Below the pieces are notes generated by a model. The model was not told the DNA's origin and searched no databases. It was given only the letters and a program-made list of their open reading frames with translations. Below, piece by piece: positions 1 through 35,665 of a stretch of 35,665 nucleotides of DNA (the stretch's first letter is position 1; each line of letters starts with the position of its first letter). The translations under genes and the position numbers were made by a program. The DNA comes from Nitrospirota bacterium (GTDB lineage Bacteria > Nitrospirota > Nitrospiria > JACQBZ01): the NCBI GenBank assembly GCA_016201865.1, contig JACQCA010000079.1:1-35665 (forward strand), written 5' to 3'.

Positions 1-1
1 A

Positions 2-205
2 ACGGTGGGCGTGCTTCAGGCGACGGAAGCTCTGAAAGAAATCTTAGGGATCGGGCGGCCGCTGTATGATCGTCTGATGATCTACGACGCGCTGGAGATG
101 ACCTTCCGCGAGGTCAAGATCCATAAGGACCCGGACTGTCCACTGTGCGGAAAGTCGCCCAAAATCACGAAGCTCCTGGATTACGAGCAGTCGTGCACGA
201 TTTAA
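2..205 (+). CDS. moeB: MoeB/ThiF-family adenylyltransferase, C-terminal end (partial)
   Basis: This is the last 67 codons of a gene that enters from the left edge. Family members adenylate the C-terminal glycine of a ubiquitin-like sulfur carrier (MoaD, ThiS or CysO type). The visible part has the family's tail: a helix reading QATEALKEIL, then GRLY/YDALEMTFRE-type strands, and a CPLCG motif that supplies half of the structural zinc site. The reading frame is open to the window edge, so the true start is not visible. A JAMM peptidase that commonly accompanies this gene lies at 3031, beyond an accessory block. MoeB, ThiF and HesA cannot be separated on this fragment. Confidence 0.85.
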   Translation, partial: TVGVLQATEALKEILGIGRPLYDRLMIYDALEMTFREVKIHKDPDCPLCGKSPKITKLLDYEQSCTI

Positions 206-244
206 AAAAGTTAGCCTATTGATCTGTTTTTGGGTAGAGTTGCC

Positions 245-562
245 ATGAATAGCGCTGTGCAAACCAAACAAGAAGTGTTGAAGGTGCTTTCAGAACACGC
301 AGCCCAGTTCCACGCCCTCGGGGTAAAACGGCTGGGGTTGTTTGGTTCATTTGTGCGTGGTAAGCCCCATGGCACGAGCGACGTCGATCTGCTCGTCGAG
401 TTTGAACCCAATCAAAAGACGTTTGACCACTTTATGGCGCTCTCCTTCTTATTGGAGGAACTGCTGCACCGTAGGGTTGAACTGGTAACTCCTGAAGCTC
501 TCAGTCCCTACATCGGACCCTCCATCCTCAAGGAAGCGGAGTATGTCGCCGTCGCGGCTTGA
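245..562 (+). CDS. mntA: MntA-type minimal nucleotidyltransferase antitoxin
   Basis: A 105-residue minimal nucleotidyltransferase. GSF at about residues 34-36 and SDVDLLVEF at about 45-53 form the GS...DxD active site, with D46 and D48 as metal ligands. In characterised MntA/HepT pairs the MNT protein modifies the HEPN toxin by adding AMP to a tyrosine near its active site, and so neutralises it. The ATG at 245 is preferred to an in-frame TTG at 230 because the family fold begins with the helix just after it. The 3' end overlaps the HepT gene by 20 bases, which suggests coupled translation. A second, related module lies at 32950. Confidence 0.85.
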   Translation: MNSAVQTKQEVLKVLSEHAAQFHALGVKRLGLFGSFVRGKPHGTSDVDLLVEFEPNQKTFDHFMALSFLLEELLHRRVELVTPEALSPYIGPSILKEAEYVAVAA

Positions 563-887
563 GTATCTTCGGCATATCCTTGAGGAAGCCAATTATCTCA
601 TAACCAGAAGCCAAGGCTTGAGCAAAGCGCAGTTCGACCGAGACGCTACGCTCAAACGGGCATTCATACGAAGCTTGGAAATCATCGGTGAGGCGACGAA
701 GAAGGTGCCAGCGGACCTCAAAGAGCGGTATCCACAGCTCGAATGGCGAGCGATGATGGGCATGAGAGATCGGCTGATCCATGACTATTTCGGCGTGGAT
801 TACGACATCGTCTGGGACGTGGTCGCGAGCAAGATTCCTCGACTGCGGAAGGACGTCGAAGCTATTTTAAAACGCGAAAGCACATGA
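543..887 (+). CDS. hepT: HepT-type HEPN toxin (DUF86)
   Basis: A 114-residue all-helical HEPN protein of the DUF86 family, a ribonuclease toxin paired with the MNT protein upstream. The catalytic RX4HXY motif is intact (R75, H80, Y82, in RDRLIHDYF). The conserved SLEIIGEATKKVP helix near residue 44-56 is also present. The ATG at 543 lies inside the end of mntA, the usual layout for this two-gene module. This copy looks functional, in contrast to the internally deleted relative at 33239. Confidence 0.87.
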   Translation: MSPSRLEYLRHILEEANYLITRSQGLSKAQFDRDATLKRAFIRSLEIIGEATKKVPADLKERYPQLEWRAMMGMRDRLIHDYFGVDYDIVWDVVASKIPRLRKDVEAILKREST

Positions 888-988
888 AACCGGTCTGAAG
901 CAGCCGGAATAAGCTGCAGCGGCTTGCGGTGCTTGGGATATTAGGTAGGTCTGTCTAATTGTGGTTATACGGGAAAAGCGTGAGTGCG

Positions 989-1750
989 ATGAAAGAAACG
1001 GTATTGAAATACCTATATGAACTAGCGCCAGAGTCTAAAGCAAGACTTAGCAGGCACTTTTCGGAGGAAGTGGAAGAGTTTTCAACTTTGATTTCTCAAA
1101 TCATCCAGACGTTGCAGAATTATCAAAAGCTAAATCCTGTACACGACGAAAATGATCCCAAACAAATAGCGTACGCAATAATGACAAAAGGCGCTAACAC
1201 TGTAATGGCTGCCTTTGAACTTGCCCTGAGTGGATATTTGTGGGAGCCGCCGATTCTGTTCCGTAATGCACTCGAAGGGTTTGCTTCTGGCTGGGATATT
1301 GTTCACAATAAAACAAGATTCGGAACCTGGCAGACAAAGAAAAACTTCAGTTCTACCGATAGCATTACGAACCTTAAGAAAGCCATCGAGCCAATTGGGC
1401 AAATGTATGGGTTGCTGTCCAATATGTACGCTCATATTAATCCAGTAAACGCTTCTCCATCTTGTGTCATGTCAGGCGATGAACCGAAGCTTCAGTTTTT
1501 TGGTTTGATCAGGAGCGGTAAAGAAAGCATCCGAGTCGGAGAAATATACTTCTCTTTGCTGGCAGCTTTTGTGTGTCTCCAGCTGACGGAGCTAACCTTC
1601 CATCAGTATTCGCCCGAGTTGGAGACGATTGAGAAGATTCCTGGCACCGAATTCGTTCGGACCAAAGTAAGTGAAAGGCACAGTAAGTTCGTTAATGCGG
1701 CGTTACAACATTTTAAAACTGTTGTAGAAGATCCCTCCGTATGTTTTTGA
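989..1750 (+). CDS. Hypothetical protein, DUF5677-like helical protein
   Basis: I cannot assign a function. The 253-residue product is mostly helical, with a stretch around residues 70-105 (FELALSGYLWEPPILFRNALEG) that recalls DUF5677-type proteins; that resemblance is weak. The ATG at 989 was chosen, but GTG at 980 has a slightly better purine-rich sequence (GGGA at 971-974) upstream, and TTG at 959 is also in frame. The gene is clearly more AT-rich than moeB or mrcB. An attC-like site starts 20 bases after its stop, so it may be an integron cassette gene. Confidence 0.6.
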   Translation: MKETVLKYLYELAPESKARLSRHFSEEVEEFSTLISQIIQTLQNYQKLNPVHDENDPKQIAYAIMTKGANTVMAAFELALSGYLWEPPILFRNALEGFASGWDIVHNKTRFGTWQTKKNFSSTDSITNLKKAIEPIGQMYGLLSNMYAHINPVNASPSCVMSGDEPKLQFFGLIRSGKESIRVGEIYFSLLAAFVCLQLTELTFHQYSPELETIEKIPGTEFVRTKVSERHSKFVNAALQHFKTVVEDPSVCF

Positions 1751-1769
1751 AGCTAATTGAATCCTGTCC

Positions 1770-1835
1770 GTATAACACTTCGTTCAACTCGGCCGCGCGC
1801 AGGCAACGCGCACGCTGGTTGGCTCTGCGTTAAGC
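1770..1835 (+). other. Integron attC-like recombination site
   Basis: A 66-bp imperfect palindrome between two genes with attC layout. GTATAAC (1770-1776) stands where the R'' core RYYYAAC is expected, with one mismatch. It is followed by ACTTCG and an L''-like TTCAACT (1783-1789). The other arm has GGTTGGC (1817-1823), which can pair with L'', a 5-base spacer, and GTTAAGC (1829-1835), a perfect R' core GTTRRRY. The start TAACACTTCGTTCAA closely resembles known attC sites of the aadA type. The next start codon is 20 bases downstream, typical cassette spacing. No integrase is visible. Confidence 0.55.
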
Positions 1836-1854
1836 CCAAGAAAAGGAAACTTGG

Positions 1855-2430
1855 ATGCAAGGTGTAGAAGCTGTCGCTATCTTCTTTTTAGTCATTCTTG
1901 TATGGCGTTTGATCTACGTTAAATACGGCAACATCGGCTTCTGGCAACTTGCTGCTGATCAACCTGACGCTGCCTTTGAGTGGATGAAAGGTCGTTCGGA
2001 TTGGATTGTCCTGCGACCGGATGATCCCAAAGTAAAGCAGCTTAAGGAATCGGCGGAACTCGTTGGTCCGTTCAAGCTTGCAGTCCCCAGCATAGGCGGC
2101 ATAGTTGTCATATTTGCAGAAAACAAGTCAATTGATGAATCCCAAAAAGAGTTCATGGAATCGTTCGGCGGCAGCAAGGAGCAAACAAGCTTTCCATGGC
2201 TCAGTTCGTTCGCAATGATCTATCCGATCGCTGCCATGTTGTATGCTGGCAGCCGTGGGGCGCCGCTCTTGCCCACGCTCGGATACGGATTCGCCAATCT
2301 TGGCTATCTTCTGATCGTTGCCGGCATACTGTCAGGTGGCTTTCAAGCTCTCGGCCTTCGATATAGGATTCCAACCTTGATCGCTGCGGTAGCAGTTTGG
2401 GTTGCAGGGATGGTATTGAGTAATTTGTAG
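1855..2430 (+). CDS. Hypothetical membrane protein, probable integron cassette gene
   Basis: No family recognised. The 191-residue product has an N-terminal membrane segment (about residues 5-22), a soluble region of about 90 residues, and three predicted C-terminal membrane segments (about 113-132, 138-161 and 172-191). AAAGGA at 1842-1847 precedes the ATG by 7 bases. The gene starts 20 bases after one attC-like site and its stop is 2 bases before another, exactly as in a gene cassette. Unknown single-gene membrane proteins are common cassette cargo. Confidence 0.65.
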   Translation: MQGVEAVAIFFLVILVWRLIYVKYGNIGFWQLAADQPDAAFEWMKGRSDWIVLRPDDPKVKQLKESAELVGPFKLAVPSIGGIVVIFAENKSIDESQKEFMESFGGSKEQTSFPWLSSFAMIYPIAAMLYAGSRGAPLLPTLGYGFANLGYLLIVAGILSGGFQALGLRYRIPTLIAAVAVWVAGMVLSNL

Positions 2431-2432
2431 AG

Positions 2433-2505
2433 GCCTAACAAGTCGCTCCACCCGACCGCTCGGAGCAGGGGCGGTTGTTCGGCTGGCGTGGAGCGGGCAA
2501 TGGTG
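2433..2505 (+). other. Degenerate attC-like site
   Basis: Starts with a perfect R'' core, GCCTAAC (2433-2439), followed by AAGTCGCTCCA, a phrase seen in many chromosomal attC sites. The arm CGCTCCAC (2444-2451) pairs perfectly with GTGGAGCG (2488-2495), and CCGACCGC inside it pairs partly with GCGGTTG. The R' core expected after the second arm is missing: the sequence reads GGCAATGGTGG. The site therefore looks decayed on its right side. Confidence 0.5.
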
Positions 2506-2576
2506 GAAGCAAACCGGAGGCCGGGGTAGTAGGTCAATTTTCTTAGATCACCGCAGTTAAATCATAGGAGGTCAAC

Positions 2577-2672
2577 ATGCTTTTGTGGCTGACCGTGCTT
2601 AATACTGTATTGCTGGTCTGGATTTTGATTGTCGTTAACTCAATCGGTAACGCTGTTGACCCTAAAAAGTAA
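2577..2672 (+). CDS. 31-residue single-pass membrane peptide
   Basis: A short gene with a near-ideal start: AGGAGG (2566-2571) lies five bases before the ATG. The product is almost entirely one hydrophobic helix (MLLWLTVLNTVLLVWILIVV) followed by a short polar tail ending DPKK. No family recognised. Possible roles include a small membrane regulator, a holin-like peptide or a type I toxin, but none is shown by the sequence. It follows the degenerate attC-like site by about 70 bases and may belong to the same accessory block. Confidence 0.55.
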   Translation: MLLWLTVLNTVLLVWILIVVNSIGNAVDPKK

Positions 2673-2712
2673 TATTTTTCAAACCGACCCTCTACCGAGG
2701 CCTGTGGAGATT

Positions 2713-2740
2713 TTGGGAAAGGCGTGGTTTGTGGTAGAAT
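2713..2740 (+). promoter_or_regulatory. Possible sigma70-type promoter for the antitoxin/JAMM/mrcB genes
   Basis: TTGGGA (2713-2718), 16 bases, TAGAAT (2735-2740). It lies 55 bases before the ATG of the addiction-module gene. The match is only moderate. Confidence 0.35.
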
Positions 2741-2795
2741 AGTCGCGCCGGTGGTGTGAGAAAGACGGTTTGTGAATGCGAACGGAGGGACTGAG

Positions 2796-3017
2796 ATGGC
2801 CAAGACAGTGGACAAACTGGCGGCGGAGATTCATGATCTGCCGGATGTAGAGAAGTTGCGGTTGGTGGATGCAATCCTGGCGGATTTGGACAGGCCGGAC
2901 CCGGAGATCGACCGGGTATGGGCGGAGGAGGCGCGCAAGCGCTGGGCGGCCTACAAAGCGGGCCGGGTCTCAACGGTGCCCTATGAGACTGTCATGGCCA
3001 AACATCGCCGCAACTGA
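2796..3017 (+). CDS. Addiction-module component family protein (orphan antitoxin)
   Basis: A 73-residue protein of the putative addiction module component family (TIGR02574/PF09720 type). It has an N-terminal LAAEIHDLPDVEKLRLVDAIL helix and a C-terminal RKRWAAYKAGR segment, both typical. Such proteins usually precede a RelE/ParE toxin, but here the next gene is a JAMM peptidase, so the antitoxin appears to be an orphan. The ATG at 2796 is chosen over a GTG at 2772 because GGAGG (2784-2788) sits seven bases before it. The stop lies 13 bases before the JAMM start. Confidence 0.75.
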   Translation: MAKTVDKLAAEIHDLPDVEKLRLVDAILADLDRPDPEIDRVWAEEARKRWAAYKAGRVSTVPYETVMAKHRRN

Positions 3018-3030
3018 ACCAACCGCCCGA

Positions 3031-3435
3031 ATGCTGAAAATCCCCAAAACCATTTATGATCAGATGCTGGCCCATGCCCGCGACGAAGCGCCGAAGGAGT
3101 GTTGCGGCCTGCTGGCCGGGAAGAACGGGACGGCGGAGGCAATCTATCCGATGACGAACATCCACCAGTCCCCGGTGAGTTACATGATCGATCCGAAGGA
3201 GCAGTTCGCGGTCTTCAAGGAGATGCGCGCCAAAGAGAACGAGCTGATCGCGATCTACCATTCCCATCCCGCCACCGCCGCCTATCCGTCGGCGACCGAC
3301 GTCCGCCTGGCCTATTACCCGGACGCGGTTTATATCATCGTTTCGCTGGAGAACCCGGCCCGTCCGGTTATGAATGCTTACCGGATCGTCAATAACACGA
3401 TCACCCCGGAGGAGTTCGAAGTCCTTGCCTCGTAA
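3031..3435 (+). CDS. JAMM/MPN zinc metallopeptidase (Mov34/M67 family)
   Basis: A 134-residue JAB domain protein. The catalytic HxH-x7-SxxD motif is complete: HSHP at about residue 76, then S and D in PSATD, with an upstream glutamate near residue 30 (PKECCGLLAG). Bacterial members of this type, such as mycobacterial Mec, release an amino acid from a thiocarboxylated ubiquitin-like carrier such as CysO, working with a MoeB/ThiF activator. The moeB end at the left edge supports that role. The start is the ATG at 3031; an open frame further upstream overlaps the antitoxin gene and is rejected. The 3' end overlaps mrcB. Confidence 0.85.
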   Translation: MLKIPKTIYDQMLAHARDEAPKECCGLLAGKNGTAEAIYPMTNIHQSPVSYMIDPKEQFAVFKEMRAKENELIAIYHSHPATAAYPSATDVRLAYYPDAVYIIVSLENPARPVMNAYRIVNNTITPEEFEVLAS

Positions 3436-5836
3436 AACGCTCCAGAATATTTTGCAGGACCTTCTGATCGGGATCTCCCGCCTCTGGGATTACCGTTGGC
3501 GAATCCTCGCCGGGGCCATCCCCGCCCTGGCCATATTGTTCGCACTCTATCTCGCCGTTCTCTACATCATCGTCACGAATCGGTTCGAAGGTCAACGCTG
3601 GCGGCTGCCCTCCAAGGTCTATTCGGACTCCTTCATCCTCTATCCCGGCCTGGGTCTAAAAGGGGTCGGATTGTTGGAACGGCTCCGACGGCTGGACTAT
3701 CATCCGGTCCCAGACCTTCCCGAGCGTCCCGGCGAGTACCATCTCGAACCGGACAGCCTCGTCCTCTACCTCCATGATTTTGAATATCCGGATCATGCCT
3801 TCAAGGGATTCCCGGTTCGGATTACTCTGGACAACGACCAGATCGGTGCGATCCGGGAACTTCCATCCGGCAATCGGCTGGCGCTGGCCGAACTCGAACC
3901 CGAGCTGATCGCGGCCTTTTTTGATCAGGCCTGGGAGGAGCGCGATCTGGTCCGGCTGGAGGAGGTCCCGCGATATCTGATCGTGGCCGTTCTCGCGGCC
4001 GAGGACGGCCGCTTTTACCGGCATGGCGGGATCGATCTCCGAAGCATGGCCAGGGCCATCTGGGTCGACCTTAAACAGAGGGCGATCGTCCAGGGCGGAA
4101 GCACCCTCACACAGCAGCTCGTGAAGAATTTTTATCTCAACCAGGAACGGACCTTCAGCAGAAAATTGAATGAGATTTTCATGGCCCTTCTCCTGGATCT
4201 CCGGTACTCCAAGGACGAGATCCTTGAGGCCTATCTCAACGAGATCTATTTCGCGCAGAACGGAACGATGGGGATTTACGGGGTCGGCCAAGCCTCCCGT
4301 TTCTATTTCGGGAAACGGCCTCACGAGCTGACGCTGGGGGAATCGGCACTGCTGGCCGGAATGATCAAATCGCCGAACAGCTTCTCCCCTTTTCACGATA
4401 CGCGCCGTGCCGCGGCCCGCATGACCGAGGTGCTTGACCGGATGCGTGCGCTCTCGATGATCGGACCGGATGAATACGACCGGGCGCGTCGCGAACCGGT
4501 TCCGAGCCGACCGCCGAAGCGGCAGGAGCGCGTTGCCCCTTATTTCGTCGACTTTGTACGGCAGCAGCTCACCGAACATTACTCGACCGAGGTTCTCGCC
4601 TCGGAGGGTCTGAAGATCTTCACTACCCTCGATCTTCAACAGCAGCGGCTGGCCGAGGGGGCGTTGGAGAAGGGGCTGGAACGGCTGGAACGGGAGGATC
4701 GCCGGCTGCGGCGGGAGGATCCGTTGAAGGAGATTCAGGGCGCGCTGATCGCGCTTCAACCCCAGACCGGTCAGATCAAGGCGATGGTCGGCGGACGCAA
4801 CTATTCCGTGAGCCAGTTCAACCGGGCCGTGCAGGCCCGGCGCCAGCCCGGCTCGCTTTTCAAACCGTTCGTCTATCTGGCCGCCCTGACCCGCGGCACG
4901 ACGGCCGAGGGTTCGCCGTACACTCCGGCCACGCTGATCGAGGATTCGCCCGTCAGCCTCGTCTCAGGCGACCGGGTCTGGAGCCCCCAGAATTACGACA
5001 AGACCTATTACGGCGCTGTGACGCTCCGGACCGCGATCGAGAATTCGCTGAACGTTGCGACGGTGCGTCTGGCGGACACGGTCGGGATCGAAACGATTTC
5101 GGAAACGGCCCGCGAGATGGGCATCGAAAGCCCGCTGAAGAACGTCCCCTCGCTGGCGCTGGGAACCTCCGAGGTGATTCCGCTTGAGATGGCGATCGGT
5201 TATGCCACGATCGCCAACGGCGGGGTTCGGGTCGAGCCGCTCGCGATCAAGGAGGTCGTCACGGCGGACGGACGGGTTCTCGATCGGCGGACGATCGAGA
5301 TGACGTCGGTGCTCACGCCCCCGCAGGCCTATCTGATGGTCCATCTTCTCAAGGGCGTGGTGGAACGGGGCACGGGCAAGGAGGTGCGCAGCCGTGGATT
5401 GACGCGTCCGGTCGCCGGAAAGACCGGGACGACCAGCGATTATAAAGACGCCTGGTTCGCCGGATTCAGCCCGGATCTGTTGAGTCTGGTTTGGATCGGA
5501 TTCGATGAAGGCGCGCCGGCCGAGTCCGATCAAAAGCCGGCCGCCGTCTCAAAAACCGCGGTTCGATTGACCGGCTCGCAGGCCGCGCTGCCGATCTGGA
5601 CCGACTTCATGAAGGGAGCCACGGCCGGTTACCCCGTCGCACAATTTGCGGCCCCGTCCGGGATCGTCTTTGAATCGATCGATCCCAAAACCGGTCTGCT
5701 CGCAAGCCGGAGCTGCCCTGAAGAAATCGAAGAGGCTTTTCTCGAGGGAACGGAGCCCAAGCAACGTTGCGGCGACTCGGACGGCATTCCCGGAAAAATT
5801 TACCGATGGTTTAAACAGTTGATCTCGTCCCGATGA
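3425..5836 (+). CDS. mrcB: Penicillin-binding protein 1B, bifunctional transglycosylase/transpeptidase
   Basis: A class A PBP of about 803 residues that polymerises lipid II and cross-links peptidoglycan in the periplasm. Order of parts: short cytoplasmic N-terminus, membrane anchor (about 26-52), a UB2H-like region (about 90-150), GT51 glycosyltransferase with EDGRFYRHGGID (catalytic E193) and GGSTLTQQLVKN, then the transpeptidase with SLFK (S477, K480), SLN (541-543) and KTGTT (666-670). TTG at 3425 is taken as start because GGAGGAG (3408-3414) precedes it by ten bases and the anchor follows at normal spacing; an in-frame ATG at 3374 would overlap the JAMM gene by 62 bases. The UB2H region is the docking site for lipoprotein activators in other bacteria. 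Confidence 0.92.
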   Translation: MPRKTLQNILQDLLIGISRLWDYRWRILAGAIPALAILFALYLAVLYIIVTNRFEGQRWRLPSKVYSDSFILYPGLGLKGVGLLERLRRLDYHPVPDLPERPGEYHLEPDSLVLYLHDFEYPDHAFKGFPVRITLDNDQIGAIRELPSGNRLALAELEPELIAAFFDQAWEERDLVRLEEVPRYLIVAVLAAEDGRFYRHGGIDLRSMARAIWVDLKQRAIVQGGSTLTQQLVKNFYLNQERTFSRKLNEIFMALLLDLRYSKDEILEAYLNEIYFAQNGTMGIYGVGQASRFYFGKRPHELTLGESALLAGMIKSPNSFSPFHDTRRAAARMTEVLDRMRALSMIGPDEYDRARREPVPSRPPKRQERVAPYFVDFVRQQLTEHYSTEVLASEGLKIFTTLDLQQQRLAEGALEKGLERLEREDRRLRREDPLKEIQGALIALQPQTGQIKAMVGGRNYSVSQFNRAVQARRQPGSLFKPFVYLAALTRGTTAEGSPYTPATLIEDSPVSLVSGDRVWSPQNYDKTYYGAVTLRTAIENSLNVATVRLADTVGIETISETAREMGIESPLKNVPSLALGTSEVIPLEMAIGYATIANGGVRVEPLAIKEVVTADGRVLDRRTIEMTSVLTPPQAYLMVHLLKGVVERGTGKEVRSRGLTRPVAGKTGTTSDYKDAWFAGFSPDLLSLVWIGFDEGAPAESDQKPAAVSKTAVRLTGSQAALPIWTDFMKGATAGYPVAQFAAPSGIVFESIDPKTGLLASRSCPEEIEEAFLEGTEPKQRCGDSDGIPGKIYRWFKQLISSR

Positions 5837-6381
5837 GACCGGACCGAAGACCGTTTGCGGGCCGGCCGGGATGGATCGTCCTGGCCGCCTTCCTATTATT
5901 GCCGGGCTGCGTCCCGCATCCGGAAGAACCGCCCATGGGCGAGCCGCCGCTGACCCGGATCACGAACCGGACGACCGATCCGTCCCAGACCGGACAACAA
6001 GAGGCCTCGTTGCAGTTGACCGACCAGGGACGCCAACTCCTGGCCTCGGGCCGGTGGGATGAGGCCGGCTCGGTTTTTCAGAAGGCGATCTCGCTCCATC
6101 CGAACAATCCCTACGCCTATTATTATCTGGCCCAGACCCGGTATCTCGAGAAGGATTACGGCCAGTCGTTTCCGCCGCTGAGACAGGCCGAGCTGTATCT
6201 GTCGGGCGATCCATCCTGGCTGGCCCGCGTCTATGCATTGCGCGGACGGATCGATGAGGCCCTCTCAAAACCCGACGACGCACGCAGCCAGTATCAGAAA
6301 GCCCTCACCTTCGACTCCCGTAATCAGGACGCCCGTGAAGGACTGGACCGGATCCAAAACCTCACGGCGCCGGACGAATAG
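5833..6381 (+). CDS. TPR lipoprotein, possible PBP1b activator (LpoP-like)
   Basis: A 182-residue lipoprotein. Residues 13-26 form a hydrophobic signal ending LLLPGC, so C26 is the predicted lipidated residue; the next residues (VPHPEE) carry no inner-membrane retention aspartate at +2, which fits outer-membrane sorting. A proline-rich linker precedes tetratricopeptide-like repeats (about 64-170, with SGRWDEAGSVFQKAISLHPNNPYAYYYLA as the clearest). The ATG overlaps the mrcB stop (ATGA), so the two are translationally coupled. TPR lipoproteins (LpoP in Pseudomonas) activate PBP1b; the coupling suggests the same role here, which is inference. Confidence 0.8.
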   Translation: MRPDRRPFAGRPGWIVLAAFLLLPGCVPHPEEPPMGEPPLTRITNRTTDPSQTGQQEASLQLTDQGRQLLASGRWDEAGSVFQKAISLHPNNPYAYYYLAQTRYLEKDYGQSFPPLRQAELYLSGDPSWLARVYALRGRIDEALSKPDDARSQYQKALTFDSRNQDAREGLDRIQNLTAPDE

Positions 6382-6405
6382 TCTTTGTTGAAGATGAACT
6401 GAAAT

Positions 6406-6975
6406 ATGAAAACCGACCGGGACGACCAACATACGGCTTACGCGGCTTTTCTCCGCGGCATCAATGTCGGCGGGAATAAACCCGTAAAAATGGACAAGCT
6501 GAAAAAAGCATTTGAGTCGCTCGGGTTTAAAAATGTCAAGACGCTTCTTGCAAGCGGCAACGTCGTCTTTGAAGCGCCGAAGGCGAGCGCAAGCGTTCTC
6601 GCCAAAAAAATCGAAGAAAAGCTGAAGAAGACATTCGGCCACGAAATCGGCGTGCTGATCCGCACGATCACCCAATTACAACGCATCGAGGAGTCGAACC
6701 CATTCAAAGGAATCAACGTGACGCCCCAAACGAGGCTCTACGTCACATTTCTATCCGAGAAATCCAAAAGCGGCCTGAAGATCCCGTACGAATCGCCCGA
6801 CAAGAATTTTAAAATACTGCGCGCGACAGAGAACGACGTATGCAGTGTTCCGACCCTTTCTCCAAACTGTCGGACCGTTGATCTTATGGACATTCTTGAA
6901 AAAGAATTCGGCCGGAAAATCACCACACGAAATTGGAATACGATCGCCAAGGTTTTGGAAATGACCAAATCTTGA
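6406..6975 (+). CDS. DUF1697 family protein
   Basis: A 189-residue protein clearly of the DUF1697 family, whose molecular function is not established. The N-terminal signature YAAFLRGINVGGNKPVKM (about 12-29), the following ESLGFKNVKTLLASGNVVFE segment and the C-terminal TTRNWNTIAKVLEM are all present. It starts 24 bases after the lipoprotein stop without a strong ribosome binding site. Length is normal for the family. Confidence 0.88.
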   Translation: MKTDRDDQHTAYAAFLRGINVGGNKPVKMDKLKKAFESLGFKNVKTLLASGNVVFEAPKASASVLAKKIEEKLKKTFGHEIGVLIRTITQLQRIEESNPFKGINVTPQTRLYVTFLSEKSKSGLKIPYESPDKNFKILRATENDVCSVPTLSPNCRTVDLMDILEKEFGRKITTRNWNTIAKVLEMTKS

Positions 6976-6991
6976 TTCCCCGCCCCGCCGA

Positions 6992-7027
6992 CCCGGCCTA
7001 ACGCGCGTGGGTTCTAAAAATAAATCC
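6992..7027 (+). repeat. Direct repeat left of vapBC
   Basis: A block of about 36 bases that begins CCCGGCC and ends TAAAAATAAATCC; its partner at 7720-7756 differs at about five positions. The two copies flank the vapBC module. The AT-rich end belongs to a family of similar phrases also seen near 8405 and 32851. Confidence 0.6.
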
Positions 7028-7067
7028 AGCCCCGTTCTTTTGAACACATAGGTCTAATGTGTTGGGA

Positions 7068-7439
7068 TCAAATCTCGCGCAAAGAAAGGCCTGGAATCCG
7101 GCGAAAATCGCGGATGTTACGGGTGAACAGCGTGGTTCCCGTAAAAAGTGCCGTGGCAGCAACGACACTGTCGGCGATGTTGACGCGATAGTTGCGACGA
7201 ATGAGTCCTGCCGTGCGGGCGATGCGGGAGTCCACGGGGATGACGGCTAAGGAGTCAATCATGGCTTCGATCTGTGCCGCTTCTCGATCTGTCAATTTTG
7301 GGAATCCGAACAGCTCGACCTCGGTAATGGCCGAGATGTAGACCGGAACATCTTGTTCGAAAACGTCTCTAAGAATAGAAACAGCTTGTGGATCGTCTTT
7401 CAGGAAGTAAATGATGGCATTGGTGTCGAGGGTATACAC
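7068..7439 (-). CDS. vapC: VapC-type PIN-domain toxin
   Basis: A 123-residue PIN-domain ribonuclease, the toxin of a VapBC pair. The acidic metal-binding residues are visible: D5 in LDTNAII, E40/E42 in ITEVEL, D90 in NIADSVVAATA and D111 in TRNIRDF. It starts three bases after the antitoxin stop on the same strand, as expected for an operon in which antitoxin comes first. VapC toxins commonly cut tRNA or rRNA; the target here is unknown. Confidence 0.9.
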   Translation of the reverse strand: MYTLDTNAIIYFLKDDPQAVSILRDVFEQDVPVYISAITEVELFGFPKLTDREAAQIEAMIDSLAVIPVDSRIARTAGLIRRNYRVNIADSVVAATALFTGTTLFTRNIRDFRRIPGLSLREI

Positions 7440-7442
7440 AGA

Positions 7443-7622
7443 CTATTTTTTCGGGGCAGGAAGCTTCCGATCCCACTCTTTGCGCATCTTCTTCAGTTCT
7501 TTGACGGGGTCCTGTTTCCGATGCTTCCACATGCCGCGGCTTTTTTCCCACACGGACAACCGTTCACGCGGCGTGATTAAAGGGTATTCAGAGGCTTTTT
7601 TTAGACTTGTTTTCATCGGCAT
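7443..7622 (-). CDS. vapB: VapB-type antitoxin
   Basis: A small basic protein of about 59 residues upstream of vapC. The C-terminal part (RLSVWEKSRGMWKHRKQDPVKELKKMRKEWDRK) resembles antitoxins that partner PIN toxins and carries the positively charged segment that plugs the toxin site. The ATG at 7622 (MPMKTSL) is chosen. An in-frame TTG at 7685 is part of the -35 hexamer of the promoter and so cannot be the start; ATG at 7616 is also possible. No strong ribosome binding site is visible. Confidence 0.7.
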   Translation of the reverse strand: MPMKTSLKKASEYPLITPRERLSVWEKSRGMWKHRKQDPVKELKKMRKEWDRKLPAPKK

Positions 7623-7656
7623 TGCTCGTATTGCAATTCTTTTATTATCTGCAAAA

Positions 7657-7685
7657 ATCCTACACCGGATTGGAGTGAGTGTCAA
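7657..7685 (-). promoter_or_regulatory. vapBC promoter
   Basis: On the minus strand, TTGACA (7685-7680), 17 bases, TAGGAT (7662-7657). The predicted transcript starts near 7650, giving a leader of about 28 bases before the vapB ATG. Confidence 0.65.
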
Positions 7686-7719
7686 CTTTTTTAATTTGCT
7701 CCACCCTCCAGCCCTTCGC

Positions 7720-7756
7720 CCCGGCCCAAGGCGCGGGGGGTTTTAAAAATAAATCC
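7720..7756 (+). repeat. Direct repeat right of vapBC
   Basis: Second copy of the 36-base block at 6992, with the shared core TAAAAATAAATCC identical and a few changes in the GC-rich half. Same orientation as the first copy. Confidence 0.6.
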
Positions 7757-7763
7757 GGCTCTG

Positions 7764-7952
7764 TCAGTTTTCACTATCTGCGACTACAGAAATCGTCTCA
7801 TCGTCGTTCACGGTTACCGCCAAGGCGATGGGCCGGCAACAGACTTCGCAGTCTTCAATATATTCCTGGAACGGAATCGTACAATCAATCACGATCTCGA
7901 TCCGCGTCCCGCAGTAGGGACAATCAACCCGGGCTGTATCTGTTGAGTCCAT
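7764..7952 (-). CDS. CPXCG motif-containing cysteine-rich protein
   Basis: A 62-residue zinc-ribbon-like protein. CPYCG at residues 11-15 and DCEVCCRPI at about 34-42 give the two cysteine pairs expected of the CPXCG family, whose function is unknown. The length and the acidic C-terminus are typical. The start ATG at 7952 has only a weak ribosome binding site (GGTAAACC). Confidence 0.85.
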   Translation of the reverse strand: MDSTDTARVDCPYCGTRIEIVIDCTIPFQEYIEDCEVCCRPIALAVTVNDDETISVVADSEN

Positions 7953-7984
7953 GAGGTTTACCGTGAGAGGCTAATAACTACCCG

Positions 7985-8067
7985 GAAAAAAGGGGGACAG
8001 GCTGGTTTTCTAAAAACTAATTCCTAAAATTGAAAAATAAAAGTAGCCTGCCTCCTTTTCTTTTTTC
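7985..8067 (+). repeat. Inverted-repeat element with GGGGACAG arm
   Basis: An 83-bp imperfect palindrome. The left arm at 7985-8003 (ending GGGGGACAGGCT) pairs with the right arm at 8045-8067 (beginning AGCCTGCCTCC); inside it, the TTTT after the left arm faces AAAA before the right arm. The middle is very AT-rich. It looks like a small non-coding mobile or REP-type element and reaches the stop codon of the next gene. A single related arm lies at 8405. Confidence 0.5.
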
Positions 8068-8377
8068 ATGACTGCTCAATAAGTGAATTCACCCGACCCC
8101 GTAATTCCTTGAACGCTGCCGCCTCCCGCTCCCCCCACTCTCCTTGGCGCCAGTAATCCCCGAAGTCCTTGGATGTTTTATCACTGCAGATCACGGCCGC
8201 CACGTCCTCCGGTCGGGTACCCCGATCCATGTCCACCAACCACTGTGCGGCGGAGGCTATGTCCGCAAGATAAACGGGCCGATCGTCCGCATGCTTAGTC
8301 GAATTTGCACAATCACTGATAACACCAACGAACGTGAGAATAAATTTTTTAAGTAATTGGACTTGGTGATTCTTCAT
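8066..8377 (-). CDS. Hypothetical protein with possible signal peptide
   Basis: No family recognised. The 103-residue product begins with a basic then hydrophobic stretch (KKFILTFVGVISDCANS, about residues 10-26) that could be a signal sequence, possibly with a cysteine near the cleavage site but without a clear lipobox. The rest is charged and helical, with DMDRGTRPEDVAAVICSDK and GEWGEREAAAFKELRGRV. The stop codon lies at the edge of an inverted-repeat element and a related arm lies 28 bases before the start, so the gene is bracketed by repeats. Confidence 0.5.
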   Translation of the reverse strand: MKNHQVQLLKKFILTFVGVISDCANSTKHADDRPVYLADIASAAQWLVDMDRGTRPEDVAAVICSDKTSKDFGDYWRQGEWGEREAAAFKELRGRVNSLIEQS

Positions 8378-8404
8378 TTGGAACCCCGCTATAAAAATTT
8401 CACT

Positions 8405-8428
8405 GAAAAAGGGACAGATTTATTTTCC
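8405..8428 (+). repeat. Single GGGACAG-type repeat arm
   Basis: GAAAAAGGGACAGATTTATT and the following TTCC resemble the left arm at 7985 and, in reverse, the ends at 7012-7036, 7742-7768 and 32851-32878. This makes a dispersed family of short phrases with the core GGATTTATTTTT or GATTTATTTT. Between this site and 8640 I see no gene or other signal. Confidence 0.45.
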
Positions 8429-8648
8429 ATGTGATCACTCGCCACGGAAATTTTCCGATTATCATAAACCAACTGTATTAGATAGGAAGTGGATCGCCAC
8501 GAGGTTGGGAATCCGAACGAAGTTCCGGAGCAATGAGTGCGTCCGAGCGGCGTGTGCTGAAAGCGGTTCCGGAAATTTTCGTTCCTGCAATGCATACGGC
8601 GGCCTCGCGGCGGTGCCTTGAAATTCTCAGTAAATTATGCGGTCAATC

Positions 8649-8696
8649 GGCAGGACAGGACGGCCAAAGCATACTAAAAAACGATGGATTGGGCAA
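8649..8696 (-). promoter_or_regulatory. Degenerate fourth copy of the promoter-leader module
   Basis: On the minus strand: TTGCCC (8696-8691), 17 bases ending TTTTTTAG, TATGCT (8673-8668), 9 bases, then CTGTCCTGCC (8658-8649). This repeats the layout of the three modules at 20900, 32885 and 33433, with one extra base before CTGTCC and a weaker -10. The next minus-strand gene starts about 270 bases away, at 8377. Confidence 0.45.
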
Positions 8697-8726
8697 GTGA
8701 AATTTTAGGAGGTGAAATTTTAGGAG
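8697..8726 (+). repeat. Tandem 15-bp duplication
   Basis: Two perfect adjacent copies of GTGAAATTTTAGGAG (8697-8711 and 8712-8726). They abut the -35 element of the minus-strand module at 8649-8696. No function is evident. Confidence 0.7.
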
Positions 8727-8750
8727 GGGAAGGGGTTTGAATGATTTCAT

Positions 8751-8779
8751 TTGGCTTTTGAAACCGTTTCTCTTATACT
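8751..8779 (+). promoter_or_regulatory. Promoter with flanking 10-bp direct repeats
   Basis: TTGGCT (8751-8756), 17 bases, TATACT (8774-8779). GAAACCGTTT occurs in the spacer (8760-8769) and again at 8813-8822, just before the first gene. Direct repeats placed like this could be operators for an autoregulated toxin-antitoxin pair; that is inference. Confidence 0.45.
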
Positions 8780-8835
8780 TTGGACAGCAATCATGTCATG
8801 GACTATGATCCAGAAACCGTTTACAAACGACGCGC

Positions 8836-9030
8836 ATGAATAGAACACCGAAACCACTCACCGGAAAAAATCTGAGACGCCTTCCAAGGAGCTACCGGCT
8901 GGATTATGATGCCGTGCGTTTTTGGCGCACCCTGTCCGTAGCGGAACGATTAAGATTGACATGGAAACTACACTTAGAATCGTTAAAACTGTTCTCGATC
9001 ATGCGCAAGGGATCAAAGGCTATACGTTGA
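8836..9030 (+). CDS. Small protein upstream of a nucleotidyltransferase, possible antitoxin
   Basis: A 64-residue basic protein. The segment RLDYDAVRFWRTLSVAERLR (about 21-40) resembles small proteins that precede DUF6036/AbiEii-like nucleotidyltransferase genes (FW...SPEERL type). The 3' end overlaps the next gene by 70 bases in another frame, which is long but compatible with coupling. I recognise the pattern rather than a named family, so the function is open. Confidence 0.5.
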   Translation: MNRTPKPLTGKNLRRLPRSYRLDYDAVRFWRTLSVAERLRLTWKLHLESLKLFSIMRKGSKAIR

Positions 9031-9515
9031 TCGGCGCCATGGCCCTGGGCGCCTGGATCGCGCCCAGGGCCACGATGGATGTCGACGTTCTTGTCCATGT
9101 CCCAAAGCGCTCCCATCGGATCGTGGACCATGTTCGCTCAAGTCTCATCTCACGCGGATGGTCTGTCGCCCTGTACAGCCATGAGCAGAAATCCATTCCG
9201 TACCGTCTTCGCGCCCAGACGCCGAAAGGCCTGATGATTGACCTGATTTTTGCGCCGTTGGCCATCCACAAACGGATCGTCGAGCATTCGCAGATCGCCC
9301 CGATCGGCAAGCGACTCCGATTTCCGGTGGCCGGACCGGAGGGAATCGCTGTTCTCAAATTGATGGCGGGAAGGAAACAGGACCTGATCGATGTTGAGCG
9401 CATCCTGGCCGAGGCGGAGCTTGATGATGCTCTTCTCCTGAATTTTGCGCGCGAGGCAAAGGTCAAACAACCTCTTATGCGGGCCGCCAAGAAAGCCGGA
9501 TGGTCGGGAGGGTAG
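8961..9515 (+). CDS. Nucleotidyltransferase, AbiEii/DUF6036-like
   Basis: A 184-residue nucleotidyltransferase-fold protein. LIGAMALGAWIAPRATMDVDVLV (about 23-45) gives the glycine-rich strand and the two catalytic aspartates D40 and D42. The later PEGIAVLKLMAGRKQDLIDVERIL segment is typical of the AbiEii/DUF6036 group. Relatives act as toxins or toxin-like tRNA-modifying enzymes in two-gene modules; here the partner would be the preceding small gene. ATG at 8961 is chosen over a TTG at 8922. It converges on the carbonic anhydrase gene, with 8 bases between the stops. Confidence 0.75.
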   Translation: METTLRIVKTVLDHAQGIKGYTLIGAMALGAWIAPRATMDVDVLVHVPKRSHRIVDHVRSSLISRGWSVALYSHEQKSIPYRLRAQTPKGLMIDLIFAPLAIHKRIVEHSQIAPIGKRLRFPVAGPEGIAVLKLMAGRKQDLIDVERILAEAELDDALLLNFAREAKVKQPLMRAAKKAGWSGG

Positions 9516-9523
9516 CCTCGGTG

Positions 9524-10183
9524 TCAGATCGAAAGCTTTTTCGGCTTGGGGATTTCTGAAAGACGATAGATGGGCGGAATCTGTTCCTGGCCGGAAAAAC
9601 TGAAGTTCAGATCCCGCAGAAGACCGTCCTGGATGCTGTAGATCCAGCTGTGCACCGCGAGCGCCTGCCCGCGCCGCCAGGCATCCTGCACGATCGTCGT
9701 ATGACAGACGTTCGCCACCTGGTCGACCACGTTCAGTTCGCAGAGCAGATCCAGCTTTTCCCGGTCATTCTGAATGGCATCCAATCTCGCCTCATGGCGT
9801 TGATAGACATCTTTGATGTTCCGAAGCCAGTTGTCGATCAGGCCGTGCGTCTTATTCTCCATGGCCGCCTTCACCCCGCCGCAGCCGTAATGTCCGCAGA
9901 TGATGACATGCTTGACCTTCAAGACTTCCACGGCGAACTGCAGCACGGCGAGACAGTTGAAATCGGTATGCACCACGACATTGGCGACGTTTCGATGCAC
10001 GAACAGCTCTCCGGGGAGGAGACCCACGATTTCATTCGCCGGGACACGGCTGTCGGAGCATCCGATCCACAAATATTCGGGCGCCTGTTGTTTCGACAGC
10101 TTGGCGAAGAATTGCGGGTCGGCCGTCTTGATTTTGTCGGCCCATTTCAAATTGTTCTCGAACAGATGCTTTAACGAGCGCAA
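9524..10183 (-). CDS. can: Beta-class carbonic anhydrase
   Basis: Interconverts CO2 and bicarbonate in the cytoplasm. The zinc ligands and dyad are clear: C42 and D44 in IGCSDSR, H98 and C101 in CGHYGCGG (numbered from the start used here). The TTG at 10183 is preferred because GGAGGT (10196-10191) lies seven bases upstream and the protein then begins RSLKHLFENN, the usual family start. An in-frame ATG at 10198 adds five residues and lacks a clear ribosome binding site. Total length, about 219 residues, is normal for the Can type. Confidence 0.92.
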   Translation of the reverse strand: MRSLKHLFENNLKWADKIKTADPQFFAKLSKQQAPEYLWIGCSDSRVPANEIVGLLPGELFVHRNVANVVVHTDFNCLAVLQFAVEVLKVKHVIICGHYGCGGVKAAMENKTHGLIDNWLRNIKDVYQRHEARLDAIQNDREKLDLLCELNVVDQVANVCHTTIVQDAWRRGQALAVHSWIYSIQDGLLRDLNFSFSGQEQIPPIYRLSEIPKPKKLSI

Positions 10184-10231
10184 AGGGGCCACCTCCATGA
10201 TTGAGAACCACCGCTAGAAAACATTATCGCC

Positions 10232-10261
10232 ATTAAACCCCACGGGGTTATCTTACGTCAA
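10232..10261 (-). promoter_or_regulatory. Possible carbonic anhydrase promoter
   Basis: On the minus strand: TTGACG (10261-10256), 18 bases, TTTAAT (10237-10232). The spacer holds a small palindrome, ACCCCGTGGGGT. The divergent region up to leuC shows no further clear signal apart from a 6-bp hairpin GGATTC/GAATCC near 10335-10348. Confidence 0.35.
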
Positions 10262-10376
10262 GCCATTTTCGATTCAGACGCCGCGAAGAAATGGACTTGC
10301 CCTTGCACCGGCATCTATGCAAAAATAGGAGTTGGGATTCAAGAATCCTCGTGTTATAAAACCATCAGGACGGAAC

Positions 10377-11786
10377 ATGAAACCGAAAACGATGTTCGAG
10401 AAAATCTGGGAGGCGCATGTCGTCCATGAAGAGGCCGGCCAGCCGTCCCTCCTCTATATCGACCGCCACCTGGTGCACGAGGTAACCTCGCCCCAGGCCT
10501 TCGAGGGCCTTCGCCTGGCCGGCCGCCGCGTGCGCCGGCCCGAGTTGACCTTCGCCACGATGGACCACAACGTCCCCACCACCAACCGCAAGCTTCCGAT
10601 CCTGGACGCGATCTCGGCCAAGCAGATGGAGACGCTGGCCCAAAACTGCAAAGAGTTCGATATCACCTTGTTTGATCTGAAAAGTCCCGATCAAGGCATC
10701 GTCCATGTGATCGGCCCGGAATTGGGACTCACGTTGCCCGGCAATACGCTCGTCTGCGGCGACAGCCACACCTCGACCCACGGCGCCTTCGGGGCGCTGG
10801 CCTTCGGGATCGGCACCAGCGAGGTGGAGCATGTGCTTGCGACCCAATGCCTGCTCCAGGACAAGCCCAAGACCGTTATGATCGAGGTGAGCGGGCGGCG
10901 GCCCTACGGCGTCGAGGCGAAGGACATCATTCTCTCGATCATCGGCCGGATCGGCACGGACGGCGGCACCGGAAGCGTGATCGAATATATGGGAGAGACG
11001 ATTCGACGGCTCTCGATGGAAGAACGCATGACGGTCTGCAACATGTCGATCGAGGCCGGCGCCCGCGCCGGGATGATCGCGCCCGATGAGACGACCTTCG
11101 ACTATCTTCGCGGCCGCCGCTATGCCCCGGCCGATTTCGATGCGGCCGTCGTTCGGTGGAAGGGGCTGCCGACCGACATCGGCGCCCGGTTCGACCGGGC
11201 CTTGAGAATCGACGCGGCCTCGCTCGCGCCGCAGGTCACCTGGGGCACGAATCCCGGCCAGGTCGTCCCGATCGATTCCCGCGTCCCGAAGCCGTCCGAC
11301 TTTAAAGATCCCAACGCGCGGAAGTCGGCCGAGCGGGCGCTGGACTACATGGGGCTCGCGGCCGGAACGGCGATGACCGAGATCCCGATCGACCGGGTCT
11401 TCATCGGCTCCTGCACCAATTCCCGTATCGAGGATCTCCGGCGGGTCGCACGGTTTGTCAAGGGACGGCGGGTCGCGGCAAAGGTTTACGCGATGGTCGT
11501 ACCGGGATCACAACATATCAAAAAACAGGCCGAGGAGGAAGGACTGGACCGGGTCTTCAAGGAGGCCGGATTCGACTGGCGCGAATCGGGCTGCTCGATG
11601 TGTCTGGGAATGAATCCGGATATCTTAAAGCCGGGCGAGCGGTGCGCCTCGACCTCGAACCGCAACTTTGAAGGCCGCCAGGGAAAAGGCGGCCGAACGC
11701 ATCTCGTCAGCCCGATCATGGCGGCCGCGGCCGCGGTCGAGGGCCGTTTCGTGGATGTGCGGCAGTACGAATTAAAGGAGAATTAA
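10377..11786 (+). CDS. leuC: 3-isopropylmalate dehydratase, large subunit
   Basis: Large subunit of isopropylmalate isomerase, which converts 2-isopropylmalate to 3-isopropylmalate in leucine synthesis. The aconitase-family features are present: [13 protein letters not shown] in the N-terminal third, and the three cysteine ligands of the [4Fe-4S] cluster at about C346 (GSCTNSR), C406 and C409 (GCSMCLGMN). About 469 residues, the normal length. The ATG at 10377 follows AGGA at 10367-10370; an upstream in-frame TTG at 10332 is rejected. leuD follows after two bases, so the two subunits are co-expressed. Confidence 0.96.
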
Positions 11787-11788
11787 TC

Positions 11789-12430
11789 TTGGAACCGTTT
11801 AAACAGATCAAAGGCATCGTCACGCTTCTCGATCTTCCCAATGTCGACACCGATCAGATCATTCCAAAACAGTTTTTAAAACGGATCGAGCGGACCGGCT
11901 TCGGGCAGTTCCTGTTTTACGACTGGCGCTTTGTCGATGGTAAAAAACCGAATACGGAATTCGAGATGAATGCCGATCGGTACCGCGGCGCGACGATCCT
12001 GGTCACGCGTGCGAATTTCGGAAGCGGCTCCTCGCGCGAGCATGCGCCGTGGGCGCTGCTCGATTACGGCTTCCGCTGCATCATCGCACCGTCTTTCGCC
12101 GACATTTTTTACAACAACTGTTTTAAGAACGGGATACTGCCGGTGAGGCTTTCTGAAGCGCAGATCGAAACGATCTTTGAGCGCGTCCGTAAAACGCCCG
12201 GCTATCACCTGACGGTGGATCTCGAAAAGAAGACGATCACATCCGATGACGGTTTGGACTTCACGTTCGAGTTGGACGAATTCCGACGTCATTGTCTTTT
12301 GGGCGGCCTGGACGATATCGGTCTGACGTTGCAGCACGGTGAGGCGATCCGCGCCTACGAGTTGCGCCACCCTCAGACCCTCGCCGCGCGTTCATCCATC
12401 GAGACAGGCAAAATAAAAAAAGCGCACTGA
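11789..12430 (+). CDS. leuD: 3-isopropylmalate dehydratase, small subunit
   Basis: Small subunit of isopropylmalate isomerase, forming the swivel domain that completes the active site with LeuC. ANFGSGSSREHAPWALLDYG (about residues 73-92) is the diagnostic motif, with the arginine of SSREH contacting substrate. The start is a TTG at 11789, supported by AAGGAG seven to eight bases upstream and by the coupling to leuC. At the 3' end the stop codon lies within the closing stem of the convergent RNase P RNA gene. Confidence 0.95.
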   Translation: MEPFKQIKGIVTLLDLPNVDTDQIIPKQFLKRIERTGFGQFLFYDWRFVDGKKPNTEFEMNADRYRGATILVTRANFGSGSSREHAPWALLDYGFRCIIAPSFADIFYNNCFKNGILPVRLSEAQIETIFERVRKTPGYHLTVDLEKKTITSDDGLDFTFELDEFRRHCLLGGLDDIGLTLQHGEAIRAYELRHPQTLAARSSIETGKIKKAH

Positions 12431-12875
12431 AGCGGTTCGTAAGCCGAGTTCTGTGCCCCTTGGGATCACTCCGCCGGGGCGGCGATCATTTCTCTGGGAT
12501 CCCGATTGCTCGGGACCTCAAGCAACCAACCCGTTCCGCCCTTCCCGCGAAGCGGGAAATCTGAGCGGGCCGCTCCTGTCCTTACGGACAGGCGGAACCT
12601 ATTTGGTCTTGCTCCGGATGGGGTTTGCCGTGCCCCCGCCGTCACCGGCGGGGCGGTGAGCTCTTACCTCGCCGTTTCACCCTTGCCCGTATGCGTCCGA
12701 GATGACTGGAGCTCCTCTGCCATCTCTTTCACATCGTCGGCGGTCTGTTCTCTGTGGCACTTTCCGTCCCCTCACGAGGCCTGGACGTTATCCAGCATCC
12801 CGCCCTATGGAGCTCGGACTTTCCTCACCCCGCCTGTTCGTGCGGGGCGCGATCGCCTGAACCACTTCAGTGCGC
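12422..12875 (-). ncRNA. rnpB: RNase P RNA (type A)
   Basis: The catalytic RNA that trims tRNA 5' leaders. On the minus strand the P4/CR I sequence GAGGAAAGTCCGAGCTCC is present near the 5' end, and the 3' end carries ACAGAACTCGGCTTACG. The P1 helix closes the molecule: GCGCACTGAAGTGGTTC at the 5' end pairs with GAACCGCTTCAGTGCGC at the 3' end with one G-U pair. This sets the ends at 12875 and about 12422, a length of about 454 bases. The 3' strand of P1 overlaps the last codons and stop of leuD on the other strand. Open frames across this stretch are not genes. Confidence 0.95.
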
Positions 12876-12881
12876 CACATT

Positions 12882-12910
12882 ACTATACACGACAGATCCG
12901 GCCCATGCAA
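12882..12910 (-). promoter_or_regulatory. rnpB promoter
   Basis: On the minus strand: TTGCAT (12910-12905), 17 bases, TATAGT (12887-12882). The predicted start, about seven bases downstream, falls at 12875, which is the 5' end deduced independently from the P1 helix. Confidence 0.7.
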
Positions 12911-12933
12911 GCGACGAAAGGGAAAGGCGCCGG

Positions 12934-13290
12934 CTATTTCGGCTCCGCAACTTCTTCGAGGCGTTTTAATCGCTCCTCTTCCTGCTTTTTCAATTGGTCT
13001 TCGAGTTGCTTGGGCGCGGTGAGCACATTCGTCCCGGCCGGGGTCGTCTCCATCAACCGCCCGACCTGGATCCGGATCAAGATAAAATAGCAGAGATAGG
13101 CCGACAGGATGACGATCGCCAGCATGCCCGTCCGCAACAGAATCAGGACCCAGACACTGTCGGACTGTTTCCTGAAAAAGTTCAAGAGCCACACGGCCAA
13201 AATCAGCGCGGGCAGAATCCCGCCGAGGGCCCATTGGTATTCCCATGGAAGCGCTTCAAACCATTCCCAGGAGAAAAATGAAGACATCAT
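12934..13290 (-). CDS. Small two-pass membrane protein with C-terminal coiled coil
   Basis: No family recognised. The 118-residue product has two hydrophobic helices (about residues 20-39 and 46-73) followed by a charged coiled-coil-like tail (LEDQLKKQEEERLKRLEEV, about 97-115). The ATG at 13290 overlaps the stop of the HD hydrolase gene (ATGA), so translation is coupled; an open frame extending upstream to 13389 would lie inside that gene and is rejected. It is the last gene of the minus-strand operon that begins at hsp20. Confidence 0.7.
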   Translation of the reverse strand: MMSSFFSWEWFEALPWEYQWALGGILPALILAVWLLNFFRKQSDSVWVLILLRTGMLAIVILSAYLCYFILIRIQVGRLMETTPAGTNVLTAPKQLEDQLKKQEEERLKRLEEVAEPK

Positions 13291-14693
13291 AGATTCGTCG
13301 TGCTGCTCGGGGCCTCGGAGCCCAGGATGCGTTCGGCGATCCGGGCCAGCTCGGCGTCGTGCTCGTGGCTCAACGTGAAGATCCGGCACTGGACGATCTT
13401 GGCCGGGATGAAATCGAAATATTCTTTTAAGACCTCCTTCGAGACGGCCTTCGTGGAGGGGTCATAGACGTAGATCTGGAACTCCCCCATGCTCAACGGA
13501 TTCAGCGGCCGGGGGTCTTGGTTGGCCATGTCGACCTTGAACGGAAGTTTCTTCAGGCTCGACGGGAGAAGCTCACGAATGCGCCGCTCCACCGTCGCCT
13601 CGTCCAGAAAAGTCCGGCCCCGCTCCCCGCCGCGGGTGGGAAGCGTCACGTCGTAGGCCATCTTCCATTTCACATCCCGATGGAAGATCAGTTGCCATTC
13701 CCCGTACAGCTTGCGCTTCCCCGCATCCGACGACCGACGCCACCGCCGGATCTCCTCCAACAGGGACCACTCGGTCAGGTCCAGGTATTCGGACAGGTCT
13801 TTGACGGGATGATGCGGAAAGATCCGCTGAATCGTGTCCTGGAAGATATCGCGGAGATGCAGATCGATCGCGCGCGTCGTCCGATGGTAATAGACGTTGG
13901 AATAAAGGTACAGGCGCGTGTTCAGAAACATCTGGAGCGCCGAGAGACCCGTCTTGTGGAGCGTGAGGCCCTTGTCCGTAAAAAAGGTGTAATGAATCAG
14001 ACGCCGGATGTCCACCGGCCCGACCGCCACGCCGCACATGTACGAATCCCGGAGAACATAGTCCATGTTGTCGGCCGTGTAGGTTCCGCCGAGGATCGGC
14101 TGGAGAAAGACGAGCCAGCGGGGATATTTCGCGCTGTTCTTCTGCGGATCCTTGAGGATCAGAAAGGCGACATGTTCCGGATCGATCTCCTCGCCGCGGC
14201 CGAACGGACCGGAGGGGCTGCGGCGGATCTTACGGATCAGGCCTCCCAACTCGTCCCGGATGATATGCTGCCCCAGGACCTCGTGCGTGATCCCGAACCG
14301 GGCCAGAAAATTATCGTCGAAAAAATGGCCGAACGGCCCGTGGCCGATATCATGGACCAGCGCCGTGATCCGCAGCAGCTCTTCGATGAAGTTCTCGGAG
14401 GGACAGTCCGGGACGATCTCCTTCAACGTGGGGTAGAGATGGCGCGCGAACCGTCCGGCCAGATGCATCGCGCCGATCGAATGCTGAAACCGGCTGTGCT
14501 CGGCCGAGGGATAGACCCACCGCGCGCTCTGGAGCTGGTAGATGTACCGCAGCCGCTGCATCCAGGGCGAGTCGATCAGGTCTTTTTCCGTGACCTCTTT
14601 TTCCAAATTCGGGTAGGGCACGGTGAAGGTGATGTATTCATGGATGGGATCGGCGATCAGCGCCTGCCCGTCGTACAAAGAACCCTTAGACAT
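13287..14693 (-). CDS. HD-domain phosphohydrolase (COG1078 type)
   Basis: A 468-residue cytoplasmic metal-dependent phosphohydrolase related to dNTP triphosphohydrolases and SAMHD1. The N-terminal HD domain has EHSRFQHSIGAMHLA (H71), the HD pair H114-D115 in ALVHDIGHGPFGH, and the usual long helical C-terminal half. The exact substrate cannot be told from sequence; relatives hydrolyse deoxynucleotides or nucleotide second messengers. GGAAGGAA lies upstream of the ATG at 14693, and the start overlaps the end of the DUF2062 gene by eight bases. Confidence 0.88.
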   Translation of the reverse strand: MSKGSLYDGQALIADPIHEYITFTVPYPNLEKEVTEKDLIDSPWMQRLRYIYQLQSARWVYPSAEHSRFQHSIGAMHLAGRFARHLYPTLKEIVPDCPSENFIEELLRITALVHDIGHGPFGHFFDDNFLARFGITHEVLGQHIIRDELGGLIRKIRRSPSGPFGRGEEIDPEHVAFLILKDPQKNSAKYPRWLVFLQPILGGTYTADNMDYVLRDSYMCGVAVGPVDIRRLIHYTFFTDKGLTLHKTGLSALQMFLNTRLYLYSNVYYHRTTRAIDLHLRDIFQDTIQRIFPHHPVKDLSEYLDLTEWSLLEEIRRWRRSSDAGKRKLYGEWQLIFHRDVKWKMAYDVTLPTRGGERGRTFLDEATVERRIRELLPSSLKKLPFKVDMANQDPRPLNPLSMGEFQIYVYDPSTKAVSKEVLKEYFDFIPAKIVQCRIFTLSHEHDAELARIAERILGSEAPSSTTNL

Positions 14694-15159
14694 GGGGAGT
14701 TCCTTCCGCGCGGTGACGGAGGTGGCGGTACTCCTTTACGAAGTAGTACGCGCATGGATACGCAATCGCACCGGCCGCGATCCCCAACAGAGTCGTTCCG
14801 AGCAGGAACGGAATGAGGTACGGCTCGAGCTGGGGAATGGCATTCACGACCGTGAGCTCATGCCATTGGATGGGATGGAGAAGATGGTGTCGTCCGTAAA
14901 TCTCGATCCCCACCCAGAGGCTGGTCCCGAAGATCGGGGCGAAGGTCCAGGGATTGTTCAGCAACGTCCCCAGCACGACCGCGAGGGTATTGAGCCGGAG
15001 CACCCAGGCGAGAAAGACGGCGCTGACGAGATGAAGACCGATAAACGGGGAAAAACCGATAAAGACGCCCAGCGAGAAGGCCAAGGCGATCCGGTGGGGG
15101 TTGTCGTCCAGATGGAGCATCGCCCTGATCTTGCCGCGCCAGTAGGAAATCGTCACCAT
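14686..15159 (-). CDS. DUF2062 membrane protein
   Basis: A 157-residue integral membrane protein of the DUF2062 family, function unknown. The signature segments are DNPHRIALAFSLGVFIGFSPFIGLH and LGTLLNNPWTFAPIF, followed by a C-terminal hydrophobic helix (FLLGTTLLGIAAGAIAYPC). The ATG at 15159 overlaps the end of thiL by seven bases; an extension to 15237 would lie within thiL and is rejected. It sits between thiL and the HD hydrolase, each joined by a short overlap. Confidence 0.87.
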   Translation of the reverse strand: MVTISYWRGKIRAMLHLDDNPHRIALAFSLGVFIGFSPFIGLHLVSAVFLAWVLRLNTLAVVLGTLLNNPWTFAPIFGTSLWVGIEIYGRHHLLHPIQWHELTVVNAIPQLEPYLIPFLLGTTLLGIAAGAIAYPCAYYFVKEYRHLRHRAEGTPHV

Positions 15160-16178
15160 GGATGCGTGAAGTGCTCGTAGCCTCTCAAGGTTAATGGCGC
15201 CTCGCGGCCGCCCGCTCCGATCACGGTGATCCCGCAACCGCGGGAAACGATCGTCCCGATCGGCGTGATCGTCGATCCGGTCCTCCTCGCGGCGGCCTCG
15301 ACCGCCGCGGCATCCGTCGTTTTAACCGTAAAAAGAAGTTCGAAATCCTCCCCGCCCCGAAGGGCATAATCGGATGCCGACCGTCCCATCCGGCGGGCGT
15401 AGGCCTTTAAGGCCGATGAGACCGGCAGCCGGTCCGATTCCAGCCGCGCCCCCACCCGGCCGGCGTCGCAGAGCTGCCGCAGATCCGACGCCAGACCGTC
15501 CGAGAGATCGATCATGGCCGTCGCCCATCCTCGGCGTCCCAACAATCGGCCGAGGGTTAGGCGGGGTTCGGGGAAAAAATGGCGATGGATTAAACGGGAT
15601 TCGATCCCCGAAGGCTTGGATCGGCGTTTCGTCTTCGCTTTCTTTAAAATCTCCAATCCTGCCCGGGAATCCCCCAAGGCGCCGGTGACGTAGAGGCGAT
15701 CCCCGACCCTTGCGCCGCGGCGGCGGACGGCCCGCCCCCGCTCGACCTCCCCCAGCACCGTGACCGAAATCATAATGCCTTTTGGGGATGCCGAGATGTC
15801 GCCGCCGATCAGGGAAACGCGGTGCTCCCGGGCCAGGGACATCAGCCCGTCGTAGATCTCGTCCACGGCCCGCACGGGCGTTCGGCCGGGCAGCGCCAGG
15901 CCGACCAGAAAGGCGACGGGGCGACCGCCCATCGCCGCCACGTCGCTGAGATTGACGGCCAGGGCCTTGTATCCGATCGAACGGAAGGAGCCGCCGGTCC
16001 GATCGAAATCAACCGTCTCAACCAACAGGTCCGTTGTTGCGATGAGATCGCGATGGGCCGCCGTCCTCAGGACGGCGGCGTCGTCCCCGATGCCGACGGA
16101 AACGCTCTTGGACGGCGCCGGAATCCGCCGGCGGATGCGCTGAAGGAGGCCCCATTCCCCGAGTCGGTTCAGAATCAT
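15153..16178 (-). CDS. thiL: Thiamine-monophosphate kinase
   Basis: Phosphorylates thiamine monophosphate to thiamine diphosphate, the last step of cofactor synthesis. GIGDDAAVL (about residues 29-37), TTDLLVETVDF, KALAVNLSDVAAMGG and SDGLASDLRQL are the PurM/ThiL signatures for nucleotide and substrate binding. The ATG at 16178 gives the family-like start MILNRLGEWGLL; a GTG at 16211 is a possible earlier start. About 341 residues. It lies 46 bases after lon and overlaps the DUF2062 gene. Confidence 0.93.
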   Translation of the reverse strand: MILNRLGEWGLLQRIRRRIPAPSKSVSVGIGDDAAVLRTAAHRDLIATTDLLVETVDFDRTGGSFRSIGYKALAVNLSDVAAMGGRPVAFLVGLALPGRTPVRAVDEIYDGLMSLAREHRVSLIGGDISASPKGIMISVTVLGEVERGRAVRRRGARVGDRLYVTGALGDSRAGLEILKKAKTKRRSKPSGIESRLIHRHFFPEPRLTLGRLLGRRGWATAMIDLSDGLASDLRQLCDAGRVGARLESDRLPVSSALKAYARRMGRSASDYALRGGEDFELLFTVKTTDAAAVEAAARRTGSTITPIGTIVSRGCGITVIGAGGREAPLTLRGYEHFTHPW

Positions 16179-16224
16179 GCGATGGAAGCGAGCATCCGGC
16201 TCAGCACCCACGTCGTGGGCATCC

Positions 16225-18666
16225 TCAATTGTTTTTCCGAGCCGAGATCGCCGGCGCTAAAACCTTCTCGCGGCGGACCTTCTGCGCCGCCGGACGGCTC
16301 GCTTTGGAGCCGGGCGCCCGCCCCATGGCCGCGGGGAGAACGTCGTCCATGGTCTCGGCGAATATGAATTCCATCTCCCGCCGGATATGTTTGGGCACCT
16401 CTTCCAGATCCTTCTCGTTCCGCTTGGGGAGAATCACGGTCTTGATTCCGGCCCGCCGCGCGGCCAGGATCTTTTCTTTCAGCCCCCCGATCGGGAGGAC
16501 GCGCCCGCGCAGCGTCACCTCGCCCGTCATCGCGACGTCGCGACGGACCGGCGCGTTGGTGAAGACCGAGGCCAGGGCCGTCGCCATGGTGATCCCGGCC
16601 GAAGGCCCGTCTTTTGGAATCGCGCCGGCCGGCACATGGATATGGATGTCGTTCTTGGCGAAAAGATCCGGCTTAATCCCCAGGGTCTTCTCCCTCGATC
16701 GGATATAGCTCAGAGCCGCCTGGGCCGACTCTTTCATGACATCGCCCAGGTGACCGGTCAGGGTGACGCTGCCCTTGCCCTTCATGATCGTCGCTTCGAT
16801 ATAGATGATATCGCCGCCGGTCTCGGTCCAGGCGAGGCCGGTCGAGACGCCGACTTCATCCTTTTCCTGCTCGATCTCGGGCAGATGTTTCGGGACCCCG
16901 AGGAGTTTGTGGAGGTTCCCGGGCGTGACGGTAAAATGTTTGTCTTTGCCTTCCGCAATCTGACGGGCGATCTTCCGGAGGACGTTCGCCAGCTCCCGTT
17001 CCAGGTTCCGGACGCCGGCCTCCCGGGTGTACTGCTGAATGATCGTCCGGACGGCCGCGTCCGTCAGCGTGACTCTTTTCTCCGTGATGCCGTGTTCGCT
17101 CAACTGCCGCGGCATCAGAAAATTCCGCGCGATGCCGGCCTTCTCCTCCTCCGTATACCCGGACAGCTCGATCACCTCCATGCGGTCCCGCAACGGCGGC
17201 AGGATCGTGTCGGTGAGGTTCGCCGTCGTGATGAACATCACGTTGGACAGGTCGAACGGCACGCCCAGATAATGGTCGCTGAAGGCGTTGTTCTGCTCCG
17301 GGTCGAGGACCTCGAGCAGCGCCGCGGACGGATCGCCTCGGAAGTCGGCCCCCACCTTGTCGATCTCATCCATCATGAAGACCGGGTTGTTCGTCCCGGC
17401 CTGCTTGATGCCCTGAATGATCCGGCCGGGCAGGGCTCCGACGTAGGTCCGACGATGGCCCCGGATCTCGGCCTCGTCACGAATCCCGCCCAGGGAAATC
17501 CGGACGAACTCCCGCCCCAGGGCCCGCGCGATGGATTTGCCGAGCGAGGTCTTGCCGACCCCCGGAGGACCGACGAAACAGAGGATCGGCCCCTTCATCT
17601 TCTCCTTCATTTTCCGAACGGCCAGATATTCTAAAATCCGTTCCTTGACCTTTTCCAGATCGTAGTGATCCGCGTCCAGCACCTTCGAGGCCGTCTTGAT
17701 GTCCAGGTTGTCCTTGGTCTTCTTGCTCCACGGCAGCTCGACCAGCCACTCCAGGTAGCTGCGGACCGTCGAGGCCTCGGCCGAGTCGGGATGCATATGC
17801 TCCAACCGCTTGAGCTGCTTGTCGGCCTCCTTCGAGACCTTCTCCGTCATCTTGGCCTCTTTGATCCGCTTGCGGAACTCGTTGATCTCCTCCGAGCGCT
17901 CGTCCACATCGCCTAATTCCTTCTGGATCGCCTTGAGCTGCTCCCGCAGGAAATATTCCCGCTGGGTCTTGTCCATCTCGCCCTTGGCCTCGGCCTGGAT
18001 CTTCTGCTGCATATTCAGGACGCCCAGTTCCTTGGCCAGGATCTCGCTCACCTTTTTGAGGCGGACGACGGGATCCAGGATCTCCAGGATCTCCTGCGCC
18101 TCTTCCACCCGGATGCCCAGATTCGAGATGATCATGTCGCTTAAGCGACCGGGATCGTCCAGATTCTCGATCACGACCAGGACCTCGGGCAGAACCAGCT
18201 TTCCGAAGCTGCTGATCTTCTCGAGCTGCTCCTTGACGGTGCGGATCAAGGCCTCCAGCTCCAGCGTCCGTTCGGCGATCTTGGGCTCCGCGACCTTCTG
18301 GATGCGGACCTGATAATACGGATCCGACTGGATGTAATCGACGACGCGGGCCCGGGCGAGACCTTGCACGAGGATCTTGATCCGGCCGTCCGGCAGCTTC
18401 AGCATCCGCATGATCATCCCGACCGTCCCCACCGTGTGGATGTCCTTCGATTCCGGATTCTCGACGTCCAACGTCTTCTGGGCCGCCAACAGGATCATGC
18501 GGTTGCCGGCCAGGGCCTCGTTGATCGCCCGGATCGACATCTCCCGTCCGACGAACAACGGCAGAACCATGTAGGGAAAAACAACGATGTCCCGCACCGG
18601 CAGGAGTGGGAGAGACTCCGGAATCTCGATCGACTGCTGCGTCACTTCTTTATCCTGTTCTGCCAC
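16225..18666 (-). CDS. lon: ATP-dependent Lon protease
   Basis: Full-length LonA of 813 residues that unfolds and degrades damaged and regulatory proteins. It has the N-terminal substrate-binding domain (about 18-215), a coiled-coil region, the AAA+ module with Walker A GPPGVGKT (366-373) and Walker B FMMDEIDK, and the protease domain with catalytic S689 (GPSAG) and K730 (GGLKEK). It starts with GTG at 18666, preceded by GGGAGG with six bases between. hsp20 ends 16 bases upstream, giving a proteostasis pair. The C-terminal tail is longer than usual and basic. Confidence 0.96.
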
Positions 18667-18682
18667 GTGAACGCCTCCCTGT

Positions 18683-19117
18683 TTATTTAATCTCGATTTT
18701 GATCGCCTTCTTGCGACGGTCCTCGATTCTCGGAAAACGCAGGATCAGAACCCCTTGCCGGTAATACGCCTCGGCCCTCTGCGGATCCACCGCGATGGGA
18801 AGATGGATGATCCGTCGGAAATCCTCGAAGCATCGCTCCATCCGCAGATAATGTCCGGCGTCCTGCCCCTCGCCTCGTTGGCCCCGCCTTCCTTCGATCG
18901 TCACCTGATTGTCGGCCAGACGCACCGCGACCGACATGGGCTCGATTCCCGGAAGATCGGCCTCGATCACGACGGCATCCGACTGCTCGTAGATGTCCAC
19001 CAACGGCGTCTCGGTCTCGCCGGTCATGGCCCCTTCCTCCTCCGTGCGATAGCCCTCCGGAGACGGGTCGAACGACTTTTTGATCATCTTCAAATTAAAG
19101 AAGCGGTCCTTCGGCAT
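18683..19117 (-). CDS. Hsp20/alpha-crystallin small heat shock protein
   Basis: A 144-residue ATP-independent holdase chaperone. The alpha-crystallin domain runs from about residue 37 ([23 protein letters not shown]) to the end and includes the usual [16 protein letters not shown]-like ([11 protein letters not shown]) and GVLILRFPR elements; the terminus KAIKIEIK supplies an I-x-I-like motif. AGGAGGG precedes the ATG at 19117. It is the first gene of the run hsp20-lon-thiL-DUF2062-HD hydrolase. No CIRCE or sigma32-type element was recognised upstream. Confidence 0.93.
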
Positions 19118-19132
19118 ACGGCCCTCCTAACC

Positions 19133-19303
19133 ATAGGGGCTTGCGTCGCCGCCATCATCTGCGGGGGCCCGTGCGGCAACACATAAAGCTGGTCCTCCGA
19201 TGCCCCCGCACCCCGCGCTCAGACGGGCGAAGCCCAATCCTCGCTTACTCCACCGGCAAAACCGGATGGAGCCTCCCCCTCTCGCTCGCCTTGCTCGCTG
19301 GGG
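19133..19303 (-). repeat. Dispersed repeat, copy A (between hsp20 and galU)
   Basis: Read on the minus strand, 19303-19248 matches 29469-29523: the first 36 bases (from CCCCAGCGAGCAAGGCGAGC to GGCTCC) agree at 34 positions, and a hairpin ending GTGGAG follows. A second match, GGCGACGCAAGCCCCTAT (19150-19133), is identical to 29526-29543. About 97 bases separate the two parts here and two bases there. Confidence 0.7.
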
Positions 19304-19332
19304 AGAGACTTCCCGGCGATGCCCGTGGGCAT

Positions 19333-20214
19333 CTACAGCGCGAGCCCTTTCAGATAACGGCGGAAGGATTCGCCCAAATCGGGACGCTTCAGTCCGAATT
19401 CGACCGTCGCCTTCAGAAAACCCAACTTGTCCCCCGCGTCGTACCGCACGCCCTCAACCCGCTTTCCGTACATCGACTGCTTGCGCGCCAGGATTCGAAG
19501 CGCATCGGTCAACTGGATCTCCTGGTTTTTGCCCGGCGTGGTCTCTTCGAGGGCCTCGAAGATCTCCGGCGTCAGGATATAACGGCCGATCACGGCCAGG
19601 TTCGAAGGCGCTTTCTGAGGCGAGGGTTTTTCGACCAGGTCCGTGATCCGGTACAGATCCGGCTCCATCGGTTCGGCCTTGATGATCCCATACTGATGGA
19701 CCTCCGACCTCGGCACCGCCTGAACTCCCACCACCGGACCCCCGAACCGTCGATAGATCTCCATCATCTGGCGGATCGCCGGGGCCTTGGCATCCAGGAT
19801 ATCATCGCCCAATAATACTGCAAAGGGTTCATCCCCGATCAGATGCCGGGCGCAGAGAATGGCATGGCCGAGTCCCCGCGCGTGGCGCTGCCGCACATAA
19901 CAAAAATCGGCCAGATCCGCGATCGCCTGGATCTCTTTCAAAAGGACCTTCTTGCCGTTCTCGCGCAGGTTTTCTTCCAGTTCGAATGAGACATCGAAAT
20001 GATCTTCGATCGCCCGCTTTCCGCGACCGGTGATGATGATGATCTCGCGGATGCCGGCCGCCACGGCCTCTTCGACGACATATTGGATGATGGGCTTGTC
20101 CACGAGCGGCAGCATCTCTTTCGGAGAGGCCTTCGTGGCCGGAAGAAACCGCGTCCCCAATCCGGCGGCCGGGATGACGGCCTTGATCACACGCGCAGAT
20201 ACCATGAATTCCAT
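19333..20214 (-). CDS. galU: UTP-glucose-1-phosphate uridylyltransferase
   Basis: Makes UDP-glucose from UTP and glucose 1-phosphate for envelope polysaccharide synthesis. The nucleotide-binding signature AAGLGTRFLPATK lies at about residues 16-28, followed by KEMLPLVDKPIIQYVVEEA and the VEKP and GRYIL motifs of the bacterial GalU family. 293 residues is normal. ATG codons at 20214 and 20205 are both possible; neither has a strong ribosome binding site. It starts 35 bases after coaE on the same strand. Confidence 0.95.
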   Translation of the reverse strand: MEFMVSARVIKAVIPAAGLGTRFLPATKASPKEMLPLVDKPIIQYVVEEAVAAGIREIIIITGRGKRAIEDHFDVSFELEENLRENGKKVLLKEIQAIADLADFCYVRQRHARGLGHAILCARHLIGDEPFAVLLGDDILDAKAPAIRQMMEIYRRFGGPVVGVQAVPRSEVHQYGIIKAEPMEPDLYRITDLVEKPSPQKAPSNLAVIGRYILTPEIFEALEETTPGKNQEIQLTDALRILARKQSMYGKRVEGVRYDAGDKLGFLKATVEFGLKRPDLGESFRRYLKGLAL

Positions 20215-20249
20215 TCTACTTGGAGGATCGACGAAAAGTCAATCCTGTC

Positions 20250-20864
20250 TCAGACCAACGCAACGAGCTCTTCATAGATCCTGCGCGCTTGATCTTCGAT
20301 GGTTTTCAGGGGCTGTCCCCCGTCAATAAGATAGTCGGCCTTGCTTTTCTTCTTGGCCTGCGGCATCTGCGACTCAATGCGCCGGACGGCTTCTTCCCGC
20401 AAGAGCCCGTCCCGCTTCATGATGCGGCCGATCTGTTTCCGGCGATCGATCGTCACCAGAATCACCTTGTCCATTAATTGATCCGATCCGGTCTCGATCA
20501 GCAGAGCGGCATCAAAGAGAATGATCGCCCCGGGATCCTTCTGCGCGATCTCCTTCCGCCGGCGTTCTTCCTCCCTAAAGACATAGGGATGGACGATGGA
20601 GTTGAGCAATTCTCTTTTTTCGGGATCGGCAAAAACCAGTCGTGCCAGCTTGGCCCGGTCGAGCGTTCCGTCGGAATTTAAGACCTCGGTTCCGAAGGCC
20701 TCAACGATCCGTTTCAGAACCGGACGCTCCGGTTGAACCGCCTCATGGGCCAGCTCATCCGCGTCAATGAGATAGGCGCCCAGCGCCTTGAAGATCTGCG
20801 CCACCTGAGATTTCCCGCTTCCGATCCCGCCTGTAAGCCCGACAAGGAGCATGACGTCTCGCAT
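20250..20864 (-). CDS. coaE: Dephospho-CoA kinase
   Basis: Catalyses the last step of coenzyme A synthesis, phosphorylation of dephospho-CoA. The P-loop GGIGSGKS is at residues 12-19, followed by LGAYLIDADELAHEAV (the conserved DAD) and the lid-type segment HPYVFREEE. The start is taken as ATG at 20864 (MRDVMLLVGLTGG), with ATG at 20852 as alternative; an open frame reaching 20936 would run through an unrelated promoter repeat and is rejected. Length of 204 residues fits the family. Confidence 0.93.
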   Translation of the reverse strand: MRDVMLLVGLTGGIGSGKSQVAQIFKALGAYLIDADELAHEAVQPERPVLKRIVEAFGTEVLNSDGTLDRAKLARLVFADPEKRELLNSIVHPYVFREEERRRKEIAQKDPGAIILFDAALLIETGSDQLMDKVILVTIDRRKQIGRIMKRDGLLREEAVRRIESQMPQAKKKSKADYLIDGGQPLKTIEDQARRIYEELVALV

Positions 20865-20899
20865 TGTAACACAAGGCATGGAACGGCTCAAACCCGCCC

Positions 20900-20946
20900 T
20901 TGTGATTTTCAACTGTTTTGGGTATAATCCGCCCATCTGTCCTGCC
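20900..20946 (+). promoter_or_regulatory. Promoter-leader module, copy 1
   Basis: TTGTGA (20900-20905), 17 bases, TATAAT (20923-20928), one base, then CGCCCATCTGTCCTGCC (20930-20946) and a T-rich stretch. Copies 2 and 3 at 32885 and 33433 keep the same spacing and the same 17 bases across the expected transcription start. Here it points right, toward a stretch of palindromes and gene fragments before the methyltransferase operon. Confidence 0.7.
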
Positions 20947-21057
20947 AGGTTTTTCTTTTCCGCGTGTCCGGATGCGGCCGCTTCGGGGGGAGCGTGGCTG
21001 AATCTTCGACATGGTCCGGGCGTGAGGTCTGTAATGATCCTGCATCGTTATAATGTA

Positions 21058-21147
21058 GGGGCGAAACCTATGTGTTCGCCCGGAATTTGTAGTGGCACGG
21101 CGCGCCGTGCCTGCCCGGAACCTGTAGGGGCGTATGGTATACGCCCC
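21058..21147 (+). repeat. Three consecutive palindromes with TGTAG-type heads
   Basis: Three different hairpins follow one another: GGGCGAA/TTCGCCC (21059-21081), the perfect 18-base palindrome GGCACGGCGCGCCGTGCC (21094-21111), and GGGGCGTAT/ATACGCCCC (21127-21147). Each is preceded by TGTAG. Similar GTAGGGGC hairpins are common dispersed repeats in environmental bacterial genomes. The end of the repeat at 19133 and 29543 (TATAGGGGC on one strand) has the same head. Confidence 0.65.
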
Positions 21148-21176
21148 GATTAAAATCAACCGACGGATTTTGCATC

Positions 21177-21284
21177 GTGGCGAGGGGGAAAAAGAATCAG
21201 GACAAGAAGACCGGCAATGGAGCCGACCTGGGGGTTGAAGAGAAGCTCCGGCAGGCGGGCGGAGCGGATTTAACTCGGTTCTGA
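21177..21284 (+). pseudogene. Possible N-terminal remnant of a type I methyltransferase (HsdM-like)
   Basis: A 35-codon frame starting at GTG 21177 and ending at TGA 21284. The peptide MARGKKNQDKKTGNGADLG followed by VEEKLRQAGGADL resembles the first residues of HsdM proteins, where a lysine-rich start is followed by a helix of the type LGFEEKLWQAADKLR. Nothing of the methyltransferase domain follows. It may be the stump left by a deletion; the peptide is too short to be sure. Confidence 0.35.
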
Positions 21285-21305
21285 TTTTTGAAATATCCTA
21301 AGCGG

Positions 21306-21461
21306 CATCACGCGGGCGGGCGATGGGAAGCGAATCTGAATCCTTAAAGTCACAAGTTGCAACCTTAATCCGACGCAGGGGCACGGGAAACGGACAGTGG
21401 TCGCGGCGTATGTACAGACCGGAAACAAGCGAAATACAATGATGAGGCAAGAGCAGATTTG
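21306..21461 (+). repeat. 140-bp block, copy 1
   Basis: From 21321 to 21461 this matches 34507-34645 at close to nine positions in ten, and weaker similarity extends upstream to about 21306 and 34492. In the frame starting at ATG 21323 both copies encode MGS.SESL..QVATLI-type residues and GTGNGQWSRRMYR, with many differences at third codon positions. The opposite strand is also open, so coding sense is not certain. This copy lies just before the methyltransferase operon. Confidence 0.7.
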
Positions 21462-21517
21462 CCCCCTTTCCCCCTTTTCTTTTTGGCCCCTTTTTTCGGA
21501 GTAGAGAAGACGTTACC

Positions 21518-22345
21518 ATGAAACGAGAGAACTTCCGAATTCTCCGTTATCCCGGCGGTAAACAGCGGATGCTGGCACACATAGTTCAACACCTCCCACC
21601 GCCAAAGACAATTCGCGCGAGATTTGTAGAGCCGTTTCTGGGTGGCGGCGCAGTTTTTTTTGCCCTTAACCCGTCTCGCGCCCTGTTGGCCGATCTGAAT
21701 CCCGAACTCATTGACCTGTACCGGGGACTCCGTCGTTACCCGGAGGAGGTATGGAGGGTTTTCCGCAGACTGCCAACGACGAAACGAGGCTACTACCAAG
21801 TCCGAGACATGGATGTCTCGCTACTTGATCTACCGGGACGAGCAGCACGAACGCTTTATCTGAACCGAACCTGCTTCAAAGGAATGTGGCGACATAACGC
21901 AGAGGGGAAATTCAATGTCGGTTACGGTGGGCAAGACAGGCGGTGGGTCGTGAGCAGAAGCAACATCTTGAGCGTATCCAAGAGGCTGCGAAAGGTATCG
22001 CTGAAGGCCAGCGATTTCGAAGAGGTCATCGAAGAGTGTTCATCGCAGGATTTCCTCTTTCTCGATCCACCGTACCGGCCGGGCGGCCGAGAGATGACGC
22101 ATGGGCATTACACATACTTGCAGTTTACTTATGCGGATCACAAGCGCTTGGCCGCCGCTCTGAGGGGAGCGTCACGGAAAGGCGTTCGCTGGGCGATGAC
22201 CACAAGTTCTCACCCAGACATACTGAAGCTTTTTCCAGGTAAGCGGGTTGTTTCATTACGGCACGGCACGGGCCGACGGCCGGGCATTCTAACGAAACGC
22301 TCTGGTGAAGTGATTGTCTGCAATTACGACGAGGTGAAAAGATGA
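21518..22345 (+). CDS. DNA adenine N6-methyltransferase, D12 class (Dam-like)
   Basis: A 275-residue adenine methyltransferase. Motif X RYPGGK (10-15), SAM-binding motif I FVEPFLGGGAVFF (36-48), the acidic strand ADLNPELI and catalytic motif IV DPPY (183-186) are all present in the order of the D12 class. It would modify adenine in a short recognition sequence that cannot be predicted here. The stop overlaps the start of the HerA-type gene by four bases (ATGA), so it is co-expressed with the translocase and nuclease genes that follow. The likely role is to mark host DNA. The start has only a weak ribosome binding site. Confidence 0.9.
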   Translation: MKRENFRILRYPGGKQRMLAHIVQHLPPPKTIRARFVEPFLGGGAVFFALNPSRALLADLNPELIDLYRGLRRYPEEVWRVFRRLPTTKRGYYQVRDMDVSLLDLPGRAARTLYLNRTCFKGMWRHNAEGKFNVGYGGQDRRWVVSRSNILSVSKRLRKVSLKASDFEEVIEECSSQDFLFLDPPYRPGGREMTHGHYTYLQFTYADHKRLAAALRGASRKGVRWAMTTSSHPDILKLFPGKRVVSLRHGTGRRPGILTKRSGEVIVCNYDEVKR

Positions 22346-24309
22346 AGGATTTTTTTGCTGAAGCGGCCATGCAGAACCATCCCTTGCGCGCCTTGAGAAC
22401 GTTTCTTGAACAGGAAACGGCGAACGAGAAGGCCAAGAAGTATGACGATATGCGGTTCGTCGGCTATGTGCTGGAGATCGGCTACGATACCGTCACTATC
22501 ATCACGTCTGACCCATTCAAAGTGGCTGTTGGTGGTGTGCCGCGGAACTCGCTTCTGATCATGACGCCTTCAAATTATGAATCATTGCCACCGCACTTCA
22601 CTTTACTTCGGGTGCTTGAATCAGCACCGACGCCACTGTCGAAAGAGGTTCAGCAGACCTATTTCGAACTGCAAAAGAAGTCCATGCCGGAGTTGGACAT
22701 TTTCACCCAGAGTGAATTGCAATGGGGGGCGCTAAAGACAGGTGTTCTGGGCATGTTCTACCCGCGGCCGGATAAACTTGATGAGATTGAATTCTCAGGT
22801 GACTTGAATAATTTCGTCAGTGCGCACAAGTACCTCGTTTACGCACCGGATGATGCGTTGCTGAATCTCATAACAAACTCCATGGTGCCGGCAGAGAACC
22901 GCTTTCCACTTGGAGAACTTCGGTTGACCGAATGTCGAATGCTCTTACCGAACAAGCAGAAACCCGACGTCACGGTACAGGTCTCGACGAAGGATTTTAT
23001 GGGAGCGCGGACAGCGATGTTCGGAAAAACCCGCTTGGGCAAGAGCAACGTGGTAAAACTGATTGCACAAAGCCTGATTGAGACGACGGGATCAACGAAA
23101 AACGTAGGGCAACTCATCTTTGACATAAACGGCGAGTACGCGAACGACAATCCTCAGGATGACAGCCGTTCCTTGGCCACCGGGTTTCCGACACGCTGCC
23201 ACGTCTATGCTCTTGCACCAAAACCTGCAACACCATCCAAACCCCTAAAACTGAACTTCTACGAGCATCCAGACCGTTCGCACAAGGTACTAGCCGAACT
23301 CTTGGAAGGCGAAGGGCGTACTTCGATTTACGTACAGGCATTTCGAGGCACGGAGATTCCTTCGCTGGACTCCCTCAACAGCCTACCGCCCAATGAGCAT
23401 AAAAGAGCGCAGCGGCGAGTTTTGATGTACTGGGCCATCCTGAAGAAGGCCGGTTTTGATGTCGATGAGGCAGCACTTTCAAGGAAGTTAGGCTTTGACC
23501 CGAACTATAACGTGACTTTCCGGACCGCTGTGTACGGGAGTCAGAGGCCGCCAAGCATCAATGCACTTTCTTGGCTCGTTGCCGAATATGAAAGAATTGC
23601 CGACTTTGTCCGGACAAACCCGAACAATCCCGTTCTGATCTCTCCCAGCAGCGGCAATCCCTTGTTCATGCCAGATGACCTGGCACTCCTAAACTTCCTC
23701 AAACCATCCACCGGCGCCGGCCCAGCCATGATTCAGCGATTCCGAATCTATCACGATAGAAATGCAGGGGACTTCGCGATGGAAATCAAGAAGCTCCTCG
23801 ATGAGGGGCAGACGGTCATCCTCGATCTTGGTAACGCCAATCCGGAAGTAATGGCTTACTTTTCGGAAGAGCTGTCGAGGTCGGTTTTCAATCATCAGGT
23901 CGACAAGTTCACGAATAACGCGCTCGGTTCGCACTATATGCAATTGTATTTCGAGGAGGCCCACAATTTGTTTCCCACCAAGGAAGAGGCGACTCTCGAC
24001 ATCTATCGCCGCCTTGCAAAGGAAGGAGCGAAGTATCACATCGGGATGGTTTACTCGACACAGTCTGTGACGACCATAAATAAGGACCTGCTTGCGCAGA
24101 CGGAGAATTTCTTCATCGCGCACATATCTTCACAAGACGAAGTCAACGCGCTTGCCAAAGTCAATGTTGCTTACGAAACCATGAAAGGCGATATTCTACA
24201 GGCCAAGACACCCGGCTATGTAAGGATGCTCACGCGCTCACACCGTTTCGTCGTCTCGGTACAGGCGCGCAAGTTCGTACCCCCAACCCCGCCACAAGGA
24301 GGAAACTGA
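22342..24309 (+). CDS. HerA-type hexameric DNA translocase ATPase
   Basis: A 655-residue HerA/FtsK-superfamily ATPase. An N-terminal HAS-barrel-like segment (MRFVGYVLEIGYDTVTII, about 37-54) precedes Walker A GKTRLGKS (228-235), the DINGEY strand (261-266) characteristic of HerA, a long insertion, Walker B YFEEAHNL (536-543) and a YSTQS sensor (571-575). HerA proteins form rings that move duplex DNA and feed it to NurA nucleases. The gene sits between an adenine methyltransferase (overlap of four bases) and a NurA-like nuclease (one base apart), so the three are very probably one functional unit. Confidence 0.88.
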   Translation: MKDFFAEAAMQNHPLRALRTFLEQETANEKAKKYDDMRFVGYVLEIGYDTVTIITSDPFKVAVGGVPRNSLLIMTPSNYESLPPHFTLLRVLESAPTPLSKEVQQTYFELQKKSMPELDIFTQSELQWGALKTGVLGMFYPRPDKLDEIEFSGDLNNFVSAHKYLVYAPDDALLNLITNSMVPAENRFPLGELRLTECRMLLPNKQKPDVTVQVSTKDFMGARTAMFGKTRLGKSNVVKLIAQSLIETTGSTKNVGQLIFDINGEYANDNPQDDSRSLATGFPTRCHVYALAPKPATPSKPLKLNFYEHPDRSHKVLAELLEGEGRTSIYVQAFRGTEIPSLDSLNSLPPNEHKRAQRRVLMYWAILKKAGFDVDEAALSRKLGFDPNYNVTFRTAVYGSQRPPSINALSWLVAEYERIADFVRTNPNNPVLISPSSGNPLFMPDDLALLNFLKPSTGAGPAMIQRFRIYHDRNAGDFAMEIKKLLDEGQTVILDLGNANPEVMAYFSEELSRSVFNHQVDKFTNNALGSHYMQLYFEEAHNLFPTKEEATLDIYRRLAKEGAKYHIGMVYSTQSVTTINKDLLAQTENFFIAHISSQDEVNALAKVNVAYETMKGDILQAKTPGYVRMLTRSHRFVVSVQARKFVPPTPPQGGN

Positions 24310-24310
24310 G

Positions 24311-25630
24311 TTGCCCTACCAAGCCGGACACCGCTTACCGCCTGAGAGGGCCAGCCGCTTGGGCCACCTTGACGTGTTGAAGAGTAGGCTGGTAAAGAAG
24401 CTATGTGAGAGCTTCGAAGATCCTGATCAAGTGGGCGTTTCAGCAAACCCAGTGTGGGAGAAGATACCATCCAACGGAGAACCGCTTACGTTGGTGTTTG
24501 GCATTGATGGCTCGCTACAGATAATCGAGTCCGAAACCCCGCCGCACAAGGCACTCGGCTTTGTAAAGACTGCATTGTTGAGACTCGATCAAGCTGCCCT
24601 CTCTTCCATCGACAAGGATTCTCCGCACCCGTTTGCCCTACGAGATATTTTGGCGGATTCCGCTTTGTACCACGCGACAGTGTTCCCCCTGAGACACGTG
24701 GTCGTTCCCGACATGTCAACGTACGACGCAATCCGACAAGCGATCTTTGAATCCGTCAAAGACGCCTCGCTGCGTGGCGAACCTATGGAAACGCTGAAAT
24801 GGATCGCCTATGAAAAGTGGGACGGGCGGAACAAGGGCCTGCCTCCATTCGAATGCCCCCACTGCGGGCACGGACGGAGCAATGCGACTCTGCCGTATGA
24901 TACGGAAGAAGGAAACTGTGCCGAATGTGGGGGGCATCTTTTCCTCACAGACATGCTCGGTTTCCACCAGGAAATGGCGGTGGAGTCCGCACCTGATTCA
25001 ATTGCTTCTTCTTACATGGCAATTCACGAAACATTGCTGTTGTTCACAGGCATTCGGTACTTCTGGGAGCACAACAAGGCTGCACTGTCACAGTGCCTCT
25101 TTGTGAAAGATGGGCCGTTGTCGATCCGCGCACAATATTCAAAACTCGTAGCCCCGATTCGACGATTTCTGTCACACGCCAAGGACACAAACTGCCCTGT
25201 CCACATTATCGGACAAGAGAAATCCGGTACTTTTTTCGACCATCTTCAGTTGATAGGCCGAGGCGCACCTTTAGAACATCTCTTCGTTCCCGGCGACCTC
25301 TACATCAAAGAGGAAATACAACACCGGCCGAGCACTGGCGCTGTCTACGGGAAAGACACGAACTACGGCGCGAAGGTGTTCGTCAAACTGAACCAATACC
25401 ACCAAATGGTTCTCAACATTCCCACGGGGGCGCACAAGGCAAACCCTAACTCGTCGGAGTTGATTGGTGTGAAGAGGATATTCGCCACAATCCCGAAGAT
25501 TCTGAGCAATCGGTACGAAGGCGCTCTTCTGCCGATTGAACTAGCGAATGGCGTCGCGTCGCTCTCGACCTATCCCTCAGCTCACATCTTGAAGATCTTC
25601 GCCGAGTCGACAATCCGCCGTGCGCCCTGA
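24311..25630 (+). CDS. NurA-like nuclease with internal zinc ribbon
   Basis: A 439-residue protein with NurA features: GIDGS (64-68, catalytic D66), VKDGPL (265-270, D267), IIGQEKSG (299-306) and a C-terminal FVKLNQYHQMVLNIP segment. A zinc ribbon is inserted in the middle (C182, C185, C203, C206 in CPHCG and CAECG). NurA enzymes cut DNA with HerA as motor. The TTG start at 24311 is supported by AAGGAGG eight bases upstream and by the one-base gap after the HerA gene. The assignment rests on motifs and context; the family is divergent. Confidence 0.75.
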   Translation: MPYQAGHRLPPERASRLGHLDVLKSRLVKKLCESFEDPDQVGVSANPVWEKIPSNGEPLTLVFGIDGSLQIIESETPPHKALGFVKTALLRLDQAALSSIDKDSPHPFALRDILADSALYHATVFPLRHVVVPDMSTYDAIRQAIFESVKDASLRGEPMETLKWIAYEKWDGRNKGLPPFECPHCGHGRSNATLPYDTEEGNCAECGGHLFLTDMLGFHQEMAVESAPDSIASSYMAIHETLLLFTGIRYFWEHNKAALSQCLFVKDGPLSIRAQYSKLVAPIRRFLSHAKDTNCPVHIIGQEKSGTFFDHLQLIGRGAPLEHLFVPGDLYIKEEIQHRPSTGAVYGKDTNYGAKVFVKLNQYHQMVLNIPTGAHKANPNSSELIGVKRIFATIPKILSNRYEGALLPIELANGVASLSTYPSAHILKIFAESTIRRAP

Positions 25631-25669
25631 GTATTGAAAGCACGGGGCCAGTAAAGGTAAAAGAGACGC

Positions 25670-25687
25670 GGGTCAGATCTTTACTTT
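25670..25687 (-). repeat. Short dispersed repeat AAAGTAAAGATCTGACCC
   Basis: On the minus strand this 18-mer matches 35176-35193 at 16 positions, and its end resembles AAGACCTGACCCC at 34684-34696. The rest of the 352-base gap between the NurA and nuclease-like genes shows one hairpin (next entry), a GC-rich phrase CGGCCTCGCGCGC near 25834 that recurs near 26850, and no gene I can support. Confidence 0.5.
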
Positions 25688-25780
25688 GGCATCTGAATTG
25701 GCAAGCCGGGTCGGACCTGAAGAAGGGATTGGAAGATAAGAAGTTTCTTTTAAAAAGAACTCGTTTTTAGATCTTAGAAG

Positions 25781-25804
25781 GCCCTTTTTGAGTCTGAAAA
25801 GGGC
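25781..25804 (+). other. Hairpin downstream of the NurA-like gene
   Basis: GCCCTTTT (25781-25788) and AAAAGGGC (25797-25804) form a perfect 8-bp stem with an 8-base loop. No T-run follows on either strand, so it is not a standard intrinsic terminator. Confidence 0.4.
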
Positions 25805-25982
25805 GGTTTAAGAAACGCACCGGCTCCGCTCCGGCCTCGCGCGCAAGTGGTAAGCAAAAAATGATTTCCGGAATAATAGGCGTCGGACTCGTATGGATGT
25901 AATGTTCGAGATCCTTTTTTCATGATCATATGGTCGATGTTATGTTTTATTGGACGACCTGAGCCTTTGGGGCGAGGAATGA

Positions 25983-26726
25983 ATGCGGGAATTAAGAATC
26001 AACGAGTGCCTCATAGGGCCATCGATTCGAAGATTGATCCTTCGCGACCACACTACGCTTGAGAAATGGAATGACAAAGAGCACCTCAAGGGTTGGGAGC
26101 GTGACCGTCTTGGTTATAAAGAACGAAGGCTACAGGCTCTATTATCTCAGGTTTTGAGTAAGCGGAACTTTGAAGTGATCGTGGAGAGCTATTTCCCCAA
26201 AAAGCTAAGAGGTAAAGGTTACAGGTCGTGCGATCTTTACGCCTATCAACGGCACCCTTATCGGGAAATTTGGATCGAAATCAAGAGTTATTCGCTGAGG
26301 ACTGGGGGCCGACATGTTCTGATCAACACTTTTTTCGATCTATCCAAACTGCTCACTCATACGACAAAAGGCAATTTGCTAATTTTGTGGGTTCTTTTCT
26401 ATACAGACAACGACAAACAGTTCAGTGACTTCATTCGAGAGCAGGAAAATACAGGCTCATACTTTTTATATAATGTGACAAAACGGGCTCTTGTACGATG
26501 CCATCGGTCTGGTGAAAGAGGAAAAGCTAGGAGCCCTTGGAGAAATCTGCGGCGCCTGTTCAACCACTTAGATTCGCTAAGCGCAATTGATGCGATTCAC
26601 TCACTTAAAGCATGGTTTGAGCGGACAGGCGGACGCACATACCTTGTGCCGATTAGCGGCTTACGCAAGAATCTCAAACATGAATGGGTAAAGTACGGAA
26701 TATTCTGTGGATCGATCAGATGCTAA
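25983..26726 (+). CDS. Putative PD-(D/E)XK nuclease
   Basis: A 247-residue protein with no recognised named family. The middle carries a restriction-endonuclease-like core: FEVIVESYFPKK (E69), then CDLYAY (D84) and IWIEIKSY (E99, K101), which fits the D-xn-ExK arrangement with normal spacing. The N- and C-terminal parts are basic and probably bind DNA or a partner. An AGGA-containing sequence lies just before the ATG at 25983. The gene is clearly more AT-rich than its surroundings, a sign of transfer. It lies on the same strand as the methyltransferase-HerA-NurA operon but 352 bases away, so it may be an added component or an independent gene. Confidence 0.6.
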   Translation: MRELRINECLIGPSIRRLILRDHTTLEKWNDKEHLKGWERDRLGYKERRLQALLSQVLSKRNFEVIVESYFPKKLRGKGYRSCDLYAYQRHPYREIWIEIKSYSLRTGGRHVLINTFFDLSKLLTHTTKGNLLILWVLFYTDNDKQFSDFIREQENTGSYFLYNVTKRALVRCHRSGERGKARSPWRNLRRLFNHLDSLSAIDAIHSLKAWFERTGGRTYLVPISGLRKNLKHEWVKYGIFCGSIRC

Positions 26727-26889
26727 CTTAGTTTAACCGTGAGGGGAAGGTCTTAAATTACATGAAAAGAGGGGTAGCTCAGGCTGCTTTTCTTGACGGT
26801 GTGGGAACTGGATTCCGGCGTGACGATACCATAGTCCTATCCGTTTCCCCTCGGCCTCGCGCGCGGGGGGAAGCGGGGGTGGAGTTATC

Positions 26890-27177
26890 TTATCCTGCTT
26901 TGACAAGGGGCGGTAGTCGCCGCCGGGGTCGTTGCTTCCATAGGATGTAGTTGTTTTGAAGGTTCATCCAAAACTCCGGGCTTGTGCGGAACAGATCGGC
27001 CAGTCTCCAGGCCATGGAGGCGGATAGACCGACATGACCTTTGATGATCCGGTTGATATCCTTGGCGCTGCAGCCCAGGTGGTGCGCCAACTCGGCCTGT
27101 GAGATTCCGAGCGGTTTTAAAAACTCCTCCTGTAAAACTTCACCGGGATGGGTCGGCGGACGATGCGTCGGCAACAT
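26890..27177 (-). CDS. higA: HigA-type antitoxin (XRE helix-turn-helix)
   Basis: A 95-residue HigA antitoxin. HPGEVLQEEFLKPLGISQAELA (about 10-31) and the helix-turn-helix up to about residue 65 are diagnostic, as is the PEFWMNLQNNY segment after it. It binds DNA and its HigB partner and usually represses the operon. GGGAGG precedes the ATG, and it follows higB by 11 bases on the minus strand, the toxin-first order typical of HigBA. Confidence 0.92.
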   Translation of the reverse strand: MLPTHRPPTHPGEVLQEEFLKPLGISQAELAHHLGCSAKDINRIIKGHVGLSASMAWRLADLFRTSPEFWMNLQNNYILWKQRPRRRLPPLVKAG

Positions 27178-27188
27178 GATGGCCTCCC

Positions 27189-27476
27189 TTAGTGATAATC
27201 TTTAATCCGGACTTCATGGGCATTTCTATTCTGCCACTTGAAGATGATACGATATTGATCATTGATCCGAATGCTGTAAAATCCTTTTAGATCTCCTTTG
27301 AGCAGTTCCAGCCGGTTATTCGGCGGAGACATGAGATCATCGAGCCTCGACGCCGTGTTGACCATGTCGAGCTTTCGGCGAACTACTTTGAGAATGGCCT
27401 GGAAGACCCGTGTGCTTTTGGAGCCCACACCGTTGAAGAGGTCTTCTGTCGTCTTGTCGCCGAAAGAAAGGATCAC
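27189..27476 (-). CDS. higB: HigB-type toxin (RelE/ParE fold)
   Basis: A 95-residue HigB mRNA-cleaving toxin. RKLDMVNTASRLDDLMSPPNNRLELLKGD (about 34-62), FYSIRINDQYRIIFKW and the C-terminal VRIKDYH with the conserved DYH terminus are typical. The start is GTG at 27476 with CGAGGAG about six bases upstream. It is followed by higA. Confidence 0.92.
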   Translation of the reverse strand: MILSFGDKTTEDLFNGVGSKSTRVFQAILKVVRRKLDMVNTASRLDDLMSPPNNRLELLKGDLKGFYSIRINDQYRIIFKWQNRNAHEVRIKDYH

Positions 27477-27492
27477 GAAGGCTCCTCGGACT

Positions 27493-27498
27493 ATTATA
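27493..27498 (-). promoter_or_regulatory. Possible -10 element of higBA
   Basis: A perfect TATAAT on the minus strand (27498-27493), about 17 bases before the higB GTG. No good -35 hexamer is found at 17 bases, so the promoter would depend on the -10 or an activator. Confidence 0.4.
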
Positions 27499-27557
27499 AG
27501 ATTACCATAGAATGGGTAGACCGTGCAATGCTATATTATTATGGGGCCGGGACTGAC

Positions 27558-27583
27558 CCGGAGAAATTTAGGTTTCTCTCCGG
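27558..27583 (+). other. Hairpin in the higBA-moxR divergent region
   Basis: CCGGAGAAA (27558-27566) pairs with TTTCTCTCCGG (27573-27583) with one or two bulged bases. A second hairpin, CCCCGG/CCGGGG, lies near 27622-27641. Neither has a T-run. The region is otherwise occupied by the two promoters. Confidence 0.35.
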
Positions 27584-27685
27584 CCGCGCGCGCGGACAAG
27601 AACCGTCCTTTGAAGAACCCCGGTCTTCCAGCCGGGGATTGCGCCCGCTGTGCGGATTCATTGACTCCCACCGGCTCCAGTCGCG

Positions 27686-27714
27686 TTGACTATTCGCACC
27701 CCCTCTGTTAGACT
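27686..27714 (+). promoter_or_regulatory. moxR operon promoter, likely leaderless transcript
   Basis: TTGACT (27686-27691), 17 bases, TAGACT (27709-27714). The expected transcription start is at or next to the A of the moxR ATG at 27721, and no ribosome binding site stands before that ATG. Confidence 0.6.
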
Positions 27715-27720
27715 TTCACC

Positions 27721-28665
27721 ATGACCAACGCCGATAAGAAAATCCGGGCGCTCCAAGAAAACATCGAGCGTGTGATCAAGGGCAAACCGGAGGCGGTCCG
27801 GCTGACGATCACGACGCTCTTGGCCCGCGGGCATCTACTGATCGAGGACGTCCCCGGCATCGGCAAGACCACGCTGGCCCACAGCCTGGCGCGATCGCTC
27901 GACTGCGGCTTCCGCCGCATCCAGTTCACAAGCGACCTGCTCCCGTCCGACATCTTAGGCGTCACCATTTATAATCAGCAGAGCCAGGCCTTCGAATTCA
28001 AGCCGGGTCCGATTTTTGCCAATATTATCCTGGCGGACGAGATCAACCGCACCACCCCCAAGACCCAGTCCAGCCTGCTCGAGGCGATGAACGACATCCA
28101 GGTCTCGGTGGACAGTCACACTTACCCGCTCCCCAAACCCTTTATGGTGATCGCAACACAGAATCCGCTGGAATATCACGGAACCTATCCGCTGCCTGAA
28201 TCACAGTTAGACCGTTTCATGATGCGGATTCGGGTCGGTTATCCCGATCCGTCGGATGAAAAGGTGATCCTCACCACACAACGCCTCTTTCAACCGGCCG
28301 GCGACCTCAAACCGGTCTTGACGGCCGGCGAGGTGCTGGATCTCCAAAACGCCGTCGACCACGTCCGAATGGACGAAGGCCTCGTGGATTATCTGCTGGC
28401 CCTGACGGCGGCCACGCGGAACAGCGAGATCCTGGGGCTGGGCGTCAGCCCGCGCGGGGCGATGGCGCTCCACAAGGCCGCTCAGGCCTATGCCTTCGTC
28501 AACGGCCGCGCCTACTGCATCCCGGACGACCTCAAACGACTGGCGCCGCTGGTCTTCGCGCATCGCGTGATTGTCAACACAAGGCTTGAGACCTACGGCC
28601 GGCGGGGCGAAGATGCCGAACGCATTCTTCAGGACTTGGTGAGCCAGGTCCCCGTTCCGCTCTGA
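27721..28665 (+). CDS. MoxR-family AAA+ ATPase
   Basis: A 314-residue MoxR ATPase, a chaperone-like AAA+ protein thought to assist assembly or activation of partner proteins. Walker [11 protein letters not shown] (42-51), Walker B ILADEINR (103-110), the [21 protein letters not shown] sensor region and the C-terminal lid ([17 protein letters not shown]) are present. It heads a three-gene operon with DUF58 and transglutaminase genes, a widely conserved set. Confidence 0.93.
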
Positions 28666-28686
28666 CGCAAGCGAGCATCCCTTTTC

Positions 28687-29907
28687 ATGGCCTCCTTTTT
28701 AATCAGACTCCAGCGGCTGATTTACCGGAACCGGTCGATTACGTTCACGCCGACCGGAACGCGTTTCATCCTTCTCACGCTGGCCGTCGGGATGGCCGCG
28801 ATCAATACCGGAAACAATCTCCTCTACCTCATCCTCGGCATGATGCTCAGCCTGATCATCATCTCGGGCATCCTGTCCGAACAGTCCCTCCGCAAGATTT
28901 CGGTCGACTGGCGGTTTCCGGCCCGGATTTTCGCACGGCAACCGGTCCCCGTCGAGATGCGAATCACAAACGGCAAACGATTTCTTCCGTCTTTTTCCTT
29001 TCGAGTGGACGAAGGGGACGGCGCCGCTCGATCCGTTTATTTTTTTAAACTCCCGGCCCGGCAGACGACCTCCTCGACGCAGACGACCCGTTTTGAACGG
29101 CGGGGCCTTCGGACGCTCCCCCCGCTTACGCTTCGCACCACCTTCCCGTTCGGGTTCTTTAACAAGAGCCTGATCCGGCCCCGGACTCAAACGGTGCTGG
29201 TCTATCCCCGGATCCTTCCGATGCCGCCGGGACTCCAAACCGCGCGCGCGCGCGCCGGGCAGGACCGTGAAGATCGCCGGCGGGGATCCGGCGCGGAGCT
29301 TCACAATCTCCGGGACTACACGCCGTCGGACGATGCGCGCGGAATCCACTGGAAGGCCTCGGCCCGCGAATCCAAACTTCTACTGAAAGAATATGAACGC
29401 GAAGAAGAAGGCCGCGTTCTTCTCTGCTTGAGCAATCATCTGCCAATCAAATCGGAAGAGCTCGTAGACCCCAGCGAGCAAGGCGAGCGAGAAGGGAAGG
29501 CTCCGCGGGCTTTGCCCGTGGAGGGGGCGACGCAAGCCCCTATAATAGAGGATTTTGAGCGGGCCGTCGTGCTGTCGGCCTCACTGGCCCGGGAGCTCGA
29601 TCGCCGGGGATGCGCCGTCGGCCTTCAGACACTTTCGGAAGAATCCGGGGGTCTTGACGCCATACTGAAAACGCTGGCCTTGATTCAGCCCATTCCGTCC
29701 GCCGCCGATCCGGCCCTTCTCATGCAACGCATCGCGGAGATCGCCCGCGCCGCGGCGGACGGCGGACGCCGGATACTGATTCTGCCCTTCCACGATCCGG
29801 CCTGGGACAAGGTTCGCGGAAGTTTCTCGGACGTCCTCACGGCCGACGAGCCTCGTTTCATTGAATGGGCCGGGGAAAAAACAAGAACGCAAGGGCCCCG
29901 TTCATGA
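28687..29907 (+). CDS. DUF58 membrane-associated protein with an in-frame repeat insertion
   Basis: A 406-residue DUF58 protein of the moxR operon. Two membrane helices lie near residues 27-63. The DUF58 signature LRDYTPSDDARGIHWKASAR is at about 208-227, and the C-terminal half has the von Willebrand A-like pattern. Residues about 260-287 (VDPSEQGEREGKAPRALPVE and on to PIIE) are encoded by a dispersed repeat that also occurs between hsp20 and galU. The repeat preserves the reading frame, so the protein gains a hydrophilic loop of some 28 residues. It overlaps the next gene by four bases. Confidence 0.9.
   Translation: MASFLIRLQRLIYRNRSITFTPTGTRFILLTLAVGMAAINTGNNLLYLILGMMLSLIIISGILSEQSLRKISVDWRFPARIFARQPVPVEMRITNGKRFLPSFSFRVDEGDGAARSVYFFKLPARQTTSSTQTTRFERRGLRTLPPLTLRTTFPFGFFNKSLIRPRTQTVLVYPRILPMPPGLQTARARAGQDREDRRRGSGAELHNLRDYTPSDDARGIHWKASARESKLLLKEYEREEEGRVLLCLSNHLPIKSEELVDPSEQGEREGKAPRALPVEGATQAPIIEDFERAVVLSASLARELDRRGCAVGLQTLSEESGGLDAILKTLALIQPIPSAADPALLMQRIAEIARAAADGGRRILILPFHDPAWDKVRGSFSDVLTADEPRFIEWAGEKTRTQGPRS
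29464..29548 (+). repeat. Dispersed repeat, copy B, inside the DUF58 gene
   Basis: About 80 bases within the DUF58 coding sequence, matching copy A at 19133-19303 in reverse orientation: 34 of the first 36 bases agree, the GTGGAG hairpin is kept, and the final 18 bases are identical. The whole element is read through without stop or frameshift. Confidence 0.75.
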
Positions 29908-32030
29908 CGCTCGATCGGGCCTTTCAGATCGCCTCGCGCCTTCTATCGCTGATCGGGCTGCTGTCTCTGATCCTGACCCATGAGTTCTCTTTTTTATTCG
30001 GGTTGACGACGATCGCGGCCGTGACGGCCAGTTTTATTCTCGTCCTGAAAGGGATCCCGTTCGGCCTCAGCCGTCCGGCCTGGACCGTCATCAACCTGAC
30101 CATGCTCGTCGGCTTCATCATCGACCTCTTTTTCTTTTCACAATCGCTCCTGGTGGCCAGCACCCATTTCGTCGTCTTTCTCATGATCAACAAACTTTTC
30201 AATCTCAGAACACCCCAGGACCATCTTCAGCTATACCTGATCAGCTTTCTGCAGCTCCTGGCCGCCTCGACCTTTACGATCGACATCACGTTTCTGTTCT
30301 CCTTTCTTCTTTATCTGCTGACCGCCACCTGGGCGCTGCTGCTTCATCATCTCAAGACCGAAACCCTCCGGTCATCCGCAACCGCCTCCCCGCAATCGCG
30401 GCCGGAACGATTCCCCGTGCTTACATGGCCCTTTTTCCTGAGCACGAACGGCATCGCGATCGCGGCCTTAGGATGCACTTTGCTCCTGTTCATCCTCATC
30501 CCGCGGATCGGGCTGGGCTTCTTCCACCGACCCCAATCCAATCTGATCCGGATGTCCGGTTTCTCGGAACAGGTGGATATGGGAGAGATCGGCTCGGTCA
30601 AGGAGGACTCCACCGTCGTGATGCGCATCCAGACCTCCCGACCGCTTCCGCCGGTCGAAGGCGTTTACTGGCGCGGCATGGTTTTCGATTCCTACGACGG
30701 CCGGGCCTGGCGGAACAGTTTCGGCAGCGGTCGGCTCGTCTCGTCCGAGGGAATGGGGGTCTTCAATCTCGGATATCGCCGATTCCCCGAACGGGCCCTG
30801 ACCCAGGAGGTCATCTTGGAGCCGCTGGACACCGCCGTTCTCTTCGGCACGCCGCAGGTGATCCAGGTCACCGGGCGGTTCGCCGACCTCCGTATCAATA
30901 CAGCGGGAACCATCGCCATGACGATGATTCCGGCAACCCGGATCGATTACATCGTCACCTCCTTGATTCCCGCGCTGACGCCCGAGGACGCCGAACTCCG
31001 ATCGATCGCTTATCCCCTCACGATCCGGCAGCCCTATCTTGAGCTGCCGGAGGAATCGGACCGGATCCGGCAACTGGCCCAAGAAATCATCGAGGCCGCA
31101 CCCTCGGCCGAAACCGTCCTACAAAAGATCGCGGCGGTCAAAAAATACCTTCAGACCCATTACCGGTACACGCTGGATGTCGAGCCGCCGTCCTCCGGCA
31201 GACCCATCGAAGATTTTCTGTTCCGGCAGAAGGCCGGCTTCTGCGAGCATTACGCCACGGCCATGACGCTTCTTCTTCGAAGCATCGGCATCCCGGCGCG
31301 GCTGGTGACCGGTTTTCTGCCCGGCGAATGGAACGAGTTCGGAAAATATTACACCGTCCGCCAGAGCAACGCCCATGCCTGGGTCGAGGTCTGGTTTCCG
31401 GAATCCGGCTGGATCCCGTTCGACCCGACGCCGCCGGCCCCGCCGGAGAATGTCGCGGCCGTTTTGGGATTTCTCCGCCGCTCCATGGATTCACTCCAGT
31501 GGCGATGGAACCGGTACGTGATCTATTACAGCATCCGGGACCAGATCAGCCTGGCCAAAGAGATGAAGGACGACACGATGAAACTCCGGCTTGAATTCGT
31601 GAACAGGGTGAGCGGGGCCTTCAACACCGTCCGGACCTTTCTTTCCGAGACGATCCTCCGTCCGGCGACGGTGTTGCTGATTCTGCTCGCGGCGGGCGTC
31701 GCGCTGTTCTGGATCATACGCCGCCTGCGACGATCCACCGGACGTTTCACTTTTCGATGGCCCGGCCGGACACGCCAGGCACGAACCGTTGCGTTTTATT
31801 TTGAGATGCTCGACCTGCTTCGACTAAAAGGCCTTTCAAAACCCGACACACTCACGCCACAGGAGTTTCTCCGAAAAATCCCGGCGCCGCCCTCGCCGCT
31901 TCGCCCCGCCGCGGCCGAATTGACCGGCCTTTATTATCGCGTCCGCTTCGCCGGCATTCCGCTGTCCGATCAAGAGCAGCGGCGCGTCTCTGAGATACTC
32001 TCCGGCCTGAAGGCCGATCGGAACGGATAA
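29904..32030 (+). CDS. Transglutaminase-like membrane protein (TgpA type, DUF3488-DUF4129)
   Basis: A 708-residue inner-membrane protein. The N-terminal third has about six hydrophobic helices (DUF3488), then comes a periplasmic transglutaminase core with the Cys-His-Asp triad: C447 in KAGFCEHYA, H491 in SNAHAWVEVW, D507 in WIPFDPTPP. One more membrane helix follows, near 610-630, then a DUF4129-like tail. The ATG at 29904 overlaps the DUF58 stop (ATGA), so it is preferred to an ATG at 29865 inside that gene. Natural substrates are unknown; in Pseudomonas TgpA is needed for viability. Confidence 0.9.
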   Translation: MTLDRAFQIASRLLSLIGLLSLILTHEFSFLFGLTTIAAVTASFILVLKGIPFGLSRPAWTVINLTMLVGFIIDLFFFSQSLLVASTHFVVFLMINKLFNLRTPQDHLQLYLISFLQLLAASTFTIDITFLFSFLLYLLTATWALLLHHLKTETLRSSATASPQSRPERFPVLTWPFFLSTNGIAIAALGCTLLLFILIPRIGLGFFHRPQSNLIRMSGFSEQVDMGEIGSVKEDSTVVMRIQTSRPLPPVEGVYWRGMVFDSYDGRAWRNSFGSGRLVSSEGMGVFNLGYRRFPERALTQEVILEPLDTAVLFGTPQVIQVTGRFADLRINTAGTIAMTMIPATRIDYIVTSLIPALTPEDAELRSIAYPLTIRQPYLELPEESDRIRQLAQEIIEAAPSAETVLQKIAAVKKYLQTHYRYTLDVEPPSSGRPIEDFLFRQKAGFCEHYATAMTLLLRSIGIPARLVTGFLPGEWNEFGKYYTVRQSNAHAWVEVWFPESGWIPFDPTPPAPPENVAAVLGFLRRSMDSLQWRWNRYVIYYSIRDQISLAKEMKDDTMKLRLEFVNRVSGAFNTVRTFLSETILRPATVLLILLAAGVALFWIIRRLRRSTGRFTFRWPGRTRQARTVAFYFEMLDLLRLKGLSKPDTLTPQEFLRKIPAPPSPLRPAAAELTGLYYRVRFAGIPLSDQEQRRVSEILSGLKADRNG

Positions 32031-32047
32031 AAACGGCCAAAAACTCC

Positions 32048-32076
32048 TTGACACGGTCGGACCCGTCTGGTAGCAT
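32048..32076 (+). promoter_or_regulatory. Promoter upstream of the PilZ gene
   Basis: TTGACA (32048-32053), 17 bases, TAGCAT (32071-32076). Transcription would start near 32083, leaving a leader of about 220 bases before the PilZ ATG. The leader has an open frame in phase with the gene from 32118 but no clear structure that I can identify. Confidence 0.55.
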
Positions 32077-32303
32077 CTTGCCGTCTACAGAATCAGGTTG
32101 GCCATTCGCTGTTCCACATGGCTGTGCACCGCATCGACCCGGCGGGGAAGGCTCACCCCGTCCAGACGGTTGAGGGAGTTTTTCGTGCTCCGGCTTCCCA
32201 ATCAATCACGCGCATCCGCAACCGGCCCCCCGCAACGCTTCATCCCCTTTGCAGACAGGCATCGGCGGTCAAGATCTCTTTCATCGATTCCGGTCAGCCT
32301 TTC

Positions 32304-32834
32304 ATGAAGATCCGCCTAAAAAAATCCGGGCGCTACCAGGGATATCAAATCGGCGTCCATGCGGATGAGGAGTCGCTGACGGTGGAAAATACCGAGGGGA
32401 AGCAAGTGGCCCACCTGGCGCTGGAGGATTTTCTCGACCGTCTGGGTGCTACCACAGCCGAGTTCAAGCGACAGCATCCCCGTCTTGAGCTGGGAACGCA
32501 CATCAAATATTATAATTCCGAGGGCCAGCTCCGCGACGCGATCGCCAGCAGCCTTGGAGCCGGGGGCCTGTTCATTGATCAATTCAGCCCGCCGCCGATG
32601 GGAACTTCGGTCCGCCTCGAGATTCACCTGCCGGCTTCAAAAAAGGTCATCGCAGCCGAGTCCAAGGTGGTCTGGATTCGCAAAAGCATTGTAGAAAAGG
32701 TCTTCTATCCGGGCATGGGCCTCAAGTTCACCTCGATTTCGGACAAAGACCGCGCCGAGATCCTCGAGTTCATAAAAAAGTTCAACCGGCAGCGGGGCTT
32801 CCACGAATTCGACCCGGACCGCACCCCGGCGTGA
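32304..32834 (+). CDS. PilZ-domain protein
   Basis: A 176-residue protein with a C-terminal PilZ-like domain (about 75-165): SLGAGGLFIDQFSPPPMGTSV, a VIAAESKVVWIRK strand and YPGMGLKFTSISDKDR match the type found in gliding and motility regulators. The canonical c-di-GMP ligands RxxxR and D/NxSxxG are only partly visible, so ligand binding is uncertain. The N-terminal 70 residues are unassigned. ATG at 32304 is taken as start; an in-frame extension to 32118 lies in the presumed leader and has no family support. Confidence 0.8.
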   Translation: MKIRLKKSGRYQGYQIGVHADEESLTVENTEGKQVAHLALEDFLDRLGATTAEFKRQHPRLELGTHIKYYNSEGQLRDAIASSLGAGGLFIDQFSPPPMGTSVRLEIHLPASKKVIAAESKVVWIRKSIVEKVFYPGMGLKFTSISDKDRAEILEFIKKFNRQRGFHEFDPDRTPA

Positions 32835-32850
32835 AGCGCTTTCGGGCGGC

Positions 32851-32878
32851 ATTTAAATAAATCCGAACCCGTTTTCCT
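32851..32878 (-). repeat. GGATTTATTT-type dispersed repeat
   Basis: On the minus strand, GGAAAACGGGTTCGGATTTA and TTTAAAT follow the same pattern as the ends near 7036, 7768 and 8405. It lies between the PilZ gene and promoter-leader module copy 2. Confidence 0.4.
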
Positions 32879-32884
32879 TGCCCC

Positions 32885-32931
32885 TTGTGCATTCAAGGCA
32901 TTTTGAGTATAATCCGCCCATCTGTCCTGCC
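32885..32931 (+). promoter_or_regulatory. Promoter-leader module, copy 2
   Basis: TTGTGC (32885-32890), 17 bases, TATAAT (32908-32913), one base, CGCCCATCTGTCCTGCC (32915-32931). It is 18 bases from the ATG of the second mntA gene, which it should drive. Confidence 0.7.
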
Positions 32932-32949
32932 GAGTTTTAATGGTGAATC

Positions 32950-33252
32950 ATGAGCCGCGCGAAGATTGACATTCCAAAAGAGAAAATCGCCGTGTTTTGC
33001 CGGAAGCATCATATCCGCAAGTTGGCACTCTTCGGGTCCGTTCTGCGCAAGGATTTTCGGCCGGGCAGCGATGTGGACGTGCTGGTGGAGTTCGAACCGG
33101 AGCACGTGCCGGGATTGGCTTTTTTCGGCATGGAGGAAGAACTCTCGAAAATCCTTGGATACAAGGTGGACCTCAATACCCCGCAGTTTCTGAGCCGCTA
33201 TTTCCGGGATTCGGTGATTGCCGAGGCGGAAATTCAATATGACGCAGCATGA
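32950..33252 (+). CDS. mntA: MntA-type minimal nucleotidyltransferase (second copy)
   Basis: A 100-residue MNT protein with GSVLR at about 29-33 and [10 protein letters not shown] (39-48, D41 and D43), complete as far as can be judged. It resembles, but is clearly distinct from, the gene at 245, so the two are not a recent duplication. Its HepT partner, which overlaps its 3' end by 14 bases, carries a large internal deletion, so this antitoxin is now without a working toxin nearby. Promoter-leader module copy 2 lies directly upstream. Confidence 0.85.
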
Positions 33253-33426
33253 TGACCTGGTTCGTCTACGACACATGTTGGATCATGCCCGCGAGGCGGC
33301 GGCATTGGTGCGCGGCCGGAGTCGTAAGGACGTTGATGCGAATGGCAGATTCTCCAAAAAGACATTCCGCCGCTCATCACCCAATTAGAAAAGATCGTGC
33401 CCCCCGAATCGCCCCCCACCCGTTAA
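33239..33426 (+). pseudogene. hepT: HepT toxin with internal deletion and frameshift
   Basis: The first 35 codons from ATG 33239 ([19 protein letters not shown]...) match the start of DUF86 HEPN toxins. The frame then runs to a premature TAG near 33388. In another frame, from about 33352, the sequence encodes ILQKDIPPLITQLEKIVPPE and ends at TAA 33426, which is the normal HepT C-terminus. The two ends are thus joined after loss of roughly 55-60 codons, including the catalytic RX4HXY helix, and the join shifts frame. The toxin cannot be active. Confidence 0.8.
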
Positions 33427-33432
33427 CGACCC

Positions 33433-33479
33433 TTGTTCTTTCCATCCGTTTTTAGTACAATTCGCCCATCTGTCCTGCC
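33433..33479 (+). promoter_or_regulatory. Promoter-leader module, copy 3
   Basis: TTGTTC (33433-33438), 17 bases, TACAAT (33456-33461), one base, CGCCCATCTGTCCTGCC (33463-33479), then AATTTTTCT. It starts seven bases after the broken hepT and lies about 95 bases before dinD. Confidence 0.7.
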
Positions 33480-33573
33480 GAATTTTTCTGTCTTATTAGA
33501 TTATCTGTGCGCCCTTGCGCCGCCATGAGGTGCCTTATGACAGCCGAAACAGAGCGATCAGGAGGAAAGAATC

Positions 33574-34445
33574 ATGACCAAAGAATCATTGCCTGTGCGC
33601 GGGAATAAATCCTTTGAAGATTTGAAGAAAATAAACGAACATGGCGCCGAATATTGGAGTGCAAGGGACCTTCAGCCTCTTTTAGGATACGGGCAGTGGC
33701 GACGTTTCGAAGATGCCATCAAAAGAGCGATCACTTCCTGTAAACAATCAGGAAACGAACCTGATCATCACTTTGCCGACGCCGGCAAACCGATAACGGG
33801 AGGGAAGGGCGCGGTGCAGATCGCACAGGACTATCATCTTTCTCGTTTTGCCTGCTATCTCATCGCTCAAAATGGCGACCCGCGTAAACCGGAAATTGCC
33901 CACGCGCAAAAATATTTCGCAATACAAGCCCGCCGCCAAGAGTTGTCCGATACCCTGGCCGCGGATGTCGAACGGCTGGAAATGCGGAAACAAACGTCCG
34001 AGGAATTCAAGGCATTATCGGGAGCGGCGCGCGAGGCCGGGGTGCAGGATCGAATGTTCGGCGTCTTTCACGATGCGGGTTACAAGGGACTCTACGGCGG
34101 CCTTGGCCGTGAAGCGATCAAGGAACGCAAGGGCATCCCCCAAAAAGAGCAACTCATGGACCGCATGGATACGACCGAGTTGGCCGCCAATCAGTTCCGT
34201 ATGACTCAGACGCGCGATAAGCTGGCGCGTGAACAGGTGAATAACCAGCAACAGGCGATTCGAACGCATGAGCAGGTTGGCAAGGAGGTTAGAGAGGCCA
34301 TCAAGCGCATTGGAGGGACTCCACCTGAGAATATCCCTCCCGCCGAGCATATCAGTCAAGTCGAAAAACGAATCAAAACTACTCCGCCCAAGCTGGAATT
34401 GGAGGAAAAGGATGCCAAGGGCCTGATTGGGCCAACAGAGGACGA

Positions 34446-34449
<4 letters not shown>
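33574..34449 (+). CDS. dinD: DNA damage-inducible protein D
   Basis: A 291-residue DinD family protein. The N-terminal BRO-N-like part has EYWSARDLQPLLGYGQWRRF (about 26-45) and ISRFACYLIAQNGDPRKPEIA-type sequence (LSRFACYLIAQNGDPRKPEI, about 89-108); GLYGGLGREAIKERKGI and the glutamine-rich helix further on are also typical. In E. coli DinD is LexA-controlled and affects RecA filaments; in many genomes dinD sits inside type I restriction loci. CAGGAGGAAA precedes the ATG at 33574. No LexA box was recognised. The stop overlaps a small open frame that begins the second 140-bp repeat. Confidence 0.92.
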
Positions 34450-34958
<509 letters not shown>

Positions 34959-35006
34959 TTATTTTACGATCCTGTTTGTAAATGCAACATCGCCAGGGAG
35001 TTTATG

Positions 35007-35036
35007 AGTATATTTAGTCCATCGCTTTCTTGTCAA
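35007..35036 (-). promoter_or_regulatory. Promoter of the truncated icd gene
   Basis: On the minus strand: TTGACA (35036-35031), 18 bases, TATACT (35012-35007), about 55 bases before the icd start. A strong match to the consensus that survives although the gene is truncated. Confidence 0.65.
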
Positions 35037-35175
35037 CAAATTTTTAGCGTTTTCAGGGAAGGATCTCGCCCGTGCTCAACCTCGCATGGAACTTGGCACG
35101 GACAAACTTGCCCTGATTCTTGACCTTCATGGATCCCTCCTCTGAACACCCTCCATCAGGTAGGCGCGTCGCTCA

Positions 35176-35194
35176 AAAGTAAAGATGCGACCCC
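35176..35194 (+). repeat. Short dispersed repeat AAAGTAAAGATGCGACCCC
   Basis: Related in reverse to the 18-mer at 25670-25687. Between the icd promoter and 35244 I see no gene; the stretch holds this repeat only. Confidence 0.5.
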
Positions 35195-35243
35195 ACCTCC
35201 ACGTCCGTGTTGAGCGATTTATTGGGCAGCCCTAAACGCACAC

Positions 35244-35627
35244 CTACCGAATAGGTGGAATGAACATGGGCATGGGTGTTGATGGTCGGGTGTAGCCGAC
35301 CGACTCGATCTCGTTTATGCCGTGAGATTTGATGATCGCGAACGCTTGGTCAGCGGCTGCCAAGTCGATGAATTGACCGCTGGCTGTTGTTAGGTTAATG
35401 GCGATTAATCTGTTCTGGGTGAAAAGCTGAATTTGGCGGCCTCTGCCCAAACGCCACATAGCGACCCCTGTGATCTCAGAATAACGAAGGCGGATTTGGG
35501 GATTGAAGGAGCCGCTACGGCCATCGTTGAGGCTGTAGAAAAACCTTAAACGCGTCGCAATGTTCTTTCTTTTTTCGTTAATATGCTGTAAAAGAGTAGG
35601 TATATAAATGAGAGAGGGAGGAGCCAT
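35244..35627 (-). CDS. Uncertain hypothetical frame next to the insertion sequence
   Basis: An open frame of 127 codons with no recognised family. Its 5' third overlaps the start and the probable left end of the IS1182-type element (GAGGCTGTAGAAAAACC near 35529), so that part is probably not genuine. The remaining segment (ITGVAMWRLGRGRQIQLFTQ and on) could be the tail of a gene cut by the insertion, but there is no firm support for coding. Confidence 0.25.
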   Translation of the reverse strand: MAPPSLIYIPTLLQHINEKRKNIATRLRFFYSLNDGRSGSFNPQIRLRYSEITGVAMWRLGRGRQIQLFTQNRLIAINLTTASGQFIDLAAADQAFAIIKSHGINEIESVGYTRPSTPMPMFIPPIR

Positions 35628-35665
35628 GGCCCGCTATAAAGAGTACTCGTACGATCAAGGCAAGC
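35626..35665 (+). CDS. IS1182-type transposase, first codons (partial)
   Basis: Only 13 codons are visible before the right edge. MARYKEYSYDQGK is the characteristic N-terminus of IS1182-family transposases. GGAGGAG lies directly before the ATG at 35626. The left end of the element is probably about 100 bases upstream, around GAGGCTGTAGAAAAACC, a phrase common at ends of such elements; the exact terminus is not determined. Confidence 0.6.
   Translation, partial: MARYKEYSYDQGK

Follow-up and report, generated by a model that had tools for sequence, protein, structure and literature searches.

The window, the whole 35,665-nucleotide stretch of Nitrospirota DNA analyzed here, carries three adjacent genes encoding a D12-class adenine methyltransferase, a HerA-type ATPase, and a NurA-family nuclease. 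The list of open reading frames (ORFs) of the window places all three on the plus strand, at the positions first reported for them, and together they form one intact operon with its catalytic motifs. The features of the region are as follows.

20861-27669 (~6.8 kb), no strand: acquired island between coaE and moxR, comprising the operon, an accessory ORF, and a HigBA toxin-antitoxin pair (blastn against five same-family genomes)
21518-22345, plus: D12-class (Dam-like) adenine-N6 DNA methyltransferase, 275 aa (PF02086, E 1.4e-42)
22064-22075, plus: DPPY catalytic motif, aa 183 to 186 of the methyltransferase (invariant in 7 aligned clade members)
22342-24309, plus: HerA-type ATPase, a hexameric DNA translocase of 655 aa (PF01935, E 5.8e-14)
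23023-23046, plus: Walker A, GKTRLGKS, aa 228 to 235 (family-wide G(K/M)(T/S)R(L/T/S)GKS)
23122-23139, plus: HerA signature DINGEY, aa 261 to 266 (alignment)
23950-23964, plus: Walker B region FEEAH, aa 537 to 541, followed by an AKEGAK...YSTQ segment (kept in all HerA rows)
24296-24302, plus: Shine-Dalgarno sequence AAGGAGG for nurA, within the end of herA (sequence)
24311-25630, plus: 439-aa NurA-family nuclease that starts with TTG and contains an internal zinc ribbon (homologs match PF09376)
24506-24508, plus: NurA motif I aspartate D66 (invariant in 30 sequences)
24854-24928, plus: zinc ribbon C182-C185...C203-C206 (all four cysteines present in the majority of 32 members)
25109-25111, plus: second NurA aspartate D267, in KDGPL (invariant in 30 sequences)
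25983-26726, plus: accessory ORF, 247 aa, possible PD-(D/E)XK nuclease (sub-threshold SwaI-like match only, E 0.037)
26890-27177, minus: HigA-like antitoxin, HTH_3 (PF01381, E 1.4e-8)
27189-27476, minus: HigB-like toxin (PF05015, E 2.2e-20)

The first-pass annotation had read the genes as a single operon from their overlapping or abutting ends, and the junctions bear this out. The stop of the methyltransferase gene and the start of herA share 4 nt (ATGA, 22342-22345), and the herA stop at 24307-24309 is followed by the nurA start at 24311. The motif numbering given there also holds, namely, DPPY at 183 to 186, Walker A at 228 to 235, DINGEY, D66, D267, and C182/C185/C203/C206.

The methyltransferase has both the PF02086 fold and the DPPY motif that define the D12/Dam class, and it exceeds the cutoff of the NCBIfam model TIGR00571 dam (1.1e-52). 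Its best match in the PDB is M.DpnII (1.9e-35), with EcoDam next (1.7e-22). We take the DNA-contact residues of EcoDam to be K9, R124, and P134; in the alignment, these correspond to R10, R125, and G135 of the methyltransferase, all of which are invariant across the clade, and a single shared target site is thus likely. GATC statistics were considered as evidence of methylation and set aside: in the window, the motif is 2.8 times as frequent as base composition alone predicts, yet near the Markov expectation, and its excess is uninformative, being similar in relatives without the operon. The same genome carries a second D12 methyltransferase elsewhere (C18).

All hallmarks of the HerA/FtsK group are present in the ATPase, including Walker A, Walker B, the HerA signature, and the glutamine after the core strand. 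TdpA was the best sequence match in the PDB, both by phmmer (5e-25) and by profile search, where it led the runner-up by a wide margin (2.8e-30 versus 5.8e-12). When a TdpA fragment was used as the BLAST query, HerA proteins of the window clade scored best (7e-27), and those paired with SIR2 or DUF4297 reached 1e-18 or weaker. By these sequence comparisons, together with a tree, this HerA is kin to Thermus TdpA. In a fold search with the AlphaFold model (pLDDT 50), TdpA was not among the best 50 matches listed, and this model is too poor for judging kinship to TdpA by fold.

The nuclease has no direct significant match in Pfam, NCBIfam, or PADLOC-DB 2.0.0. Its assignment to NurA, proposed in the first-pass annotation, is upheld by homology: L054, L052, L003, and L066, which align with it along the whole length, match PF09376 at 9e-33, 5.2e-23, 1.3e-22, and 8.5e-16, respectively. 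Residues D66, R142, E240, D267, and H311 are invariant (alignment A7). A fold search also placed TdpB first (8wfd_G, E 1.4e-3, probability 1.00; next match, E 0.36), albeit from a low-confidence model (pLDDT 53), and the family sequence profile reached TdpB at E 1.2 only. The internal zinc ribbon, earlier offered as a distinguishing mark, does not serve as one, since it is reduced or lost in several members (L052, L054, L055, L067, L070, and the L061 fusion).

The gene span of 21518-25630 stands, but the foreign DNA is longer. In blastn comparisons with five same-family genomes, the alignment ends at 20852-20860 and restarts at 27670-27674; the empty site in these genomes consists of divergent coaE and moxR genes ~90 to 150 bp apart. 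None of six same-family genomes encodes the nuclease. A search of the island's ORFs and protein families identified no integrase, relaxase, or type IIG enzyme, and besides the D12 methyltransferase there is no other candidate modification gene within the island. The ORF at 25983-26726 was considered as a fourth subunit and rejected, as it is without a homolog in related loci.

Nine genomes carry the triad with its gene order unchanged, Chloroflexota, Bacteroidota, and Nitrospirota among them (the window, L009, L011 to L014, L016, L062, and L015/L072 joined across a contig break), so that the three genes do stay together elsewhere. In 7 of the 10 genomes behind L009 to L018, there is exactly one methyltransferase of this subfamily, always inside the operon. 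Across the wider family, a DNA methyltransferase lies close to HerA-NurA in 28 of the 32 informative loci, and in 24 it is the immediate neighbor on the same strand; three cyanobacterial plasmid loci have HerA-NurA without an adjacent one. The kind of methyltransferase, D12 or N6_N4, is swapped along the NurA tree, with 8 label changes versus a shuffled mean of 17.4. Protein distances correlate at r 0.93 between HerA and NurA (29 loci) and at 0.99 between methyltransferase and NurA (11 D12 loci; 0.88 within the close clade). Because order, strand, and tight spacing repeat in unrelated phyla and the protein distances covary, the association of these genes is more than chance. The operon is conserved as a unit across phyla and has moved as an island.

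Close relatives span at least three bacterial phyla; more distant ones are carried by plasmids of cyanobacteria, archaea, and Deferribacter and by Vibrio phages. The distribution is sporadic (3/198, 12/346, and 8/350 genomes). Two Vibrio phages carry a set as prophage cargo beside integrase and excisionase; scans of viral contigs with five NurA queries returned no relatives. Genes neighboring the relatives include those for PtuA (5.7e-213) and PtuB (Septu), a type I restriction-modification methyltransferase, AbiTii, SoFic, and a GajB-like protein. Mobility, sporadic distribution, and defense-gene neighbors together favor a role in defense. The restriction-like reading of the first-pass annotation is therefore retained in its defense part. 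That annotation named no system of this exact composition; TdpABC and the ICETh1 tdtA operon are close precedents that it missed.

TdpABC of Thermus antranikianii, which An et al. are said to have described in 2025, reportedly joins the HerA-type TdpA and the NurA-type TdpB with phosphorothioation by TdpC; PDB entries 8wet, 8wfd, and 8y1k are its structures. In both systems, a HerA-type ATPase and a NurA-type nuclease are paired with a DNA-modifying enzyme. The differences are that the window operon contains no TdpC-type phosphorothioation enzyme, its modifying gene being the D12 base methyltransferase, and that its NurA has 439 aa and a zinc ribbon, whereas TdpB has 375 aa. The triad seems to be related to the Tdp system of Thermus and not yet to have been catalogued. 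The best reading is that the combination of HerA-NurA with DNA modification is already known in Tdp and that methylation as the proposed mark is what would be new here. A literature search turned up no paper naming this exact composition, and an earlier mention is possible.

We consider it rather probable that the operon is a mobile three-gene restriction-modification-like defense system of the TdpAB type, where methylation of bases takes the place of phosphorothioation and would mark self DNA. On host DNA, the methyltransferase would modify adenine at one fixed site. HerA, as a hexamer joined by NurA in the manner established for HerA-NurA and TdpAB, may encircle or thread duplex DNA, which it would pump by ATP hydrolysis and feed to NurA. 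Methyl marks on host DNA would stop loading, translocation, or cutting and so spare the host, and phage or plasmid DNA without the mark would be degraded. Candidate readers of the site or its methyl status are the recurrent NurA zinc ribbon and the variable middle of HerA (~aa 310 to 460). TdpA is thought to sense the backbone mark, and it does not follow that a base methyl group would be sensed in the same way. Further points against this reading are the low confidence of both AlphaFold models, the second D12 methyltransferase of the genome, and the three cyanobacterial plasmid loci without an adjacent methyltransferase. The modification enzyme belongs to the same family as the Dam/DpnII-type methylases of type II restriction-modification systems, but DNA would be restricted by an ATP-driven translocating nuclease rather than by a site-specific endonuclease.

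It is also conceivable, though unlikely, that the system is defensive and the methyltransferase is not a simple self-marker, acting instead as a target recognizer or, with HerA-NurA triggered by another cue such as DNA ends, phage proteins, or foreign methylation, as a partly independent guard. Loci L004, L006, and L008 have no adjacent methyltransferase, methyltransferase kinds are swapped across the family, and HerA with SIR2 (Nezha) or DUF4297 as partner gives defense systems without a methyltransferase. In these systems, too, a HerA hexamer drives an effector against phage, but the effectors are different, and their HerA is farther than TdpA from the window clade. The close covariation of methyltransferase, HerA, and NurA distances and the high share of loci with a methyltransferase close by argue against this alternative.

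Rather less probable is a DNA-mobilization module in which the HerA/FtsK-type ATPase and NurA export donor DNA and the methyltransferase is an accessory. The model for this is the ICETh1 tdtA operon of Thermus thermophilus, which comprises Tth111II, NurA, TdtA, and a PF01555 methylase, and whose NurA, TdtA, and restriction enzyme are required for ICETh1 DNA donation (PMC5365140, PMC7767461). The two operons are alike in gene content (NurA-like nuclease, HerA/FtsK-type ATPase, and methylase), and some members of the present family reside on phages or plasmids. However, the order of ATPase and nuclease is reversed in the tdtA operon, which has an extra type IIG enzyme and PF01555 in place of D12, and the window island lacks an integrase, a relaxase, and a type IIG enzyme. 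The relatives' neighbors are defense genes, and their hosts span phyla not known for transjugation. The similar parts of the tdtA operon and its role in DNA donation are the main caution on the defense reading.

A double-strand-break repair pair with an unrelated adjoining methyltransferase is very improbable: the archaeal and Deinococcus HerA-NurA end-resection complex (PMC9960219) is built from the same two protein families, but it serves core repair without a methyltransferase or island, whereas here the methyltransferase is co-conserved and covaries with HerA-NurA, the NurA has no direct PF09376 match, the island is absent from same-family genomes, and the distribution is sporadic. PF09376 NurA is also absent in 39 relatives, which suggests that core repair in this lineage does without NurA. 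The same absence led us to reject a housekeeping role for a second HerA-NurA pair in this genome (C26), with whose NurA the family aligned by hhalign at motif I alone, which is weak evidence.

Beyond the single operon, we judge it an even call whether these loci represent a class of ATP-dependent restriction-modification systems that spans phyla and has no name yet, with the translocating nuclease HerA-NurA as the restriction arm and a plug-in modification (D12 m6A, N6/N4 methylases in two layouts, or phosphorothioation in Thermus). If the defense reading is right, it adds a compact defense type whose nuclease PADLOC-DB 2.0.0 does not flag. If the class is real, one nuclease architecture must read chemically different self-marks, and the phosphorothioation of Tdp would be one example of a broader pattern, a motor-nuclease pair with interchangeable DNA marks. 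The testable question would then be how a DNA-tracking HerA-NurA tells a methylated base or a backbone sulfur from unmodified DNA.

The first-pass annotation had described three overlapping or abutting genes as one operon, and our analysis confirms this, with all three reading frames intact:

21518-22345, + strand: D12 (Dam-like) methyltransferase, intact, Pfam PF02086 (1.4e-42)
22342-24309, + strand: HerA ATPase, intact, Pfam PF01935 (5.8e-14)
24311-25630, + strand: NurA-like nuclease, intact, assigned through homologues matching PF09376

The methyltransferase and HerA frames share 4 nt, NurA starts 1 base past the HerA stop, and a good ribosome-binding site for NurA lies within the 3' end of herA. 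Every motif residue quoted from the initial reading was found in place. The nuclease itself has no direct Pfam match; homologues aligning with it over their full length match PF09376 NurA strongly (best 9e-33), which bears out its earlier description as NurA-like, and public records label its plasmid homologues as NurA. Residues D66, R142, E240, D267, and H311 are invariant across an alignment of 30 sequences.

A GTDB genome scan with the two closest nuclease sequences returned 10 relatives at 55-67% identity, from MAGs labeled Chloroflexi/Dehalococcoidia, Bacteroidetes, Nitrospirae, and Nitrospinota. Those loci with enough flanking DNA (L009, L011-L014, and L016) carry methyltransferase, HerA, and NurA in this order on a single strand, as does a further locus, L062. 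At L015 the operon is broken by a contig end; L072 holds the rest, and the two share an overlap within HerA. The proposed co-occurrence of the three genes thus holds in nine loci, including the window. Seven of the 10 source genomes encode exactly one methyltransferase of this D12 subfamily, in each case inside the operon; in the other three, contig ends cut the locus or, at L018, NurA is frameshifted and has no partners. L018 is apparently a decaying copy, as are L067 and L068 (TGA inside the NurA frame or at its edge) and L005 (an IS200/IS605 TnpA-TnpB element interrupts HerA).

The wider family is sparsely distributed: the window nuclease detected relatives in 3 of 198 genomes of its phylum, its own genome counted, and a NurA profile of 17 rows did so in 12 of 346 and 8 of 350 genomes from two other phylum samples. 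HerA lies immediately 5' of NurA wherever the contig is long enough, and HerA and NurA queries match the identical set of five plasmids. Most NurA members have a zinc ribbon, and some are without one. Sufficient context was available at 32 loci. In 24 of them a DNA methyltransferase gene on the same strand immediately adjoins the pair: 12 have D12 upstream, 4 have N6_N4_Mtase upstream, and 8 have a permuted N6_N4_Mtase downstream. A further four have one nearby: in L066 it is the third gene downstream, in L063 and Vibrio phage L075 it lies on the opposite strand, and it is fused in L061, where the ORF after HerA (L061:8047-9444) joins the N-terminal ~110 residues of NurA to an N6_N4 methyltransferase and represents either a fusion or a NurA deletion. 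The remaining four, three cyanobacterial plasmids and L058, which adjoins a type I R-M system, have none adjacent. Methyltransferase kind is clustered on the NurA tree (8 changes versus a shuffled mean of 17.4) yet changed several times, and D12 occurs in two or more separate clades. Pairwise distances, uncorrected for host descent although the system crosses phyla, correlate with those of NurA at r 0.93 for HerA (29 loci) and 0.99 for the D12 methyltransferase (11 loci); for the 8 loci of the close clade the latter value is 0.88. Because distances covary while the kind of methyltransferase changes along the NurA tree, the modification enzyme is coupled to the HerA-NurA pair yet replaceable. 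We consider it unlikely that the operon serves defense with a methyltransferase acting as something other than a simple self-mark.

The closest solved relatives of the methyltransferase, M.DpnII and EcoDam, are both GATC enzymes. Of the residues that contact DNA in EcoDam, one arginine is kept and others are changed; these positions do not vary within the clade, whose methyltransferases would be expected to share one recognition site, which need not be GATC. Nucleotide counts across the window gave no further hint. A second D12 methyltransferase of the same genome (contig C18, 39621-40241; PF02086, 3.1e-36) could confound methylome work.

The operon lies in an acquired island between coaE and moxR. 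In five same-family genomes these genes are divergent neighbors, and alignment to the window ends at 20852-20860 and resumes at 27670-27674; the nuclease was found in none of six same-family genomes. The 6.8-kb insert holds the operon, a HigBA pair, and one further ORF:

25983-26726, + strand: 247-aa ORF with an EIWIEIKS stretch and a subthreshold SwaI-like match (E 0.037)

This ORF may encode a PD-(D/E)XK nuclease, as the EIWIEIKS stretch weakly suggests, and is not conserved with the triad. Neighbors of related loci include Septu PtuA/PtuB (5.7e-213), a type I methyltransferase, AbiTii, SoFic, and a GajB-like helicase. At L053:9361-12486, the genes right after HerA-NurA are PtuA and PtuB, and a PF01555 methyltransferase lies upstream; L056:9372-12497 has the same gene sizes and order. 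HerA-NurA is followed by a UvrD helicase and a PD-(D/E)XK nuclease at L065:9480-12961, and by a UvrD helicase and a further methyltransferase at L066:9419-14815, perhaps as larger composite systems. Two Vibrio phages (PQ189353 and PQ189371) encode a relative of the window NurA. In PQ189353 (L075:1309-5751), HerA, as two overlapping ORFs, and NurA follow the integrase gene, and a D12 methyltransferase precedes the excisionase gene. Such positions are common sites of defense cargo.

A DNA donation module is improbable. The tdtA operon of ICETh1 in Thermus thermophilus, on which DNA export depends, unites NurA, an ATPase (TdtA, compared by description only), and a PF01555 methylase (PMC5365140, PMC7767461); however, the island has neither integrase nor type IIG enzyme, its gene order differs, and the neighbors of triad relatives also argue against donation. 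A plain HerA-NurA repair role is very improbable, as PF09376 NurA was absent from 39 relatives. The window's genome has a second, different HerA-NurA cluster on contig C26 (L098:127-3711, - strand), with DruA/DUF4338 (PADLOC, 1.2e-117), a 375-aa NurA in which no zinc ribbon was seen, and a 432-aa HerA-type ATPase in a row, possibly a Druantia-related defense variant.

No PADLOC-DB 2.0.0 model matches the nuclease, and, consistent with the initial statement, the literature searched yielded no name for this composition, although an earlier mention is possible. The nearest solved structure to HerA by sequence is Thermus TdpA (profile E 2.8e-30), followed by a SIR2-partner HerA (5.8e-12). When a TdpA fragment is the query, the best clade HerA (L009, 40% identity) scores 7e-27, and SIR2-HerA and DUF4297-HerA proteins from plasmids score no better than 1e-18; the fragment groups with the present family at 100/99 in a tree of ~190 columns with five outgroup rows only. 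The low-confidence nuclease model (AlphaFold; pLDDT 52.7, pTM 0.60) has one notable PDB match, TdpB from the DNA-bound TdpAB complex (E 1.4e-3, probability 1.00); the next match has E 0.36. The HerA model (pLDDT 50, pTM 0.46) matched many HerA structures, and since TdpA was not among the 50 matches listed, the link to Tdp depends chiefly on sequence. TdpABC combines a HerA-type ATPase, TdpA, with a NurA-type nuclease, TdpB. The operon is not classed with it, as it lacks the phosphorothioation gene that defines TdpABC.

The operon may nonetheless work like TdpABC. The proposed defense role is partly supported: the operon, its conservation, its mobility, and its kinship are shown, and self-marking, trigger, and reading of the mark we infer. 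Most likely, host DNA would be marked by the methyltransferase, while NurA and a hexamer of HerA would run along DNA and degrade what carries no mark. In the Tdp system, backbone sulfur hinders translocation; a methyl group on a base would need another way of being read, with the zinc ribbon of NurA or the variable middle of HerA as candidate readers.
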